64,000 bases of DNA from assembly GCF_032399705.1 (NCBI RefSeq), contig NZ_CP135922.1, forward strand, positions 2,046,001-2,110,000, written 5' to 3'. Every line of letters begins with the position of its first letter. Position 1 is the first letter of the stretch. Below are positions 1 to 64,000 of the stretch, piece by piece. The notes beneath the pieces were generated by a model. It was given only the letters and a program-made list of their open reading frames with translations, was not told the origin of the DNA and did no database searches. Origin of the DNA: Paenibacillus sp. BIC5C1 (GTDB lineage: Bacteria; Bacillota; Bacilli; Paenibacillales; Paenibacillaceae). The position numbers and the translations under genes are program-made.

Positions 1-105
1 AGCACAGGAAATTGTGCTATGATTAAAGATAACTCCAAAAGTTGAAGACGGGGTATGTTGTAAATAAAACTTTTTAGGTTAATAAAAGGAATAAGGTGAA
101 GAACA

Positions 106-1242
106 ATGACCATGCTAAACTCAGGATCGGTAGAACCGATGCCTTTATCGCCGACTAATGATCCTTGGGATCCAATCGGCTCTTTGCGTACATATGGACG
201 CCATGTGCTGACCAGTGTAGAAATGACCGTGACTCATCTGTGCAATATGCGTTGCGAGCATTGTGCGGTAGGAGATATGTTAACGATGCGCGAAGCACCT
301 GCGCTTCCGCTCCCTTTAATGCTTAAAAGGTTGGATGAAGTTGAGCACCTCCAGACGATTAGTCTGACAGGTGGTGAACCGAGCTTCAGCCAGAAGACCG
401 TGGATGAGATGATCATTCCGCTCCTCAAATATGCCAAGGAACGGGGCATTCGTTCTCAGATCAACTCCAATCTGACACTGGATTACCGTCGGTACGAGCA
501 ACTTCTGCCATATTTGGACGTTATGCATATCTCATTCAATTACCTGAATGCCGATGACTTTCACCAAGTCGGGTTTGCCAACAGTGGTAGACCTGTAAAG
601 CGGGAAGTTGCGGTGAAGATGTATGAGAAAATGATTGAAAACTCCCGTAAACTCAGTGAAGCGGGCATGTTTATTTCTGCGGAGTCCATGATTAATTTCC
701 GTACTCATGACAAGCTGGAGGGTATTCATCAATTGATCCGTGAGATGGGCTGTGTCCGTCATGAAGTGCATCCGATGTATAATTCGAATTTTGCTTCTTC
801 GCTGCCGGTGCTTTCCCTTGATCATATGAGAGCGGCTATTCATCGTTTGTTGGATGTGCGTGACAAGGATATGTGGATGCTGTTTGGTACACTTCCGTTC
901 TTCGCATGCAGTGCAGCAGAGCAGGATCGTGAACTGATTAACCGCCTGTATAGCGAACCTAAAGTGACGGTTCGTAATGATCCCGACGGTCGTAACCGCG
1001 TTAACGTCAACATGTTCACCGGGAACGTGTATGTTACTGATTTTGCCGACATCCCGGCGTTTGGCAACATTCGTGACCGGAAACTGGATGATGTATTCCA
1101 TGAGTGGTCAGCGGAACACCCCTTGAATCAGACAGTGAATTGTCATTGTGATGCTGCTTCTTGCTGTGGTCCGAATCTGTTGGTGGCAGATATGTATTAT
1201 AAAGGTGTGGATTTCAAATCGAGAAAAGCAATTACACGTTGA
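106..1242 (+). CDS. yfkAB: Radical SAM protein, YfkAB type
   Basis: Cytosolic radical S-adenosylmethionine enzyme of unknown substrate. The 4Fe-4S motif CNMRCEHC (CX3CX2C, Cys46, Cys50, Cys53) is followed by the SAM-binding segment LTGGEPS near residue 88. A C-terminal cluster CHCDAASCCGPN near residues 346-357 probably binds an auxiliary Fe-S centre. The length of 378 aa fits the fused Bacillus YfkAB form. The ATG lies just after AAGGTGAAG, a good ribosome binding site. The next gene starts 46 bases downstream, so the two may be cotranscribed. The family is recognised with good confidence; the reaction is unknown. Confidence 0.85.
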   Translation: MTMLNSGSVEPMPLSPTNDPWDPIGSLRTYGRHVLTSVEMTVTHLCNMRCEHCAVGDMLTMREAPALPLPLMLKRLDEVEHLQTISLTGGEPSFSQKTVDEMIIPLLKYAKERGIRSQINSNLTLDYRRYEQLLPYLDVMHISFNYLNADDFHQVGFANSGRPVKREVAVKMYEKMIENSRKLSEAGMFISAESMINFRTHDKLEGIHQLIREMGCVRHEVHPMYNSNFASSLPVLSLDHMRAAIHRLLDVRDKDMWMLFGTLPFFACSAAEQDRELINRLYSEPKVTVRNDPDGRNRVNVNMFTGNVYVTDFADIPAFGNIRDRKLDDVFHEWSAEHPLNQTVNCHCDAASCCGPNLLVADMYYKGVDFKSRKAITR

Positions 1243-1288
1243 TATTCCAGGTGTATTCCTGAAATAGATAGAAAAGGGGAGTTTCGAC

Positions 1289-2683
1289 TTGGGTATTCAT
1301 ACCGAATTTCATCTGGGGCAGTTGGTATTTAATCTGGTCTGTGTGTTTCTGCTCGTATTTTTGAATGGCGTATTTGTCGCAGCGGAATTTTCCCTGGTCA
1401 AAGTTAGACAAACACGCCTCACTCAATTACAGAGTGAAGGGAATAAGTTGGCTGGTTATGCACTGAAGGTGAATGGTAAATTGGATGCCTATCTATCGGC
1501 AACCCAGTTCGGAATCACGTTGACATCGCTGGGGCTTGGTTGGCTCGGTGAACCGGCTATTTCCGAATTACTGGTCGAACCTCTGATGTTCAAGCTTGGT
1601 GTAGCAGATACAGGACTTATATCCACAGTATCGGTCATTATAGGTTTCTGTATCATTACGTTTTTGCACATTGTGCTGGGTGAGCTTGCGCCCAAATCTC
1701 TGGCGATTCAAAAAACAGACGGAGTGGCTTTGCTGCTATCGGCACCGTTGCTGTTATTTTATAAAATTTTCTTCCCATTCATCTGGGTACTGAACGCGTC
1801 AGCCAATGCACTGCTGCGATTGGCAGGCATTGAACCCGCCAGCGAAGGGGAGGCCCATTCGGAAGATGAGCTTCGAATCTTGATGAAGCAAAGTGCGAAG
1901 AGTGGCGTCATCGACAAGGATGAAATCAAACTGATGGATAACATCTTTGATTTCTCGGATATGCTGGCACGTGAAATTATGCTGCCACGTACGGATATGG
2001 ACTGTCTTTATACGCATATGTCGCTGGAAGAAAACCTGAAAATTATTAATGCAACAAAGCATTCCCGTTATCCTGTAGCTGTTGAGGATAAGGATGAGAT
2101 TATCGGATTTATCCACATTACCGATCTGCTTCTTGCTGAACCTGACCATCAGCATGATTTGGCTGCGCTTGTCCGTCCGATTCTGAATGTTCCTGAATCG
2201 ATGGAGATCAGCCATGTACTTCGTCTGATGCAGAAAAAGCACTCCCAGATGACATTGGTGGTCGACGAATACGGGGGCACGGCAGGCTTGCTGACGGCTG
2301 AAGAGATTTTGGAAGAGATCGTTGGTGATCTGTATGATGAGTTCGAAGACGAACGTCCGCATATGGAGCGCAGTGGAGAAACTTTTTCCATCGATGGTCG
2401 TTCCCTGATTGAAGAGGTCCATGAATGGACCGGAGCTGTCATTGAGGATGAGGAAGTCGATACGATTGGCGGCTGGCTGTTCAAGGAATTGGAAGGCAGT
2501 GCGGTCAAAGGTAAAACACGGGAGCAAAACGGTTATGTCTTTGAAGTGGAAGAGTCCACCCGTCTCCGAATTACCAGAGTGAAGGTATATAAGCGACCGG
2601 ATCCCGAAGAAGATAAGGCGGAAATGGAAGGACAGGATCCAGATTCGATGCAGGATGCTGATCGTGAACGTAACAGGGACTGA
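1289..2683 (+). CDS. CNNM/CBS-domain membrane protein (hemolysin C-like, YhdP/YugS type)
   Basis: Membrane protein of the HlyC/CorC-related family, proposed to act in Mg2+ or other divalent-ion export. An N-terminal CNNM (DUF21) domain of three to four hydrophobic segments covers about residues 1-200. A CBS pair follows at about 210-335, where REIMLPRTDM marks its entry, and a CorC_HlyC domain occupies the C-terminus. The extreme tail is acidic and charged. The chosen start is TTG (protein begins MGIHTEF), because AAAAGGGGA lies eight bases before it and no ATG fits as well. Length, 464 aa, is usual for the family. Bacillus has several paralogues, so no single symbol is assigned. Confidence 0.85.
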   Translation: MGIHTEFHLGQLVFNLVCVFLLVFLNGVFVAAEFSLVKVRQTRLTQLQSEGNKLAGYALKVNGKLDAYLSATQFGITLTSLGLGWLGEPAISELLVEPLMFKLGVADTGLISTVSVIIGFCIITFLHIVLGELAPKSLAIQKTDGVALLLSAPLLLFYKIFFPFIWVLNASANALLRLAGIEPASEGEAHSEDELRILMKQSAKSGVIDKDEIKLMDNIFDFSDMLAREIMLPRTDMDCLYTHMSLEENLKIINATKHSRYPVAVEDKDEIIGFIHITDLLLAEPDHQHDLAALVRPILNVPESMEISHVLRLMQKKHSQMTLVVDEYGGTAGLLTAEEILEEIVGDLYDEFEDERPHMERSGETFSIDGRSLIEEVHEWTGAVIEDEEVDTIGGWLFKELEGSAVKGKTREQNGYVFEVEESTRLRITRVKVYKRPDPEEDKAEMEGQDPDSMQDADRERNRD

Positions 2684-2727
2684 GTGTTGATGAAATAAGC
2701 ATTGATGCATAGCCTCTAGATCAAATG

Positions 2728-2780
2728 AAGAGACCTTTGGACACTGCCCAGCGGGGTAAGTCGTTTGAAGGTCTTTTTTT
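2728..2780 (+). terminator. Rho-independent terminator after the CNNM/CBS gene
   Basis: Arms AGACCTT (2731-2737) and AAGGTCT (2768-2774) enclose a long loop and run into a T tract. It separates the first two genes from cotJABC. Confidence 0.6.
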
Positions 2781-2907
2781 GCGTTCAGCTAAATATGGGA
2801 TTAACTTGGGGGACAGCGACATATGGTTATAGAGACGGGAAATGAAAGCTTGGAATGATGCGATGTCGAATGTATCAAATCAGTAGTGATGAAGGAGGCG
2901 TTGTTCT

Positions 2908-3147
2908 GTGTCAGATCCACAGCTTCGTGCTTACGCCCCTTTTGTGGGGCCGTTTGATCCATGTCCACCAAAGACGATTCGGACGTACTTAGTTCCTCCG
3001 CAACTGTTTATCCCATTTCAGCCGATGGGCTGGCCGCAGTTCAGTCCTGCAGAAGCCTTAAGAATTGGAACATTGTGGCCTGCTTTATACAGTCCTTATA
3101 CACCTGCCAGCTCAAAGGGAAGGAAGGTGGAAGCAGATGGAACCTGA
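2908..3147 (+). CDS. cotJA: Spore coat-associated protein CotJA
   Basis: Small proline- and tyrosine-rich protein of 79 aa with the typical CotJA pattern of PFVGPFDPCPPK and FIPFQPMGWPQFSP. In Bacillus CotJA is made in the mother cell and interacts with CotJC in the spore coat. The GTG start is preceded by GAAGGAGGCG at 2891-2900, seven bases away. It is the first gene of a three-gene operon, and its last 11 bases overlap the start of cotJB. Mother-cell (sigma-E) transcription is expected from the family, but I could not identify a convincing sigma-E promoter. Confidence 0.88.
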   Translation: MSDPQLRAYAPFVGPFDPCPPKTIRTYLVPPQLFIPFQPMGWPQFSPAEALRIGTLWPALYSPYTPASSKGRKVEADGT

Positions 3148-3412
3148 AGCACCTAAAGCCTGTGATGCAAAATACTATGAGCTGCTGGAGGAACTTCAGG
3201 CACTGGATTTTGTATTAGTTGAGCTGAATCTGTATCTGGACACCCACCCGGGTGATTATCAGAGCATTGAGCAATACAACAAATTCAGCCAGGAGCGGAT
3301 GAGGGTGGCACATGAGTTTCAGCAATTGTACGGACCGTTGATGAACTTTGGGCATGCGTTCTCCAAATATCCATGGGAATGGTCCCAGACGCCATGGCCT
3401 TGGCAAGTGTGA
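3137..3412 (+). CDS. cotJB: Spore coat protein CotJB
   Basis: A 91-aa protein beginning MEPEAPKACDAKYY, with the CotJB pattern LLEELQALDFVLVELNLYLDTHPGD and a tryptophan- and proline-rich C-terminus (YPWEWSQTPWPW). The reading frame is open further upstream, but this ATG is chosen because AGGAAGGTGG lies seven bases before it and the length then fits the family. It overlaps cotJA by 11 bases, implying translational coupling. It is the middle member of cotJABC, between the coat adaptor CotJA and the catalase-like CotJC. Confidence 0.87.
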   Translation: MEPEAPKACDAKYYELLEELQALDFVLVELNLYLDTHPGDYQSIEQYNKFSQERMRVAHEFQQLYGPLMNFGHAFSKYPWEWSQTPWPWQV

Positions 3413-3504
3413 TATAACATCCTCGGGTTTCCTTGCAGTCATTCCAAGCCGGGAGCTCGAGGGATCGTAACAGTTTGGATTTGATTTAAAAAGGAGGCGT
3501 CTGC

Positions 3505-4074
3505 ATGTGGGTGTATGAAAAAAAATTGCAATATCCCGTTCGGGTCAGCAAATGTGATCCTCATATGGCGAAATTGCTGGCGGAACAGTATGGGGGCGCA
3601 GACGGAGAACTGGCGGCTGCCCTGCGGTATTTGAACCAGCGGTATACGATTCCGGACAAGATTATCGGGCTGTTGAACGACATAGGCACGGAGGAATTCG
3701 CTCACTTGGAAATGATTGCGACAATGATATATAAATTGACAAAAGACGCATCGGTGCAGCAGCTGGAGGAAGCGGGGCTTGGGCCGAATTATGCTCAGCG
3801 TGATTCTGCTTTGTTCTATACGAATTCTTCGGGTGTGCCATTTACAGCAGCCTATATTGCCTCGAAGGGAGATCCGATTGCGGATTTGTACGAGGATATT
3901 GCAGCGGAAGAGAAGGCACGGGCTACATATCAATGGTTGATCGATCTTACGGATGACGTGGATCTGCAGGACAGTCTCAAGTTTCTGAGAGAACGGGAAA
4001 TTGTGCATTCCTTGCGTTTTCGTGAGGCCGTAGAGATTCTGAAGGATGATCGGGAGACGAAGAAGATTTTCTGA
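3505..4074 (+). CDS. cotJC: Spore coat manganese-catalase-family protein CotJC
   Basis: A 189-aa ferritin-like protein of the dimanganese catalase family. Likely metal ligands are visible in four helices: a Glu in ADGELAAALRYL, a Glu and His in EEFAHLEM, a Glu in DIAAEEKARATY and a His in REIVHSLRF. It would dismute hydrogen peroxide or serve as a structural coat protein of the spore. The ATG follows AAAAAGGAGGCG with good spacing. It lies 92 bases after cotJB and closes the operon. The length matches CotJC rather than the longer free manganese catalases. Confidence 0.9.
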   Translation: MWVYEKKLQYPVRVSKCDPHMAKLLAEQYGGADGELAAALRYLNQRYTIPDKIIGLLNDIGTEEFAHLEMIATMIYKLTKDASVQQLEEAGLGPNYAQRDSALFYTNSSGVPFTAAYIASKGDPIADLYEDIAAEEKARATYQWLIDLTDDVDLQDSLKFLREREIVHSLRFREAVEILKDDRETKKIF

Positions 4075-4229
4075 CAAGGAAAACATATCGTTCTCATTGC
4101 CGTTCTCTGTCAAGGGAGCGGTTTTTGCGTTGGTAGGAACGTTCAAAGCATGTCTTCATTGGTTTTGAGATAATGGTAATGGGATGTATCCAGTAAAAGT
4201 TATCATTTCAAATATAAAATAATAAAAAA

Positions 4230-4270
4230 CAGGACCGTCTTTTTTATAAAAAAAGGCTGTCCTGCTTTTT
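4230..4270. terminator. Bidirectional terminator between cotJC and the FabH-like gene
   Basis: The near-palindrome CAGGACCGTC...GGCTGTCCTG has A/T tracts inside and a T run on either side. It sits between convergent genes and can serve both strands. Confidence 0.75.
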
Positions 4271-4289
4271 GAGGTTTAGTGTCAAGCTC

Positions 4290-5282
4290 TCAGTATTCAA
4301 CGACCATGGCAACATTTTGCCATCCAGCGCCAACGGTCCAGAACAGCACTTTATCACCACGCTGAATTTGGCCGGATGTTATGGCTCGATGCAATGCAAT
4401 GAACGGGCTGCTGGTTGAGGTGTAACCGAACTCATCTCCGATGTAGACGGCAATATCTTCGCTAATGCCAATGTTCTCGGATACAGCACGTATATTGCCA
4501 ATGGATAATTGGGAGAAACAAGCGGCTTTGATCGCATCTGCTCCGATTTCATTACGACTTAGCAAAGTTCGAATCGAATCAGAGGCAGCGCCTACACAGA
4601 TGGAATCATCAAACGGTATGAATTTTACATGGAAGGCACCTGCGTCAACACCGGTTTGGCCCAGTTTTGCAAGACCTTGTGCCGGGAAGAGAGAATTGCC
4701 GTACACACAGGTATCAGTCTGATAGATCGAGTCAATAAAACCGACTGCCTGCTCGTCCCGTTCAACAATGACAGCTGCTGCTGCGTCCCCAAAGTTCGCG
4801 AAGTACACAGGATCGTCTGGACTGGCGTGAGGAGCGATGTAATCCGAGCCAATAATCAAAGCACGACGAATTCTGGGATTACCCAGCATCTGACGACTAA
4901 CTTGTTCAAAGGCGGCGGTCATGCCCGCACAGTTTGCATTGCTGTCAATGCAGATCGTATGGGATGCCCCGTTAATTAGGCGATGAATCATTAAGGAATT
5001 CGTAGGAAAGATGTATTCCGGCGTTTGACTTGCATAAGCAATCAGATCGATATCGGCACCTGTGAGTCCGGTCTTTTCGAGCAAATTACTGGCGGCCTCA
5101 AAGGCCATGCTTAGTGAGTTTTCATCATCGTTGTCAATTTTGTAACGTGTATCACGCCCAAGTGCCTTTAACAATCCCCGAATATCTACACCTCTTGCAT
5201 CAAAATGTTCAATATAAAAGTCATTGCCCACCTTGTTCGTTGGGTGATAGATATCGATATCTACAATACGAATTCCAGCCAT
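4290..5282 (-). CDS. Atypical 3-oxoacyl-ACP synthase III (FabH-like), His/Asn of the triad replaced
   Basis: Thiolase-fold protein of about 330 aa, the usual length of ketosynthase III. The nucleophile is kept as Cys118 in SNANCAG. The HQAN-type segment that carries the catalytic His in FabH aligns by eye with SQLS (257-260), and the GNTS-type Asn segment with GYTS (Tyr287). Known FabH enzymes use His and Asn to decarboxylate malonyl-ACP, so this protein is more likely an acyltransferase or a non-decarboxylating condensing enzyme than housekeeping FabH. The second ATG (MAGIRI) is chosen because GAGGAG lies seven bases before it; the first ATG at 5288 abuts that site. It is the last gene of the locus shared with the ThDP enzyme, 54 bases after the STAS-like gene. 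Confidence 0.82.
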   Translation of the reverse strand: MAGIRIVDIDIYHPTNKVGNDFYIEHFDARGVDIRGLLKALGRDTRYKIDNDDENSLSMAFEAASNLLEKTGLTGADIDLIAYASQTPEYIFPTNSLMIHRLINGASHTICIDSNANCAGMTAAFEQVSRQMLGNPRIRRALIIGSDYIAPHASPDDPVYFANFGDAAAAVIVERDEQAVGFIDSIYQTDTCVYGNSLFPAQGLAKLGQTGVDAGAFHVKFIPFDDSICVGAASDSIRTLLSRNEIGADAIKAACFSQLSIGNIRAVSENIGISEDIAVYIGDEFGYTSTSSPFIALHRAITSGQIQRGDKVLFWTVGAGWQNVAMVVEY

Positions 5283-5336
5283 CTTCATTCTCCTCTTGAG
5301 CGGATGGGTGAACCCTCAGGTTGTCCGCCTGGTTTA

Positions 5337-5687
5337 TTATGTCGTAACCGTGGAGATGATCTCAAGATTGTCCAATCCGACAGACCGTCCAAGACGGGAC
5401 AGCTGCATTTTCAGAATGGCATTATTCTCAAGTGTCAACACCACTTTTTTATATTCATCTTTTTTGAACATCTGCAGGCAGCCTTCGAGAAGAGGCACAA
5501 TTTCCGGAGCGGTAACATTCAACTTTTTGCAATCAATATTCAGCGCATACTCCTTGGTGTTAATCGGAGCGATCGTATCCTGATATGCCGAGATGGAACG
5601 CAAACCGTCTTCTTGAGAGAAAGAGCCCTCCAGTTCAATGTTCAACACCTTGTTCGGAACGTCAGTTTTCAGTATAAAACTTCCCAT
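5337..5687 (-). CDS. Small STAS-like domain protein
   Basis: A 116-aa soluble protein with an alternating strand/helix pattern like SpoIIAA/STAS domains: the strand YALNIDCKKLNV, then helix APEIVPLLEGCLQMF, then strand KVVLTLENN and a C-terminal helix. STAS proteins bind ligands or partner proteins. I see no clear phosphorylatable serine motif of the SpoIIAA type, so an anti-sigma role is not supported. The start follows AAAGGAGAG at good spacing. A promoter-like pair lies about 115 bases upstream. Its place between two biosynthetic enzymes suggests a carrier or regulatory subunit, which is inference. I do not recognise a named family. Confidence 0.65.
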   Translation of the reverse strand: MGSFILKTDVPNKVLNIELEGSFSQEDGLRSISAYQDTIAPINTKEYALNIDCKKLNVTAPEIVPLLEGCLQMFKKDEYKKVVLTLENNAILKMQLSRLGRSVGLDNLEIISTVTT

Positions 5688-5801
5688 GATTGTTCTCTCT
5701 CCTTTAAATGAGTTAAGGCTATCCTGCTAACCAAGACATAGGCCTTGAGGCCCTCGCTGACTGATTCTGAGATGTAGCGGATTCGAAGGATAATTTAACC
5801 A

Positions 5802-5831
5802 TATTATAAAGGTAGAGATGTAATAAGATCA
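5802..5831 (-). promoter_or_regulatory. Likely internal promoter before the STAS-like and FabH-like genes
   Basis: Read on the minus strand: TTGATC (5831-5826), an 18-base spacer, then TATAAT (5807-5802). The leader carries a GC-rich hairpin AGGCC-TTGA-GGCCT around 5740-5754. It would let the two distal genes be expressed apart from the ThDP gene. Confidence 0.5.
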
Positions 5832-5872
5832 ATAAAAAAGTCGAATCGTGTATAAAAATGTAGAAGAGTGAA

Positions 5873-6241
5873 TTATTGGATTTCATCCAATGTAGCGAGC
5901 AATATATTAAAAGCACTGATGATTCGTGGGGCACCAACACAAGGTGCCAGATGCAGCAAAATTCCTTTGAGCTGATCCACGGTTACACCGACACTTAGCG
6001 CCATCGCATAATGAACCCCCAACTGCTCATACTGGCCCTGTGAGATCAGTGAGGAGATAATCGCAACTTCCTTCCATTGATCGGTGATGGTTGTACGCTG
6101 AAAAATATCCCCGTAAGCTGTTCCCATAATAAACTCGGCGAGCTCAGGGAACTGATCCTTAATCGGTGCCAGTGCTTTTGCACCATATTCACCGGAAAGC
6201 TTTGCAAAACGCTCCAATCCTTGAGTCACTTGTTCACTCAT
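5873..6241 (-). CDS. Carboxymuconolactone decarboxylase/AhpD-like family protein
   Basis: A 122-aa all-helical protein with the family core WKEVAIISSLISQGQ and LGVHYAMALSVGVTVDQLKGILLHLAPCVGAPR. The AhpD redox motif CXXC is absent, so it resembles the gamma-carboxymuconolactone decarboxylase branch rather than alkylhydroperoxidase. The ribosome binding site AGGAGGAG overlaps the stop region of the upstream ThDP gene, with 13 bases between the genes, so the two are almost certainly translated from one message. It may isomerise or decarboxylate the product of the ThDP enzyme. The family is confident; the function is not known. Confidence 0.8.
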   Translation of the reverse strand: MSEQVTQGLERFAKLSGEYGAKALAPIKDQFPELAEFIMGTAYGDIFQRTTITDQWKEVAIISSLISQGQYEQLGVHYAMALSVGVTVDQLKGILLHLAPCVGAPRIISAFNILLATLDEIQ

Positions 6242-6254
6242 GTTATTGCTCCTC

Positions 6255-7886
6255 CTAATTCAAAGTCACGGTACGGTGAGCCGTGGGTGGGATCTCGTCG
6301 CGATCGGTCAGAAGCTCAATGACAGTAACTTGGTTCAGCTGCTGCGCGCTCTGGAGAGCTGATGTGAATTCAGCCCGTGTTTCTGCCCGAAAAGCAACAG
6401 CACCGAGCGACTCGGCAAATTTTGCCGCATCCAGGGGAACCTCAAATAAAGTGCCATCAATTCGACCTGTTGTTTTTTCCATGCCTTTCAGTGCCATATC
6501 CAGCTGTTTATTGTTTACAACGATGAAGATGACCGGCAGATTGTTGCATACAGCGGTGTTAATCTCGGTTCCTAGCATCATAAAGCAACCATCACCTGTA
6601 ATGCATACAATGGTTTCTTCCGGTGCGGCAGTCTTGGCCCCAATAGCCATGCCTATGGCATTGCCCATGCAGGCAAAGTAGGCGTCAAACACGAAGCTGC
6701 CGGGTTTCTTAACTTTATATCGTTGAACCGCATGAAAACCATGACTGCCATCATCCACAAACAGTTTATGATCATATGGAAGCAGTTTACTCATTTCTTC
6801 CAAGATGGAAGCCAAGGACAGACGCGGCAGATGCGGGAGAGGTACGGTGTAATCCACAGTGGTCGTCTCTCTTGGAACAACAGGTTGTTCTGTCAGTGTA
6901 CCGAGCAAGAACTGCAGGTTGTCCTTCAAGTCGCCGGTGATATGTAAGGTTTGCGCGTGAAGTATTTTACCAACGAATGTAGGATCAGCGTCGAATTGAA
7001 TGAGATGTGCAGGGTGGTTTTCAGGCTTCAAATTACAGATGGTCATATCACTCAGACGTGAACCGAGTACGATGTAGAGATCACTTTGATTGAGCAGTTC
7101 ATCTGCATGAGGGAATCCACCGACACCGCAGGGTCCATGATATAGAGGATGATCCCAAGCAATGGCACCTTTTCCTCCGGGAGAAGTAATGACAGGAATA
7201 TTGAAATGTTCGGCAAAATGAAGCAATTCATCATGGGCTCTGGCGCGACTGACGCCTTTGCCTGCAATAATTAAAGGATGACTCGACTGTTGAAGTAAGG
7301 GGAGGATACGATTCAGGTTGGATACGCTAATCAGGGGTTCTGGCTCCGGGAGGACAACCCGGAAATCAGCGAGCTGTTCGGTTTGTACGTCAAAAGGAAG
7401 ACAGAGATGCACCGGACCTTTGTTGGGACCGAGTGCAATGGAAAGGGCGTGATTCAGTATGGTGCTGAAATGATCACCGCGCTCCACCAGCTTGCTGAAG
7501 AGGGTGGCAGGACGGAACATCTCCGCCAAATCAGCCAAGTAGGAAGAGGAGTCCTGACATTGCGGAAGCCCCAATTCCTGAATGGATTGATGACCCGTAA
7601 TAAACAGGACGGGCAGATTGTTAGCCTTGGCATGGGCCGCGGCGGTGAGCAAGTTGGTTCCACCTGGACCAGAAGTGGCGAAGGCCACACCCAGTTTGCC
7701 TGTTTGGAGGGCATAGCCCGATGCGGCAAAGCCTGAGCTGGATTCATGGCGGCCTGGAATGAATTCCAAACCGTAATCGACCATTTTTAGGACAGCAGGA
7801 CATATGGATTTTCCGATAATACCAAAGACATGAGTAACGCCTAAATTACGCAGAGCTTCTGCCAAATAGTCCGCAACTGTTCTCAT
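6255..7886 (-). CDS. Thiamine diphosphate-dependent enzyme (acetolactate/acyloin synthase-like)
   Basis: Three-domain ThDP enzyme of 543 aa related to acetolactate synthase and 2-oxoacid decarboxylases. The N-terminal Pyr domain carries the catalytic Glu48 in GRHESSSGF. The C-terminal PP domain carries GDG at 431-433 and NN at 458-459, the Mg2+/ThDP motif. The middle domain (about 190-330) has IIAGKGV and VLGSRLSD, but FAD dependence cannot be judged. The ATG giving MRTVADYL is chosen over a GTG three codons earlier because GAGGTG sits about six bases before it. It is the first gene of the four-gene locus and is transcribed away from the oxidoreductase at 8294. No regulatory acetolactate synthase subunit is nearby, and the partners differ from branched-chain amino acid operons, so a specialised carboligase is likelier than IlvB. 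Confidence 0.85.
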   Translation of the reverse strand: MRTVADYLAEALRNLGVTHVFGIIGKSICPAVLKMVDYGLEFIPGRHESSSGFAASGYALQTGKLGVAFATSGPGGTNLLTAAAHAKANNLPVLFITGHQSIQELGLPQCQDSSSYLADLAEMFRPATLFSKLVERGDHFSTILNHALSIALGPNKGPVHLCLPFDVQTEQLADFRVVLPEPEPLISVSNLNRILPLLQQSSHPLIIAGKGVSRARAHDELLHFAEHFNIPVITSPGGKGAIAWDHPLYHGPCGVGGFPHADELLNQSDLYIVLGSRLSDMTICNLKPENHPAHLIQFDADPTFVGKILHAQTLHITGDLKDNLQFLLGTLTEQPVVPRETTTVDYTVPLPHLPRLSLASILEEMSKLLPYDHKLFVDDGSHGFHAVQRYKVKKPGSFVFDAYFACMGNAIGMAIGAKTAAPEETIVCITGDGCFMMLGTEINTAVCNNLPVIFIVVNNKQLDMALKGMEKTTGRIDGTLFEVPLDAAKFAESLGAVAFRAETRAEFTSALQSAQQLNQVTVIELLTDRDEIPPTAHRTVTLN

Positions 7887-8293
7887 GCGGGACACCTCGC
7901 TTCACAAAATAGGTTTTTGGACCCACAGGTCAAGTTCCATTTTTGGGATGTATGTCGTTGTCTAAGGTTGTAAAAGGAAATAAATCCTTGTTAATAGGAA
8001 GAGTAGCTTTTTTTGTGGTTTTTTGTCAACCGATTTTATAAGTATAAGTTCCTGATTCTAAGGTTGGAAACGCTTAATGTCTTGCCCTATAAGAGAAAAT
8101 AAATTGGTTATATATTCCTGCAACGAATTACCTATAAACAAGATTTGTAGAATAAAATGTAAAATGATATAGAATATTGTAGATTTATTTTGTGAAGATC
8201 CAATGAGGATCGTATGCTTTCTATTTCACATCCGTGCAAGGATTGGCAATGTTATGCTTTCTGTTATACTGAAATTCGATGGGAGTGAATTGA
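7887..8293. other. AT-rich divergent intergenic region
   Basis: No gene is visible. A minus-strand TTGACA (8029-8024) with a weak TACTCT 18 bases on may drive the ThDP operon; a TTTCCA/TATACT pair further upstream is an alternative. A clear plus-strand promoter for the oxidoreductase lies at 8243-8270. Confidence 0.45.
8243..8270 (+). promoter_or_regulatory. Sigma-A promoter of the Gfo/Idh/MocA gene
   Basis: TTGGCA (8243-8248), 16 bases, TATACT (8265-8270). It is followed by the GGGAGTG ribosome binding site and the ATG at 8294. Confidence 0.6.
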
Positions 8294-9265
8294 ATGACAA
8301 CGATAAAAATGGCCGTAATTGGACTGGGTAAAATGGGATTACATATGATACATCAGGCGACAGAGGCAGAACTATCCAAAAAAGTAGAGATTGTAGCGGT
8401 ATGCGATGCCAGCGAGGAAAATTTGGCCTCGTTTGCATCCTCTCATCCTGAGACGAAAACGTATACAGATTTCAAGCGATTACTAGACACACATACGGTT
8501 GATCTGCTGTACATTGCCGTTCCGCCTAAATATCACTATGCCGTCGTTATGGAGGCACTAAAGCGCGAGATTCATGTATTCTGTGAGAAACCACTGGCAA
8601 ACAGCGTGGGGGAAGCCAAAGCAATGCTGGAGGCAGCCGAGAAGGCCGATGTAGTACATGCAATCCATTTTTCCATGCCACATGAATCATCAGTAGTGAA
8701 ACTGCAAGAGCTGATCCGTCAGGAAACGATTGGCGAGATTCGCAAAATTGATCTGATCCTGCAATTTCCTCAGTGGCCACGAGCGTGGCAGCAAAATGCA
8801 TGGATTACCAGCCGTGAGCAGGGTGGATTTATTCTTGAAGTGGGAATCCACTGGATTCATATGATCCATAAAGTGTTTGGTGCTATTAGGGTGATTAACA
8901 GTCAGGTTCAATTTCCTGAAAATAAAGATGAATGTGAACATGAAGTTCATGCTGCGATGGAGCTGGAGGATGGAACCCGAATCCAATTGAATGGGATTGC
9001 TCATTTTGCGGGTGAAGAGCGTGTATCCATGGTGGTCTACGGTACTGAAGGAACGATTGCCTTGGAAAACTGGGATCAACTATGGAGAGGACGCGTCGGA
9101 GAACCTCTTGTTCCCGTCGAAGTTGATGAATCCTTAAGCCAGTTGCCTGTACTTAAACACGTCATAGCCCGTATCCAAGGCCAACCTGCCAAAATATACG
9201 ATTTCAACGATGGCTATCATGCACAGCTTGTCCTTGAAGCATTGCGTAATCCGGATCAATTCTGA
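8294..9265 (+). CDS. Gfo/Idh/MocA family NAD(P)-dependent oxidoreductase
   Basis: A 323-aa two-domain dehydrogenase. The N-terminal Rossmann domain has GLGKMG at residues 11-16, and the family motif CEKPLA lies near residue 98. The substrate-domain helix VGIHWIHMIH supplies the usual catalytic His. Members oxidise or reduce sugars, inositols and similar polyols. The start follows GGGAGTG, and a sigma-A-like promoter is visible just upstream. It stands alone between a divergent promoter region and a strong terminator, so the substrate cannot be deduced from context. Confidence 0.83.
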   Translation: MTTIKMAVIGLGKMGLHMIHQATEAELSKKVEIVAVCDASEENLASFASSHPETKTYTDFKRLLDTHTVDLLYIAVPPKYHYAVVMEALKREIHVFCEKPLANSVGEAKAMLEAAEKADVVHAIHFSMPHESSVVKLQELIRQETIGEIRKIDLILQFPQWPRAWQQNAWITSREQGGFILEVGIHWIHMIHKVFGAIRVINSQVQFPENKDECEHEVHAAMELEDGTRIQLNGIAHFAGEERVSMVVYGTEGTIALENWDQLWRGRVGEPLVPVEVDESLSQLPVLKHVIARIQGQPAKIYDFNDGYHAQLVLEALRNPDQF

Positions 9266-9319
9266 TCTAAAAAAGGTACTGAGCTAGATGAGGATTCGTT
9301 AAATGTTCTTTCCATTTGA

Positions 9320-9362
9320 AAAAAAGAAGCAGATCTCTATAGAGTAGGGATCTGCTTCTTTG
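9320..9362. terminator. Strong bidirectional terminator
   Basis: Perfect 12-bp arms AAGAAGCAGATC (9324-9335) and GATCTGCTTCTT (9349-9360), with an A run before and T-rich sequence after. It serves the oxidoreductase and the convergent chemoreceptor gene. Confidence 0.85.
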
Positions 9363-9387
9363 TGTTATCTGGATCTAATCCATAGGA

Positions 9388-11106
9388 TCAAGACAATTTG
9401 AATCGGTTAACCAGTTGATCAAGTGCATCGGACATTTCGTTTAACTGCTTGGAGGTGTCTGTCATTTCCTGTAGTGAAGCAAGTTGTTCTTCGGTCATAG
9501 CTGATACTTCTTCTGTGGCTGATGCGGTATCCTCAACTACGGCGGATACTTCGTTAATGGACTTCATCACCGTTTCACTGCCGGATGTCAGTTGTTCCAC
9601 TACAGCGGATACGTCCTGAACTTCACCGCTGAGATCATGAATGTGCTGGGTAATATTTGTGAATGCATGCCCTGCATCTTCAATCGTCCGTAATCCTTCG
9701 TTGACATGGAGTGTACTTTCGTCCACAACCTGCGCCGTGTTTTGGACTCCGGTTACAACAGTTTCCAATATGCTTGTAATTTCTTTCGCTGACGTGGCAC
9801 TTTGATCTGCCAGATTGCGGATTTCAGAGGCAACGACAGCAAATCCACGTCCATGTTCCCCTGCGCGAGCAGCTTCAATTCCAGCATTGAGTGCGAGTAA
9901 GTTCGTTTGTCTTGCAATTCCTGACATGGAATCGGCAATGTTAATAACTTGATCAGACATTTCTGAGATTTCGTTAATGGCTTCCTGTACAGACAAGAAG
10001 GATTGTTCAATGAACGTTATTTTCCCAACAGCATTATCGATACGCTGCTGTCCATCAACGGCGATGGATTCGGTACGTACGGCACGTTCAGCCACGTCGG
10101 CAGTTGTAGCCGCTACCCGATTAAGTCCGATGAGCGATTGTTCCATCGCAGCGACCATGGTCTGAGTGAGGGCAACTTGTTCATCGGCACCTTCTGCGAC
10201 TCGCTCCATGGCCGTGGCCACCTCTTTTCCAGCGATATGATTATCAGAAACGCCTTTATCCAGTCGATCGGAGGCTGTACTCAGAATGGTGGCATTACTT
10301 TGAATGTCGAGCATCATTTGCTGCAGTCCCAGGAGCATGGTATTGGCAGCTTCAGCCAATTCCCGTGTCTCGTCTTTCATCGGAGTGGCAATTCGCAAGG
10401 TCAGATCACCATTGGAGGAGCCGATATCATTCAGTGCATGTGTCACTGCACGGATGTTCCTTACAATAGACCGGGACAGGACTAATGCAGCGATGACTGA
10501 GATTAAGGCAACAAGGAACAATGCTCCGTACAACTCCCAGTTGAGCACCTTGTTTTTTTGTTTCAGTTCTTCTGTACGGGTTTCAGTCAGAGCCAGTTCA
10601 TTGGTTCGGAATGTACTCAGGGATTGCCGAATTTGGTCCATATCCTGTTTACCAGGATCTGTCGTGAAAAATTGTCGGATCGAAGGTAGATCATCGGCCT
10701 GGCGTAGCGCAACAATCGGTTCTCCTGCGATTTGAATCCAGTGTTCCATGGTCTTATGTATATCTTCCAACAGCTTCAGCTGTGAGGGGTTGTCCGAGAT
10801 CAAGGTAGCGAGTTGATCCTTAAGTACAATCATCTGTTCTTTTCCATGGGTATACGGATCAAGGTAATTTTCCTGCGCTGTAATTACGTAACCCCGTTGG
10901 CCTGTTTCCATATCCACCATGTTCTTTTCAATCTCATAAGTCAGGGCGTGTACATTCATATCGTGATCTACGAGAAAATCCAATTCGCTTTGAAGTTTGC
11001 TGGTACTGTTCTGGATCAAAAGAATGCAACCCGCCAAAACAGCGAGTACGAGCAAATAGCCCAAACCAATCTTATAAAAAATTTTGAAGGTTCTGTGCTT
11101 TTTCAT
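9388..11106 (-). CDS. Methyl-accepting chemotaxis protein with CHASE3-type sensor
   Basis: Transmembrane chemoreceptor of 572 aa. TM1 covers about residues 12-31 ([17 protein letters not shown]). An extracellular helical domain (about 35-185) containing [15 protein letters not shown] is typical of CHASE3. TM2 covers about 192-214, followed by a HAMP domain to about 270 and a cytoplasmic signalling domain. The hairpin tip [28 protein letters not shown] contacts CheA/CheW in known receptors. The ATG follows AAGGAGAGG with about 11 bases spacing. The ligand is unknown. The gene is a single transcription unit with its own promoter and terminator. Confidence 0.92.
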
Positions 11107-11169
11107 GTTTGTTATGCCTCTCCTTGGGGTATATGTATTTGTCGAAAAAACTTGGATGAGAGCTGTTTT

Positions 11170-11198
11170 AGTTCTTTAGTTGTGGTGTCTAAAGAACT
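11170..11198. repeat. Perfect inverted repeat in the chemoreceptor leader
   Basis: Arms AGTTCTTTAG (11170-11179) and CTAAAGAACT (11189-11198) with a nine-base loop. It begins about four bases into the predicted transcript from the minus-strand promoter at 11209-11237, so it is either an operator or a 5' mRNA hairpin. Confidence 0.7.
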
Positions 11199-11208
11199 AT
11201 TTTTCAGT

Positions 11209-11237
11209 ATTATACTTAATGAAAGTTAAATTGTATA
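11209..11237 (-). promoter_or_regulatory. Promoter of the chemoreceptor gene, overlapping a divergent promoter
   Basis: Minus strand: TATACA (11237-11232), 17 bases, TATAAT (11214-11209). A plus-strand TTGTAT (11231-11236) and TATAAT (11256-11261, 19-base spacer) overlap its -35 and could drive the HAD gene. Confidence 0.55.
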
Positions 11238-11393
11238 TAGTTTGTTTAATTTAAGTATAATGTTTGTAGATGTTGTATAACGTTAATGACACAGATGTTT
11301 TACATTGCACGGTTTACACTGCCAAACGTTTATGTTTATCATGGAAGGGGAACGATTCCGAATACATATCCCAATCCGAAAGGAACATTGGAC

Positions 11394-12080
11394 ATGACAA
11401 AAGAGACGGTATTGCGTAAACCGGAAGCGATGATTTTTGATATGGATGGTACTTTGTTTCAGACGGAAACTCTGTTGTTGCCAGCCTATCATCAGCTGTT
11501 TGATACATTGCGGGCCGAAGGGCATTTTGAAGGAGAGACTCCTCCTGAAGAACGAATGCTGGGAAGCCTGGGGATGTTGCTAGAAGATATATGGAAAGTG
11601 GTTATGCCTGAAGCTTCAGTTGCGGCCCATCGACGTGCAGACGAACTGCTGCTTCAGTTGGAGATTGAAGGGCTCGATGGGGGTAGCTCGCAGCTGTACC
11701 CGCAAGTCAAAGAGACGTTGCAAGCGTTGAAAGAACAGGGCGTAAGGTTGTTTGTGGCCAGTAACGGGCTGGAGGACTATGTTAAAGGTGTGGCCTTTGC
11801 CCATGAGATCATGCCGCTCTTTGAAGGTGTGTATAGTGCAGGACAGTACAAGACCCCTTCCAAAGTGAATTTGGTTCAGATTCTGCTTGAGAAGCATCGG
11901 ATTCAGGATGCGTGGATGGTTGGGGATCGTTCTTCGGATGTGGAAGCAGGCAAAATGAACAACCAGACCGTCATCGGCTGTGCTTATGCAGGATTTGGAC
12001 GGGACGAAGAACTTGCAGGATCAGATGTACTGATCTCTGATTTTACGGAACTGCTTCGTTTGTATAGGGAAGCCGAATAG
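11394..12080 (+). CDS. HAD-superfamily hydrolase, phosphoglycolate phosphatase-like
   Basis: A 228-aa phosphatase of HAD subfamily I. Motif I is FDMDGT (nucleophile Asp16, acid Asp18), motif II is VASNG, motif III Lys lies in YKTPSK and motif IV is VGDRSSDVEAG. The helical cap between motifs I and II is typical of phosphoglycolate or beta-phosphoglucomutase-like members. The frame is open upstream to 11286, but the ATG giving MTKETVLRKPEAM is chosen because AAAGGAAC lies nine bases before it and the catalytic motif then falls at the usual distance. The substrate cannot be determined. Confidence 0.85.
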   Translation: MTKETVLRKPEAMIFDMDGTLFQTETLLLPAYHQLFDTLRAEGHFEGETPPEERMLGSLGMLLEDIWKVVMPEASVAAHRRADELLLQLEIEGLDGGSSQLYPQVKETLQALKEQGVRLFVASNGLEDYVKGVAFAHEIMPLFEGVYSAGQYKTPSKVNLVQILLEKHRIQDAWMVGDRSSDVEAGKMNNQTVIGCAYAGFGRDEELAGSDVLISDFTELLRLYREAE

Positions 12081-12131
12081 AAAAAAATGACCACCCTACA
12101 TCCATTCGGATGTTGGATGGTCATTTTTTTT
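12081..12131. terminator. Bidirectional terminator between the HAD gene and the yheCD array
   Basis: A long hairpin AAAAAAATGACCA...TGGTCATTTTTTT with inner arms CATCC/GGATG. It lies between convergent genes and can end both transcripts. Confidence 0.85.
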
Positions 12132-12173
12132 GGTTCAAGGAGAATTTGGTTCACTATCAATGCAGTCTAAAGT

Positions 12174-13370
12174 TCATAACCTGGATCTTCTGGTCCTTTT
12201 GAGGGTGGCAGACTTACCTTTTACCCGTTTGACTGGTTTAGTTACCTTCACGCCATGAGGAGGACGATTCGCACTTGGGTGGTTGTTGTACACCCATAAG
12301 GCGTACTCCAGTGGTTGAGTAATTGCCTTGGAATAAGTATCTTTCTCTCCAATGCGGGCAAATACTTCACGTGCAGGCTTCGGATTCACTTCGAGCAGAT
12401 AGATACGCCCACTTTTGTCAATCGCCAAATCCAGAGCCAATTCACACAAGGCTCCGTAGGTGTTTTCCAGAAATGAGGCAACGTCAATCCCAAATTTCTC
12501 GGCAGTGGTGTTGATCTCAGCCCGTTCCTTCTCATCGGTAATCCACTGTTTCATCAATTTGTGCATCGCAATGGCCTGGCCACCGCCATGCAAATTAGAG
12601 GTAACACTTTTCTCAGCACCCATACGTCCTGCGCATCCAGTTAATTCCCACTGTCCTTCACCATTCTTCTGGACCAGCATTCGATAATCATGAACCCGGC
12701 CATTCGGAAGCTGAAGCTGAATTCCCTGCTGAACAAGGTATTTATCTTTCATATTCCAATGCTGAAGCAGTGAACCCAAGCGTGACAGATGGACTTTGCG
12801 TGGGGTGATGATCCGTCGCTTCTGGTCCCGTCCCTGTACAAGAACCGTATTGGCCTCACTGCCACTGCGTTCGATGCGAAGGATTCCGCGCCCTCCGGTT
12901 CCATTAATGGGTTTCAGATAGATGAGCGAGGAGGCTTTCAGCATACGATTCACATCGGACATATCCTGAAACAGAACGGTATCTGGCAGATGTTCACGAA
13001 AGGCTGATTTCGCCGACAGCGTTTGATGAATAGTCCATTTATTGCGCAGCGGACGGTTTAGAAAGAGCAGATGGCCATACTTTTCCCGAAAGGCAAGCAG
13101 TTGCTGGAATCTGCGATTGCGCTGTATCCGGCAGCGATCGAAGATCATGTCCGGGAATGAACGCCATTCCCGGGACCAGCCTTTTTCCGAATGAAAGACC
13201 ATAGCCTCAATCTGTTTGCCTCCTGAGTGTACATCGGCAGGTGTGAACACATAGATATCGAGTCCCCGCTTGCGCCCTTCAAGGATCATTCTGCGGTATA
13301 TGCTCCGTTCTTCAAGAGCGCGATGTTCATTTAAGTACAACGTCATAATGCCCAGAACAGGTGAGGACAC
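12174..13370 (-). CDS. YheC/YheD family ATP-grasp protein (array member 1, distal)
   Basis: An ATP-grasp protein of 398 aa and short (YheC-like) form, lacking the extra N-terminal domain. The family signature is visible: MIFDRCR, KPINGTGGRGILRI (nucleotide-binding loop), YLVQQGI, DYRMLVQKNGEGQW, GGGQA, and the metal/ATP-binding end LALDLAIDKSGRIYLLEVNPKP. The C-terminus is very basic. A GTG start (MSSPVLGI) is preferred over a TTG two codons earlier, because AAGGTGA lies six bases before the GTG. Bacillus YheC and YheD are coat-associated sporulation proteins; a ligase activity is inferred from the fold. It is the last gene of the five-gene array, ending in a terminator. Confidence 0.83.
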   Translation of the reverse strand: MSSPVLGIMTLYLNEHRALEERSIYRRMILEGRKRGLDIYVFTPADVHSGGKQIEAMVFHSEKGWSREWRSFPDMIFDRCRIQRNRRFQQLLAFREKYGHLLFLNRPLRNKWTIHQTLSAKSAFREHLPDTVLFQDMSDVNRMLKASSLIYLKPINGTGGRGILRIERSGSEANTVLVQGRDQKRRIITPRKVHLSRLGSLLQHWNMKDKYLVQQGIQLQLPNGRVHDYRMLVQKNGEGQWELTGCAGRMGAEKSVTSNLHGGGQAIAMHKLMKQWITDEKERAEINTTAEKFGIDVASFLENTYGALCELALDLAIDKSGRIYLLEVNPKPAREVFARIGEKDTYSKAITQPLEYALWVYNNHPSANRPPHGVKVTKPVKRVKGKSATLKRTRRSRL

Positions 13371-13405
13371 AAACAATCACCTTCTTTTGCTGTTATTCCT
13401 GTTCA

Positions 13406-14512
13406 TCATCGTTTCGATTGACGGGCAAGGTAGGCGCTGTACTGAAAAATGCGTTCCAGCGACCTCCGTCGAATCTGCGGTTCATCAAACTTCATTGGTT
13501 TCGCGTTTGCTTCAAAGAACCAGATCTCTCCAAGATCGTCAACACCCAGGTCCATGGACATCTCGCCAAGGATATGACCCGAACCTCGTTCCACTTGTCT
13601 TGCGATCAACAATGAAGTGGACTTTACCCGCTTCATCAGTGAAGTCGACATTTCTTCCCCGAACAGATCGGTTAGCAACTTCTCAGGGTCCTCCACCGTA
13701 CCTCCACGCGGAACGTGGGTCGTAATGCTTCGAGACCCGGCGAGACGGGCGCCAACACCGGTTACGCTCCACTGTCCTTTTCCGTTTTTCTGCACAAGTA
13801 CCCGCAGATCGAATGGACGCTTATGGGACGATGCTAGCTCAATACCCTGTTGCATGATATAGGGCGTGTGTCCAGTTTCCTTGCGAATTCTTGCCCACAA
13901 CTTGGAAAGGGTAGATGCTTTGTACGTGGTGCTTTTGCGGGTGCTCTGTATTTTAAGCCGGTAAGGAAGCCGTTCTTTTTCCTGGAACTTGAGCATCATG
14001 ATTCCTTTGCCAGCCTTGCCGCTCTCTGGTTTCAGATACAGGTAAGGATACGATCGCAGCACCGTCCCCAGAGCGGTTGCTGTTCGCATTCGGCGTGTAT
14101 AGGGAATCAGCTGCTGGGTAGACTTGGATTTCTTGAGCCATTCGAACAAATTCCATTTATTGAAGAAAAACGGGTTATACAGTTCGATTCCGGAATGCAT
14201 ACATTCCTCAATTTTGCGCTGTACTGAAGGCTTGCGTTCATCTTCCCGGTTGGGGATCCGATTGTAGAGCACATGGGGGAGGGGGAAGGACTGTGAAGTC
14301 CATCTCCCAATCCCTTTATTGTACGTGTATCCTTTCACAGTGGGGCCGCTCACGTTTAAATCTCTTACAGTCACGACGTACACCACATATCCCATATTTT
14401 CGCCCGTCTGCACAATATCCAGGAAGTTTTGTTGGTTTCCTCTGAACATCCGTTGATCATCATGCATGGTCAAGATGGCAATAACGGGTCTAAAATCATC
14501 CTGCAAGCTCAT
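13406..14512 (-). CDS. YheC/YheD family ATP-grasp protein (array member 2)
   Basis: A 368-aa short-form ATP-grasp protein starting MSLQDDFRPVIAIL. The ATG overlaps the stop codon of the preceding gene (TGATG), which fixes the start and implies translational coupling. The reading frame is open 47 codons further upstream, inside that gene, but no better start is seen. Signature segments are VLYNRIPNRE, FFNKWNLFEWL, LKPESGKAGKGIMML, MQQGIELA, DLRVLVQKNGKGQWSVTG and MDLGVDDLGEIWFFEANAKP. It probably acts with the other array members in spore coat or envelope assembly, which is inferred from Bacillus homologues. Confidence 0.83.
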   Translation of the reverse strand: MSLQDDFRPVIAILTMHDDQRMFRGNQQNFLDIVQTGENMGYVVYVVTVRDLNVSGPTVKGYTYNKGIGRWTSQSFPLPHVLYNRIPNREDERKPSVQRKIEECMHSGIELYNPFFFNKWNLFEWLKKSKSTQQLIPYTRRMRTATALGTVLRSYPYLYLKPESGKAGKGIMMLKFQEKERLPYRLKIQSTRKSTTYKASTLSKLWARIRKETGHTPYIMQQGIELASSHKRPFDLRVLVQKNGKGQWSVTGVGARLAGSRSITTHVPRGGTVEDPEKLLTDLFGEEMSTSLMKRVKSTSLLIARQVERGSGHILGEMSMDLGVDDLGEIWFFEANAKPMKFDEPQIRRRSLERIFQYSAYLARQSKR

Positions 14513-15885
14513 CAAATGCCGTCTCTCTTCCGGAATTTGCTCAAATACAGGCAATGTTCCAGGATGTGCTCCACCGACGATTTTCCCTCCAGTCGGAGAG
14601 AAGGGTGACGGAAAATGGAGCGGCCGGGTTTGGCGTTCGCTTCGAACATCCATACATGTTCCTCCTGATCAATGCCCAGATCAAAGCCAATCTCACCAAT
14701 CAGATGCTGGTGCTGGGTTTCAATCGCCTGGGCCAGTGTAATAGCGACGGATTTGGCATGCTGGAGCACTTCTCCCGCTCGGTCGCCAAAGTTGCGGCTG
14801 AGCGCCTGCTCAGGGGTCATCAAGGAACCGCCATTTTTGATATGTGTCGTTACGCTACCTCGACCAGCCTTCTTGGCGCCAATGCCGACGACTACCCATT
14901 GGTTGTTTCCATTTTTATGCATGTGAAAGCGGAAATCAATCGGGCATTCGTCGATCTCAATAAGCCGTATACCCTGTTGAACGACATAACCGCGAAGCTG
15001 TTTGCCATGTCTGCCTTGAAGCATGCGCATCAGACTGTTGAATGAACCAAAACGAAGCAGGGCGTTTCCGCCTTTTTTGCGATAACGGGCGAAATATCCA
15101 CGTTTGGGCGAATAGGTTAATCGATATATCCCGTTACCCAGACTTCCTGCTGTAGGTTTGTAATAGACAAACTGATGGCGTTCCAGCATTTCTTTCATCT
15201 GTTCTACCGTCGGATTGGTGATGGATTCAGGAATATAACGTCCTGCTGCCGGGTCATTCTCCAGCAGTTTATAAATATCTGACTTGTTGAAGAAACTCCA
15301 ATTGAAGAAAGGGATCTTGCGCCGGATGAATCGCTCCCGCAGTTGGTTGATCGCTGGTGAGAAGTCAGAGCGGCGGCTGGGTAATCGGTTATACACAACG
15401 TCTGGCAGAGGTACGGTTTTGCGACTGAAGCTTCCATTGTCGTTAAGGAAAAAACCGGACACTGTTTCGTTCTGCCAGTTGATATCTCTTGGAGTGAACG
15501 CATAAATATAGGATTTACGGCTGCCTTCTCGGAGCAGTTGTTTGATAAAACCGGTACGGGAACCAAACGGGTTGGAGCCAGACGCAGGTCCGTCAGACAG
15601 CACGCCGATCAGTGGACCCAACTGGACTTCATCGTTCTGCAAGTTGCGGAGGTAGATGCTGCCCCGTTTCGGAACGTTCATCAGATTGCGTATGCCCGAA
15701 GCGAGATAGAGATGTTTGCCAGCCTTTTTGATTGGTTTGATGGTTGCGGGCACCCGGTCACGGCCAAACCGCAGATGAATCGTTTTTTTGCCGGATAGAT
15801 TTAGGCTTTTCATTAATGCGTTGGATACATAAACCACTTTATCCGGTTGCTGTGTGAAATGCAGATTGCAAAAGGTCAAACTCAT
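14512..15885 (-). CDS. YheC/YheD family ATP-grasp protein, long YheD-like form (array member 3)
   Basis: A 457-aa protein with the extra N-terminal beta-rich domain of about 90 aa that distinguishes YheD from YheC (NLSGKKTIHLRFGRD to VQLGPLIGVLSDG). The ATP-grasp part then shows VVYNRLPSRR, FNWSFFNKSDIY, KPTAGSLGNGIYRL, VVQQGIRLIE, DFRFHMHKNGNNQW and EIGFDLGIDQEEHVWMFEANAKP. AGGAGGATAAATC precedes the ATG. It is separated by 61 bases from member 4 upstream, and its stop overlaps the start of member 2. All expected ATP-grasp elements appear intact. Confidence 0.85.
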   Translation of the reverse strand: MSLTFCNLHFTQQPDKVVYVSNALMKSLNLSGKKTIHLRFGRDRVPATIKPIKKAGKHLYLASGIRNLMNVPKRGSIYLRNLQNDEVQLGPLIGVLSDGPASGSNPFGSRTGFIKQLLREGSRKSYIYAFTPRDINWQNETVSGFFLNDNGSFSRKTVPLPDVVYNRLPSRRSDFSPAINQLRERFIRRKIPFFNWSFFNKSDIYKLLENDPAAGRYIPESITNPTVEQMKEMLERHQFVYYKPTAGSLGNGIYRLTYSPKRGYFARYRKKGGNALLRFGSFNSLMRMLQGRHGKQLRGYVVQQGIRLIEIDECPIDFRFHMHKNGNNQWVVVGIGAKKAGRGSVTTHIKNGGSLMTPEQALSRNFGDRAGEVLQHAKSVAITLAQAIETQHQHLIGEIGFDLGIDQEEHVWMFEANAKPGRSIFRHPSLRLEGKSSVEHILEHCLYLSKFRKRDGI

Positions 15886-15946
15886 GATTTATCCTCCTAT
15901 CCTGAAAAGATCCTTCGGCTCCATGGCAAGCGGGGCGCTGCGTGCC

Positions 15947-17137
15947 TCAACCGCCGTGAATCGGGATGGGTTTCAGGCCAGCTGTGCTGGATGTATTCGG
16001 CATTTTCGTTGGACGGTTCACGTCCGTGAGAACATGTTGTTGCAGCAAATAACGGGCATAGGCAAGCGGCCGGGTGTAGGTCAGACTGTGCATACGGGGG
16101 TCATCCGCCTCTGCGAATGAGGAACGTCCCGGCCTGGAGTTCACTTCAAGCAGCCAAAGGCGGCCTTGCACATCTGCTCCGAAATCAAGGCCCAGTTCGG
16201 CAAGTCTGCCAAATCGGCTTTCCAATAGCGTAGGGATGCGGGCAGCAGCCTGCCTGATCTTCACCAGTAGAGCGTTAGATTGATTTTCCCCATATCGTTC
16301 CAGCAGATAAGAATGCACAGGGTACGCCTTACCCCCTCCATGCAAATTGGAAGTGAGAGAGCCAGCCGGTCCTTCCCGAACCATACATCCGGTTAGAGAC
16401 CAGCGTCCTTGCCCATTTTTTTGCACCAAGGCCCTAATGTCGAACGGTCGTCCATGATGACTAAGTTCCAGATACGGCTGTAAGATCATCTTTTTACCGG
16501 CCTTGTGTAAATCCAGCCAGGCAGAGACATCCTGGCGACGCTCAAATGAACGATGAATCAATTCATTGCGAGTATTTCTGCCCTCCATAATCCAGGAGGT
16601 ATGGTAATCTTCGCGATAAAGGCGAAACGTATCTTTACCATGGGTGCCCGATACAGGTTTGAAGAAAATGCCTTTAGGCCAGCGCTCCAGCCATTGCTCC
16701 CATAAGGTATCTGACTGAAGCAGCGTCGTAGGCGCAAGAAGAGCACGCAGTCTTGTATCAGCGGACAAGGCGCGATATACCTTCCATTTACCAGGCAAGG
16801 AAGCAGACCAGTAACGGGCATGGTGTCCGTTTCCTGACGATGCTAGCTGCTGCAGCTGCTGTTTGAATGTTCTGGGAATTGGGAGTAGACAGCGGTCCAT
16901 GATCAGGTCTACAGCAGGAAGAGGCACGATGTTCCATTCTCCTCTGTCAAATACATAGCCCTGTGTGAGGCGTGACACGCTGGGGTTATTCGATACGGCC
17001 AGCACAATGATATTTAGGCCGTAACGGTAGCTTTCCAAACTGAGACGACGACAGAAGAGTTCATCCACGAAAGGAGGCGAGCCTTCTGTTGCCCGAACCA
17101 GGATGGCTACTGTGTTTGTCTGATGTTGCAGGAACAT
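15947..17137 (-). CDS. YheC/YheD family ATP-grasp protein (array member 4)
   Basis: A 396-aa short-form protein starting MFLQHQTNTVAILVRA behind GAGGAGGTG. It has IMDRCLLPIPRTF in place of the usual YNR segment, then FKPVSGTHGKDTFRL at the nucleotide loop, where the second Gly of the usual GxGxxR is replaced by Lys-Asp. DIRALVQKNGQGRWSLTG, NLHGGGKAYPV and LGLDFGADVQGRLWLLEVNSRPG follow. The altered loop could weaken ATP binding. It resembles array member 1 more than member 2 (shared SNLHGGG and MDRC/FDRC segments), which suggests duplication of a gene pair. Confidence 0.82.
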   Translation of the reverse strand: MFLQHQTNTVAILVRATEGSPPFVDELFCRRLSLESYRYGLNIIVLAVSNNPSVSRLTQGYVFDRGEWNIVPLPAVDLIMDRCLLPIPRTFKQQLQQLASSGNGHHARYWSASLPGKWKVYRALSADTRLRALLAPTTLLQSDTLWEQWLERWPKGIFFKPVSGTHGKDTFRLYREDYHTSWIMEGRNTRNELIHRSFERRQDVSAWLDLHKAGKKMILQPYLELSHHGRPFDIRALVQKNGQGRWSLTGCMVREGPAGSLTSNLHGGGKAYPVHSYLLERYGENQSNALLVKIRQAAARIPTLLESRFGRLAELGLDFGADVQGRLWLLEVNSRPGRSSFAEADDPRMHSLTYTRPLAYARYLLQQHVLTDVNRPTKMPNTSSTAGLKPIPIHGG

Positions 17138-17167
17138 TCCGCTGCACCTCCTCTAATGGATGACTCT

Positions 17168-18535
17168 TCAGAATCCGGCCAGATAGGTGGAGTATTCCAG
17201 CATCGCTTTGACAGAAGGCCGGATTTTGCTCTCGCTAAGTGGCGTATTATCGTTCTTGGATGGTTTGGAATTCACTTCAAGCAGCCAGACCCTTCCGCTG
17301 GTGTCCAAGGCAAGGTCAATGCCGAGTTCACCGAAGTGGGCGGGGATGGCACCTTCAATGCCTTTGGCAATATCCAGAGCGGCCGTATGCAATCCTGCGT
17401 ATGCAGAGGCTTTGGCTGATGAGGATAATTGAGTTTTGGCTACAGCTTCCTTGACGGTGCTGAGACTTCCACCTCGTGCCAGGTTGGATACATAGTGACT
17501 GCCGCCTGCAATACGTGCGACGATGGAAGTGACGCTCCATTTGCCCGTACGGTTTTTTTGCACAAGCGCACGGAAATCTACGGGTCTGCCGCTGTTATCA
17601 ATCAGAGAAAGACCCTGTTGGATCTGGTAGCGCGTTGTTTTCATTTTCCCGGACAGACTGGCATACAGTTTATCCAGAGAAGTATACGTTTGTTTTCGGG
17701 TCCCCCCAACGCTTGTAGCGAGGGTGAGGAAGCTGCCGTCGCTTTGACGGGAGACCCGGATGATACCTTTGCCAAGCGACCCACGAACCGGCTTCAAAAA
17801 GACAACCGGATACCGATTGCACATCGTTTTAAGTGTGGCGGAAGCTTTGAGCAAATGGGATTCGGGCAGTACTCTCTTCAGTGATGAAATGGACTTCAAG
17901 GCATCAAATACTTCATTTTTGTCCAGAAACTTTTCATTGAAGGTCTGTGTACCGTAGAGCGATTTTACTTCTTTAATAAAATGCTGTACGCTAGGTTTGT
18001 TCTCAAGCTTACGGGACGTCAGCCGGTTATTGACGACGTCTGCTATAGGCAGAACGGTCTTTTTCCAGCCGTCATCATACACCCAGCCTTTCATATAACC
18101 CGTTACCGCTCCAATATCCTCCGGTGTGAAAAAGGATACATAGGCGCCCTGCTTCCGGCAGGCGTTCACCAATTCTTGACAGAACATCGTGATGGAGCCA
18201 AAGGGCCGATCGGGTTGATCGGGATAATCCCGGCTGACCAATACACTGATGTAGGGTCCAAGGCGCAGCGTACGGCTGGCTGAACGATAAGATATCCTCA
18301 GGACCGAACGGGGAACAAGGCCGGTCTTGCTGGCTACCGTCTGATTGATGCGCAGACCGTCATACCTAGGAACAGGGATGACAGTGACCTCACGGCGGAA
18401 AGAGCCGAATTGCAGCTGAAGAGGTCGGCCAGAAGGGATTTTAAGCGCTTTGAGCACCCCTTCGCCCAGCATGATGACGTCGTCCTGCAGGATGCCCGAG
18501 CCGGTAACCTGAATCGTTACTTTTTTAGTGGACAT
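17168..18535 (-). CDS. YheC/YheD family ATP-grasp protein, long YheD-like form (array member 5, promoter-proximal)
   Basis: A 455-aa protein starting MSTKKVTIQVTGSG behind GGAAGGAGATCC. The open frame extends almost 100 codons upstream, but that part lacks family sequence and a ribosome binding site. The YheD-type N-terminal domain (to about residue 95, LRLGPYISVLVSRD) precedes an ATP-grasp region with VVNNRLTSRK, FNEKFLDKNEVFDAL, FLKPVRGSLGKGIIRV, IQQGLSLID, DFRALVQKNRTGKW and ELGIDLALDTSGRVWLLEVNSKPS. It is the first gene of the array. The divergent yheA gene lies 280 bases away, matching the Bacillus yheA-yheCD neighbourhood. Confidence 0.85.
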   Translation of the reverse strand: MSTKKVTIQVTGSGILQDDVIMLGEGVLKALKIPSGRPLQLQFGSFRREVTVIPVPRYDGLRINQTVASKTGLVPRSVLRISYRSASRTLRLGPYISVLVSRDYPDQPDRPFGSITMFCQELVNACRKQGAYVSFFTPEDIGAVTGYMKGWVYDDGWKKTVLPIADVVNNRLTSRKLENKPSVQHFIKEVKSLYGTQTFNEKFLDKNEVFDALKSISSLKRVLPESHLLKASATLKTMCNRYPVVFLKPVRGSLGKGIIRVSRQSDGSFLTLATSVGGTRKQTYTSLDKLYASLSGKMKTTRYQIQQGLSLIDNSGRPVDFRALVQKNRTGKWSVTSIVARIAGGSHYVSNLARGGSLSTVKEAVAKTQLSSSAKASAYAGLHTAALDIAKGIEGAIPAHFGELGIDLALDTSGRVWLLEVNSKPSKNDNTPLSESKIRPSVKAMLEYSTYLAGF

Positions 18536-18815
18536 CACGGATCTCCTTCCGGGCGGCAACTTGATGTCTGATCTCGAAGTTGAACGGCATCTGAACATGG
18601 CATGTGCTTCATCATATGAGGACATATAACCCTTGGTGATTGACCCATTTGGATTAAATGCATTTGATGCTCGGCAGGTAATGAATGGCATGTTTCCACA
18701 AGCTTTGTTTGACGGAAGTGAAATACGTGTATTAACACGGGTGAGCGTTGCGATGAGAATGCGAATGAATACGAATGGATAACAGAAGAACAACCCAATT
18801 TGAGGAGGAATAATA

Positions 18816-19163
18816 GTGAACATTTATGACAAAGCCAATGATTTGGCCAAAGCACTAAGAGAAAGCAGCGAGGTTGAAGAAATTACTTCTGCGATGAAGC
18901 TGATTGAAGCAGACCCTGAAGCGAAGGCTATGCTGGATAATTTCCGTGATCAACAGATGGAATTGCAACAACGTATGATGAGTGGGGATATGCCTGCACC
19001 GGACGAAATGGAGAAAATGGAGAAACTTTTCGAGGTCCTGAGCTTGAACCTGAACATCCGTCGTCTGTTTGACGCTGAACGTCGCCTGAGTGTCATTATC
19101 GAAGACGTGAACAAAATTATTGCAGACAGCCTCGGTCATCTGTACGGTGGTGCTGAAGCCTAA
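18816..19163 (+). CDS. yheA: YheA, YlbF/YmcA family protein
   Basis: A 115-aa helical protein of the YlbF/YmcA/YheA family (YheA branch, UPF0342). The motif region has LAKALRESSEVEE, DPEAKAMLDNFRDQQMELQQ and a long helix to RRLFDAERRLSVIIEDVNKII. Family relatives YlbF and YmcA join YaaT in regulating RNase Y and development in Bacillus; the role of YheA itself is not established. The start is GTG behind TGAGGAGGAA. It lies divergent from the yheCD array as expected from Bacillus synteny. Confidence 0.85.
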   Translation: MNIYDKANDLAKALRESSEVEEITSAMKLIEADPEAKAMLDNFRDQQMELQQRMMSGDMPAPDEMEKMEKLFEVLSLNLNIRRLFDAERRLSVIIEDVNKIIADSLGHLYGGAEA

Positions 19164-19265
19164 ACCTAAAGCCTTGTCCCGTTTTTTTGCCTGAACCTCT
19201 CATATTAGCTCCTTGTCGTTCATAGACTAGACATATAGAGTCGATCAAGAACGAAGGAGCTGTGA

Positions 19266-19553
19266 ATGGTGAAAAGGTTGAAGAAAGCAAAACATGTGAT
19301 CTATCTGCTTATCGCGTTGTCGATGCTGGTCATTGCGCTGCCGCGTATTTCCTTTGCTGGTGGAATGGACTGGGTTAATATTTTTGGCATCGTATGGGTG
19401 CTGTTCTCGTTATTAATCATTGGTGCACATCTGCATTTTATTCTTGGTGTGGATGAAGAGAAGAAGCGTGCGCTGGAAGCTGTTCGGCGGGCAAAGCTGC
19501 GGCAGTGGGAGATGAAACTGGTGGACAAGCAGGAACAGAGCAAATCTGTATAA
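19266..19553 (+). CDS. Small two-TM membrane protein of unknown function
   Basis: A 95-aa protein with a basic N-terminus (MVKRLKKAKH), hydrophobic segments at about residues 10-31 and 36-60, and a long charged amphipathic C-terminal helix rich in Glu, Lys and Arg. The ATG is preceded by AAGGAGCTG. I do not recognise the family. It follows yheA by 100 bases on the same strand and is closed by a strong terminator, so cotranscription with yheA is possible. Confidence 0.6.
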   Translation: MVKRLKKAKHVIYLLIALSMLVIALPRISFAGGMDWVNIFGIVWVLFSLLIIGAHLHFILGVDEEKKRALEAVRRAKLRQWEMKLVDKQEQSKSV

Positions 19554-19597
19554 GGTTAGAACACAAATGACATGGTGATTGAGATGGTTTTATCTGT

Positions 19598-19638
19598 AAG
19601 GCCGGATCCCTTTTGGTATGAAGGGACCGGCCTTTTTT
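19598..19638 (+). terminator. Rho-independent terminator
   Basis: AAGGCCGG-ATCCCTT pairs with AAGGGA-CCGGCCTT and is followed directly by TTTTTT. It ends the yheA/small-membrane-protein unit. Confidence 0.88.
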
Positions 19639-19731
19639 GCACCCTTAATTTGCTGTTCCGATTATTCAGATCGATGTTGCGCAGTTCTTTAGGAGAATGG
19701 TGCGTAGAATGGGGTTATTTTCCTAAGGTCG

Positions 19732-19740
19732 TGTTATAAT
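19732..19740 (+). promoter_or_regulatory. Extended -10 promoter of ytoI
   Basis: TGTTATAAT (TGn plus TATAAT) lies about 40 bases before the start codon. No good -35 is seen, which is common for extended -10 promoters. Confidence 0.55.
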
Positions 19741-19781
19741 AGATACAGAATAGTACAGATGCATCTTCGGGGGTGGTACAG

Positions 19782-21116
19782 ATGGACGGACAGGAAGAAA
19801 ACGTGACGAAGCATGAACAATTGCTTCAACATATTGAACAGCTGAAGGTAGGCAGTAAAATATCGGTGCGTGGACTGGCGCGAGAGCTGGGCGTAAGCGA
19901 AGGAACAGCGTATCGTGCAGTAAAAGAGGCAGAGAACTTCGGCCTGGTCGTGACCAAGGAACGAATTGGAACAGTGCGGATCGAGAAAAGACCTCGCGGT
20001 ATGACCGAGCAGCTGACTTTTGCCGATGTGGTGACCATAGTTGAAGGTCATGTGCTGGGTGGAAGTGACGGTCTGGCCAAACCGCTTCACAAGTACGTAA
20101 TTGGTGCGATGAAAGAACAGGCCATGGCCCGTTACATTGACGCGGGAAGCCTGTTGATTGTCGGTAACCGGGACAATGCACATTCCCTTGCGCTCGAACA
20201 GGGGGCAGGCGTGTTAATTACAGGTGGATTTGGTACAAGCCGTGAAGTGAGGGTGATGGCTGATGAGTTAGGTCTGCCCATCATTTCCTCCCGACATGAT
20301 ACGTTCACAGTGGCTTCAATGATTAACCGTGCGATCTTCGATCGACTGATTAAGAAAAAGATTATGTTGGTAGAGGATATTATTGGTCAGAAACCCCGCC
20401 TTCAGGTGCTAAAGGTGACCAGTTCAGCCGCGGATTTTCATCTGCTGGTTTCCGAAACGGGAGAGCATCGCTTTCCGGTAGTAGATGAATGGAACCGGGT
20501 TATCGGTATAGTAAGTCTCAAAGATGTGAGCGAGTTAAAAGAGGATCAAAGTATTGAGAAGTGTGTCGTACGTCGCCCAATCACAGCTTCGCTGCAAACC
20601 TCACTGGCTTCGGCTGCACAGATCATGACGTGGGAGGGCATTGACTTCCTACCCATTGTGGATCGGAACCGTAAATTGATTGCATCCGTCACCCGTAAGG
20701 AAGTGCTGCAAGCGATGCGTGATGCGCAGAAGCAGCCACAGCTTGGAGAGACGTTTGATCATCTGATCTGGAACGGGTTTGCGGAAGAGCGCGGAGAGCA
20801 GAACGAACTGTTTTTCCACGGATTCATCATTCCTCAGATGGCAACAGATCTCGGTACAATCTCGGAAGGCGTTCTGCTGAATGTGATGACACAGGCTGGA
20901 AGGCGTGCCGCTTGGGACGTTACAGGAAACGACCATATGGTGGATAATATAACAACGTATTTTGTTCGTCCGGTACAGATTGAAGATCAGATTCTGGTGC
21001 GTCCAATGATTCTGGAGACAAGTCGTCGGACCTGCAAAATGGATATTGTCATTACCCGTGACGGGAATGTTGTATGCAAAGCGGTGATGACCCTGCAATC
21101 GATTGACCATGCGTAG
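19782..21116 (+). CDS. ytoI: YtoI-like regulator: HTH, DRTGG, CBS pair and hotdog domains
   Basis: A 444-aa multidomain protein. An N-terminal winged HTH (about 10-65, SVRGLARELGVSEGTAYRAVKEAE) leads into a DRTGG domain (about 75-185), then a CBS pair (about 190-310) with HRFPVVDEWNRVIGIVSL and DFLPIVDRNRKLIASVT, and a hotdog/MaoC-like C-terminal domain (about 320-435). It probably senses an adenine nucleotide or acyl-CoA and binds DNA, but no target is known. The ATG (MDGQEENV) is chosen over an upstream GTG because GGGGGTGG sits just before it. Its location next to ytpI, ytrI, ytrH and dnaE matches Bacillus. Confidence 0.82.
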   Translation: MDGQEENVTKHEQLLQHIEQLKVGSKISVRGLARELGVSEGTAYRAVKEAENFGLVVTKERIGTVRIEKRPRGMTEQLTFADVVTIVEGHVLGGSDGLAKPLHKYVIGAMKEQAMARYIDAGSLLIVGNRDNAHSLALEQGAGVLITGGFGTSREVRVMADELGLPIISSRHDTFTVASMINRAIFDRLIKKKIMLVEDIIGQKPRLQVLKVTSSAADFHLLVSETGEHRFPVVDEWNRVIGIVSLKDVSELKEDQSIEKCVVRRPITASLQTSLASAAQIMTWEGIDFLPIVDRNRKLIASVTRKEVLQAMRDAQKQPQLGETFDHLIWNGFAEERGEQNELFFHGFIIPQMATDLGTISEGVLLNVMTQAGRRAAWDVTGNDHMVDNITTYFVRPVQIEDQILVRPMILETSRRTCKMDIVITRDGNVVCKAVMTLQSIDHA

Positions 21117-21158
21117 AAAGCTAGAGATCTTTGATCCGAAAAATATCATAATTCCAGC

Positions 21159-21250
21159 AAAAAAGAGAGATACTCTTATCGAAATAACGCACTGTACCCC
21201 GAAATCAATGTGGTTCAGGCTTGTTCGGATAGATGAGGATCTCTCTTTTT
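21159..21250. terminator. Long hairpin terminator between ytoI and ytpI
   Basis: AAAAAGAGAGAT (about 21160-21171) pairs with ATCTCTCTTTTT (21239-21250), with an imperfect extension inside and a large loop. The genes on either side converge. Confidence 0.65.
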
Positions 21251-21280
21251 GGCAAAACACATTGACATCGTGCTAATGCA

Positions 21281-21622
21281 TCAGGCAGATTGTCCGGATG
21301 TCTTGCCAGTTCCAGCGTCTGCATGCTGCTGAAGGCGGGCATAGTAACTGCGGTTACGTAAACCGGCGAACAGATTGTACGCTCCCATAATTAGAAATAG
21401 CGCTTCCACAACGACGGATAGCGTAGAACCGGTAAACACAAACATCAGGATGAGGGAAAGAATAATCAGCATGCTACCCATCCAGACGTTGGTCCATGAG
21501 CGATAGAGACCTGTGGCGATGGGATCAGTGGCTCTGCGCGAACGAATGCTGTTCAGAGCTGAACAGACCATGGCCAGGGCAAAGATGGCGATCAGTACAT
21601 ATTTGAGTACATCGATGAACAC
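21281..21622 (-). CDS. ytpI: YtpI family membrane protein
   Basis: A 113-aa protein with three hydrophobic segments (about residues 4-24, 47-66 and 70-90) and the YtpI-type arrangement with RRATDPIATGLYRSWTNVWMGS between the first two. The role is unknown. The start is GTG, with AAGGAG ten bases before it. The C-terminal tail is hydrophilic. It is separated from ytrI upstream by about 97 bases. In Bacillus the nanoRNase gene nrnA (ytqI) lies between ytpI and ytrI; it is not present here. Confidence 0.75.
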   Translation of the reverse strand: MFIDVLKYVLIAIFALAMVCSALNSIRSRRATDPIATGLYRSWTNVWMGSMLIILSLILMFVFTGSTLSVVVEALFLIMGAYNLFAGLRNRSYYARLQQHADAGTGKTSGQSA

Positions 21623-21654
21623 AAAGACGCAGCTCCTTTTCTGGAAAGCATTTA

Positions 21655-21700
21655 CTGCCCTTATTGTACCATGCAGGCAGAGGGCAAGGGCAGTTTTTTT
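21655..21700 (+). terminator. Terminator-like hairpin on the plus strand with no plus-strand gene
   Basis: CTGCCCTT (21655-21662) and AAGGGCAG (21686-21693) followed by seven T. Flanking genes are both on the minus strand, so it would end an antisense transcript or read-through past the ytoI terminator. Confidence 0.5.
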
Positions 21701-21719
21701 CCGAGGCTATCATCCATTT

Positions 21720-22208
21720 CTAAGCCGGAACGTGCATCCGAATCTGTACCCAAACTTGCAGCACACCTTCCATCACCAGCATCGTTTTCACCTGGACGGT
21801 ATATTCCTTTTCTCTGACCGTGTACACTTTTTGGTTCAGCATGATTCGTGTCATTTTGCTGTACTCATCGATGTTGAACACATCACGGCCCCGGAGAACC
21901 TCAAGTTCATCTCCCAGCTTTTGCAGCATCACTTTTAGGGAGGCCTCGTCCGGACCTTTGTCAGAGTCTTCTGCACGGACCTTAATTTCCTTGATGACGG
22001 TTTGGCGTTTACTGTATTTTTTCAGCGTTTTAATATCCTCCTCGTTCTGATGCAGCTGAAGCTGCAACTCCTGATTGTTGAGCCACAACTCGTTGTAACT
22101 CAGGTGAAATACACCGTTGTATACGACACAACCGGCGATCATTCCGAGAACAAAGACAGCAGTCATGCGCATAAGCGGGCGGTAACGTGAAAATGGCGGG
22201 ATTCTCAT
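21720..22208 (-). CDS. ytrI: Sporulation membrane protein YtrI
   Basis: A 162-aa bitopic membrane protein with a short basic N-terminus, one membrane segment at about residues 14-32 (AVFVLGMIAGCVVYNGVF), a coiled-coil region (about 42-105) and a C-terminal beta-rich domain outside the membrane. Bacillus ytrH and ytrI are mother-cell sporulation genes. It follows ytrH by 21 bases on the same strand, so they form an operon. The ribosome binding site is weak, and coupling to ytrH is likely. Confidence 0.8.
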   Translation of the reverse strand: MRIPPFSRYRPLMRMTAVFVLGMIAGCVVYNGVFHLSYNELWLNNQELQLQLHQNEEDIKTLKKYSKRQTVIKEIKVRAEDSDKGPDEASLKVMLQKLGDELEVLRGRDVFNIDEYSKMTRIMLNQKVYTVREKEYTVQVKTMLVMEGVLQVWVQIRMHVPA

Positions 22209-22229
22209 GGGCGCTGTCCTGGAGTCATG

Positions 22230-22559
22230 CTAACCCCGTCCTCCACCGCATACCCATTTCACCAGTTCGGTACCCATGTGGGCGCCCATAAATGCGGATA
22301 TCAAATACAAAATTTGTTTGACTGCCGGAGACAGATTGCCGTCCAGCACGTTGCTTTCGATCACCCGCATCGGATCGATTGTACCGCCAACGGCCGCTGC
22401 GAGCGCCCAAATTTTTATTTTCCCAGCAACATCAAGCATCGTCTGTGTAGGAGGCTGGAGAGAGACTACTGCTCCTATACCTCCAATCATCGCGCCGCCC
22501 AGCACGATCCCAAACGCAATGAAGAAATCAAGAATGGCTTTGGACAAAAATGTGCTCAT
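22230..22559 (-). CDS. ytrH: Sporulation membrane protein YtrH
   Basis: A 109-aa hydrophobic protein with Gly-rich membrane helices (FFIAFGIVLGGAMIGGIGAVVSL, then IKIWALAAAVGGTIDPMRVIES and QILYLISAFMGAHMGTELV). The pattern and the neighbours (ytrI downstream, dnaE divergent) identify YtrH, a membrane protein of the sporulating mother cell. The ATG follows AGGGGTG. It is the first gene of the ytrH-ytrI unit and diverges from dnaE. Confidence 0.82.
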   Translation of the reverse strand: MSTFLSKAILDFFIAFGIVLGGAMIGGIGAVVSLQPPTQTMLDVAGKIKIWALAAAVGGTIDPMRVIESNVLDGNLSPAVKQILYLISAFMGAHMGTELVKWVCGGGRG

Positions 22560-22863
22560 CCGGCAACACCCCTTTCAGACCCAGCAGCACACCTCCTGTC
22601 TTTGGTCCGTAACAGGGGGAGCGGCTTGTACTTCTATTGTATGGGCGTGCCCCCGAACGTTATGATAAAATAGAATAATAAAACACTCTTTATTAGGATG
22701 GATCCTTATTTTCATTCATTTCATTAATAGAGCATTTTACATGGATACAGAAAACAACTTTCGGTCTGAACCGAAGGATGAAAAATATGGATAGAAGAAG
22801 ATAGTGTAGTAACCTGATTCAAGCAGGTTGCTGCGACTGTCCATGGCGAAAGGAAGAAAAAAC

Positions 22864-25800
22864 ATGAGTTCTTTTGTGCATTTGCACGTTCATAGTGAAT
22901 ATAGTTTGCTGGACGGCGCTGCGCGTATACCGGATCTCGTGAATAAGGCCGCGGATCTCGGAATGACTACGCTGGCATTGACCGACCACGGTGTAATGTA
23001 TGGTGCTATCCCTTTCTACAAAGCATGCGTCGAGCGGGGAATTAAGCCGATCATTGGATGTGAGGCTTATATGACTGCAGGGTCTCGCAAAGAGCGGGGA
23101 AGCCGGAAGGATCAGCCGATCCATCATCTGATTTTACTGGCCAAAAATATGACGGGTTATCGCAATCTGATGAAACTATGCTCCATCGGACATTTGGAAG
23201 GCTTCCATTACAAACCACGTATTGATATGGAGAGTCTGGCTGCTCATCACGAGGGTATTATCTGTTTAAGTGCTTGTCTGGGGGGCGAGGTTCCCCAGCA
23301 TTTGCTGCATGGACGTGAGGAAGAGGCGAAGCGTGCGGCGCTGCGTTACAAAAACATTTTTGGTGCCGATTTCTATCTGGAGCTGCAGGACCACGGGCTA
23401 TCTGAGCAAAAAAGAGTGAATCCCCAACTGATTCGTCTGGCAGCAGAGCTGGATATTCCATTGGTGGCGACCAACGATGCGCACTATCTGTCCGAAGAGG
23501 ACGCGGAGCTTCAGGATGTGTTGATCTGCATCGGAACAGGGAAAACGGTAGATGACGAGAACCGGCTGCGTATCGGAACCAATCAGCTTTATCTCAAGAA
23601 TGAACAAGAAATGGCGCGTTTGTTCCCCCATGTGCCCGAAGCATTGGCGAATACGGTTCGCATCGCGGAATCGTGTGAGTTGCAGCTGGAATTCGGCAAA
23701 TCCATTTTGCCGGAGTACAGACCGCTTCCTGAAGGGAAAACTCCGTCTGCCTATCTGCGTCAGTTGTGCGAAGAGGGAATGGAAGAGCGCTATAATGAAT
23801 CATCGCGTTGGACGGACACGGAGCTCAGAGCCGAGCTTGAACAGCGGCTGGAATATGAACTCCGGGTTATAGACAGTATGGGATTCTCGGATTATTTCCT
23901 GATCGTATGGGATTTTATCGCCTATTCTCACCAGCAGGGAATTGTCACCGGACCGGGTCGTGGCTCCTCGGCAGGTAGTCTTGTTGCCTATACCTTGCGT
24001 ATTACAGACGTTGATCCCATGAAGTATAACCTGCTCTTCGAGCGGTTTTTGAATCCGGAACGGATCTCCATGCCGGATATTGATATCGACTTCAGCGATG
24101 AACGGCGAGACGAAGTCATTGAATATGTTGCGAAAAAATACGGCAAAGCCCATGTAGCCCAAATCATTACCTTTGGTACGATGGCTGCCCGTGCAGCCGT
24201 TCGGGACGTCGGACGTGCATTGAATGTGCCTTACGGCGAGGTGGACAAGGCAGCGAAGCTGATTCCTGCACAGCTTGGCATTAACATTCAGCGGGCAATG
24301 GAAGCCACCCCTGAACTGAAGGCTCTGTATGAGACCAAGCCCAAAACACGTGAGCTGCTCGATATGGCGATGAAAGTGGAAGGCATGCCTCGTCATGCTT
24401 CCACGCATGCGGCGGGGGTTGTCATCTCCCGTGATCCGCTTACGGATGCCGTTCCGCTTCAAGAGGGGAGTGAGGGGACGGCCTTAACGCAATATTCCAT
24501 GGAAAACCTGGAGTCTATCGGACTGCTCAAAATGGACTTCCTCGGTCTGCGTACCCTTTCGATTATTGAACGCTGTCTGCGCTGGATTGGGGAAAATAGC
24601 GAAATTCCGGATTTTCGTCATATTCCGGACGACGATGCACTCACGTATGAGATGCTTGGCCGAGGCGACACGATGGGGATATTCCAGCTTGAATCCGCAG
24701 GGGTGCGTCGTGTCCTGAAGGAGCTGAAGCCGAGTGTATTTGAAGATATTATTTCCGTGTTGGCCCTGTATCGTCCGGGCCCAATGGAGTTCATATCCAA
24801 ATACATTCAGGGCAAACATGGCCAGATCGAAGTGGATTACCCCCATGCGGATCTCGAGACCATCCTTAAGGATACGTACGGCATCATTGTCTATCAGGAA
24901 CAAATTATGCAGATTGCTTCCCGGATGGCAGGCTTCTCTCTCGGCGAAGCGGATTTGCTCCGCAGAGCGGTATCCAAGAAAAAACGGGAAGTACTGGATC
25001 TCGAACGTGGGCATTTCGTTCAGGGCAGTCTGAAGCAAGGGTACAGCGAAGCGGAGGCAGACCTGGTCTATGATATGATCGTCAAGTTCGCCAACTACGG
25101 TTTCCCGCGTGCCCATGCCGCTGCGTATGGCGTGCTTGCTTTCCAGACGGCTTATCTGAAAGCACATTATCCCATTCATTTTATGGCATCCATGTTAACT
25201 GCCGTGATGGGCAGTCACCGCAAGGTGGCGGAGTATGTCGTGGAATGCCGACGTATGGACATTGAAGTACTTCCACCGGATGTGAATGAGAGCGGTATTC
25301 TGTTTACACCTGTACTTACATCATCTAGCAAAACTAGTGCTGACCAAGCAGCGGAAACCCAACGTTTAGAGGGAGAGCAGGGTGAGAATGGGACAGCAAG
25401 TCCAACGATGGCACATGCTGTACATGATGATTATTATTCCGGACAAGCAGAGTACGGCGAAGCACCTCTGCCAGATGACCCGGGCCCCGCACCAGACGAA
25501 GATGGTAGTTCATACGAGTGGCAGGCAGCGACGACTGTGCCGGAGCATACCGAGGATCGGATTAATTCGGGCGTAGTGACTGTTTCTACAGCAGAACGCC
25601 TTCATGGAACTGGGAAAGAGGGGGCCTCGCATTCCGAACAGCATGAAATGTCTGCTGTACAGGAAAAGGATGGATTGTCGGTTCAGAACTCTGATGCAGA
25701 TACAGCAACCGGGGCGATACGATTTGGTCTGGCTGCGGTAAAAAATGTAGGTACCCAGGCAATGGAGAGCATCATGATTGTACGTCAGGAAAGACCGTTC

Positions 25801-26958
25801 GACAGCCTGCTCGATTTTTGTCGTCGCGTCGATTTGCGGGTATGCAACAAACGTGTGATTGAATCGCTTATTCAGGCGGGAGCCTTTGACACATTGCCTG
25901 GGCACCGCGCCCAATTACTGGCGATGCTGGATGAAACGGTGGAAGCCGCTCTGAAATGGCGCAAGGAACGCGAGGATCTACAAATTCAATTGTTTGATTT
26001 TGTCGAGACCCCGAACTGGGAGATTGAATATCCCGAAATTCCGCCTTATTCCGGGAGTCAGCAGTTGGAGCTGGAACGTGAACTGTTAGGTTTGTATCTG
26101 TCTGGTCATCCACTGGATGACTACGAAGATGTGCTTGAATCCAGCGGCGCAGATCGCATTATGGAGCTGACTGAAGCGGCTGACGATACGATGGCCGTCG
26201 CAGCTGGGATGGTTGTGTCTGTGAAGTCGATTACGACGAAACAGGGCAAGGCTATGGCGTTCATGGAGCTGGAAGACCAGATCGAACGCTGTGAAGTGGT
26301 TCTCTTTCCCGAAGTATGGCGGCGAAGCCAGCAACATGTTGGGAAAGGTGAACTGCTCGTCGTGCGTGCCAAGGTGCAGCAGCAGGACGAAGGGTTCAAG
26401 CTGCTGGCTGAGGAAGTGGCGCCGTTGTCACCGGCGGCACTGGAACAGCAGCTGCGCAGCCGCGAACGGCGCGGTAAGCCCGGCAGCGGCAGTGCTTCGC
26501 GCCCGACGGCTTCGCCACGGCAGGCGGCTGGCGCGGGAGCCGGAGCACAGCGCAGCAGCTCAGGCGTGAGTGCTGGAGCTGCACGCAGCAGCGGAAGCCA
26601 GGGCCCGGCAGCGACGCACAGCGCTGCGGGTGGACCAGGTGCGGCCAATGCCAGTGAGGCCGCTTCCGTGGCTCGACGTGCCGCTGAGGCCGCTGGCGGC
26701 ACGGAGCAGAGCCGTGGGCCGCGAGCAGTGGAGCAGCGAGTGTTCGTGAAGATCACCCCGCAGGCGGAGAATCCAGAGCTTCTGGCCCGACTAAAACAAT
26801 TGCTTCAGCAGCATTCGGGTCCGGTGGCGACGGTGCTCTTCTATGAACAGCATCAGAAGCTACTTGCATTGAGTGATGCCTACCGGATTAAACCTTCGCC
26901 CTCTTTATTCTCCGAGATGGAGAAGATGCTGGGTGATGGCACAGTCAAAATAAAATAA
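22864..26958 (+). CDS. dnaE: DNA polymerase III subunit alpha, DnaE type, with two large low-complexity insertions
   Basis: Replicative polymerase subunit of 1364 aa, clearly longer than Bacillus DnaE (about 1115 aa). The N-terminal PHP domain starts FVHLHVHSEYSLLDGA. The catalytic region has GPGRGSSAGS (about residue 363) and PDIDIDFSDERRD (about 403) with the metal-binding Asp residues. HhH and OB-fold parts follow, the latter at about 1100-1180. Two extra segments stand out: about residues 814-950, acidic and Ser/Thr/Glu-rich, between VNESG and IRFGLAAVKNVG; and about 1198-1290, rich in Ala, Gly and Ser with high-GC coding, before a C-terminal domain. The ATG giving MSSFVHLH follows AAAGGAAG; the frame is open 12 codons upstream. 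Both insertions stay in frame. Confidence 0.93.
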   Translation: MSSFVHLHVHSEYSLLDGAARIPDLVNKAADLGMTTLALTDHGVMYGAIPFYKACVERGIKPIIGCEAYMTAGSRKERGSRKDQPIHHLILLAKNMTGYRNLMKLCSIGHLEGFHYKPRIDMESLAAHHEGIICLSACLGGEVPQHLLHGREEEAKRAALRYKNIFGADFYLELQDHGLSEQKRVNPQLIRLAAELDIPLVATNDAHYLSEEDAELQDVLICIGTGKTVDDENRLRIGTNQLYLKNEQEMARLFPHVPEALANTVRIAESCELQLEFGKSILPEYRPLPEGKTPSAYLRQLCEEGMEERYNESSRWTDTELRAELEQRLEYELRVIDSMGFSDYFLIVWDFIAYSHQQGIVTGPGRGSSAGSLVAYTLRITDVDPMKYNLLFERFLNPERISMPDIDIDFSDERRDEVIEYVAKKYGKAHVAQIITFGTMAARAAVRDVGRALNVPYGEVDKAAKLIPAQLGINIQRAMEATPELKALYETKPKTRELLDMAMKVEGMPRHASTHAAGVVISRDPLTDAVPLQEGSEGTALTQYSMENLESIGLLKMDFLGLRTLSIIERCLRWIGENSEIPDFRHIPDDDALTYEMLGRGDTMGIFQLESAGVRRVLKELKPSVFEDIISVLALYRPGPMEFISKYIQGKHGQIEVDYPHADLETILKDTYGIIVYQEQIMQIASRMAGFSLGEADLLRRAVSKKKREVLDLERGHFVQGSLKQGYSEAEADLVYDMIVKFANYGFPRAHAAAYGVLAFQTAYLKAHYPIHFMASMLTAVMGSHRKVAEYVVECRRMDIEVLPPDVNESGILFTPVLTSSSKTSADQAAETQRLEGEQGENGTASPTMAHAVHDDYYSGQAEYGEAPLPDDPGPAPDEDGSSYEWQAATTVPEHTEDRINSGVVTVSTAERLHGTGKEGASHSEQHEMSAVQEKDGLSVQNSDADTATGAIRFGLAAVKNVGTQAMESIMIVRQERPFDSLLDFCRRVDLRVCNKRVIESLIQAGAFDTLPGHRAQLLAMLDETVEAALKWRKEREDLQIQLFDFVETPNWEIEYPEIPPYSGSQQLELERELLGLYLSGHPLDDYEDVLESSGADRIMELTEAADDTMAVAAGMVVSVKSITTKQGKAMAFMELEDQIERCEVVLFPEVWRRSQQHVGKGELLVVRAKVQQQDEGFKLLAEEVAPLSPAALEQQLRSRERRGKPGSGSASRPTASPRQAAGAGAGAQRSSSGVSAGAARSSGSQGPAATHSAAGGPGAANASEAASVARRAAEAAGGTEQSRGPRAVEQRVFVKITPQAENPELLARLKQLLQQHSGPVATVLFYEQHQKLLALSDAYRIKPSPSLFSEMEKMLGDGTVKIK

Positions 26959-27208
26959 TAGGCTTTCATGTAATAATTGTTTTCTTAATTCATAGCAGCT
27001 AACGAACCACCGCGTTTTAAAAGGCGGATGATCGTGAAATGCAAAGTTTGACGAACTTTAGTGACGTTGGTCCGGTACAAAGCTGTGGCCCGACCTATAA
27101 CATGACGAAATAACATCTCTGTGATTCGTTAAAACGCAGTTCTGTGGAAATGAGAGCTAATAGCGTGTGCTGGATTCGTTAGGCCCGAATCGAATAAAAT
27201 TAAAAAAA

Positions 27209-27241
27209 GTGTCTCAGGCCATGCTCATGGCTTTGGGACAC
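27209..27241 (-). terminator. Minus-strand terminator-like hairpin
   Basis: GTGTCTCAGGCCATG pairs with CATGGCTTTGGGACAC. Read on the minus strand it is followed by a run of T (plus-strand A run at 27202-27208). No minus-strand gene ends here. Confidence 0.5.
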
Positions 27242-27261
27242 CCCTCATATTCCCAATGATG

Positions 27262-27297
27262 AAACCAGCTTGGCCAACTGCCGAGCTGGTTTTTTTG
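27262..27297 (+). terminator. Plus-strand terminator downstream of dnaE
   Basis: AACCAGCT (27263-27270) and AGCTGGTT (27284-27291), followed by a T run. It is the best candidate to end the dnaE transcript. Confidence 0.8.
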
Positions 27298-27470
27298 TAT
27301 TTATTTTACCAATTCCATCAGGGATGCAGGTGGAGGAGATATTGGACGAACAAGAGTGTAATATGTGAATATTTTTGCATAATTTATAGGGTAAGCAGAT
27401 TGCCATAACGAATGCACATTCCGCATTTTTTATGAACATTTTGCGAGTTTGCCGCATACACTTGAGAACA

Positions 27471-27492
27471 CCGAAGGACCTGAGGTCCTTGG
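27471..27492 (+). promoter_or_regulatory. Leader hairpin before pgpA
   Basis: AAGGACC-TGA-GGTCCTT (27474-27490) with outer CC/GG pairs. It lies about 25 bases before the start codon and just upstream of GGGGGAG and GGGAGG, so it could affect ribosome access or message stability. Confidence 0.45.
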
Positions 27493-27516
27493 GGGAGCGA
27501 TGCGGGAGGTCGAGAT

Positions 27517-28008
27517 ATGTCATATGAAATCGTAGAAGCCATGCTGGCCCGGCGGGGTGTACAGATTGATGCAATCGCGGAAATTGTATATCGTCTGCAA
27601 AAAGGGTACCACCCGGAACTGACTATGGATGACTGTGTCACGAGTGTAAAATCAGTACTGCAGAAACGTGAGGTGCAATATACGCTATACACAGGTATAG
27701 CCCTCGACGAGCTTGCTGAGAAACGCCTTTTGCCGCAACCTTTGCAGGCAATTATGGAGGCGGATGAATCCCTGTATGGAGTGGACGAGACTCTTGCTCT
27801 TGGCATTACCCATGTATATGGTATGATCGGTTTAACCAGTTTTGGTTATCTGGATAAAGAAAAGATTGGTGTCATTCATGATCTGAACGAAGCAGGACCA
27901 GCTATACATGTTTTTCTGGACGACCTGGTTGCCGGGCTCGCCGCTGCTGCTTCTGCCCGAATTGCTCACAAAAATATTAAAGCCAAGAAATACCCATCGG
28001 ATATCTGA
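27517..28008 (+). CDS. pgpA: Phosphatidylglycerophosphatase A (YutG/PgpA family)
   Basis: A 163-aa protein of the PgpA/YutG family, which dephosphorylates phosphatidylglycerol phosphate in phospholipid synthesis. Typical segments are EIVYRLQKGYHPELTMDDC, YTGIALDELAEKRLLP, DESLYGVDETLALGIT and the acidic C-terminal HVFLDDLVAGLAAA, which probably binds Mg2+. The ATG follows GGGAGGTCGAG. It stands alone between the structured dnaE downstream region and a hairpin at 28069-28090. The family is recognised from memory of the YutG pattern; the exact substrate was not tested. Confidence 0.72.
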   Translation: MSYEIVEAMLARRGVQIDAIAEIVYRLQKGYHPELTMDDCVTSVKSVLQKREVQYTLYTGIALDELAEKRLLPQPLQAIMEADESLYGVDETLALGITHVYGMIGLTSFGYLDKEKIGVIHDLNEAGPAIHVFLDDLVAGLAAAASARIAHKNIKAKKYPSDI

Positions 28009-28068
28009 TTTTCTTCATTTGTGTTTTCATTCATTTGGTATCTTTTGTTTGTTCAATGGAAGGTCATC

Positions 28069-28090
28069 CAGGGTAGCTATTGCTGCCCTG
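28069..28090 (+). terminator. Hairpin downstream of pgpA
   Basis: CAGGG-T-AGC-TATT-GCT-G-CCCTG. The next T run (28106-28112) is 16 bases away, so termination here is uncertain. Confidence 0.35.
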
Positions 28091-28293
28091 AGCGGCCTGC
28101 AATCCCTTTTTTAAAAAGGAAAGTCCTAGGATCATTGCATCACCATATCGGTTATCCTCGCGGGACAAATGTCCCTCTAGATCTCGTTTTCTCCCCAAAG
28201 GTCCCGAACCCTTCCTTGCAGAAAAAAAGTGAGGTATGTTATCATTAGTCCAATATACGGGCTCTGAACATTAGCTTAGGGGGCGGACATGGC

Positions 28294-28482
28294 ATGTGGA
28301 CGGTGATTTACATTGCACCGACAGCAAAGGTTGCGGACAAGATCAAGACCAAGCTTTCGGAAGAAGGTTTTCTGGTACAGACCCGTCCCATCAGTTTATC
28401 CAAGCAGCAATTTGAGATTCGCGTCCCTTCAGGGGAATTGGAAGAGGTTCAGGAAGTGCTGAATTCGATTCTGCATTCCTGA
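28294..28482 (+). CDS. Small conserved protein, DUF2007-like fold
   Basis: A 62-aa protein with a beta-alpha-beta-beta-alpha pattern: WTVIYIAPTAK, helix VADKIKTKLSEEG, strand FLVQTRPIS, strand QFEIRVPSG and helix ELEEVQEVLNSIL. This resembles the DUF2007 'putative signal transducing' fold. Similar small proteins in Paenibacillus are sometimes labelled glutamate decarboxylase, which the sequence does not support. The ATG follows AGGGGGCGG. It lies about 400 bases before accD on the same strand. Confidence 0.6.
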   Translation: MWTVIYIAPTAKVADKIKTKLSEEGFLVQTRPISLSKQQFEIRVPSGELEEVQEVLNSILHS

Positions 28483-28888
28483 TTCATTCGATATCAGACG
28501 TGCCTTGGCAGATGAAGAAGTACCAATGGTACATAAGGGACTGACCGCGTAAGCGGAGTGAGGAATCGACTTGCATGTATTGTATGCTGCTGTCCTTCCT
28601 TCTTTTTTTGTTAGGACAAGGACCGACCAGATTGCTCCCAGAGACCCTGCCAAGACAGATTCAAACATCGGCGCAACAATCTTTCGGTTATTGCAGGTAA
28701 CATCAATCGTGCTGACAGAAGCCGCTGATCCTTGCCTTATACCGGCGGATTTTTTTGTTGTGAATGCTGGACAAGGCCCATGGCAGCGTATGGGTCGTAA
28801 GCGGTTTACCGCAGCGCGCGGATGAAGTTGCTACATGCAACGAACTGCAGGTTGCGGCCATCAAATCAACGGCTGGAGAGGTGTAGTT
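28483..28888 (+). promoter_or_regulatory. Long structured region upstream of accD
   Basis: No gene is visible. It contains the palindrome GTACCAATGGTAC (28520-28532) and small hairpins CCGC-GTAA-GCGG (28545-28556), CCCAT/ATGGG (28777-28794), GCGG-TTTA-CCGC (28801-28812) and GTTGC/GCAAC (28827-28841). A weak terminator-like CCGC...GCGG followed by ATTTTTTT lies near 28724-28755. It looks like a regulated leader, but no known riboswitch class is recognised. Confidence 0.45.
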
Positions 28889-29782
28889 GTGTTCAAAGAT
28901 ATATTCCAGAAAAAACGGAAGTACGCCACCATACCTTCCGAGCGTGCGCTTCGTGGCGAAGGTCAGGAAGCTGGAGAACGTCCAAAACGTGAAATACCTG
29001 AAGGGCTTATGAACAAGTGCAGCAAATGCGGCACGATTCAATATAGCAAGGAATTGGAAAAAAACTTAAAAGTATGTCCGGCTTGCGGTTACCATATGCG
29101 TTTGAACGCAATGGAACGCATTGCCATGGTTCTAGATGAGCAAGGGTTTGTGGAGCATGACGCTGATATGATCTCGGTTGATCCGCTTGACTTCCCTGGA
29201 TATAGTAACAAACTGGAACAACAGCGCTTGAAGTCAGGACTGAAGGAAGCTGTCATTACGGGTGAGGGAACCATAGAAGGTTTGCCTGTGGTTGTTGCTG
29301 TCATGAGCTTCGACTTCTTTACAGGCAGTATGGGTTCGGTAGTAGGAGAGAAAATTACCCGTGCGATTGAGCATGCAATAGAGAAACATTTGCCTTTGAT
29401 CATTTTCTCAACATCTGGGGGTGCCCGGATGCAAGAGAGTATTCTTAGCCTTATGCAAATGGCAAAAACAAGTGCGGCTTTGTCCCGTTTGGATGAACAG
29501 GGCGGTTTGTATATTTCGGTTATCACGGATCCGACGACAGGTGGAGTATCGGCTAGTTTTGCGAGCCTTGGTGATATCATTATTGCGGAGCCGGGAGCTG
29601 TATTTGGTTTCGCTGGAAGAATCGTGATTGAGCAGACGATCCGTCAGAAACTGCCTGATGATTTCCAAACGGCAGAATTTAATTTACAGCACGGCCAGCT
29701 GGACATGGTGGTCCATCGTAAAGAACTTCGAGCCACCCTTGGTAAGCTTCTAGACATGCATAGTGAAAAAGGAGGGGTCTAA
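28889..29782 (+). CDS. accD: Acetyl-CoA carboxylase carboxyltransferase subunit beta
   Basis: Subunit of acetyl-CoA carboxylase that transfers CO2 from carboxybiotin to acetyl-CoA with AccA, the first step of fatty-acid synthesis. The N-terminal zinc ribbon is CSKCG...CPACG, and the crotonase-like core has [21 protein letters not shown] and [21 protein letters not shown]. The GTG start (MFKDIFQ) is preferred because GGAGAGGTG is just upstream and homologues begin there; the frame is open 18 codons further. Length is 297 aa. Its stop codon is immediately followed by the accA start. Confidence 0.93.
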
Positions 29783-30814
29783 ATGGCGGGTGAGTTGCCA
29801 TATGAAGCGCCTCTGGTTGAGATGCGCAAAAAGATCGAAGAGCTCGTACAGTTTGGACAGGAAAAGGGTATTGACTTCACCGACGAAATTGCCCGCCTTG
29901 AAGAACGTTATCATAGACTCGAAGAAGAGATTTATTCCGGTATAACAGCTGCTCAGAAAATGCATCTGGCGCGGCATCAGCAGCGTCCGACGGCATTAGA
30001 TCTGATCCAATTGATATTTACCGATTTCATTGAGTTGCACGGCGATCGCATGTTCGGAGATGATCTGGCGGTTGTTGGCGGACTGGCGAAGCTGAACGGA
30101 AAAACAGTAACGGTCATTGGCCAACAGCGGGGGAAAGATACGAAGGATAACATCGCCCGTTTTTTTGGGAGCGCACATCCGGAAGGATTCCGAAAAGGAC
30201 TGCGCTTGATGAAGCAAGCGAACAAATTTGGTCGTCCAATTATTACCTTTGTTGATACTAAAGGGGCGTATCCGGGTAATACTGCTGAAGAGAGAGGTCA
30301 ATCGGAAGCTATTGCACGTAACCTGCTGGAAATGGCGAAGCTCTCGGTGCCTGTTATTGTAGTGGTCATCGGCGAAGGTGGTAGCGGCGGGGCACTAGCT
30401 ATGGCTGTGGGTAATCGTGTGTTGATGCTGGAGCATGCAATTTACTCTGCGATCTCTCCGAACGGTGCTGCTTCCATTCTTTGGAAAGATGCATCCAAGG
30501 CAGATCAGGCGGCCGAAGCGATGAAAATTACGGCCAAAGACCTTCTGGAGATGGAAGTCATTGAAGAAATAATCCCTGAGCCACGCGGCGGTGCTCATCG
30601 GGATTATGAAGAATCTGCGGCTGCAATAAGTGAGGCTTTGGTTCGTCATCTGGACGAGATGAAAGGATGGAGTGGTGACCAATTGAAACAGGATCGGTAT
30701 GAGAAATTCCGTAAAATTGGATCAGTCACGTTTGAACCAGAAGTGCAGATTGAAGTCCCTCAAGTGCCTGTTGAAGTCGATACAGCAGGTAATTTGTCGG
30801 GAAATGCTGAATGA
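29783..30814 (+). CDS. accA: Acetyl-CoA carboxylase carboxyltransferase subunit alpha
   Basis: The partner of AccD, 343 aa. The characteristic N-terminal helices ([15 protein letters not shown]) precede the carboxyltransferase core with [41 protein letters not shown] and [20 protein letters not shown]. The C-terminus is longer than in Bacillus and ends in a Val/Pro-rich tail. The ATG directly follows the accD stop and uses GGAGGGG inside the end of accD, so the subunits are coupled for equal synthesis. In Bacillus pfkA follows; here pyk is next. Confidence 0.95.
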
Positions 30815-30919
30815 TGTGATGAATTTCCTATACAAATGAGCAAAAGTATAGTAAATTTAATAGTTGGAAAAAGAAAAAGAGATAAAAAGATAGACCTTTA
30901 AAATCGGAGGAAACCCAAA

Positions 30920-32347
<1,428 letters not shown>

Positions 32348-32363
32348 TTGTGTTTGGACGAGA

Positions 32364-32411
32364 AGCAACAGGAATGAAGCAATGGGGCGTTTGCGTCCTG
32401 TTGCTTTTTTT
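32364..32411 (+). terminator. Terminator of pyk
   Basis: AGCAACAGGA (32364-32373) and TCCTGTTGCT (32396-32405), then a T run. Confidence 0.88.
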
Positions 32412-32477
32412 CCATCTTTATGACACTTTAGCGCCGCTAGATACGTAAGAATTGGTATATCGAAGGAGGCCGGTAAC

Positions 32478-32984
32478 ATGCAACAACAGAGCAATGGCAG
32501 TTGGTACACGGCACGCCTTCGCGTGCGTTATCAAGAAAGTGATCAGATGGGTGTGGTCTATCACGCCAACTATTTGAATTGGTTTGAAATCGGTCGAACC
32601 GAGATGATTCGCCAAATGGGGTATACATATCGTAAAATGGAGGAACAGGGGTTACTGCTTCCGGTAACCGGACTGGATGTAAAATATCATAAACCTGCCC
32701 GGTATGATGATGACATCGTCATTTTCACCCGAATTGCTGCATTTAGTGGTCTGCGACTGAACTATAAGTATGACATAAGGCGCATGACTCCAGACCTTAA
32801 TGAGCAGATAGGCGTTGGGCAACGAGTGTGGTTATCTGAGGAGTCCCTTCCTGGTGAAAGGTTGGTTACAGGCTCTACCCAGCATGTATGGGTCAATGGG
32901 GACTGGAAGCCAGTCAGGCTGGATAAGGCAGCTTCTGAGCTCTACAGCGCGCTTGAGAAAGTGTGGCTTTCAGGAAAGGGGTAA
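32478..32984 (+). CDS. Acyl-CoA thioesterase, YbgC/4HBT family
   Basis: A 168-aa hotdog-fold thioesterase with the 4-hydroxybenzoyl-CoA thioesterase signature RYQESDQMGVVYHANYLNWFE. The Asp in ESDQMG is the expected catalytic residue and HANYLNWFE forms the active-site helix. It hydrolyses an acyl-CoA of unknown chain type. GAAGGAGGCC precedes the ATG. The fxsA gene starts six bases after its stop, so the two are cotranscribed. Confidence 0.85.
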   Translation: MQQQSNGSWYTARLRVRYQESDQMGVVYHANYLNWFEIGRTEMIRQMGYTYRKMEEQGLLLPVTGLDVKYHKPARYDDDIVIFTRIAAFSGLRLNYKYDIRRMTPDLNEQIGVGQRVWLSEESLPGERLVTGSTQHVWVNGDWKPVRLDKAASELYSALEKVWLSGKG

Positions 32985-32990
32985 TACGTA

Positions 32991-33392
32991 ATGCGAAAAT
33001 GGATGTGGGCCCTGCTATTAATCATTCCGGTGATTGAACTGTATGGTTTCATTCTTATGAGTGACTGGATTGGAGCCGGAAAGACATTGCTTCTCATGAT
33101 TCTCACGTCCTTGATCGGTATAGCAATGTTGCAGTTTGAAGGACGAAAAGTACTTATTGATGCCAAATCCGAGATGGAGCGCGGTAAGGTGCCTGGAAGG
33201 AAAATGGTAGATGGACTATTTATTTTTGTCGGTGGTTTCCTGCTGCTGATTCCGGGATTTATCACAGATCTGATCGGTTTTACACTGTTGTTTCCAGTAA
33301 CACGTTCAGTGTACCGCCTATTCTTCCTGGGCTGGTTGGAGAAGAAAATGAGAAACGGAAGTATTAAGTTTTATCGTGGTCCGAAGCAATAG
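32991..33392 (+). CDS. fxsA: FxsA family membrane protein
   Basis: A 133-aa membrane protein with hydrophobic segments at about residues 5-24, 29-47, 76-98 and 99-115 and the FxsA pattern MLQFEGRKVL followed by GLFIFVGGFLLLIPGFITDLIG. Bacillus has the homologue YtwI at the same place between pyk and citZ. E. coli FxsA overproduction relieves F-factor exclusion of phage T7, but the cellular role is unknown. It is coupled to the thioesterase upstream and ends in a strong bidirectional terminator. Confidence 0.85.
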   Translation: MRKWMWALLLIIPVIELYGFILMSDWIGAGKTLLLMILTSLIGIAMLQFEGRKVLIDAKSEMERGKVPGRKMVDGLFIFVGGFLLLIPGFITDLIGFTLLFPVTRSVYRLFFLGWLEKKMRNGSIKFYRGPKQ

Positions 33393-33411
33393 GAAATATC
33401 AGCATCAGTTA

Positions 33412-33460
33412 AAGAAAGGCACCGCTCATCAGATTCAGTCTGAGGAGCGGTGCCTTTCTT
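33412..33460. terminator. Strong bidirectional terminator between fxsA and ytvI
   Basis: Perfect 16-bp arms AAGAAAGGCACCGCTC (33412-33427) and its complement (33445-33460), with further inner pairing. It is shared by convergent genes. Confidence 0.92.
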
Positions 33461-33501
33461 AATCTTGATGATATGCGGATGACAGAACAGAAATCATGAT
33501 T

Positions 33502-34620
33502 TCATCGGACACGTCCATTAATAATGTATGTTCGGAGATCACGGAATACGTTCGCTCGATTAAATGCATCAAGGATAACGAGGCTGACAGGGCCGATAAT
33601 CAAACCGAGTACACCGAACAGCTTCAATCCGACAAACATGCCAACCAATGTGGCGAGAGGGTCCAATCCGACACTGCTGGCAAGCACTTTGGGTTCAATG
33701 ATTTGGCGGGCAATCAGTACAATGAGATATACAACACTGATACCGATCCCCAGGTACAGGTCTCCATTCATAAGCAGGTATGCCGCCCAAGGAACCATCA
33801 CGAGGCCAACACCGAGATAAGGAAGCAAATCCACCAGACCGATGAGCAAAGCGATCGTAAAGGCAGACTTAACCTGGAGCACAAGCAATCCGATCATGAC
33901 AAATAATGCGGTGATGGAGATCATGATCAACTGGGCTCGTGCATAACCGAACAGCGCTTTTTTTAGATCATTCCATATGTCGGTAATCGGTTTGCGAATG
34001 GAAGAGGGCACCCAGCCCGATACGGTAATGCTGTGTCTGGTCCAACTTTTGCTAATAAAGAAAGTTGACAGCAGAACCACGATTAATACGGCTCCCATAT
34101 TGGGTAGGGAAGTGAGCAGGTTCAGGATCATGTTGAAAAATCCGGTGACTAGATCGGTTACTGCTGTACCTACCGTTTCGGTTGTTTTGCTAATATTGCT
34201 GTTAATGGTCTCCTGATAGTTGGGGTTTTCCTTATAAAATTCATTAATCTGTCCGATTAAACTCTGAATCGTGTCATTCTGAGTCCAGCGGACGAACGTT
34301 GCCTTAATCTCATCGACATGAAGGTCGAAGCTTGTTGTTAGTGAGATGACTTCCTTGACCATACGGGTTACCGCAGCAGACAATACGACGACAATGGCCC
34401 CGAAATAAATGATTAGTGATAAGGTTACAGCCAGCCAGCGAGGAAATCGAGCCTTGTATTGAAGCAACTTCACCAGAGGGTTCATCGCATAGGCGATAAT
34501 CCAGGCGATGGCAAAAGGATATAACAACGGGAACAGCAGGTATATGGCAACAGCAATGAGTATGGTCGCGATAATCACCCATAAGCCGCGCAACAGGCGT
34601 TTCATTATAATTCTATCCAA
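33502..34620 (-). CDS. ytvI: AI-2E family permease, sporulation membrane protein YtvI
   Basis: A 372-aa polytopic membrane protein of the AI-2E transporter family with about eight hydrophobic segments. The family C-terminal signature is visible as LVDLLPYLGVGLVMVPWAAYLL and KVLASSVGLDPLATLVGMFVGLKLFGVLGLIIGPV. The YtvI branch is expressed in sporulation in Bacillus; the transported compound is unknown. The TTG start (MDRIIMK) is chosen because AAGGAGAG lies seven bases before it; the ATG five codons later is too far away. Its position between fxsA and citZ matches Bacillus. Confidence 0.85.
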   Translation of the reverse strand: MDRIIMKRLLRGLWVIIATILIAVAIYLLFPLLYPFAIAWIIAYAMNPLVKLLQYKARFPRWLAVTLSLIIYFGAIVVVLSAAVTRMVKEVISLTTSFDLHVDEIKATFVRWTQNDTIQSLIGQINEFYKENPNYQETINSNISKTTETVGTAVTDLVTGFFNMILNLLTSLPNMGAVLIVVLLSTFFISKSWTRHSITVSGWVPSSIRKPITDIWNDLKKALFGYARAQLIMISITALFVMIGLLVLQVKSAFTIALLIGLVDLLPYLGVGLVMVPWAAYLLMNGDLYLGIGISVVYLIVLIARQIIEPKVLASSVGLDPLATLVGMFVGLKLFGVLGLIIGPVSLVILDAFNRANVFRDLRTYIINGRVR

Positions 34621-34859
34621 GCATCAACTCTCCTTATTCCATTTCAAGCCACCATGAAGGAAGCACAGGAAGCTATCTAGTTAATATAGAGCAAATACAC
34701 TGATTTGAAACGCTAGGATGTCGTCGAATTATATCTTTTCTTTTGCCTAGAGTATGCCTCATATTCACAAAATATAGCAATAAAAACTTGGTTTATAGCA
34801 TGGATTTATATAAAAAGAATAAAATGTCAACCTTGCTTTTGTAAAGGTTTTCAAAAATG

Positions 34860-34878
34860 CTTTATCGGTCCGATAAAG
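34860..34878. promoter_or_regulatory. 19-bp palindrome upstream of citZ, possible LysR-type operator
   Basis: CTTTATCGGTCCGATAAAG is a perfect palindrome about a central base and contains T-N11-A. Its centre lies about 76 bases before the predicted transcript start, a common place for LysR-type regulators. Bacillus citZ is controlled by CcpC and CcpA; the sequence differs from a typical CcpA cre site. Confidence 0.55.
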
Positions 34879-34909
34879 AAGTTTGATGTGCGGATGACCC
34901 CGCATCATG

Positions 34910-34938
34910 TTCACATAAACGACAAAATCCAGTATGAT
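34910..34938 (+). promoter_or_regulatory. citZ: Predicted citZ promoter
   Basis: TTCACA (34910-34915), 17 bases, TATGAT (34933-34938), each one mismatch from consensus. Confidence 0.6.
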
Positions 34939-35098
34939 GAGATAAGGAAATACCGATTGACAGATATGAAAAACAGATATTGAGGTATTTATTAATTTTA
35001 AAATGTAAATGGTTACAAAAGAAGGACGAGTGCGTTTGAGCACGTAGATGACACTCTGGATGGGTTCTTGATTTCGTTTATTAAAGGAGAGATGTAAT

Positions 35099-36211
35099 AT
35101 GACAGCTACCAAAGGTCTGGAAGGCATCGTTGCAACAACCTCTTCGATCAGCTCCATTGTAGACGGTGTGCTTACATACCGTGGTTACGATATTGACGAT
35201 CTGGCAGAACATGCAAGCTTTGAAGAAGTTGCCTATTTACTGTGGTTTGGTAAATTGCCAACTACGGATGAACTGAAATCCCTTCGCAAAAGCTTGAGCG
35301 ATTACGCGCCGATTCCGAGCGAGTTGATTGCACAAATCCAATTGTATCCGAAAAACATGAGTACCATGGCAGCACTGCGTTCCGCGGTATCCGCACTGGC
35401 TCTGTACGATGAGCAGGCTGACGAGATGACAGCGGAAGCGAATGAGAACAAAGCGGTTAAGCTGCAAGCGCAGTTGCCAACCATTGTGGCAGCCATAGCC
35501 CGTATCCGTCAGGGCAAAGAACCTGTGGCTCCAAAAGAAGGCGCTTCCATCGCAGAAAACTTTTTATATATGATGACTGGAGAAGAACCAGCCGAGACCG
35601 CTGTTAAAGCCCTTGATCAGGCGCTTGTCCTGCATGCGGATCACGAGTTGAACGCTTCTACATTTGCAGCACGTGTAACCGTTGCTACGCTTTCCGATAT
35701 CTATTCGGGAGTAACTTCTGCGATTGGCGCATTGAAGGGGCCATTGCATGGCGGTGCGAACGAAGCCGTTATGAAAATGCTGAATGAGATTGGCACACCT
35801 GATCGTCTGGAGGCGGCTATTCAAGAAAAATTGAACAACCGTGAGAAGATCATGGGCTTTGGACACCGTGTATACAAAAATGGTGATCCACGTGCGAAGC
35901 ATCTGCAAAAGATGTCCAAGGAACTGGGCGAAATGAACAACGATACACGTTTGTATGAAATGTCAGTGAAGATCGAAGAACTGGTGACAGGACAAAAAGG
36001 TCTGAAACCAAATGTAGATTTCTATTCCGCTTCCGTATATACCCAATTGGGTATTGAAGAAGTACTGTTTACACCGATCTTTGCGATTAGCCGTGTATCA
36101 GGTTGGACTGCTCACATTCTGGAACAGCTTGCGGATAACCGCATTATTCGTCCGCGTGCCGAGTACACAGGCCCAACAGATCAGAAGTACGTTTCAATCG
36201 AACTTCGCTAA
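35099..36211 (+). CDS. citZ: Citrate synthase
   Basis: Condenses acetyl-CoA and oxaloacetate to citrate. The 370-aa short Gram-positive type has LHGGANEAV with the substrate His, GFGHRVYKNGDPRA with the second His and an Arg, and DFYSASVYTQLGI with the catalytic Asp. The ATG follows AAAGGAGAG. It heads the TCA gene run citZ-icd-mdh on one strand; the 146-base gap to icd leaves room for an icd promoter. Confidence 0.95.
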   Translation: MTATKGLEGIVATTSSISSIVDGVLTYRGYDIDDLAEHASFEEVAYLLWFGKLPTTDELKSLRKSLSDYAPIPSELIAQIQLYPKNMSTMAALRSAVSALALYDEQADEMTAEANENKAVKLQAQLPTIVAAIARIRQGKEPVAPKEGASIAENFLYMMTGEEPAETAVKALDQALVLHADHELNASTFAARVTVATLSDIYSGVTSAIGALKGPLHGGANEAVMKMLNEIGTPDRLEAAIQEKLNNREKIMGFGHRVYKNGDPRAKHLQKMSKELGEMNNDTRLYEMSVKIEELVTGQKGLKPNVDFYSASVYTQLGIEEVLFTPIFAISRVSGWTAHILEQLADNRIIRPRAEYTGPTDQKYVSIELR

Positions 36212-36357
36212 TGGCATCAAAACCAGTATAATAAACAGGACGGGGTGAAGGGATGTAACCTGTTGGCTAAAACTAGCAGCAAGTTCATAACCCTTCCTCC
36301 AATAAGACAAGCGGTGTGTTATCATACTGCATCGAAACCCAAGGAGGAATTATACTA

Positions 36358-37650
36358 ATGAAATTAGAAAAATTTGCTCACCCAACTGAAGGCGAAAAAA
36401 TTCAAATTGATAACGGTACACTGCAAGTACCTAATAACCCAATCATTCCATTTATCGAAGGTGACGGTACAGGCCGTGACATCTGGAAAGCTTCCAAACG
36501 TGTATTGGATGCAGCTGTTGAAAAAGCATATGACGGCAACAAAAAAATCGCATGGTATGAAGTGTTTGCTGGCGAGAAAGCATTCAATACATACGGGGAG
36601 TGGCTGCCAAACGATACGCTTGAAGCCATTCGCGAGTATATCGTAGCGATTAAAGGACCACTGACTACACCAATCGGCGGCGGAATTCGTTCCCTGAACG
36701 TAGCACTTCGTCAAGAACTGGATCTGTACACTTGCTTGCGTCCTGTTCGTTATTTCGATGGTGTACCTTCTCCTGTTAAACGTCCTGAGCTGGTAGACAT
36801 GGTCATTTTCCGTGAGAATACGGAAGATATCTATGCAGGTATTGAATACGCAGAAGGTTCCGAAGAAGTGAAAAAAGTAATCCAATTCCTGCAACAGGAG
36901 ATGGGTGCAAACAAAATCCGTTTCCCTGAAACTTCCGGTATTGGTATTAAGCCAGTTTCCTCTGAAGGTTCCAAACGTTTGGTACGTGCAGCAGTACAAT
37001 ATGCTATCGATCACAACCGTAAGAGCGTTACATTGGTACACAAAGGTAATATCATGAAATTTACTGAAGGTGCCTTCAAAAACTGGGGTTATGAAGTTGC
37101 TGAAGAAGAGTTCGCTGACAAAGTGTTCACTTGGGCACAATACGATATCATTAAAGAGAAAGACGGTACGGATGCAGCTAATGCAGCTCAAAAAGCAGCT
37201 GAAGATGCTGGCAAAATCATCGTGAAAGATGCTATTGCCGATATCGCTCTTCAACAAGTATTGACTCGTCCAGGTGAGTTCGATGTAATCGCAACGTTGA
37301 ACCTGAACGGTGACTATCTGTCCGATGCACTGGCTGCACAAGTTGGCGGCATTGGTATCGCTCCAGGAGCGAACATCAACTATGTAACAGGACATGCTAT
37401 CTTCGAAGCTACTCACGGTACTGCACCTAAATATGCAGACAAAGATGTCGTGAACCCTGGTTCCGTTATTTTGTCCGGCGTTATGTTGCTTGAGCACCTG
37501 GGATGGCAAGAAGCGGCTAACCTGATCTACAAAGGTATGGAAACATCCATCAACAACAAAACAGTAACTTATGACTTTGCACGTCTGATGGACGGCGCTA
37601 CTGAAGTGAAATGTTCTGAATTTGCTGATCAAATCATTAAAAACCTGTAA
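36358..37650 (+). CDS. icd: Isocitrate dehydrogenase (NADP+)
   Basis: Oxidatively decarboxylates isocitrate to 2-oxoglutarate. The 430-aa enzyme contains [12 protein letters not shown], the substrate loop [25 protein letters not shown] and [13 protein letters not shown]. The coenzyme region [22 protein letters not shown] is typical of the NADP form. The ATG giving MKLEKFAH follows AGGAGGAATTATACTA; the frame is open 14 codons upstream without a ribosome binding site. It lies between citZ and mdh, 15 bases before mdh. Confidence 0.95.
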
Positions 37651-37665
37651 GGGGAGATGTGAATC

Positions 37666-38607
37666 GTGACTATTCAGCGCAAAAAAATCACAGTAGTCGG
37701 CGCCGGATTTACCGGAGCTACAACGGCTTTGATGCTTGCCCAAAAAGAACTCGGGGACGTAATTCTGGTTGATATTCCACAATTGGAAAACCCGACTAAA
37801 GGTAAAGCGCTCGATATGTGGGAAGCTAGTCCTGTTCAGGGCTTCGATAGCAATATCGTTGGTACTTCCAACTACGAGGATACTGCAGGTTCGGAGATTG
37901 TTATTATTACGGCAGGTATTGCCCGTAAACCGGGTATGAGCCGTGATGATCTGGTCAACACGAATGCAGGAATCGTGAAGTCTGTTTGTGAAAATGTGAA
38001 AAAATATTGCCCTGATTCCATCGTCATTATTCTAAGCAACCCGGTAGATGCAATGACATATGCAGCTTATCAGACGCTTGGTTTTCCTAAAAACCGCGTA
38101 ATCGGTCAGTCCGGTGTACTGGATACTGCACGTTATTGTACATTCATTGCACAAGAGCTGAATGTATCGGTTGAAGACGTCCGTGGATTCGTTCTTGGCG
38201 GCCACGGAGACGATATGGTACCACTCGTTCGTTACTCCAGCGTTGGCGGTATTCCAATCGATACCCTCATCCCGGCAGAGCGCATTGAATCCATCGTACA
38301 ACGCACACGTGTTGGCGGCGGTGAGATCGTAAACCTGCTTGGAAACGGCAGCGCATATTATGCACCAGCAGCTTCATTGGTGCAAATGACCGAAGCCATT
38401 TTGAAAGACAAAAAACGAATCATTCCGGTTATTGCTTACCTTGAAGGGGAATATGGCTACAACGACTTGTTCCTTGGCGTGCCAACCATTCTTGGTGGTA
38501 ATGGAATTGAAAAAATATTTGAACTGGAACTGACGGCTGAAGAAAAAGCAGGACTCGACAAATCTGCGGATTCGGTTCGTAACGTCATTTCAGTAGTAAA
38601 TCTGTAA
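37666..38607 (+). CDS. mdh: Malate dehydrogenase (NAD+)
   Basis: Interconverts malate and oxaloacetate. The 313-aa LDH-like MDH has the NAD motif [26 protein letters not shown] with a substrate Arg, [12 protein letters not shown] and [14 protein letters not shown] with the catalytic His. The start is GTG, preceded by AAGGGGAGATG. It follows icd closely and ends in a terminator, so the three TCA genes form one functional block. Confidence 0.95.
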
Positions 38608-38637
38608 GTTTTGAAAACTTTTTGACAGGAACACAGA

Positions 38638-38670
38638 GAAAACCTTCGGATCATCCGGAGGTTTTCTTTT
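38638..38670 (+). terminator. Terminator of mdh
   Basis: GAAAACCTTCGG (38638-38649) and CCGGAGGTTTTC (38655-38666) with one wobble pair, then TTTTCTTT. Confidence 0.85.
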
Positions 38671-38746
38671 CTTTGGATAAGTTCCCCAGTATAATGAGAT
38701 GTGATGTATAGCACACTGAATGAAATTTATGAGGAGGTTGGACATT

Positions 38747-39172
38747 TTGACAATGATTATGTATTTGCTCCATATTATTGGAGCACTGGCGATGGGTTTC
38801 TATCTGATCTTGCCATTCGTGGTTGGCAAAATCCGGACATTGAGTGTTGCCGCTCAAGAGGGAGCATTTGCATCGCTCCGTTCATTGAACCGTATCGCAC
38901 AGTACGGACTTGTGATTCAGCTTCTTACGGGTGGTTATTTGATGACCAAGGGTGAGTATTCCTATCTGTGGATGGGCGTGGTAGTGGTACTGTTGCTGGC
39001 TATTGCAGCAATTGGTGGCATTATGGGTAAACCACTACGGCTGGCAGCAGAGGCTGTGAAAAGCAATCGTGACGTCAGTGCAGAACAGAGCAAGATTCGT
39101 ACGTTCAGCACATTGCTTGCCGTGTTCCTGCTCATTATGGTGTATCTAATGGTGAACAACCAAGTGATCTAA
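38747..39172 (+). CDS. Four-TM membrane protein of unknown function
   Basis: About 141 aa with four hydrophobic segments: YLLHIIGALAMGFYLILPFVVG, the region YGLVIQLLTGGYLM, YLWMGVVVVLLLAIAAIGGIMG and TLLAVFLLIMVYLMV. The pattern recalls DUF2269-like or copper-resistance-type four-helix membrane proteins, but I do not recognise a specific family. A TTG start is preferred because GAGGAGG lies nine bases before it; the ATG at 38720 lies upstream of that site, and an ATG two codons after the TTG is also possible. Confidence 0.6.
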   Translation: MTMIMYLLHIIGALAMGFYLILPFVVGKIRTLSVAAQEGAFASLRSLNRIAQYGLVIQLLTGGYLMTKGEYSYLWMGVVVVLLLAIAAIGGIMGKPLRLAAEAVKSNRDVSAEQSKIRTFSTLLAVFLLIMVYLMVNNQVI

Positions 39173-39272
39173 AACGACTGCGCACGAGTTCTATTGTGAG
39201 CTGAACTTAAAGCGTTTGCACTTCAGGGACTGGGACAAGCTCGATAATAAAGTAAGGCATTGAACCGTATTG

Positions 39273-39302
39273 AAATAGACAGCCTAGAGGCTGTCTATTT
39301 TT
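39273..39302. terminator. Terminator between the membrane protein and the GGDEF gene
   Basis: Perfect 12-bp arms AAATAGACAGCC (39273-39284) and GGCTGTCTATTT (39289-39300) around a TAGA loop, then TTTTG. Confidence 0.88.
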
Positions 39303-39405
39303 GTTCGCTCCGTTTGGGGTGATTTCTGAGAACATGTAAGGTGCAACGTATTGATTTAACTAACGGCATATTATGGGCTCGACTAGAATTATACGCTTTA
39401 TTTAA

Positions 39406-40965
39406 TTAACTTAGGCTCACAGTGTGAGCAAATACGGTGTTACGACCGTTACGCTTGGACTCATATAGTGCTGTATCGGCATCACGCAGCAAGGATTCCA
39501 GAGAATCGGACCCCCCATTATATTGTGCCACTCCGAAGCTTGAAGTTAGTGGAATACGAGTGCCCTGTACCTCCAGCGGGTCATTTAACAAAGCCATGCG
39601 TAACTTCTCTGCGAGCTGTTCACCATCTTGGAGAGATGCATTGGGAACCGCGATAACAAACTCCTCTCCTCCATAACGTGCAAACAACATCTCTGGGATC
39701 AGATAACGATTACATACAGAGACCACATGAATGATCGCCTGATCCCCAACGTCATGTCCGTAGGTGTCGTTAATTCGTTTGAAATGATCAATGTCAAATA
39801 ATATCAAGGCCGCAGGCCGCAGATTAAGCTGAGCTTCACTCAGTATCTCTCGACCTCTGAGTATGAACTGCGTACGGTTATAAATTTTGGTGAGACCATC
39901 GAAGTAAGCCAGCTGTTTTAATTGTTCCTGAAGGAAACGTTGCTCTGTAATATCAATCAGCATAATCAGAGTACCAACGGCCTGTCCATCTTTGTTATAA
40001 ACATAAGAGGTTCTTACTTGATAGCAGACGGTTTCTCCGTTCAATTGCCAGTACAGATCGGTTTGCAGACCTTCTCGGCCATATTCTACTGGAAAAGTCT
40101 CACCGGCAAGCGACAGCCATATATCGTTCAGATGTTGACCCACCATGCTGAAATCAAGCTCTGGAAGCATATCACGCAGAGATTTGTTGTGATCGACAAG
40201 ACGATTGGAACTATCCAGCACAATAACGCCTTCACGCATGCTCTCAAAGATACTATCCTTGGCAATAGGTACGATGGTTAGCAGTCGGGATGAAAGAATG
40301 GCCCAGATGTACATTGCGGATGTAATGCACATGAGAACAGGAACAGGGTCCATACCACCTGGGGTCAGACCAAGCAAATACACAAAAGCGGCTACCATGG
40401 GAATAAGTTGTGAAGTAATCAGTGTGAGTAACTGACGACGATACATCTTTTTGGTATGTCTCCATTGTCCGATGAGAATAAGGCAAGCACATAACAGACA
40501 GGCAAAGGTGAATGCCCCATGAACAACGTACCACTGCCCTATTGCAATATCCATTAAAGGGACGGGGCTGTCTTCTCTTAGCCATACTCTTTTATAGAAA
40601 AGATGATGAAAATCATTTGTTGCGACCATGAACAAGGTAATGGAAGGGATTACAAACAGCGCCGCAGAAGCTTTTTTGGATAACTTTTTACCTGTGTATT
40701 GCATCATGAGCATCAGTCCAAGAGAGGCGGAGAAAGGCATGCCAATGTATTCGACGACCGTCCAGAATTTCATCTGCTCCAGTGTATTGCTGGCGAGTTC
40801 AATCGCGTATCCAAAGGTGTACACAGACAGCGCTGCTGTATAGAGAATGAATATTTTCGAACTGGGGATTTCTGCTCTTCTAACATAAGTATATAAACAC
40901 AGAAAAACATTCAGCACAGCTGAAGTTGTTACAAGTGTTATATAAGAATTAATGTGCGATTCCAT
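39406..40965 (-). CDS. Membrane-bound diguanylate cyclase (7TM, PAS, GGDEF)
   Basis: Makes cyclic di-GMP from two GTP. The 519-aa protein has an N-terminal seven-helix membrane region (to about residue 225, like the histidine-kinase N-terminal 7TM domain), a PAS domain (about 230-345, SIFESMREGVIVLDSSNRLVDHN) and a C-terminal cyclase domain with DIDHFKRINDTYGHDVGD and the active-site motif ARYGGEEF. No RxxD inhibitory site is visible five residues before GGEEF, so product inhibition may be absent. The ATG follows TGGAG. The gene is monocistronic. Confidence 0.9.
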   Translation of the reverse strand: MESHINSYITLVTTSAVLNVFLCLYTYVRRAEIPSSKIFILYTAALSVYTFGYAIELASNTLEQMKFWTVVEYIGMPFSASLGLMLMMQYTGKKLSKKASAALFVIPSITLFMVATNDFHHLFYKRVWLREDSPVPLMDIAIGQWYVVHGAFTFACLLCACLILIGQWRHTKKMYRRQLLTLITSQLIPMVAAFVYLLGLTPGGMDPVPVLMCITSAMYIWAILSSRLLTIVPIAKDSIFESMREGVIVLDSSNRLVDHNKSLRDMLPELDFSMVGQHLNDIWLSLAGETFPVEYGREGLQTDLYWQLNGETVCYQVRTSYVYNKDGQAVGTLIMLIDITEQRFLQEQLKQLAYFDGLTKIYNRTQFILRGREILSEAQLNLRPAALILFDIDHFKRINDTYGHDVGDQAIIHVVSVCNRYLIPEMLFARYGGEEFVIAVPNASLQDGEQLAEKLRMALLNDPLEVQGTRIPLTSSFGVAQYNGGSDSLESLLRDADTALYESKRNGRNTVFAHTVSLS

Positions 40966-41398
40966 GGGTTAGGTCTCCATATTAGATCAGAATAATTGCT
41001 TAGTTGAAAGCACGATAGTCACATTCAAACTGTATTCATGTTGTTTAAAACTTATCTGTATACTGTACATTGTACATCAGCCCATACGGCATAGGAATAC
41101 AATTTGGGTGGTGAATCCGTTCAATTTTGAAAAAATTCGAATGTTTGGCAAAACAGGTCGAATTCAATGCGGCTTTGCCTCAGTAAAAGCATGTCTACGA
41201 GAGAAGATAAAGAACAACCATTTTAGTATTGAGAATTTTTCTGTTTGACCACCAAAAGGAAGCGGTAAGTAAGTAGCGAGACAACAGATCAGGGACTTTG
41301 GAGCATGACTGTTGAAAAAGGGAATAATCTGTGTTGTTCATGCCATCCTACAGAATGAATCTGAATCAGACATTCCATTTTGAGAGGAGAAATGCCAG
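40966..41398. other. Divergent intergenic region between the GGDEF and dehydrogenase genes
   Basis: No gene is visible. TGTACATTGTACA (41064-41076) is a palindrome about one base and may be an operator. GTTTGA (41243-41248), 14 bases, CGGTAA (41263-41268) resembles a sigma-B promoter before the dehydrogenase, but the -10 fit is partial. Confidence 0.35.
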
Positions 41399-42268
41399 AT
41401 GTCAACCGACACACAAAACAAAAAGACAATGCCAGCCCAACATCAAGATCAACGCCCGGGTATTGAATCGGAAATGCACCCCAAACCAGAGTTTGAGAAA
41501 CCCGAATATAAAGCAGCCGGCAAGTTGTTGGATAAAGTTGCTTTGATTACGGGTGGAGATAGTGGAATTGGACGTGCTGTTGCCGTTACATATGCGAAGG
41601 AAGGCGCGGATGTAGCGATTGTATACCTGAGCGAGCATGAGGATGCAAAAGAGACCAAACGTCAGGTCGAACAGGAAGGACGCAAATGCATATTGATTGC
41701 CGGTGACATTGGTGACAATACCTTTGCCAAAAAATCCGTGCAACAGACAGTAGATCAGCTAGGCAAGTTGGATATTGTCGTGAATAATGCAGCGGAGCAG
41801 CATCCCCAGCAGCAGTTGGAGGATATTACTCCAGAACAGTTGGAGCGTACATTCCGGACAAATATTTTTGGCATGTTTTATATTACACAGGCTGCTCTGC
41901 CACATCTTAAGAAAGGCAGTACAATCATTAATACAACCTCCATTACCGCATATCGCGGAAATCCGACGTTAATTGATTATTCATCTACGAAAGGAGCTAT
42001 CACTTCTTTTACACGCTCTTTGTCGATGAACGTTGTGGAGAAGGGCATTCGTGTGAATGCTGTCGCTCCAGGGCCGATTTGGACCCCGCTCATTCCATCC
42101 ACATTTGATGAGAAAAAGGTGAGTGAATTTGGTGCTACTCAACCGATGAAACGTCCAGGGCAACCGGATGAACTGGCTCCAGCTTACGTGTATCTCGCTT
42201 CAGATGATTCTTCCTACGTGAGCGGTCAGGTGATGCACGTTAATGGCGGTGAAGTGGTGAACGGATAA
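41399..42268 (+). CDS. Short-chain dehydrogenase, YdaD/YhdF (general stress protein 39) type
   Basis: A 289-aa classical SDR of the longer type with an N-terminal extension (MPAQHQDQRPGIESEMHPKPEF) seen in Bacillus YdaD and YhdF. It shows the cofactor motif TGGDSGIGRA (about 51-60), NNAAEQ, the catalytic Ser in TTSIT, DYSSTKGA with the Tyr and Lys, and a C-terminal VSGQVMHVNGGEVVNG. Substrate unknown; it reduces or oxidises a carbonyl with NAD(P)H. The ATG is preceded by GAGAGGAG. In Bacillus this type is a general stress gene. Confidence 0.87.
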   Translation: MSTDTQNKKTMPAQHQDQRPGIESEMHPKPEFEKPEYKAAGKLLDKVALITGGDSGIGRAVAVTYAKEGADVAIVYLSEHEDAKETKRQVEQEGRKCILIAGDIGDNTFAKKSVQQTVDQLGKLDIVVNNAAEQHPQQQLEDITPEQLERTFRTNIFGMFYITQAALPHLKKGSTIINTTSITAYRGNPTLIDYSSTKGAITSFTRSLSMNVVEKGIRVNAVAPGPIWTPLIPSTFDEKKVSEFGATQPMKRPGQPDELAPAYVYLASDDSSYVSGQVMHVNGGEVVNG

Positions 42269-42296
42269 TTCATTGCCGACGTGTTTCAAATGAAGG

Positions 42297-42337
42297 CGTA
42301 TCGTTACCAGCATGGCTGGTCGGTATGTCTTTTTTTA
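42297..42337 (+). terminator. Terminator of the dehydrogenase gene
   Basis: ACCAGC-ATG-GCTGGT core with an outer TATCG/CGGTA extension, then TTTTTTT. Confidence 0.75.
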
Positions 42338-42557
42338 TTGAGCATATAGCGGAATGGATATGATGCTTTTGATCCGGTTTACAAAAGTCGGGATCAGCGT
42401 TGATACAATCATGATATTTTATCATTAGGCTTGCCTGTGGATAGTTCTAGAAGAACAGCTGAATAGCTGCCGCTCTGCTGCTTATCAAAAATGGCAGGGT
42501 CTTCATGCTATCTGTGATATGATATAGACCGAACAAGTAAGCTTCGGAGGCGGTCAT

Positions 42558-42902
42558 ATGAAGATTAGCAAACAAAATGCGGCACACTATATATGGGGTG
42601 GACAATGCGATGGCTGGCATCTCGTTCAAAATGAAACACTTAGCATTATTCATGAGTGTATGCCTGCAGGAACATCTGAAACCCGGCATTATCATTCGAT
42701 AAGTCGTCAGTTTTTTTTCATCCTCAGTGGTGAGGCCTGTATGGAACTTAACGGAGAAGAGTTTGTGCTCGGACCCCATGAAGGGATAGAAATTGCACCG
42801 GAGATGCCACATCAGATGCAGAATTGCGGAGAAGCAGACGTAGAGTTTCTTGTTATTTCACAGCCCACCACTCGTGGTGATCGAATAGAAATGGATATGT
42901 AA
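42558..42902 (+). CDS. Small cupin-domain protein
   Basis: A 114-aa single-domain cupin. Motif 1 appears as ETRHYHSISRQFFFILSGEACME and motif 2 as GIEIAPEMPHQMQN, supplying His residues that could bind a metal. It may be a small sugar-binding or isomerase-like protein; no substrate can be named. The ATG follows GGAGGCGG. It ends 30 bases before phoR on the same strand, so partial cotranscription is possible, although phoR has its own ribosome binding site. Confidence 0.8.
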   Translation: MKISKQNAAHYIWGGQCDGWHLVQNETLSIIHECMPAGTSETRHYHSISRQFFFILSGEACMELNGEEFVLGPHEGIEIAPEMPHQMQNCGEADVEFLVISQPTTRGDRIEMDM

Positions 42903-42932
42903 TCATTAATTTTATAACAAAGGAAGAGATAG

Positions 42933-44762
42933 ATGAGACCGTTTCGAATTCGCCTTGCCATCATCATGATGGTGCTGATCGGTATTTCCGTCATTATAGC
43001 GGGTTATACGATGGGCAGAGTTTTTAAGACCACTCACATTACCGCACTGGAGCAAACGATGGTGCGTGAGATCAACTTGCTGAAAGCAACGTTCCCATTC
43101 CATGATGCGACTGATCCCAAAAATACAGAGACACAGAAATATTACTCAGAACGTGCTGTCGAGCTGGATCGACTGACGGATTCACGGGTAACCTTTATCA
43201 ATAAAGATGGAACGGTCATTGGCGACTCGGAGAGCGATCCCAATTCAATGGACAACCACTTGAACCGTCAGGAGATTAAAGAAGCGGTTGGGCAAAGTTA
43301 TGGCCAGTCAATTCGTTATAGTGCGACATTAGGGCAGGACATGTTGTATGTGGCGCTTCCTGTGAATTCGGATCAAAGCGACATGATCGAGTTACCCAAT
43401 GGGAAATTTGACGGTTACATTCGACTATCCATGAGTCTTGAAGCTGTAGATCAGGGTCTTCAGCAGGGCTGGATTCTGATGTTTTTCACCCTGGGCCTAC
43501 TGTTTCTGATTGTGGCGCTGGTAAGTTACCGGGTTGCGCGGGGACTGACATCACCCATTGAGCATATCACGAAGGTGGCTCACCGAATCACCAAGCTGGA
43601 TTATGATGCTAGAGTAGATGTAACTCGTAATGATGAGATCGGCCAACTGGGACTTGCGATTAACGGAATGGCAGACAGCCTTCAGATGCAGCTAAAAACG
43701 ATTAGAGATAATGAAGCGCTGCTGCAAAGCGTGCTTGCCAACATGACAGGCGGCATTATCATGATTGATGCAGGTCAATCCATTGCGCTGGTCAACCGGG
43801 AAGCGGAGCGTATGCTTGGCATTCAGGCTGAGCGGGTTACTGGCAAACCATATATTGAATTGAAGCGCCATTATGAGCTGACGCGTACGATTGAAGAAAG
43901 TGTTGCATTAAGAGAACCGATGCATGAAGAAGTGAGTGTGTTCAATCCTGTAGAAAAATTGATTCGCATCGATGGAGTACCGATGTCCGAAGATGATGGT
44001 GCTTATCGGGGGATGCTCTTCCTTTTGCAGGATGTAACAGCAATCCGCAGGTTGGAATCGATGCGCAGTGAGTTTGTAGCGAATGTGTCCCATGAATTGA
44101 AGACACCGGTAGCTGCGGTCAAAGGTTTTGCCGAAACGCTTCTCAGCGGCGGGGTACAGGACAAAGAGACGGAGCGTTCTTTCCTGCAAATCATCTATGA
44201 TGAAGGTGACAGACTGAACCGATTGATCGGAGATATTCTGGAATTGTCCAAAATTGAATCCAAACGGGCTCCATTGCAGTGTTCACCTGTGCATGTGCAC
44301 TCGTTCTTCGAGATGGTTATGGGTACCCTGTCCAAGGTGGCGGAGAAGAAAGAGATTCGACTGGAGATGAATGTTCCCGAAGAATTGTATATTGAAGCGG
44401 ATGAGGATAAAATGAAGCAGATCTTTATTAATCTGTTATCCAACGGCATCAATTACACTCCTGAGGGCGGACGGGTAAAATTACAAGTGTCGGTTGAACA
44501 TAATGAGGACGAAGAAGAAGTTGTATTTGCGGTATCCGACACAGGAATTGGTATTCCGAAGAAGGATTTGCCTCGAATTTTTGAACGCTTCTATCGGGTT
44601 GATAAGGGCAGATCCCGTAATTCTGGAGGGACTGGACTTGGACTTTCAATTGTGAAACATCTGGTAGAATTACACCACGGCAAACTGTCTGTAGAGAGCG
44701 AACTTGGCATGGGAACGACGTTTCGTGTTATCCTTCCATTAATTCAGGATGAAGAAATCTAG
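42933..44762 (+). CDS. phoR: Phosphate sensor histidine kinase PhoR
   Basis: A membrane kinase of 609 aa that, with PhoP, controls the phosphate-starvation response. TM1 is at about residues 7-27 (LAIIMMVLIGISVIIAGYTMG), an extracytoplasmic PAS-like domain follows, and TM2 is at about 182-203. HAMP (about 204-257), PAS (about 260-365), HisKA with VSHELKTPVAAVKG (His387 is the phosphorylation site) and HATPase with NLLSNGINYTP, DTGIGIP and GGTGLGLSIVKHLVELH complete it. The ATG follows AAAGGAAGAG. It stands before phoP, opposite to the Bacillus phoP-phoR order. Confidence 0.88.
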   Translation: MRPFRIRLAIIMMVLIGISVIIAGYTMGRVFKTTHITALEQTMVREINLLKATFPFHDATDPKNTETQKYYSERAVELDRLTDSRVTFINKDGTVIGDSESDPNSMDNHLNRQEIKEAVGQSYGQSIRYSATLGQDMLYVALPVNSDQSDMIELPNGKFDGYIRLSMSLEAVDQGLQQGWILMFFTLGLLFLIVALVSYRVARGLTSPIEHITKVAHRITKLDYDARVDVTRNDEIGQLGLAINGMADSLQMQLKTIRDNEALLQSVLANMTGGIIMIDAGQSIALVNREAERMLGIQAERVTGKPYIELKRHYELTRTIEESVALREPMHEEVSVFNPVEKLIRIDGVPMSEDDGAYRGMLFLLQDVTAIRRLESMRSEFVANVSHELKTPVAAVKGFAETLLSGGVQDKETERSFLQIIYDEGDRLNRLIGDILELSKIESKRAPLQCSPVHVHSFFEMVMGTLSKVAEKKEIRLEMNVPEELYIEADEDKMKQIFINLLSNGINYTPEGGRVKLQVSVEHNEDEEEVVFAVSDTGIGIPKKDLPRIFERFYRVDKGRSRNSGGTGLGLSIVKHLVELHHGKLSVESELGMGTTFRVILPLIQDEEI

Positions 44763-44797
44763 TGCGGTGGAAGTGAAATGTAAAAGGAATGTGCTGT

Positions 44798-44814
44798 TTT
44801 ACACAGAGTTAACA
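44798..44814 (+). promoter_or_regulatory. PHO box before phoP
   Basis: TTTACA (44798-44803), five bases, TTAACA (44809-44814), matching the Bacillus PhoP direct repeat TT(A/C/T)A(C/T)A in 11-base register. TATGAT at 44824-44829 follows after nine bases as -10. This suggests PhoP autoactivation. Confidence 0.7.
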
Positions 44815-44877
44815 ATTAGGTGCTATGATAAACAAAGTGTTGTGGCAACAGACAACCTATAGGAGAGAAGGGGTATC

Positions 44878-45606
44878 ATGGCGCAGCGTTTGCTCGTTAT
44901 TGAAGATGAACCAACATTATCAAGATTGCTTACGTACAACCTGACACAAGAGGGCTATGATGTAATTGCTGAGGATCACGGATCTTCCGGTTATGATCGG
45001 GCATTGTCCCAGGAGTTTGATCTGATTCTGCTGGATCTGATGCTTCCTGGAATGAATGGTCTGGATATTCTGAATAAGTTACGAATTCAGGGTGTTAGCA
45101 CTCCGGTCATTATTCTCACAGCCAAAAACGGTGAAGCCGAAGTTGTTCAAGGCTTAAAATCAGGTGCCGATGATTATATTACGAAGCCATTTGGTGTATC
45201 CGAATTGCTTGCACGCGTAGATGCGGTATTAAGACGTTATTCAAACGGTGAAGATTTGCCGCAGCCAGAGGATAAAGACGGGTCACGTATTATTTTGGGA
45301 GAGCTTGAGATTTATCCTTTGAAGTATGAAGTGACACTGGGTGGACAATCCATCAGTCTTCGTCCCAAGGAGTTCGAGGTACTGCTTTATCTGGCCAAAA
45401 AGCCGGGTGTTGTGCTTACCCGGGATGATCTGATGAATGCGGTCTGGGGTTTCGATTATATCGGAGGACAGCGCACGGTGGACGTTCATGTCAGTTCCTT
45501 GCGGAAAAAGCTGGAGCTGGACCCGGAATCGGTTCACATTGATTCAATTCGCGGTGTAGGTTATAAATTGGTCGTAAAAAGAAAAACTCCCCATCATTCA
45601 AGTTAA
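44878..45606 (+). CDS. phoP: Phosphate response regulator PhoP (OmpR family)
   Basis: A 242-aa response regulator. The receiver domain (residues 4-115) has the acidic pair in IEDEP, the phosphoacceptor Asp53 in LLDLMLPGMNG, and the Thr and Lys of ILTAKN and ITKPF. The winged-helix domain ends LRKKLELDPESVHIDSIRGVGYKL. The ATG follows GAGAGAAGGGG. A PHO box and -10 lie just upstream. The last codons form one arm of the terminator. It is placed with phoR, pstB and phoU, which supports PhoP over other OmpR regulators. Confidence 0.9.
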   Translation: MAQRLLVIEDEPTLSRLLTYNLTQEGYDVIAEDHGSSGYDRALSQEFDLILLDLMLPGMNGLDILNKLRIQGVSTPVIILTAKNGEAEVVQGLKSGADDYITKPFGVSELLARVDAVLRRYSNGEDLPQPEDKDGSRIILGELEIYPLKYEVTLGGQSISLRPKEFEVLLYLAKKPGVVLTRDDLMNAVWGFDYIGGQRTVDVHVSSLRKKLELDPESVHIDSIRGVGYKLVVKRKTPHHSS

Positions 45607-45626
45607 CAATGATCGGGGAGTTTTAT
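45583..45626 (+). terminator. Terminator overlapping the 3' end of phoP
   Basis: AAAACTCCCC-ATCATT pairs with AATGAT-C-GGGGAGTTTT and is followed by ATTTT. The upstream arm is inside the phoP coding region, and the T tract abuts the next PHO box. Confidence 0.85.
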
Positions 45627-45643
45627 TTTACATTCCGTTAACA
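45627..45643 (+). promoter_or_regulatory. PHO box before the CBS-chemoreceptor gene
   Basis: TTTACATTCCGTTAACA, a repeat pair in 11-base register, with TATGTT (45652-45657) eight bases further as -10. The identical 17-mer occurs before pstB. Confidence 0.72.
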
Positions 45644-45758
45644 CAAACAATTATGTTCCTTTACGTATAGGGAGTAGGATGAAGCTGTCTGAGTGATACT
45701 TTGTACCTACATATTCCACCTCAGGACGGAGCTCATACGTAAAGGAGATTGCGCATTT

Positions 45759-46949
45759 ATGCCCATGTTGCTCGAAGTGAAGCCCGACCAGCCCAAAGAA
45801 ATGATAGATACGCAACAGGAACAAGCTATAGCTCCCATGGGAGAAAAAAAAGATGATAAAGTTGGGGGCACCAAAGAGAATGTAATTTCATTACGGGATT
45901 ATTGCCGTCCAATACCTGTAGTTGATGTTCACACTACCTGCGGGGAAGCGGCAAGTCTGCTCAATCAGGATCAGGAGTACCCTTGTATTGTATTATGCGA
46001 TGATTACATGCAGCCATTAGGTTTGTTGATGCGAGAGACATTATACCGGATGTTGAATGGACGCTTTGCGGCAGATCTCTTTTATCGGAAGCCGGTTGTA
46101 CACGCAGCGGATTCTTCTCCTGTTATTGTCGATGTACATGCAGAAGCGACCGCGATTATTGACATTGCTCTGGCTCGCAGTGAGCAATATTTCTACGATT
46201 GTTTGATCGTTACGGAAGAAGACCGATTGCTGGGTGTGCTGACGATGAGGGATGTTATGTCCCTATCCCGTAAGCTGCAGCATGTGGCTTCGGAAGAACG
46301 TGTACATATTATTACACAGAGCAGGCAGGAAATAACGAGAATCAATGACTCTGTCTCCAAACTGGTTCAAGCAGCTCGAAAGGCGGGGCACGAAGCGTCT
46401 CAGATCATGCAATTATCCGAACGGGGAGCAAGCAGTCTCAATCAGGTAGATGCTTCCTATAACCGTGTATATCAGCATATGGAGGGTCAACAGAAGCACG
46501 CTGATGACATGCTTCGCTCCATCGATATGGGTTCCGGGATGGCGCGTTCCATTCGTTCATTGGCTGACCAAAGCGGGCTGCTCGCCATGAATGCTTCCAT
46601 TGAAGCGGCACATGCGGGGGAGTACGGACGGGGTTTCCAGGTTGTCGCTGGTGAGATTCGCGCACTAGCCAAGCAGACCCGTGAGGTTGCGGGAAATATG
46701 TCCTCTTTGCTGGATGATATCGGAGGTCTGACCAGACAGACTGTAGAACTGGTGAGAGCAAGCTCGGCAGAGATTGACAACAGCTCCGTGCATGTAAACG
46801 AAGGTGGGGCTGCGTTCAAACAGTTGAACACGGCTGTAGCAGGCATGTCCCATATTGCAGAGGATATCGCGATGGAAGGCAATACGGCGGGAGAATTGGC
46901 AGAGCACATTCGGGAGAGACTGGAAGATATGGTCCAGGCGGATGACTAA
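45759..46949 (+). CDS. Soluble CBS-domain methyl-accepting chemotaxis-like protein
   Basis: A 396-aa cytoplasmic protein without a membrane segment. After a charged N-terminus, a CBS pair spans about residues 45-185 (IPVVDVHTTCGEAASLLNQ; DCLIVTEEDRLLGVLTMRDVM). A chemoreceptor signalling domain follows at about 195-396, with the tip SLADQSGLLAMNASIEAAHAGEYGRGFQVVAGEIRALAKQ. It could bind a nucleotide or other small ligand in the CBS pair and signal to CheA or a partner. The ATG (MPMLLEV) lies 11 bases after AAAGGAG; another ATG follows two codons later. A PHO box upstream places it in the phosphate regulon, between phoP and pstB. Confidence 0.85.
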   Translation: MPMLLEVKPDQPKEMIDTQQEQAIAPMGEKKDDKVGGTKENVISLRDYCRPIPVVDVHTTCGEAASLLNQDQEYPCIVLCDDYMQPLGLLMRETLYRMLNGRFAADLFYRKPVVHAADSSPVIVDVHAEATAIIDIALARSEQYFYDCLIVTEEDRLLGVLTMRDVMSLSRKLQHVASEERVHIITQSRQEITRINDSVSKLVQAARKAGHEASQIMQLSERGASSLNQVDASYNRVYQHMEGQQKHADDMLRSIDMGSGMARSIRSLADQSGLLAMNASIEAAHAGEYGRGFQVVAGEIRALAKQTREVAGNMSSLLDDIGGLTRQTVELVRASSAEIDNSSVHVNEGGAAFKQLNTAVAGMSHIAEDIAMEGNTAGELAEHIRERLEDMVQADD

Positions 46950-47021
46950 ACGACGTTAGGATGGACATCATTTATACACATTGATCGGATAGGAGGGTCG
47001 TGGGTATGAAAGATGTCTCTT

Positions 47022-47038
47022 TTTACATTCCGTTAACA
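47022..47038 (+). promoter_or_regulatory. PHO box before pstB
   Basis: TTTACATTCCGTTAACA, identical to the copy at 45627-45643. A further TTTACA at 47055-47060 keeps the 11-base register with one weak unit between. A -10 near 47048 (TACTGT) is poor. Confidence 0.7.
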
Positions 47039-47167
47039 TGAAAGTGATACTGTTTTTACAATGAGAGGGTAGGATATTATAGATGACCGAGAGCCAGGTT
47101 CAATCATTGGCATCGGTCTACGTAAGGGAATCTGGTTGTCCCTGCCGCGAAGGAGAAGTGAACATCC

Positions 47168-47923
47168 ATGAAGGACCTCATTCACATTGAAGGACTTAAT
47201 TTATACTATGATACGCATCACGCGCTTAAAAATATATCGATGGACCTGCCGGAGAAGACGGTTACTGCATTTATTGGTCCGTCAGGTTGTGGTAAATCGA
47301 CCTTGCTTCGTACATTGAATCGGATGAATGACATGATTCCAGGCGTACGTGTGGAAGGACAAGTTATGTTGGACGGTTCCGACATTTATAGCAATGAGAT
47401 TGAAGTAGAGACGCTGCGTAAGCGGGTCGGAATGGTATTTCAGCAGCCTAACCCTTTTCCAAAATCCATCTATGATAACGTGGCCTATGGACCACGACTT
47501 CACGGGGTGACGCAAAAAGCCGAACTGGATCGTTTGGTTGAGCAGAGTCTTGTTCATGCAGCACTGTGGGATGAAGTAAAGGATGTACTCAAAAAATCGG
47601 CACTGAGTCTCTCGGGTGGACAGCAACAGCGTCTCTGTATTGCGCGTGCTCTGGCTGTGCAGCCTGACGTACTGCTGATGGATGAAGCAACGTCTGCACT
47701 TGATCCGATCTCAACGCTCAAAATTGAGGAACTGGTCAAGGAATTGCACCACAAATACACGATTGTAATGGTAACCCATAACATGCACCAAGCTGCACGG
47801 GTATCAGGTCGTACGGTATTTTTCCTGAACGGAGAAGTGGTGGAGGCAGCAGATACAGAAACGTTGTTCTCTACACCGCAGGATTCCAGAACCGAGGATT
47901 ATATATCCGGACGGTTCGGATAA
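47168..47923 (+). CDS. pstB: Phosphate ABC transporter ATP-binding protein PstB
   Basis: The ATPase that powers high-affinity phosphate import by PstSCA. The 251-aa protein has Walker [10 protein letters not shown] at about residues 37-45, the Q-loop [16 protein letters not shown] typical of PstB, the signature LSGGQQQRL and Walker [13 protein letters not shown]. The ATG follows GAAGGAGAAG. The permease genes pstS, pstC and pstA are not adjacent; only phoU follows, 62 bases later. A PHO box lies about 130 bases upstream. Confidence 0.93.
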
Positions 47924-47985
47924 ACAAGCTGAGTTCGAACGATCCCGGCGTGTCCGGAGATGATGGATAAGGAGGACATGAATCT

Positions 47986-48645
47986 ATGATTCGCAGAAAA
48001 GAATTTGATCAGGAGCTTGAGGAACTGCGCACGCTGCTTCGGCAGATGGGTGAGCATGTAGGCAAAGCGTTGGATGGTGCTATTGAAAGTTTACAAACGA
48101 TGGATGCCGAGAAAGCTCAGGTCATCATCAAGAATGATGCGAATCTGAATGCCCTGGAAGACAAGATTATGGAACTGGGTTCGAAGCTCATCATTACACA
48201 ACAGCCGGTAGCGAAGGATTTGCGACGCATTATCGTTGCCTTCAAAATCTCAAGTGACCTAGAGCGTATGGGTGACCTCGCGCTGGATGTGGCCAAAGTG
48301 ACCCTTCGTATGGATGGGCAGGAGCTCATTAAACCGCTTGTGGATATTCCAAGAATGGCGGAAATCGTGAAAGCCATGATTGAAGAATCCATTGAATCCT
48401 TCCTGAAAGAAAATACGGATCTGGCCTACAAAATGGCTCAGACCGATGATCAGGTTGATCAATTGTACAGTCATATGATCAGTGACCTCTACTCGTTTAT
48501 GACAGACCATCCAAATAAGGCTTCCCAAGCGATGCTCTTGATGCTGGTGGGTCGTTATATCGAACGGATTGGTGACCACGCAACAAACATTGGTGAGAGC
48601 ACGGTGTATCTCGTAACAGGGAAACGCCCTGATTTGAATCAATAG
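47986..48645 (+). CDS. phoU: Phosphate signalling protein PhoU
   Basis: A 219-aa helical protein with two PhoU repeats. Each repeat carries the metal-cluster motif ELxxDxxRI-like: AKDLRRIIVAFKISSDLERMGDLA in the first and LLMLVGRYIERIGDHATNIGE in the second. PhoU links Pst transport to PhoR control and to phosphate homeostasis. The ATG lies ten bases after AAGGAGG; an out-of-frame ATG in between is ignored. It ends in a strong terminator, closing the pstB-phoU unit. Confidence 0.93.
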   Translation: MIRRKEFDQELEELRTLLRQMGEHVGKALDGAIESLQTMDAEKAQVIIKNDANLNALEDKIMELGSKLIITQQPVAKDLRRIIVAFKISSDLERMGDLALDVAKVTLRMDGQELIKPLVDIPRMAEIVKAMIEESIESFLKENTDLAYKMAQTDDQVDQLYSHMISDLYSFMTDHPNKASQAMLLMLVGRYIERIGDHATNIGESTVYLVTGKRPDLNQ

Positions 48646-48689
48646 GTAACCGCTTTTAGTGGAATTGGGGTATTATTCGTAGCGAAATG

Positions 48690-48749
48690 AAGGGACTTTC
48701 TCTCGGGCGGCCTGTGAACAGGTCATCCGCTGAGGGAGTTCCTTTTTTT
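48690..48749 (+). terminator. Terminator of pstB-phoU
   Basis: AGGGACTTTCTCTC...GAGGGAGTTCCTT with an inner CCTGTGAACAGG hairpin, then a T run. Confidence 0.78.
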
Positions 48750-48865
48750 GCAGGCCAAATCATGACGTATAAAGATGACTAATTTTTTTGTTGTAACTGG
48801 TGTGTATGGTATCATGAGAGTAGATGTAATTGAAGGAATGACCATACGATACGCGAGGTGCTGGA

Positions 48866-51520
48866 ATGGACAAGTTTATTCTTATAGATGGAAATAGCAT
48901 TATTTACAGGGCGTTTTTTGCAATGCCGCCGCTAACGAACTCGAAAGGCTTGCACACCAATGCGGTGTACGGCTTCACCACGATGCTGCTGCGCTTGCTG
49001 GAAGAGCATAAACCGACACATGTGATGGTGGCATTTGATGCAGGCAAAGTTACGTTCAGGCACGAAGGTTACCAGGAATATAAGGGTGGTCGAGAGAAAA
49101 CACCACCGGAGTTGTCAGAGCAATTTCCCCTGTTGAAAGAGCTGCTTCAGGGTTTCGGGATTGCCCAGTTTGAGCTTGCGGGGTTTGAAGCGGATGACAT
49201 TATCGGAACATTAACGAAGCGTGCGGATGAGGCTGGTAGACAGGTTCTCGTTGTGTCTGGTGACAAAGATATGCTGCAGCTTGCATCTGAACATGTTCAT
49301 ATCGGTCTTACGCGCAAAGGGGTAACCGAGATTGAACTGTACGATCCTGCTCAGATCAAGGAGCGTTATGGTCTGACCCCGTTGCAAATCATTGATCTCA
49401 AAGGTCTGATGGGCGATACATCCGACAATATTCCGGGCATTCCTGGTGTTGGAGAGAAAACGGCTCTGAAACTGCTGCACCAGTTCGGTTCGGTTGAAGA
49501 AGTCCTGAACGGTACAGGTGAGCTAAAAGGAAAAATGAAAGAAAAGATTGAGGCTCACGCCGAAGATGCACGTATGAGCAAGCAGCTTGCTACGATCCAC
49601 CGTGAAGTTCCATTGGAACAAACTTGGGAAGATATGCAGTTTGCTGGCTTAAAAGAGGAACTGGCAGGCCCGGCTTTGGCCAAGCTCGAATTCAAGTCTT
49701 TGCTTGAGCGTCTGTCATTCCGCGCAAGTGTTGTTTCTGAACAGGAAGCCGTTCCGGCTGCCGCGGTGGAATCCTCCATTGCAACAGAAGAAACGGTTAG
49801 TGAACTGTTCGGTTCACTCGAATCCATTGATGTGTTGCATGTGGAGACACATGGCGATAATCCCCATCAGGCGAAACTAATTGGGCTTGCTGTTGGTTCA
49901 GCCGGAACCTATACATTCCTGTCTCCCGAGTTGCTTCAGTCTGAGGCAGCGGCCCCAGTAAGAGAATGGCTTGGCAATGCAGATCAACCCAAGCGTGGTT
50001 ATGATCTGCACCGTGTCGATCTCGCACTTCATGCGCATGGCATTGAGTTTGCTGGAGCGTCATTTGATGTGCAGCTGGCTGCCTATCTGCTTGATCCAAC
50101 CGAATCGAATCAGACAATTAGCGGCCTGACTACGAAGTATGGTCTGCCTTCCCTTGTGGAGGATGATACGGTTATGGGCAAAGGTGCAAAATACCGGGTG
50201 CCTGAGGCGGATATACTGGGCGATTTTCTATGTCGCAAAGCGGCGGCAGTAGCAGCCATTATTCCACTCCAGGAGCAGGCACTGGAGAGCAATGAGATGA
50301 ACGCGCTTTTCCATGAACTGGAGATGCCGCTGTCACGTATTTTGGCAGATATGGAGAAACAGGGGATTAAAGCTAATACGGCAGATTTGCAGGCTTTGGG
50401 TAGCGAGTTTGAAGAAAATATCAGCAGGTTGATGGCGGAAATCTACAAGCTTTCCGGCACGGAATTCAATCTGAATTCACCGAAACAGCTGGGTGAGATT
50501 TTATTCGATAAGCTAGGTCTGCCTGTGGTGAAGAAAACAAAAACAGGATACTCTACGGATGCCGAAGTATTAGAGAAGCTGGCTCCATATAATGATGTGG
50601 TCAAACATATTCTGCAGTATCGTCAACTTGCCAAGTTGCAGTCCACATATGTAGAAGGACTTCTTAAAGAGATTTCAGATAAGGATGGCAAGGTGCATAC
50701 GTTTTACCGTCAGACGATCGCGGCTACTGGACGTCTGAGCAGCCAGTTCCCGAACTTGCAGAACATTCCGATTCGGATGGAGGAAGGTCGTAAAATCAGG
50801 AAGGTATTTGTTCCTTCCGAGCCGGGCTGGTCCATTTTGGCAGCTGACTATTCGCAGATTGAACTGCGCGTCCTTGCACATATTTCAGATGATGAGCGGC
50901 TGAAGGAAGCTTTTGTTCAGGATATGGATATCCATACGAAGACGGCCTCAGATGTGTTTGGTGTGAAGCCAGAAGAGGTGGATGGGGACATGCGTCGTTC
51001 TGCCAAGGCGGTTAACTTCGGGATTGTATATGGCATCAGTGATTACGGCCTTTCGCAGAACCTGCACATCACACGGAAAGAGGCAGCACAGTTTATCGAC
51101 CAGTATTTTGAAGTATTCCAGGGTGTGCGTCGATATATGGATGATATTGTGAAGGAAGCCCGTCAGGCTGGTTATGTTAAAACGTTGCTGGAACGCCGTC
51201 GTTATCTGCCAGAAATTAATGCAAGCAACTTTAATCTGCGTTCCTTCGCGGAACGGACAGCGATGAATACACCGATTCAGGGAACTGCGGCAGATATCAT
51301 CAAGCTTGCCATGGTTCAGATGGATGAAGCACTGCGTGAACGCAAGCTGAAGAGCCGTATGCTGCTACAGGTGCACGATGAACTTGTATTCGAAGTGCCT
51401 GCGGATGAGCTGGAACTGATGAAAGAGCTGGTTCCTTCGGTGATGGAAAAAGCATTGGAGCTGTCAGTGCCGCTAAAAGCAGAAGTTAGCTACGGAGAAA
51501 ACTGGTACGAGGCTAAATAA
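48866..51520 (+). CDS. polA: DNA polymerase I
   Basis: A repair and Okazaki-fragment polymerase of 884 aa. The 5' nuclease domain covers about residues 1-290 (FILIDGNSIIYRAFFAMPP; GVGEKTALKLL). The central 3'-5' exonuclease-like domain lacks the DxE metal motif (HVETHG near residue 325), so proofreading is probably lost, as in other Bacilli. The polymerase domain has motif A DYSQIELRVLAH at about 661 and motif C VHDELVFEV at about 836. The start follows GCGAGGTG. polA stands directly before mutM and coaE, the Bacillus order. Confidence 0.96.
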   Translation: MDKFILIDGNSIIYRAFFAMPPLTNSKGLHTNAVYGFTTMLLRLLEEHKPTHVMVAFDAGKVTFRHEGYQEYKGGREKTPPELSEQFPLLKELLQGFGIAQFELAGFEADDIIGTLTKRADEAGRQVLVVSGDKDMLQLASEHVHIGLTRKGVTEIELYDPAQIKERYGLTPLQIIDLKGLMGDTSDNIPGIPGVGEKTALKLLHQFGSVEEVLNGTGELKGKMKEKIEAHAEDARMSKQLATIHREVPLEQTWEDMQFAGLKEELAGPALAKLEFKSLLERLSFRASVVSEQEAVPAAAVESSIATEETVSELFGSLESIDVLHVETHGDNPHQAKLIGLAVGSAGTYTFLSPELLQSEAAAPVREWLGNADQPKRGYDLHRVDLALHAHGIEFAGASFDVQLAAYLLDPTESNQTISGLTTKYGLPSLVEDDTVMGKGAKYRVPEADILGDFLCRKAAAVAAIIPLQEQALESNEMNALFHELEMPLSRILADMEKQGIKANTADLQALGSEFEENISRLMAEIYKLSGTEFNLNSPKQLGEILFDKLGLPVVKKTKTGYSTDAEVLEKLAPYNDVVKHILQYRQLAKLQSTYVEGLLKEISDKDGKVHTFYRQTIAATGRLSSQFPNLQNIPIRMEEGRKIRKVFVPSEPGWSILAADYSQIELRVLAHISDDERLKEAFVQDMDIHTKTASDVFGVKPEEVDGDMRRSAKAVNFGIVYGISDYGLSQNLHITRKEAAQFIDQYFEVFQGVRRYMDDIVKEARQAGYVKTLLERRRYLPEINASNFNLRSFAERTAMNTPIQGTAADIIKLAMVQMDEALRERKLKSRMLLQVHDELVFEVPADELELMKELVPSVMEKALELSVPLKAEVSYGENWYEAK

Positions 51521-51632
51521 TAGATCCCGGGGTTTCCGTTATTTTACAAAATGATTTTCAACTGCTTTCGACATAAGAAGGGGTCCCGCTGAGCGCCATC
51601 TTCCGTTATAATATAGGGGAGGTGAGAACATC

Positions 51633-52463
51633 ATGCCGGAATTACCGGAAGTCGAAACAGTCAGAAGAACATTGAATCAACTTATTGTTGGCAAGACCAT
51701 TGACTCAGTTACCGTTAGCTTGCCGCGGATTATTCAGCGGCCGGACGACATAGATGCATTTGCAATGGAACTTAAGGGACATACCGTGATGGGTGTGGAG
51801 CGCAGAGGCAAGTTTTTGCGTATTTTGCTGGACGGGCTGGTGCTTGTTTCCCATCTGCGGATGGAAGGAAGGTACGGGGTGTACCAACAGCATGAGGAAG
51901 TGGAGAAGCATACCCATGTTATCTTTCACTTTACCGACGGTACAGAATTACGTTATAAGGATGTCCGTCAATTCGGTACAATGCACCTCTTTAATGCAGG
52001 GGAGGAACTTGTATCCAAACCCTTGTTAAAACTGGGGCTTGAGCCGCTTGATCCTGCGTTTACTGTAGCTGCATTTCGTGATGCTGTTGGCAAACGCACG
52101 ACCAAAATCAAAGCCGTCTTGTTAAATCAGGCATATGTGGTCGGCATCGGGAATATTTATGTGGACGAGGCATTGTTCCGTGCAGGCATTCATCCCGAGA
52201 CCATTGCCAAGACATTGACCGAAGCCCAGTTAACCGTACTTCATGAAGCGATCGTGATTACGCTGCAGGATGCGGTGGATGCAGGTGGTTCCTCCATTAA
52301 GTCCTATGTCAATGGACAGGGTGAGATGGGAATGTTCCAGCATCAGTTGAAAATATATGGACGCAAGTCTGAACCCTGTGCATCGTGTGGCACATTAATC
52401 GAGAAGAGTGTAGTCGGTGGCAGAGGAACACATTACTGTCCGAAGTGTCAACCATTGCTCTAA
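51633..52463 (+). CDS. mutM: Formamidopyrimidine-DNA glycosylase
   Basis: Removes oxidised purines such as 8-oxoguanine and nicks the abasic site. The 276-aa enzyme begins MPELPEVETVRR (Pro2 catalytic, Glu3), keeps the conserved Lys in GRRGKFL-like VERRGKFLRIL, the helix-two-turn-helix NQAYVVGIGNIYVDEALF and the C-terminal zinc finger CASCG...CPKC. GGGAGGTGAG precedes the ATG. It lies between polA and ytaF as in Bacillus. Confidence 0.95.
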   Translation: MPELPEVETVRRTLNQLIVGKTIDSVTVSLPRIIQRPDDIDAFAMELKGHTVMGVERRGKFLRILLDGLVLVSHLRMEGRYGVYQQHEEVEKHTHVIFHFTDGTELRYKDVRQFGTMHLFNAGEELVSKPLLKLGLEPLDPAFTVAAFRDAVGKRTTKIKAVLLNQAYVVGIGNIYVDEALFRAGIHPETIAKTLTEAQLTVLHEAIVITLQDAVDAGGSSIKSYVNGQGEMGMFQHQLKIYGRKSEPCASCGTLIEKSVVGGRGTHYCPKCQPLL

Positions 52464-52615
52464 ATCGTTACGGGTTTGGCAGCATGAACGAAATCGTCAA
52501 ATTGTAGCACCCTTGGATTCCCCTCTCCATATACTGATATGGCAGAAATAAGCGGGCGTATACCCATACTGGCTGCCGCCAGTTGGACGCATTCCGCACA
52601 GGGGAGGAATCCGGG

Positions 52616-53389
52616 GTGCTGCATCATTTTATTTCATTACTGGCGCTTGCTTTGGCGCTTAGTTTAGATGGTTTTGGAGTCGGGATTACATATGGGCTGC
52701 GGAGGACTAAAATTCCGCTGGTATCCATTGTCGTCATTTCCATCTGTTCGGGTCTGGTTATTGCATTATCCATGCAAGTAGGTGTGCTTCTGTCTCATGT
52801 CGTATCTCCGGACGTGGCTTCAATTGTTGGAGCGGTTATTCTGATCGGTATTGGCGCATGGTCGTTGCTGCAACTCATTCGTAAACGAGACAAAGAACAG
52901 CTGGAAACGGACAATGGAGTGGGTGAGGGAACAGGGGCAAGAGGAATCCAGAGCAGTACGCAAGTCTCCCCAGAAGCTCAGTCGAAGGGTAGAAATCAAG
53001 TGCTTGCGCTTGAGCTTGAACCATCTGCTTCTGGAGGATCTCTGGAACGAATGGTGTTTACACTTGAGCTGAGGAAGCTGGGTGTGGTTATTCAAATTTT
53101 GCGTAGCCCATCAAAGGCGGATATGGATAACTCGGGCAGTATATCTGTCCAAGAAGCGATGTGGCTTGGTATAGCTCTTTCTCTGGATGCTTTCGGTGCA
53201 GGATTGGGTGCTGCATTATTGGGATTCCCGACTCTGTGGACAGCATTAGTTATCGCGTTGTTTAGCGGGGCATTTTTGTCACTGGGCATGAGGGTTGGAT
53301 TACGCTTTGCTGCTTTGCGTTGGATGCGAAGATTATCTGTGCTGCCTGCGCTTTTATTAATGATTATGGGAATAATGAAGTTGTTGTGA
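52616..53389 (+). CDS. ytaF: Sporulation membrane protein YtaF (MntP-like)
   Basis: A 257-aa membrane protein related to the manganese exporter MntP. Two similar halves of three helices each contain SLDGFGVGITYG and SLDAFGAGLGAALLG, the Asp-containing helices of the family. A hydrophilic linker of about 75 residues (about 92-165) separates them, and the YtaF marker DNSGSISVQEAMWLGIALSLDA follows. The GTG start (MLHHFISLL) is chosen because GGGGAGG lies eight bases before it; the frame is open 11 codons upstream. Its stop region holds the ribosome binding site of coaE. Confidence 0.85.
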   Translation: MLHHFISLLALALALSLDGFGVGITYGLRRTKIPLVSIVVISICSGLVIALSMQVGVLLSHVVSPDVASIVGAVILIGIGAWSLLQLIRKRDKEQLETDNGVGEGTGARGIQSSTQVSPEAQSKGRNQVLALELEPSASGGSLERMVFTLELRKLGVVIQILRSPSKADMDNSGSISVQEAMWLGIALSLDAFGAGLGAALLGFPTLWTALVIALFSGAFLSLGMRVGLRFAALRWMRRLSVLPALLLMIMGIMKLL

Positions 53390-53398
53390 GGTGAAATA

Positions 53399-53995
53399 AT
53401 GAATATTGGCTTAACCGGCGGGATCGCGACAGGCAAAAGCAGTGTGTCCGCCTTTCTCGCCAGTCAGGGAGCGTTGCTCATTGATGCAGATGTTATTGCC
53501 CGGGAAGTAATGCTGCCCGGGCATCCCGTTTTGGCTGCGGCTGTTCAGCGGTTCGGACAAGCCATATTGAATGTGGACGGAACACTGGATCGTAAAAAGC
53601 TGGGCAGTATTGTGTTTCAGAATCCAGAGGAACGCAAGGCACTGGAGGCTATTACACATCCTGCGATCCGCAAGGAGATGCGCGAACGCGCTGCTCTGTA
53701 TCAGCTTGAACATCCGGACAAGCTGGTCGTATCGGATATTCCGTTGTTGTACGAGTCAGGGCTGGAGGATGGCTTCGAGGAAGTGATGGTTGTTTACGTT
53801 CCGAGGTCTGTGCAGCGGGAACGACTGATGAGCCGGGATGGAATGACGGCGGAACAGGCAGATGCCCGTATAGACGTACAGATGGATATTGAAGATAAGA
53901 AGCAGCGTGCTGACGTGGTTATCGATAACAGCGGCCTGTGGTCAGAGACGGAGCAGCAAATCATTTCATTTTTGCATCGTAAGGGCTTAATATGA
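53399..53995 (+). CDS. coaE: Dephospho-CoA kinase
   Basis: Catalyses the last step of coenzyme A synthesis, phosphorylating dephospho-CoA at the 3' ribose position. The 198-aa P-loop kinase has GGIATGKSSV at residues 6-15, DADVIAREVMLPGHP, HPAIRKEMRER, VSDIPLLYESG and the lid region SRDGMTAEQADARI. The ATG starts nine bases after ytaF. The stop codon overlaps the start of the lytic transglycosylase gene (ATGA). Confidence 0.95.
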   Translation: MNIGLTGGIATGKSSVSAFLASQGALLIDADVIAREVMLPGHPVLAAAVQRFGQAILNVDGTLDRKKLGSIVFQNPEERKALEAITHPAIRKEMRERAALYQLEHPDKLVVSDIPLLYESGLEDGFEEVMVVYVPRSVQRERLMSRDGMTAEQADARIDVQMDIEDKKQRADVVIDNSGLWSETEQQIISFLHRKGLI

Positions 53996-54555
53996 GATTG
54001 CTGCGTAAGAAACGGGTATTGTTGTTGATGTTTGTGTCTTTTGTATTGGTGCTGTTCCTGAATACCAATTGGATGTCATGGTTCTATCCAATTCATTATA
54101 AGGAAGAGATTCGTGCCCAGTCTCAGAGTTATGAGGTTGATCCGTTTCTCATCGCTTCCATCATCAAGGTGGAGACCAATTTTAAAACAAGTAAGGAATC
54201 CAAGAGAGGTGCCATCGGGTTAATGCAGCTGATGCCTGACACTGCTAACTGGATTATGGAGCAAGCCAAAATTCCGGGCACCTCACTGGAAGAATTGAAG
54301 CACGAGCCTGAAAGGAATATCCAGCTGGGTACCTGGTATTTACGCAATCTGTCAGATCAATTTGACGGGAATGAAGCGGCTATGATTGCAGCTTACAATG
54401 CAGGTCCAGGTAAAGTGAACTCATGGCTAAGAGATGGTGTATGGGATGGTTCGTTCGAGACGGTCAAAGATATTCCGTTTGGAGAAACCCGGCACTATGT
54501 ACAACGCGTCATTTATTATTATAATCAGTATGTAAAGATCTATAATACGTTCTAA
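53992..54555 (+). CDS. Membrane-anchored lytic transglycosylase
   Basis: A 187-aa murein hydrolase of the Slt/MltE-like GH23 fold. An N-terminal signal anchor (about residues 8-24) precedes the catalytic domain with IKVETNF (Glu61 catalytic), GAIGLMQLMPDTANWI, NIQLGTWYLRNL and AAYNAGPGKVNSWL. It cleaves peptidoglycan glycan strands outside the membrane. The start overlaps the coaE stop by four bases, so it is translated by coupling. A similar gene follows coaE in Bacillus, supporting a conserved operon. Confidence 0.88.
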   Translation: MRLLRKKRVLLLMFVSFVLVLFLNTNWMSWFYPIHYKEEIRAQSQSYEVDPFLIASIIKVETNFKTSKESKRGAIGLMQLMPDTANWIMEQAKIPGTSLEELKHEPERNIQLGTWYLRNLSDQFDGNEAAMIAAYNAGPGKVNSWLRDGVWDGSFETVKDIPFGETRHYVQRVIYYYNQYVKIYNTF

Positions 54556-54603
54556 GATGAGACACTCTGGATTCATAGTTTAAAATAAGTAGAAGCACCG
54601 AGC

Positions 54604-54623
54604 AGGCCGGTTATTCACCGGCC
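54604..54623. terminator. Hairpin between the transglycosylase and the spore protein gene
   Basis: GGCCGG-TTATTCA-CCGGCC with flanking GAGC/GCTC. No strong T run is adjacent, but the genes converge here. Confidence 0.5.
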
Positions 54624-54662
54624 GCTCCATGCTCCTCTGTGTACCGTATTACGATGCAGATA

Positions 54663-54884
54663 TTATTGGTATTGACCTGCCAATTGCTGTTCTGCAATTG
54701 TTACCAGACGCTTCGTGATGTATCCACCGATCGAACCGTTCTCGTAAGAAGTCATGTTACCTTGGTATCCGTCTTGTGGGATGCTGATTCCGAGTTCTTG
54801 AGCAACTTCATATTTCAGTTGTTCGAGAGCTGCGGAAGCTTTAGTTACCACCAGGTTGTTGGAGTTACCATTGCTTTGTGCCAT
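54663..54884 (-). CDS. Alpha/beta-type small acid-soluble spore protein
   Basis: A 73-aa DNA-binding protein that coats and protects spore DNA. Both family signatures are present: KYEVAQELGI, which contains the GPR protease cleavage region, and GSIGGYITKRLVTIAEQQL. The start follows GAGGAGGTG. A forespore sigma-G-like promoter lies upstream on the same strand. The gene is monocistronic and convergent with the lytic transglycosylase gene. Confidence 0.93.
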   Translation of the reverse strand: MAQSNGNSNNLVVTKASAALEQLKYEVAQELGISIPQDGYQGNMTSYENGSIGGYITKRLVTIAEQQLAGQYQ

Positions 54885-54914
54885 TGCTGTTCACCTCCTC
54901 GCGGTTGGTAAAAG

Positions 54915-54944
54915 TATTATGTGTCGGCAATACGATTTTCATAA
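54915..54944 (-). promoter_or_regulatory. Sigma-G-like promoter of the spore protein gene
   Basis: Minus strand: TTATG (54944-54940), exactly 18 bases, CATAATA (54921-54915), close to the sigma-G consensus GHATR-N18-CATNHTA. Confidence 0.55.
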
Positions 54945-54999
54945 CTAAATGCATGTAGGCAATTTCTGGTAAAAAGTAAAACATGGGAAGTGATCTGAT

Positions 55000-55467
55000 T
55001 TGAAATGTCCTTATTGCGCCTATCTGGGCACAAAGGTGCTTGATTCAAGGCCGGCCAATGAATCAAAATCGATTCGTCGTCGTCGTGAGTGTGAGCAATG
55101 TAGCCGTCGATTTACAACTTTTGAAATGGTGGAAGAAACGCCGCTGATCGTCATCAAGAAAGATGGTAGTCGTGAGGAATTTAGTCGGGACAAGATTCTT
55201 CGTGGCCTGATTCGGGCTTGTGAGAAACGGCCGGTTTCTGTGGAGACACTGGAAATGATGGTATCTGAGGTAGAGAAGTCTCTGCGAAATACAGCCGATG
55301 CAGAAGTAGAGAGCCGTCAGATTGGCGAACTGCTGATGGAACAGCTGTTTCCAGTGGATGAAGTTGCCTATGTGCGCTTCGCTTCAGTGTACCGTCAATT
55401 CAAAGACATCAATATGTTCATGAAAGAACTGAAATCTTTATTGTCCAAAGACGACAACGAGGATTAG
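55000..55467 (+). CDS. nrdR: Transcriptional repressor NrdR
   Basis: A 155-aa regulator of ribonucleotide reductase genes that senses ATP/dATP. The N-terminal zinc ribbon is CPYC...CEQC, followed by the DNA-binding [17 protein letters not shown] and an ATP-cone (about residues 49-139, [23 protein letters not shown]). The start is TTG, preceded by GGGAAGTGA; homologues also begin MKCPYC. It lies alone before the tRNA gene. Targets outside the window would be the nrd operons. Confidence 0.94.
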
Positions 55468-55568
55468 TGAAACGGGTAAAAGGGGAAGAGCATTCTGGGG
55501 TTACCATCTGTGTGTTCCAGTAAAAAGGTTGTTCTTCTCCAATCACTTTAGCTTCAAGAAAAAGTTGT

Positions 55569-55597
55569 TGACAGCAAAAGCTGTATTTTATATGATA
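55569..55597 (+). promoter_or_regulatory. Promoter of tRNA-Ala
   Basis: TTGACA (55569-55574), 17 bases, TATGAT (55592-55597). This is the best sigma-A match in the region. Confidence 0.8.
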
Positions 55598-55653
55598 TAG
55601 GAGTCGCCTGCGGAGCATTGCAGAGTTGGACAGCTTGTTATATTCATAATTTT

Positions 55654-55726
55654 GGGGCCTTAGCTCAGCTGGGAGAGCGCATCGCTGGCAGCGATGAGGT
55701 CAGGGGTTCGATCCCCCTAGGCTCCA
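55654..55726 (+). tRNA. tRNA-Ala, anticodon GGC
   Basis: A 73-base cloverleaf. The acceptor GGGGCCT pairs with AGGCTCC, including one G-U pair. The anticodon stem CATCG/CGATG encloses the loop CTGGCAG with GGC at 55687-55689, reading GCC. The T arm is AGGGG-TTCGATC-CCCCT. The discriminator A is followed by TATA, so CCA is not encoded and must be added enzymatically. It is a single gene with its own promoter and terminator. Confidence 0.93.
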
Positions 55727-55742
55727 TATAGCAGTAAAAATG

Positions 55743-55766
55743 ACACGCCATTTATGGCGTGTTTTT
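55743..55766 (+). terminator. Terminator of tRNA-Ala
   Basis: ACACGCC (55743-55749) and GGCGTGT (55756-55762) with a short loop, then TTTTT. Confidence 0.85.
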
Positions 55767-56005
55767 GCATTGGATTGATCTATGCTAATCCTCCTTGTGA
55801 TCTCTCACATAGTTATGACGACAATCGTATAAGCTATTTATAATCGGAATGCTAGTATTCTGGAGGAAGCCATAATGTTAAAATAACATGCAGAGCCGTT
55901 TATCAGGCATCATCCCATCATCAGTAAGTGGACTGAATGACCCCAGAACGGAACGATTATTTTAGTTTCCCGCTAACAGGCATAACAGTCATGGAGGATA
56001 AGAAA

Positions 56006-57652
56006 ATGAACAACTCGGAATGGGCAGAGTCCTATTTTCCAATATATACAGCAAATAGCATTCAATCATTGTATAGCACGTCAACCATGCCGATACATAG
56101 AATTCATGAGGACCTGACCATTCTGTTGGCTGTTTCAAGTGGTAAGGGTACACTTCATCTCGACGATCATATTTACGAACTCATCGATGGCATGGTAATC
56201 CTTATTCCGGCGAAGAGTGATGTTGTTATACTGGGGAATCTGATGCATCCACTTCATATATACACCCTCTCCATTAGCACGCAAGAACAGAAGAGATCAC
56301 TGCCAGTGGAAGCCATGGGACGGTCCAGTGTGCTTGCGGCAGGAACCCTTATTGAGTTCTATGAACCAACCATTGCAGCTCAGCTTGAGGAGCTCTATAT
56401 GTATCGTTTACCTGGCAATGAAGTCAGGCATATGCGTAACCAGATTCTGTTTCATCAAGTTCTGATGGGTGTGTTGGAACGAATGGAAGCAAGATATATT
56501 GCGAGTGAGCAGCCGTCTATGGAACGCAGCATCGCATTTATGGAGAACCATTTTAGTGAGAAAATAACAACCGAAGGGCTTTCCGAAATTGCGGGGGTAA
56601 GTCGCTCTCACTACTCGATCCTTTTTAAGCAGCTTACTGGATTCGCACCCAATGAGTATCTCTCACGCTTGCGTGTTCACCGGGCCAAAGAGTTATTAAT
56701 TAGCGGCTCTGCTTCACTTCGTGAAATTGCGCTGAAGGTTGGGTATAAGGATGAATTCTATCTTAGTCGTCGCTTCAAGCAGCAGACAGGAGAGAGTCCT
56801 TCAGGTTACACACGTCGCAGACCTTTTCAACGAGTGGCTGTGTGGTGTGCACCTTATGCGAGCCATCTGATGTTACTTGGATTGGAACCAGCGGTCGTCA
56901 TCTCGGAAAGCAGCGAATATGTAAGCACAGAAGGAGTTAGCCCACCTCAAACGATATGTTTTATCCATTCCGACAGTTCACCTGAACAAATAAAGTCTGC
57001 ATTGCTAGATGCTAATATTGAGCTTATCATAGCAGCTAATCAGCACCTAGACATGAACGACTTAAACTCCGAACGTCTACGATCTATCGCTCCTATTATC
57101 GAAATTGCCTGGATGGAGCTTGGGTGGAAAGAGCATCTGCGGTTTATCGCACAGGCGATTCAAAGGGTGGAAAAGGCAGAACAATGGCTGGCAGACTTTG
57201 AAAGGGAAGAACAGTGGGCGCGGAAAGCCATTCAAACGAGCCCAATTGTGAATGAGACGCTGACCATTCTAGTCATCAAACCGGATACCTTACAAATATA
57301 TGGAATCAGAAATGTTGGATATGTGATGTATCAATCGCTCGGATTACGGCCTCCGACCAAGATTGCCCAGGAAATACAGAGGTTTGGCGACCAATTTCAT
57401 TCGGTATCTATCCAACTGTCGGAACTTCAGGATTACGAGGGCACTCGTATGCTCGTCATTGTTTTTCCAGATGAAAAAGGGTCAAAGGCTCATTCAGAAG
57501 GTATATTTAACTCGGAATACTGGAAAGAGCTCGAGGCAGTGAAGCAAAATCGGATCTATGAGTTGGAGCAGGAAGAGTGGATACCCTACAATCCGGTTTC
57601 CCTTCGTTTGCAGCTTGGACGGGCTGTATCCTTATGGACTGGCATCCAATAA
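56006..57652 (+). CDS. AraC-family regulator fused to a siderophore-binding domain (Btr-like)
   Basis: A 548-aa fusion. A cupin-like N-terminal part (about 20-165) leads into an AraC DNA-binding domain (about 172-272, LSEIAGVSRSHYSILFKQLTG and REIALKVGYKDEFYLSRRFKQ), and a FecB/FhuD-type substrate-binding domain covers about 285-545. The same arrangement occurs in Bacillus Btr, which senses Fe-bacillibactin and activates its uptake genes. The ATG MNNSEWAE is chosen because ATGGAGGATAA sits eight bases before it; the frame is open 23 codons upstream. It stands 115 bases before the binding-protein gene it probably activates. Confidence 0.88.
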   Translation: MNNSEWAESYFPIYTANSIQSLYSTSTMPIHRIHEDLTILLAVSSGKGTLHLDDHIYELIDGMVILIPAKSDVVILGNLMHPLHIYTLSISTQEQKRSLPVEAMGRSSVLAAGTLIEFYEPTIAAQLEELYMYRLPGNEVRHMRNQILFHQVLMGVLERMEARYIASEQPSMERSIAFMENHFSEKITTEGLSEIAGVSRSHYSILFKQLTGFAPNEYLSRLRVHRAKELLISGSASLREIALKVGYKDEFYLSRRFKQQTGESPSGYTRRRPFQRVAVWCAPYASHLMLLGLEPAVVISESSEYVSTEGVSPPQTICFIHSDSSPEQIKSALLDANIELIIAANQHLDMNDLNSERLRSIAPIIEIAWMELGWKEHLRFIAQAIQRVEKAEQWLADFEREEQWARKAIQTSPIVNETLTILVIKPDTLQIYGIRNVGYVMYQSLGLRPPTKIAQEIQRFGDQFHSVSIQLSELQDYEGTRMLVIVFPDEKGSKAHSEGIFNSEYWKELEAVKQNRIYELEQEEWIPYNPVSLRLQLGRAVSLWTGIQ

Positions 57653-57721
57653 TCCAAAGGTTTTCTCAAACAAAAAGGCATGGTTAGGTTCATCCTGCAT
57701 GCCTATAATTAGCTATTGTAA

Positions 57722-57736
57722 TGAGAATGATTTTCA
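57722..57736 (+). promoter_or_regulatory. Fur box before the siderophore-binding lipoprotein gene
   Basis: TGAGAATGATTTTCA, a 7-1-7 inverted repeat matching TGATAATnATTATCA at 13 of 14 scored positions or nearly so. It implies derepression when iron is low. Confidence 0.75.
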
Positions 57737-57767
57737 TATTCAAAGAGAAAAGGGAGAGAGTCATCTA

Positions 57768-58742
57768 ATGAGAAAGCTTTTTGTTCCATTTATATTAGTT
57801 CTGGTTTTATTGCTTAGCGCTTGTGGAAGCAACTCAGCCAAAGATACAACGGAGAATGCAACTACATCCAACGAATCCAATTCTTCGAACACGGATTCAG
57901 CAGGTTCTTCATCCGAGTCAGATTCGGGCACGTTCACTTATCAATCGGAGACAGGTCCTGTGGAAGTTCCTTCCCACCCTCAACGCGTGGTTGTGCTGAC
58001 ACGATTCCTGACAGGAAACGTGATGGCCCTGGATGTGCCGCTGGTCGGTGTGGATGAAATGTCCAAGGAGAACCCAAATTTCAAAGAAAAACTGGCGAAT
58101 ACAGAGGCGGTTACCGACGAAAGTCTGGAGAAAATTATTGAATTGAACCCAGATCTGATTATCGGCCTGTCTGATATCAAGAACGTAGATAAGCTGAAGC
58201 AAATTGCTCCGACAGTCACCTATACATATGGTAAGGTGGACTTCCTCAAGCAACAACTGGAGATCGGAAAGCTTGTGAACAAAGAAAAAGAAGCACAGGC
58301 TTGGGTTGACGATTTTGACGCTCGAAGCAAAAAAGTTGGGGAAGAGATCAAAGCCAAAATTGGCGCCAATGCGACTGTATCCGTTATTGAAACGTTTAAT
58401 AAGCAACTTTATGTGTATGGCGAAAAATTCGGACGTGGAACGGAAATACTGTATGATCAATTCGGCTTAGGTATGCCAGATAAGGTCAAGGATGCTACCA
58501 AGAAAGATGGATTCTTTGCAGTATCCAACGAAGTACTGAAAGACTACATGGGTGACTATGTAATATTCAGTAAAAATGCCGACGAAGACAATTCGTTCCA
58601 AAATACCGAAACATACAAAAATATTGATGCGGTGAAAAATAATCGAGTATTCGAAGCGGATGCCAAGGCGTTTTACTTCAATGATCCACTGAGTATGGAA
58701 TACCAGCTGGAATTCTTTATCGAACATTTTCTTGGCAAGTAA
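57768..58742 (+). CDS. Iron-siderophore ABC transporter substrate-binding lipoprotein
   Basis: A 324-aa FecB/FhuD-family protein. The signal peptide ends in the lipobox LLSAC (Cys19 lipidated), followed by a Ser/Asn/Thr-rich linker to about residue 52. The binding domain has PQRVVVLTRFLTGNVMALDVPLVGVDE and LNPDLIIGLSDIKNVDKLKQIAPTV. It captures ferric siderophore outside the membrane. The ATG (MRKLFVPF) follows AAAGGGAGAGAG; the long open frame upstream overlaps the regulator gene and is ignored. The permeases follow directly. Confidence 0.92.
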   Translation: MRKLFVPFILVLVLLLSACGSNSAKDTTENATTSNESNSSNTDSAGSSSESDSGTFTYQSETGPVEVPSHPQRVVVLTRFLTGNVMALDVPLVGVDEMSKENPNFKEKLANTEAVTDESLEKIIELNPDLIIGLSDIKNVDKLKQIAPTVTYTYGKVDFLKQQLEIGKLVNKEKEAQAWVDDFDARSKKVGEEIKAKIGANATVSVIETFNKQLYVYGEKFGRGTEILYDQFGLGMPDKVKDATKKDGFFAVSNEVLKDYMGDYVIFSKNADEDNSFQNTETYKNIDAVKNNRVFEADAKAFYFNDPLSMEYQLEFFIEHFLGK

Positions 58743-58754
58743 ACCTTAAACGCG

Positions 58755-59762
58755 ATGAAAAATAAACGACTTCCTTTTCGGTTTGCAACCAAGCTGCTGG
58801 GTAGTGTACTCGTACTTATCGTGTGTTTCATCATCGCCATGATGTTTGGCGCAGAAGAAACGACATTTCGCAATCTCTGGCTGACCCTGACCTCTGCGAC
58901 GAAGAACGATAATATTCTTATTTTGCGAGAGATCAGACTTCCAAGGGAACTCGCTGCCATGCTGATCGGAGCGGCTCTCGCCGTCTCCGGAGGCATCATG
59001 CAGGGGATTACTCGCAATCCCCTGGCTGATCCTGGACTGCTCGGTCTGACTTCAGGTGCCAATATGGCGCTTGCACTGGCTTTTGTTTTTATGCCATCAC
59101 TCGGATATTTCGGGATTATGGTTGCTTGTTTTGTTGGTGCTGCACTTGGAGCCGCATTGGTTATTGTGCTTGGCTCGATGCGGAGGGGGAGCTTGTCTCC
59201 TATCCGGGTAGTGCTGGCCGGGGCAGCGGTATCCGCTTTTATGTATGCCATCTCGGATGGCATCAGTATCTATTTCAAAATTTCCAAGGATGTATCCATG
59301 TGGACTTCGGGAGGACTCATCGGAACGACATGGGGCCAGATTCAAGCCATTGCGCCTGTCATACTGGTTGGTTTAGCTGTAGTTCCATTTCTTTCCAACC
59401 AGATCAACATTCTTAGCTTGAGCGATGAGGTGGCGACTGGACTGGGGCAGAAGCTTGTACTCGTCAAAACTGTTCTGTTCCTGCTGGTCATCGTGCTTAC
59501 CGGAGCGTCGGTTGCATTGATTGGAAACATGGCCTTTGTCGGCTTAATGATCCCGCATATTGTCCGTAAATTGGTAGGCACGGACTATCGGTATATTATA
59601 CCCGTATCCATTTTTGCCGGAGCATCGTTTATGCTGCTTGCCGAAACACTGGGTCGAACGATAAATGCACCTTACGAAACACCGGTGGTCGCCATTGCTT
59701 CCATGCTTGGTTTACCTTTCTTCCTGTTCGTTGTGCGTAGAGGGGGCAAAGCGTTCTCATGA
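58755..59762 (+). CDS. FecCD-family siderophore permease (first)
   Basis: A 335-aa membrane permease with about nine to ten hydrophobic segments. Family motifs are LREIRLPRELAAMLIGAALAVSGGIMQGITRNPLADPGLLG near the N-terminus and NMAFVGLMIPHIVRKLVG, the coupling region, near residues 255-275. It forms the membrane channel with the second permease. No clear ribosome binding site is seen 12 bases after the lipoprotein gene, so translation is probably coupled. Its order resembles Bacillus yfiY-yfiZ-yfhA. Confidence 0.93.
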   Translation: MKNKRLPFRFATKLLGSVLVLIVCFIIAMMFGAEETTFRNLWLTLTSATKNDNILILREIRLPRELAAMLIGAALAVSGGIMQGITRNPLADPGLLGLTSGANMALALAFVFMPSLGYFGIMVACFVGAALGAALVIVLGSMRRGSLSPIRVVLAGAAVSAFMYAISDGISIYFKISKDVSMWTSGGLIGTTWGQIQAIAPVILVGLAVVPFLSNQINILSLSDEVATGLGQKLVLVKTVLFLLVIVLTGASVALIGNMAFVGLMIPHIVRKLVGTDYRYIIPVSIFAGASFMLLAETLGRTINAPYETPVVAIASMLGLPFFLFVVRRGGKAFS

Positions 59763-60766
59763 CAATGTCTGCGCGAATTCGCAAGCAACGACTGATTCTG
59801 TTCGTGTGTTTGCTGCTGATCCTCATCACGGCTGTGGTAGGTATGAGCTGGGGTTATTCCTCGTTGTCTTTCAAAAGGGTAATTCCGGTGTTATTTGGTC
59901 AAGGTACATTTAAAGAAGACTTTGTTCTGTTTTCGGTCCGATTACCTCGAATTTTTATTACATTACTAGCTGGTATGGCCCTTGCGCTGTCAGGTTCTAT
60001 TTTGCAAAGTATTACGCGTAATGATTTGGCCGATCCAGGCATCATCGGAATCAATTCTGGTGCAGGTGTTGCCGTTGCCATCTTCTTTCTGTATTTCCCG
60101 ATTGAAGCGGGCACGTTCGTTTACATGTTGCCGTTAGCTGCTTTTATCGGTGCATTACTGACCGCGGCGCTCATCTATCTGTTCTCCTATAGTCGGACCA
60201 AGGGACTTGATCCCATAAAAATGGTGCTGGTCGGGGTTGGATTCTCGATGGCGCTGTCAGGCATCATGATTGTCATCATCTCTTCCGCGGAGCGATCCAA
60301 GGTCGACTTTATTGCCAAATGGATATCCGGAAACATATGGGGGGCAGACTGGCCATTCATATGGGCTTTGCTGCCTTGGCTGATTGTGTTAATCCCGCTT
60401 ACTTTGTTCAGAACCAGACGGCTTGATCTGATGGGGCTGAACGAAGAAACAGCGATCGGAGTGGGTTTGAAGCTTGAGCGGGAACGCTTGGTACTCATGG
60501 TGATTGCTGTTGCAGCCGCCGCATCTGCTGTATCGGTTACGGGAGGGATCGCGTTTATCGGTTTGATGGCTCCACACATCGCCAAAGCGCTGGTCGGTCC
60601 ACGTAATTCGTTATTTATTCCTGTTGCCGTTCTGCTTGGAGGCTGGCTTCTATTAATTGCCGATACGATTGGGCGCAACCTGGTTGACCCTGATGGAATT
60701 GCCGCAGGAATTATGGTCTCCCTAATCGGTGTTCCATATTTTGTATATTTATTATTGAAGAAATAA
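59759..60766 (+). CDS. FecCD-family siderophore permease (second)
   Basis: A 335-aa paralogue of the preceding gene, with SVRLPRIFITLLAGMALALSGSILQSITRNDLADPGIIG and the coupling region GGIAFIGLMAPHIAKALVGP. Its ATG overlaps the stop of the first permease (ATGA), so the two are coupled and probably form a heterodimer. No ATP-binding subunit follows; the operon ends in a terminator. The ATPase must be encoded elsewhere, as for several Bacillus siderophore systems that share one ATPase. Confidence 0.93.
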   Translation: MTMSARIRKQRLILFVCLLLILITAVVGMSWGYSSLSFKRVIPVLFGQGTFKEDFVLFSVRLPRIFITLLAGMALALSGSILQSITRNDLADPGIIGINSGAGVAVAIFFLYFPIEAGTFVYMLPLAAFIGALLTAALIYLFSYSRTKGLDPIKMVLVGVGFSMALSGIMIVIISSAERSKVDFIAKWISGNIWGADWPFIWALLPWLIVLIPLTLFRTRRLDLMGLNEETAIGVGLKLERERLVLMVIAVAAAASAVSVTGGIAFIGLMAPHIAKALVGPRNSLFIPVAVLLGGWLLLIADTIGRNLVDPDGIAAGIMVSLIGVPYFVYLLLKK

Positions 60767-60803
60767 TCTAAAAAGCTTTAGACTAATTGAACTCTTAGCT
60801 AAT

Positions 60804-60846
60804 AAGGCTATCTTTTGTCGTCAAGACAAGGGATGGCCTTTGTTTG
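60804..60846 (+). terminator. Terminator of the siderophore uptake operon
   Basis: AAGGCTATC (60804-60812) and GATGGCCTT (60832-60840) with inner CTTTTGTC/GACAAGGG pairs, then TTGTTT. Confidence 0.75.
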
Positions 60847-60956
60847 TAGTTTTGACGGTGGAGGGTGAAACTCAGGCTACCCAGTATGATTTGATTTGTG
60901 TGATAAGATAAAATAGGCACAGTTTAAACCGATTCTAAAAGATAGGTGGAATTTCC

Positions 60957-61772
60957 ATGACAGATGTGGATCAATTAGCTTCAATATTTGCAGATAATTC
61001 GTTTAAAATAGATGGAATTAATCGATTGGTTTTGCAACCCAAAAGTATATTGCGTGAATTCAGAACATTAAATCATGGATTTCTTTTTGTGGTACGTGGA
61101 GAAGCCAGTATGTCAGTAGATGGAACGGTATACGAGTTACAGCCCGGGTCTGTTTTTCATGCAGCACCAGGCATGCAGCTGGACTCACAAGTGAATTGCC
61201 ATTCGGAGTATGAATATTATTTACTGTTTTATAGTTTTGACCAATTGGAAAAGGGGGACAGCATCCAGGAATGCGACTCTCATTTCAAATTGGACTCAGG
61301 TGCCAATCCGAGGGTTGTTGAATTACTGGTTATGCTGCAAGAACAATTGCACGTGCAAGGAGGAATTGGCAAACTGCGAGTAAAAGAATTATTTTTGAGC
61401 ATCATGGTTCAGGTTCTTACAGGCTGTAGTCAACGGGAAGGTGGAACTTCACCGAGTGAGAAGGTGATTGAGCAAGCCATCTCTTATATTCATGGACATT
61501 ACATGAATCTGCTGACACTGGATGAGCTAGCAGAGTTACATGGCATGAGTTCAAAGCGTTTCTCTTACTTTTTTCACAAATACACGGGATTCCGCCCAAT
61601 TGACTATGTCATTCATTATCGCATGGAGAGGGCAGGGGAGCTCCTGAAATCAGGGAGTTATTTGATTCGCGATGTTGCGATCAGTGTTGGTTATACCAAT
61701 CCGCTCTATTTCAGTCGAATTTTTAAAAGTAAATTTGGTGTTTCTCCTTCGGAATACACATATCTTGATTAA
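60957..61772 (+). CDS. AraC-family transcriptional regulator with cupin sensor
   Basis: A 271-aa regulator. The N-terminal cupin-like domain (about 15-120) contains FVVRGEASMSVDGTVYELQPGSVFHAAPG. The C-terminal AraC DNA-binding domain (about 170-270) has LDELAELHGMSSKRFSYFFHKYTG and RDVAISVGYTNPLYFSRIFKSKFG. No binding-protein domain is fused, unlike the regulator at 56006. The ATG follows AGGTGG. It lies between the siderophore operon and the Fur-controlled reductase on the same strand, so iron-related control is plausible but unproven. Confidence 0.87.
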   Translation: MTDVDQLASIFADNSFKIDGINRLVLQPKSILREFRTLNHGFLFVVRGEASMSVDGTVYELQPGSVFHAAPGMQLDSQVNCHSEYEYYLLFYSFDQLEKGDSIQECDSHFKLDSGANPRVVELLVMLQEQLHVQGGIGKLRVKELFLSIMVQVLTGCSQREGGTSPSEKVIEQAISYIHGHYMNLLTLDELAELHGMSSKRFSYFFHKYTGFRPIDYVIHYRMERAGELLKSGSYLIRDVAISVGYTNPLYFSRIFKSKFGVSPSEYTYLD

Positions 61773-61816
61773 GCTTCCATTGGACAATAATGCATCTCAA
61801 ATTGGTGATTTGTGCA

Positions 61817-61871
61817 TTCGCATTTTCAATGATCCTTGCTATAGTATTAAATGATAATGAGAATCATTATT
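61817..61871 (+). promoter_or_regulatory. Promoter and Fur box before the ferredoxin reductase gene
   Basis: TTCGCA (61817-61822), 17 bases, TATAGT (61840-61845). The Fur box GATAATGAGAATCATTATT (61853-61871) matches 17 of 19 consensus positions and starts at the predicted transcript start. Confidence 0.8.
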
Positions 61872-62011
61872 ATAAAGGTTTGGAAGGCAGATAGAGATGA
61901 ATACAATAAAAGCTCTTTATTCACTCGATGCATCCTCGGCCTGTTCCAACCATGCAGGAATAAATGGAAGAAGAATGTTGGACAAACCAATTTGGAAAAG
62001 AGGGTATCAAG

Positions 62012-63061
62012 ATGAACGTTCATGAAGTGTTTGATGTAACGATTATTGGTGGTGGGCCTGCCGGATTATTTTCTACTTTTTATAGCGGTTTGCGTGAAAT
62101 GAAAACCAAAATCATTGAATTCCAGCCCTATCTGGGCGGTAAGGTGCATGTGTATCCTGAGAAAATGATCTGGGATATAGGGGGATTACAACCCGTTCCG
62201 GGCGCACAACTGATCGAGCAAATGGTCAATCAGGGACTGACTTTCCAGCCAGAGGTTGTTCTTGGAGAAAAGGTCACGTCCATATCCAAGGATGAGCAAG
62301 GATACTTCGTACTGCACACTGCCTCTGAGAAAAAACATTACTCCAAAACTGTGATTTTAGCCATTGGCGGAGGAATTCTGAAGCCGATTAAGCTGGAGAT
62401 TCAAGGTGCAGAACGTTTCGAGGTTACGAACTTACATTATACAGTCAAATCGCTCTCCCGCTTCAAGGACAAAACGGTTCTGATCTCGGGTGGTGGTAAT
62501 GCGGCGATTGATTGGGCGAACGAGCTCGCCCTTATTGCCAAACAAGTCTATTTAACATATCGGAAAGATACGCTGAAAGGTCATGAAGCTGAAATATCAC
62601 GTCTTGAGAACAGTTCAGTCGAATGCTTGCTCAATACTACGATTGAGAAGTTGGTCGCTACAGACGATCATCAACAGATTGAAACGGTTGTGCTGAAACG
62701 TAATGAGGACGGGGCTTCATTGGAACTGCCAGTGGATGAGGTCATCATTAACTACGGTTATGAGCGGGACAAGGAATTGCTGGTGAATAGTCATATTAAG
62801 ATTGATATGAAGGATCATTGGATCGCAGGCACACCAGTCAGCGAAACATCCGTACCGGGCATTTTTGCTGCGGGAGATATTTTGCATCATGAAGGGAAGC
62901 TTCATCTGATCGCAGGAGCGTTCCAGGACGCAGCCAATGCCGTAAACAAAGCCAAACTGTTCGTGGCACCCGAAGCCAATACACACGGGATGGTTTCATC
63001 ACACAATGACTTGTTCGCGCAGAAAAACCGTGAGCTGATGAAGCATCTATACACCAAATAA
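62012..63061 (+). CDS. Ferredoxin/flavodoxin--NADP reductase, YumC/YcgT type
   Basis: A 349-aa FAD- and NADPH-binding flavoprotein of the thioredoxin-reductase-like FNR type. It has the FAD motif IIGGGPAGLFSTFY (about 11-24), the NADPH motif ISGGGNAAIDWA (about 156-167) and the C-terminal FAD motif GIFAAGDILHHEGKLHLIAGAFQDA. The redox CxxC of thioredoxin reductase is absent. It reduces ferredoxin or flavodoxin, and possibly ferric siderophores. The ATG (MNVHEVFD) is chosen after AAAAGAGGG; the frame is open 16 codons upstream. The Fur box upstream places it in the iron regulon. Confidence 0.9.
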   Translation: MNVHEVFDVTIIGGGPAGLFSTFYSGLREMKTKIIEFQPYLGGKVHVYPEKMIWDIGGLQPVPGAQLIEQMVNQGLTFQPEVVLGEKVTSISKDEQGYFVLHTASEKKHYSKTVILAIGGGILKPIKLEIQGAERFEVTNLHYTVKSLSRFKDKTVLISGGGNAAIDWANELALIAKQVYLTYRKDTLKGHEAEISRLENSSVECLLNTTIEKLVATDDHQQIETVVLKRNEDGASLELPVDEVIINYGYERDKELLVNSHIKIDMKDHWIAGTPVSETSVPGIFAAGDILHHEGKLHLIAGAFQDAANAVNKAKLFVAPEANTHGMVSSHNDLFAQKNRELMKHLYTK

Positions 63062-63108
63062 AATAAACTAACTAAAATGGTCATCATAAAGATTTTCTTT
63101 CAATATCA

Positions 63109-63154
63109 AAAAAGCCGCTCACCCGTCAGCATGACGAGGAGCGGTTTCTTTTTC
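63109..63154. terminator. Bidirectional terminator
   Basis: AAAAAGCCGCTC pairs with GAGCGGTTTCTTTTT around a CGTCAGCATGACG inner hairpin. The genes on both sides converge. Confidence 0.85.
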
Positions 63155-63207
63155 ACAAGCCGACGATTTCGTCGGTCTGCTTAACGGATTAATGTAAGGC
63201 TCGTATT

Positions 63208-63504
63208 TTAGCGTTTAACCGCTTCTCCAGCGAATACTTCAACGTTCATTGGAGCGGCCATGAATGCTGCTGCTTGTTGAACGAAAGCTTGGAAATGGGC
63301 GCTGGTGTTGTGGGAAGCTGTAGCGGCTTCGTCTTTCCACAGTTCAATCATTGTGTAATGATGTTCGCGTTCAGTGCTTTTGGCGAGATCATAGCTGATG
63401 TTGCCTTCTTCATTGCGTGTAGCAGGGATCAGCACTTTTGTTGCTTCCAAAAAAGCTTGTTCCTGGTCTGGTTTAACTTGCAAGTGAGCGTGAATGATAA
63501 TCAT
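63208..63504 (-). CDS. Antibiotic-biosynthesis/quinol monooxygenase-like (ABM) protein
   Basis: A 98-aa dimeric alpha/beta-barrel protein of the ABM superfamily: IIIHAHLQVKPDQEQAFLEATKVL, EEGNISYDLAKSTE, YTMIELWKDEAATASHNTSAHFQAF. Relatives such as YgiN oxidise quinols or act as small stress proteins. The ATG (MIIIHAH) is chosen because GGAGG lies nine bases before it; a TTG three codons earlier abuts that site. It lies 90 bases after a nitroreductase gene on the same strand, so a shared redox role with quinones is plausible. Confidence 0.82.
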   Translation of the reverse strand: MIIIHAHLQVKPDQEQAFLEATKVLIPATRNEEGNISYDLAKSTEREHHYTMIELWKDEAATASHNTSAHFQAFVQQAAAFMAAPMNVEVFAGEAVKR

Positions 63505-63593
63505 AATATTCAACCTCCATTAATGTATTTAGAATGTTGTTATTGTTGTTTGAAATGTAAATGGTGCTGGAGCACGTAAAACTTTGAATGATA

Positions 63594-64000
63594 TTATGCC
63601 CAAGTCGTAATTGTCTCAACAGGCAGACGGTATGAAGGGTGACCTTCTTTGGCCGATTTACCGATCGAGATCAGCATAACGGGTTGGTAACGATCTTTAT
63701 CCATACCGAATGTTTCAGCAATTTGGTCTTTCTCATAACCGCCGATTGGGTTGGTATCATAACCATGAGCACGTGCAGCGAGCATCAATTGCATGGAAGC
63801 GAGACCCGCGTCAATCAGATTGACATCGCGAAGAGCGGAAGCGGGCATATTTTCGTAATAAGGCATTACAGTTTTGAGTTGCATTTCCTTAACTTCCTGT
63901 GGCATATAACCGAGCTCGACAGCTTTACCAAAAATTTCTTCCATGTACTCGACATTGTTCATATCAATAAATACGCCAATTACTGCTGCGGAAGTCAAAA
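63594..64000 (-). CDS. Nitroreductase family protein, N-terminus outside the window
   Basis: The C-terminal 135 residues or so of an FMN-dependent NAD(P)H nitroreductase. Visible parts are VIGVFIDMNN, the helix LRDVNLIDAGLASMQLMLAARAHGYDTNPIGGYEKDQIAETFGM, which contains the FMN/substrate-site region, and the C-terminal strand YQPVMLISIGKS. The usual length is about 200-220 aa, so some 70-80 N-terminal residues lie beyond the right edge. It reads toward the ABM gene and may be cotranscribed with it. Confidence 0.85.
   Translation of the reverse strand, partial: LTSAAVIGVFIDMNNVEYMEEIFGKAVELGYMPQEVKEMQLKTVMPYYENMPASALRDVNLIDAGLASMQLMLAARAHGYDTNPIGGYEKDQIAETFGMDKDRYQPVMLISIGKSAKEGHPSYRLPVETITTWA

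Follow-up and report, generated by a model that had tools for sequence, protein, structure and literature searches.

The four genes that run from 7886 to 4290 on the minus strand of the Paenibacillus sp. BIC5C1 window (the whole 64,000-nt stretch of DNA analysed here) are, judging from gene order in other genomes, two separable gene pairs in tandem. One pair encodes a thiamine diphosphate (ThDP)-dependent enzyme and a carboxymuconolactone-decarboxylase (CMD)-family protein; the other encodes a STAS-like protein and a ketoacyl-ACP synthase III (KAS III)-fold protein. The product of the locus may be an acylated acyloin, that is, an alpha-hydroxyketone ester: ThDP-CMD would form the acyloin, and STAS-KAS would acylate it. 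We give this reading nearly, but not quite, an even chance.

Layout and conservation of the locus

The gene for the ThDP enzyme (6255..7886, 543 aa) is followed by those for the CMD-family protein (5873..6241, 122 aa), the STAS-like protein (5337..5687, 116 aa) and the KAS III-fold or FabH-like protein (4290..5288, 332 aa), with gaps of 13, 185 and 48 bases. An earlier, sequence-only reading had placed all four on one strand between a terminator and a divergent promoter, and most of this description stands. An intrinsic terminator lies 3' of the KAS gene (4230..4264, minus strand), where the fold (4215-4275, same strand) has an energy of -18.8 kcal/mol and a z-score of -5.6 and precedes a T run. 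At the other border, the next gene upstream (Gfo/Idh/MocA, 8294-9265, plus strand) is indeed divergent from the ThDP gene, but promoter-like sites in the gap between them (7887-8293) do not rise above the regional chance level (9 observed against 7.2 expected, region 4050-8300).

The sequence-only reading had overlooked a promoter-like block in the CMD-STAS gap (5788..5845, minus strand), which consists of TTCGAC..., TTGATC-18-TATAAT and the dyad GGTTAAATTATCC and is conserved within the four-gene clade. As an exact sequence, the dyad occurs only once in the window. TTCGNC occurs 5' of the STAS gene in 30 of 32 four-gene loci and 8 of 48 pair-only loci, against 26% of random 300-base stretches; the TTCGACT of the spacer differs by a single base from the Spo0A 0A box read on the opposite strand, at most a hint of Spo0A control. 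Since this conserved block sits in the 185-base gap, ThDP-CMD and STAS-KAS may be two transcription units. A known RNA element was ruled out for window positions 1-14000, where Rfam gave zero matches at gathering level. An anti-phage defence role was also set aside, as PADLOC at 1e-5 gave no match for the four window proteins or for two of the sensors described below.

All 15 loci read from close relatives show the same four-gene order. Among 80 fetched KAS loci (from named genomes, among the matches listed), all have a STAS-like gene near the KAS gene and 32 have the full four-gene set, with the tandem order of both pairs kept at KAS identities of 73 to 100%. The remaining 48 carry STAS-KAS without adjacent ThDP or CMD genes, an arrangement found in many genera. 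Viewed from the CMD gene, 57 genomes were CMD-positive; 47 of them keep CMD, STAS and KAS in one place, and in 10 the set is partly or wholly split. STAS and KAS are nonetheless present somewhere in all 57. Five genomes have CMD-STAS without KAS at that spot, one of them only 78% complete and with a partial KAS match (G577). Of the 68 KAS genes in these 57 genomes, 66 have STAS nearby and two have none within 2.5 kb, as is likewise the case at one plasmid locus (L225); one genome (G061) has a STAS-like gene and no KAS gene within the 16 kb read. For comparison, 18 of the 37 family members that lack a close CMD have STAS (control genomes chosen from those listed), these counts ignoring kinship, and the contrast is weaker in the window's own genus, where STAS is present in all 20 CMD-positive genomes and in 12 of the 17 CMD-negative ones. 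The HMMs used to score loci were built partly from loci scored afterwards (L046-L061, L183-L191 and, in part, L136). The four genes are conserved together in Paenibacillus, so that the lack of joint conservation that would have refuted the sequence-only reading was not observed, but the four-part set does not hold as a unit. Because the pairs occur apart in other genomes, a single indivisible four-gene operon is ruled out. With STAS-KAS existing without ThDP or CMD, ThDP-CMD existing elsewhere beside sensor proteins, and 10 of the 57 genomes split, the four genes do not amount to a single four-part invention.

Properties of the four proteins

The ThDP enzyme has an acetolactate-synthase fold with three TPP_enzyme Pfam domains, and the intact catalytic Glu and GDG...NN motif noticed earlier lie at residue 48 and from residues 431 and 458, respectively. 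It scores under every listed NCBIfam cut-off, including that of the biosynthetic acetolactate synthase (IlvB) equivalog (279.1 against 538.35 bits). The nearest PDB chains are BbmA (33% identity) and CsmA (31%); the genome's own IlvB is at 31%. In the tree, placement with respect to BbmA and CsmA is weak, and the window protein groups with sensor-linked relatives at 92/95 (below the tool's starred level, with some long branches), on a separate branch from the genome's IlvB. The firm grouping with IlvB on which the first proposal would have foundered did not appear, and score and tree together rule out a housekeeping IlvB paralogue. At 1e-15 the genome has four ThDP matches, three of which we take to be IlvB-like, IolD-like and POX-like; the IlvB-like gene has a small-subunit-like gene after it, and no AlsS was seen among the four. 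The window protein belongs to a subfamily of its own and is a candidate synthase of acyloins or alpha-hydroxy-beta-keto acids.

The CMD-family protein matches Pfam CMD (45.1 bits, cut-off 23, E 1e-11) and falls below the PcaC equivalog (45.3 bits, cut-off 155.7). It has a single cysteine and no CXXC, which, like the 13-base distance from the ThDP gene, agrees with the earlier description. Outside the window clade, CMD lies directly after ThDP in 10 of 14 evaluable genes, 5 of them at loci chosen by their CMD, and four related ThDP genes have no CMD alongside. (Loci L188, L189, L190 and L191 were selected via CMD, so its presence there is no test; L190 has CMD and no ThDP gene.) Its candidate role is to decarboxylate the compound that the ThDP enzyme makes.

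Pfam recognises no domain in the STAS-like protein, and its family profile found nothing meaningful among PDB sequences. Its predicted model (pLDDT 91.6), however, matches SpoIIAA, RsbS and SiaC (Foldseek, VIA-align), so the protein has, in prediction, a SpoIIAA-like fold, and the first assignment as STAS-like is upheld. The phosphorylated-Ser loop of SpoIIAA, which we placed by eye at columns 59 and 60, is mixed in this family, and no conserved phosphorylatable Ser or Thr was found there in 55 alignment rows. Gene neighbourhood points to a dedicated genetic partner of KAS.

The KAS protein was rightly called FabH-like as far as its KAS III fold and Pfam domains go, but the earlier reading missed that His and Asn are gone. 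Cys120 is kept, Ser259 replaces His and Tyr289 replaces Asn, giving Cys-Ser-Tyr in place of the KAS III triad Cys-His-Asn, which both of the genome's own FabHs have in full. Cys-Ser-Tyr occurs in 119 of 120 homologues listed by a motif-free search (the remaining one is a fragment) and in 80 of 80 fetched KAS loci, where one of the two scan patterns includes the Tyr. A normal FabH is thereby ruled out. With Cys kept and His and Asn replaced, acyl transfer fits and condensation does not, and the protein is a putative non-condensing acyltransferase. Six plasmid records match KAS at 1e-20 (five of six KAS records and two of six ThDP records were read as plasmid loci); no phage record matches at that threshold, and phage carriage was discounted.

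A possible route to acyloin esters

What would such a locus make? In the proposed route, the ThDP enzyme would decarboxylate one 2-oxoacid and ligate it to a second carbonyl compound, and the CMD-family protein would decarboxylate the resulting alpha-hydroxy-beta-keto acid to the free acyloin. KAS would then load an acyl group on Cys120, from acyl-CoA or acyl-ACP, and pass it to the acyloin hydroxyl rather than condense it, because the His/Asn pair for decarboxylative condensation is absent. The STAS-like protein would serve as dedicated KAS partner, perhaps docking an acyl carrier. The sequence-only reading had the acyloin either acylated or extended; acylation fits best, and extension is disfavoured by a KAS without His and Asn. 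The route gains from a ThDP subfamily that appears to lie outside IlvB and whose closest PDB chains are the acyloin-type BbmA and CsmA; against it counts that the enzyme is about as close to IlvB (31%) as to these two (33% and 31%). The CMD gene directly behind ThDP, the near-constant STAS neighbour of KAS and the retention of STAS and KAS in all 57 CMD-positive genomes also speak for the route; the 10 split genomes and the four related ThDP genes with no CMD alongside speak against it. In the 48 loci without adjacent ThDP or CMD genes, STAS-KAS must have another acceptor.

The xenocyloin pathway includes a ThDP acyloin synthase and is not known to have a STAS or CMD partner. A ThDP enzyme and a KS-like acyltransferase, the xenocyloin combination, are likewise found in one locus here (4290-7886), the acyltransferase role being read from residues; the likeness is one of gene types, and the locus adds STAS and CMD. 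Excerpts of PMC4425429 describe KS-like enzymes that form esters, namely XclB/XclC of the Xenorhabdus bovienii xenocyloin pathway, CerJ and, as proposed, Pau29. CerJ would share with the window KAS both the KAS III fold and ester formation, but its triad is Cys-His-Asp rather than Cys-Ser-Tyr. CybE, BbmA and CsmA join two 2-oxoacids (PMC12395478, in part; BbmA is printed BpmA there and BbmA in the PDB). They are alpha-hydroxy-beta-keto acid synthases, as the window ThDP enzyme may be, although BbmA and CsmA are no closer to it than IlvB is. For the furanolide synthase CybF, the first step is described as O-acylation (same excerpts). In the carbazole pathway, as abstracted from PMC7466098, the ThDP acyloin step of CqsB3 precedes a KAS III-like step by CqsB1, the same order as proposed here; CqsB1, however, catalyses decarboxylative condensation with acyl-ACP, whereas the window KAS is without the usual His and Asn. 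SpoIIAA and RsbS share the fold of the STAS model but not, in the window family, a conserved phosphorylation position. The STAS domain of YchM was solved with ACP (PMC3340395, in part), but YchM is a membrane transporter, whereas the window STAS is a free protein beside a KAS gene. A 2025 thesis from Rostock, listed among the references of PMC13248692, has both natural acyloin esters and Paenibacillus PK1-4R in its title.

Competing readings and wider meaning

Fifteen related ThDP genes from beyond the window clade were examined, and 14 of them follow the gene of a protein with one shared N-terminal DhaR-type sensor domain. This domain matches DhaR in NCBIfam at 1e-18 to 1e-24, far under the full-length cut-off, and in the PDB at 1.9e-12, and the outputs of the five sensors analysed are histidine kinase or GGDEF-EAL by Pfam. 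Such sensors beside related ThDP genes indicate signalling as well: the ThDP(-CMD) product could be an alpha-hydroxyketone signal, read in relatives by the GAF-PAS histidine kinase or GGDEF-EAL protein encoded alongside and, in the sensorless window clade, modified or read by STAS-KAS. We consider this unlikely. Of 59 genomes searched, 21 belong to the window clade, and at 1e-15 not one of these has the domain; three genomes carry the domain but no ThDP relative. A DhaR-type domain may also respond to substrate or, in the way that DhaR interacts with DhaK/DhaL, to the enzyme, rather than to a secreted signal.

ThDP-CMD might instead degrade or assimilate 2-oxoacids or alpha-hydroxyketones, with the DhaR-like sensor of other genomes detecting substrate in the way AcoR detects acetoin. 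DhaR, by its database name, regulates a catabolic operon, and CMD family members are known, by family name, from aromatic catabolism. The window locus has no transporter or dehydrogenase gene, however, and catabolism or detoxification leaves the STAS-KAS partner unexplained, which makes it a somewhat poorer prospect still. The SpoIIAA/RsbS/SiaC fold predicted for the partner and the loss of His and Asn would also suit a sensor or switch, in which a KAS-fold acyl-binding protein reports acyl-CoA/ACP state through its SpoIIAA-like partner. We doubt this strongly: Cys120 is invariant, columns 59 and 60 (placed by eye as the phospho-Ser loop) are not conserved as Ser/Thr, no neighbour family occurs in more than 10 of the 48 pair-only loci, and simple motifs find few signalling genes around them. 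Least probable, by our estimate, are two unrelated pairs that are neighbours by chance, as the separate promoter-like block in the spacer and the split genomes might suggest, since the tandem order holds in 32 loci across that range of KAS identity (73 to 100%) and STAS and KAS are retained in 57 of 57 CMD-positive genomes, split ones included.

The literature consulted on STAS/KAS, acyloin and ThDP enzymes yielded no STAS-KAS pair and no ThDP-sensor operon of this kind. A broader picture, which we regard as speculative and improbable as a whole, would make STAS-KAS an undescribed two-part acyltransferase class of Bacilli and Clostridia with a STAS-dependent Cys-Ser-Tyr site. In Paenibacillus it would have been recruited to a ThDP-CMD acyloin synthase with relatives beside DhaR-type GAF kinases or c-di-GMP enzymes, and acyloins and their esters would form a ThDP-made alpha-hydroxyketone signal family of Gram-positive bacteria. 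Priestia megaterium ATCC 14581 has a plasmid-borne ThDP-enzyme/sensor-kinase operon that, if this picture is true, is a place to look for a new alpha-hydroxyketone signal. For the families themselves, a KAS III-fold subfamily carries the database name ketoacyl-ACP synthase III although it lacks the His and Asn that this reaction uses, and the partner gene tied to it goes unrecognised by Pfam. If the acyloin-ester route is correct, the locus would provide the genes for compounds that a 2025 thesis, by its title, calls newly found in nature.

Layout of the locus and its KAS III-like enzyme

The sequence-only reading had described ThDP, CMD (carboxymuconolactone-decarboxylase-like), STAS-like and FabH-like genes on one strand, closed by a terminator, and both points are borne out. 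Four open reading frames lie on the minus strand, encoding the ThDP enzyme (7886–6255), CMD (6241–5873), the STAS-like protein (5687–5337) and a KAS III-like protein (KAS, 5288–4290), all named by Pfam except the STAS-like one, which had no match, and a strong terminator sits directly 3' of the KAS gene. The window has 46.8% GC. The names of the homologues listed put it in Paenibacillus, among P. amylolyticus and P. xylanexedens, and one fetched KAS, from P. taichungensis, is 100% identical to the window KAS.

In KAS III chemistry, His and Asn act in decarboxylating the malonyl unit. Aligned with two FabHs from the same genome, the window KAS keeps Cys120, with Ser259 in place of the His and Tyr289 in place of the Asn; judged by these residues, it is ruled out as a working FabH. 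Cys-Ser-Tyr also occurs across 41 rows of the subfamily alignment and in the KAS loci from named genomes (80/80 for each residue). Since the Tyr was contained in one of the two scan patterns that collected those 80 loci, the count was redone on a motif-free protein search, in which 119 of the 120 homologues listed (the best 120 of 227) carry all three residues, the remaining one being a fragment that lacks the stretch around the Cys. A tblastn search added five plasmid copies, again all Cys-Ser-Tyr. (L062, a locus with a 27% match among those listed, has the normal His and Asn and no STAS neighbor.)

Modeling predicts a KAS III fold. Because the decarboxylation residues are replaced, we infer that the enzyme transfers acyl groups and does not carry out condensation; such acyl transfer is reported for the KS-like CerJ and XclB/XclC, and Pau29 is proposed to share it (PMC4425429). 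Of the two fates suggested earlier for the acyloin, acylation fits better, and extension is disfavored by the missing His and Asn.

The STAS-like companion

The Cys-Ser-Tyr KAS is accompanied by the STAS-like gene, which lies close to KAS in 80/80 fetched loci, in 16/16 divergent loci from relatives (some rows of which helped to train the STAS profile), beside 66 of 68 KAS genes across 57 genomes, and in four of five plasmid loci. STAS is on the opposite strand from KAS in L059, L144, L147 and L227; therefore, the link is more than operon structure. ThDP and CMD are absent beside the pair in 48 of the 80 loci, which come from Paenibacillus, Saccharibacillus, Oceanobacillus, Neobacillus, Metabacillus, Clostridium and others, and no other neighboring family recurs in more than 10 of these 48. 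The distribution of the pair is sporadic: the STAS-like gene was found in 7 of 398 genomes sampled throughout the phylum, and six of these seven belong to Paenibacillaceae. STAS-KAS or KAS is borne on large plasmids or plasmid-like stretches in L055, L225, L226 and L228; the first three share an RNA-binding protein gene, and L225 and L228 both have nicotinate phosphoribosyltransferase and ribose-phosphate pyrophosphokinase genes. A locus from a distant family (L195, genome G061) has a STAS-like gene at 7478–7852 with no KAS match in the 16 kb examined.

Pfam gave chance-level matches only for 21 family members, and a PDB search with the family profile returned unrelated chains only (E 0.3 or worse). 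The predicted model shares the SpoIIAA/RsbS/SiaC fold. The position of the SpoIIAA phosphorylation site, placed by eye, is not conserved in the 55-row alignment. Gln95 (55/55), Asp52 and Arg98 (54/55 each) are conserved, and Lys93-Met-Gln-Leu-x-Arg, in the last predicted helix, is a candidate contact surface.

STAS-KAS may have its own promoter, since a stretch of the spacer 5' of STAS is conserved across the four-gene clade. The motif TTCGNC occurs about 140–210 bases before STAS in 30/32 four-gene loci versus 8/48 pair-only loci, against a background of 26% of random stretches. A near-perfect dyad, GGTTAAATTATCC (5788–5800), just past the TATAAT of the spacer promoter and kept in close relatives, is a possible operator.

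The ThDP subfamily and its sensors

Firm grouping of the ThDP enzyme with IlvB, which would have counted against the sequence-only reading, was not found: the enzyme and its relatives form a 14-row group separate from IlvB and POX (support 92/95, just under the tool's starred level, with long branches for IolD, POX and CsmA). The window-type enzyme (84–100%) is present in 21 of 59 relatives, and five others have a 44–47% relative.

Outside the window clade, a protein with one shared N-terminal sensor domain, which matches DhaR, the dihydroxyacetone regulator, is encoded directly ahead of 14/15 related ThDP genes with surroundings examined (L136, L183–L187, L188 ×2, L189 ×2, L191, L216, L217, L222, L223), L217 being the sole exception. 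The two genes, sensor and ThDP, overlap by 4 bases in P. cellulositrophicus and are 5 bases apart in Priestia megaterium ATCC 14581. Of five sensors checked by Pfam, three have PAS and histidine kinase domains and two PAS and GGDEF-EAL; that of L216 has only 308 aa. CMD follows ThDP directly in 10/14 genes, five of them from loci chosen by CMD (5/9 without these); L136, a pair-only locus with ThDP and sensor genes about 5.7 kb off, was left out because the locus end cuts off the ThDP surroundings. The sensor domain was found in 0/21 window-clade genomes at 1e-15, and occurs without a ThDP relative in three genomes. L188 and L189 each have two convergent sensor-ThDP-CMD sets. On plasmid pBMV_1 of ATCC 14581 (L223, 4079–7653), Spo0E-family phosphatase, sensor kinase-like and ThDP genes lie in a row adjoined by transposase genes. 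The literature searched, with most subscription journals outside its scope, held no match to a ThDP-sensor operon.

Two modules and a probable pathway

Are the four genes conserved together, as the proposed pathway presupposed? Within Paenibacillus, they are. ThDP-CMD-STAS-KAS occurs in order at 32/80 KAS loci; the record titles assign all 32 to Paenibacillus, and the other 48 are pair-only. All 15 near relatives have the four-gene order and a Gfo/Idh/MocA gene on the far side. (Beyond that gene, at 9388–11106, is a CHASE3-HAMP chemoreceptor gene, full-length in 11/15 close-relative loci.) Of 296 genomes searched, at least 74 have a close CMD, with identity of no less than 66%. All 57 searched with the KAS and STAS profiles hold both; CMD, STAS and KAS are side by side in 47, and the ten split cases comprise five with CMD-STAS and a STAS-KAS pair elsewhere and five with CMD apart from the pair. 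The other 17 have KAS at 88–100% among the matches listed. Without a close CMD, STAS is present in 18/37 family members listed, and in 12/17 within the genus. The difference between 57/57 and 18/37 supports a working link between the modules, the counts being uncorrected for kinship. L194 (genome G659) has ThDP-CMD-STAS without KAS, and G482, G503, G525 and G661 have CMD-STAS without nearby KAS; each genome has a full STAS-KAS pair elsewhere.

An acyloin synthase with a KS-like acyltransferase is a pathway kind already known; a Cys-Ser-Tyr KAS with a STAS partner had no match in the literature searched (most subscription journals lying outside its scope). A genome announcement (PMC13248692) cites a 2025 thesis whose title names Paenibacillus PK1-4R (46.08% GC, 6.96 Mb) and presents natural acyloin esters as discovered for the first time. 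On the best-fitting reading, ThDP and CMD would make an acyloin, which STAS-KAS would then acylate. This would explain the ThDP subfamily, the adjoining CMD and the replacement of the residues used for condensation; it would also explain why STAS-KAS is present in each of the 57 acyloin-module genomes checked, yet also occurs alone.
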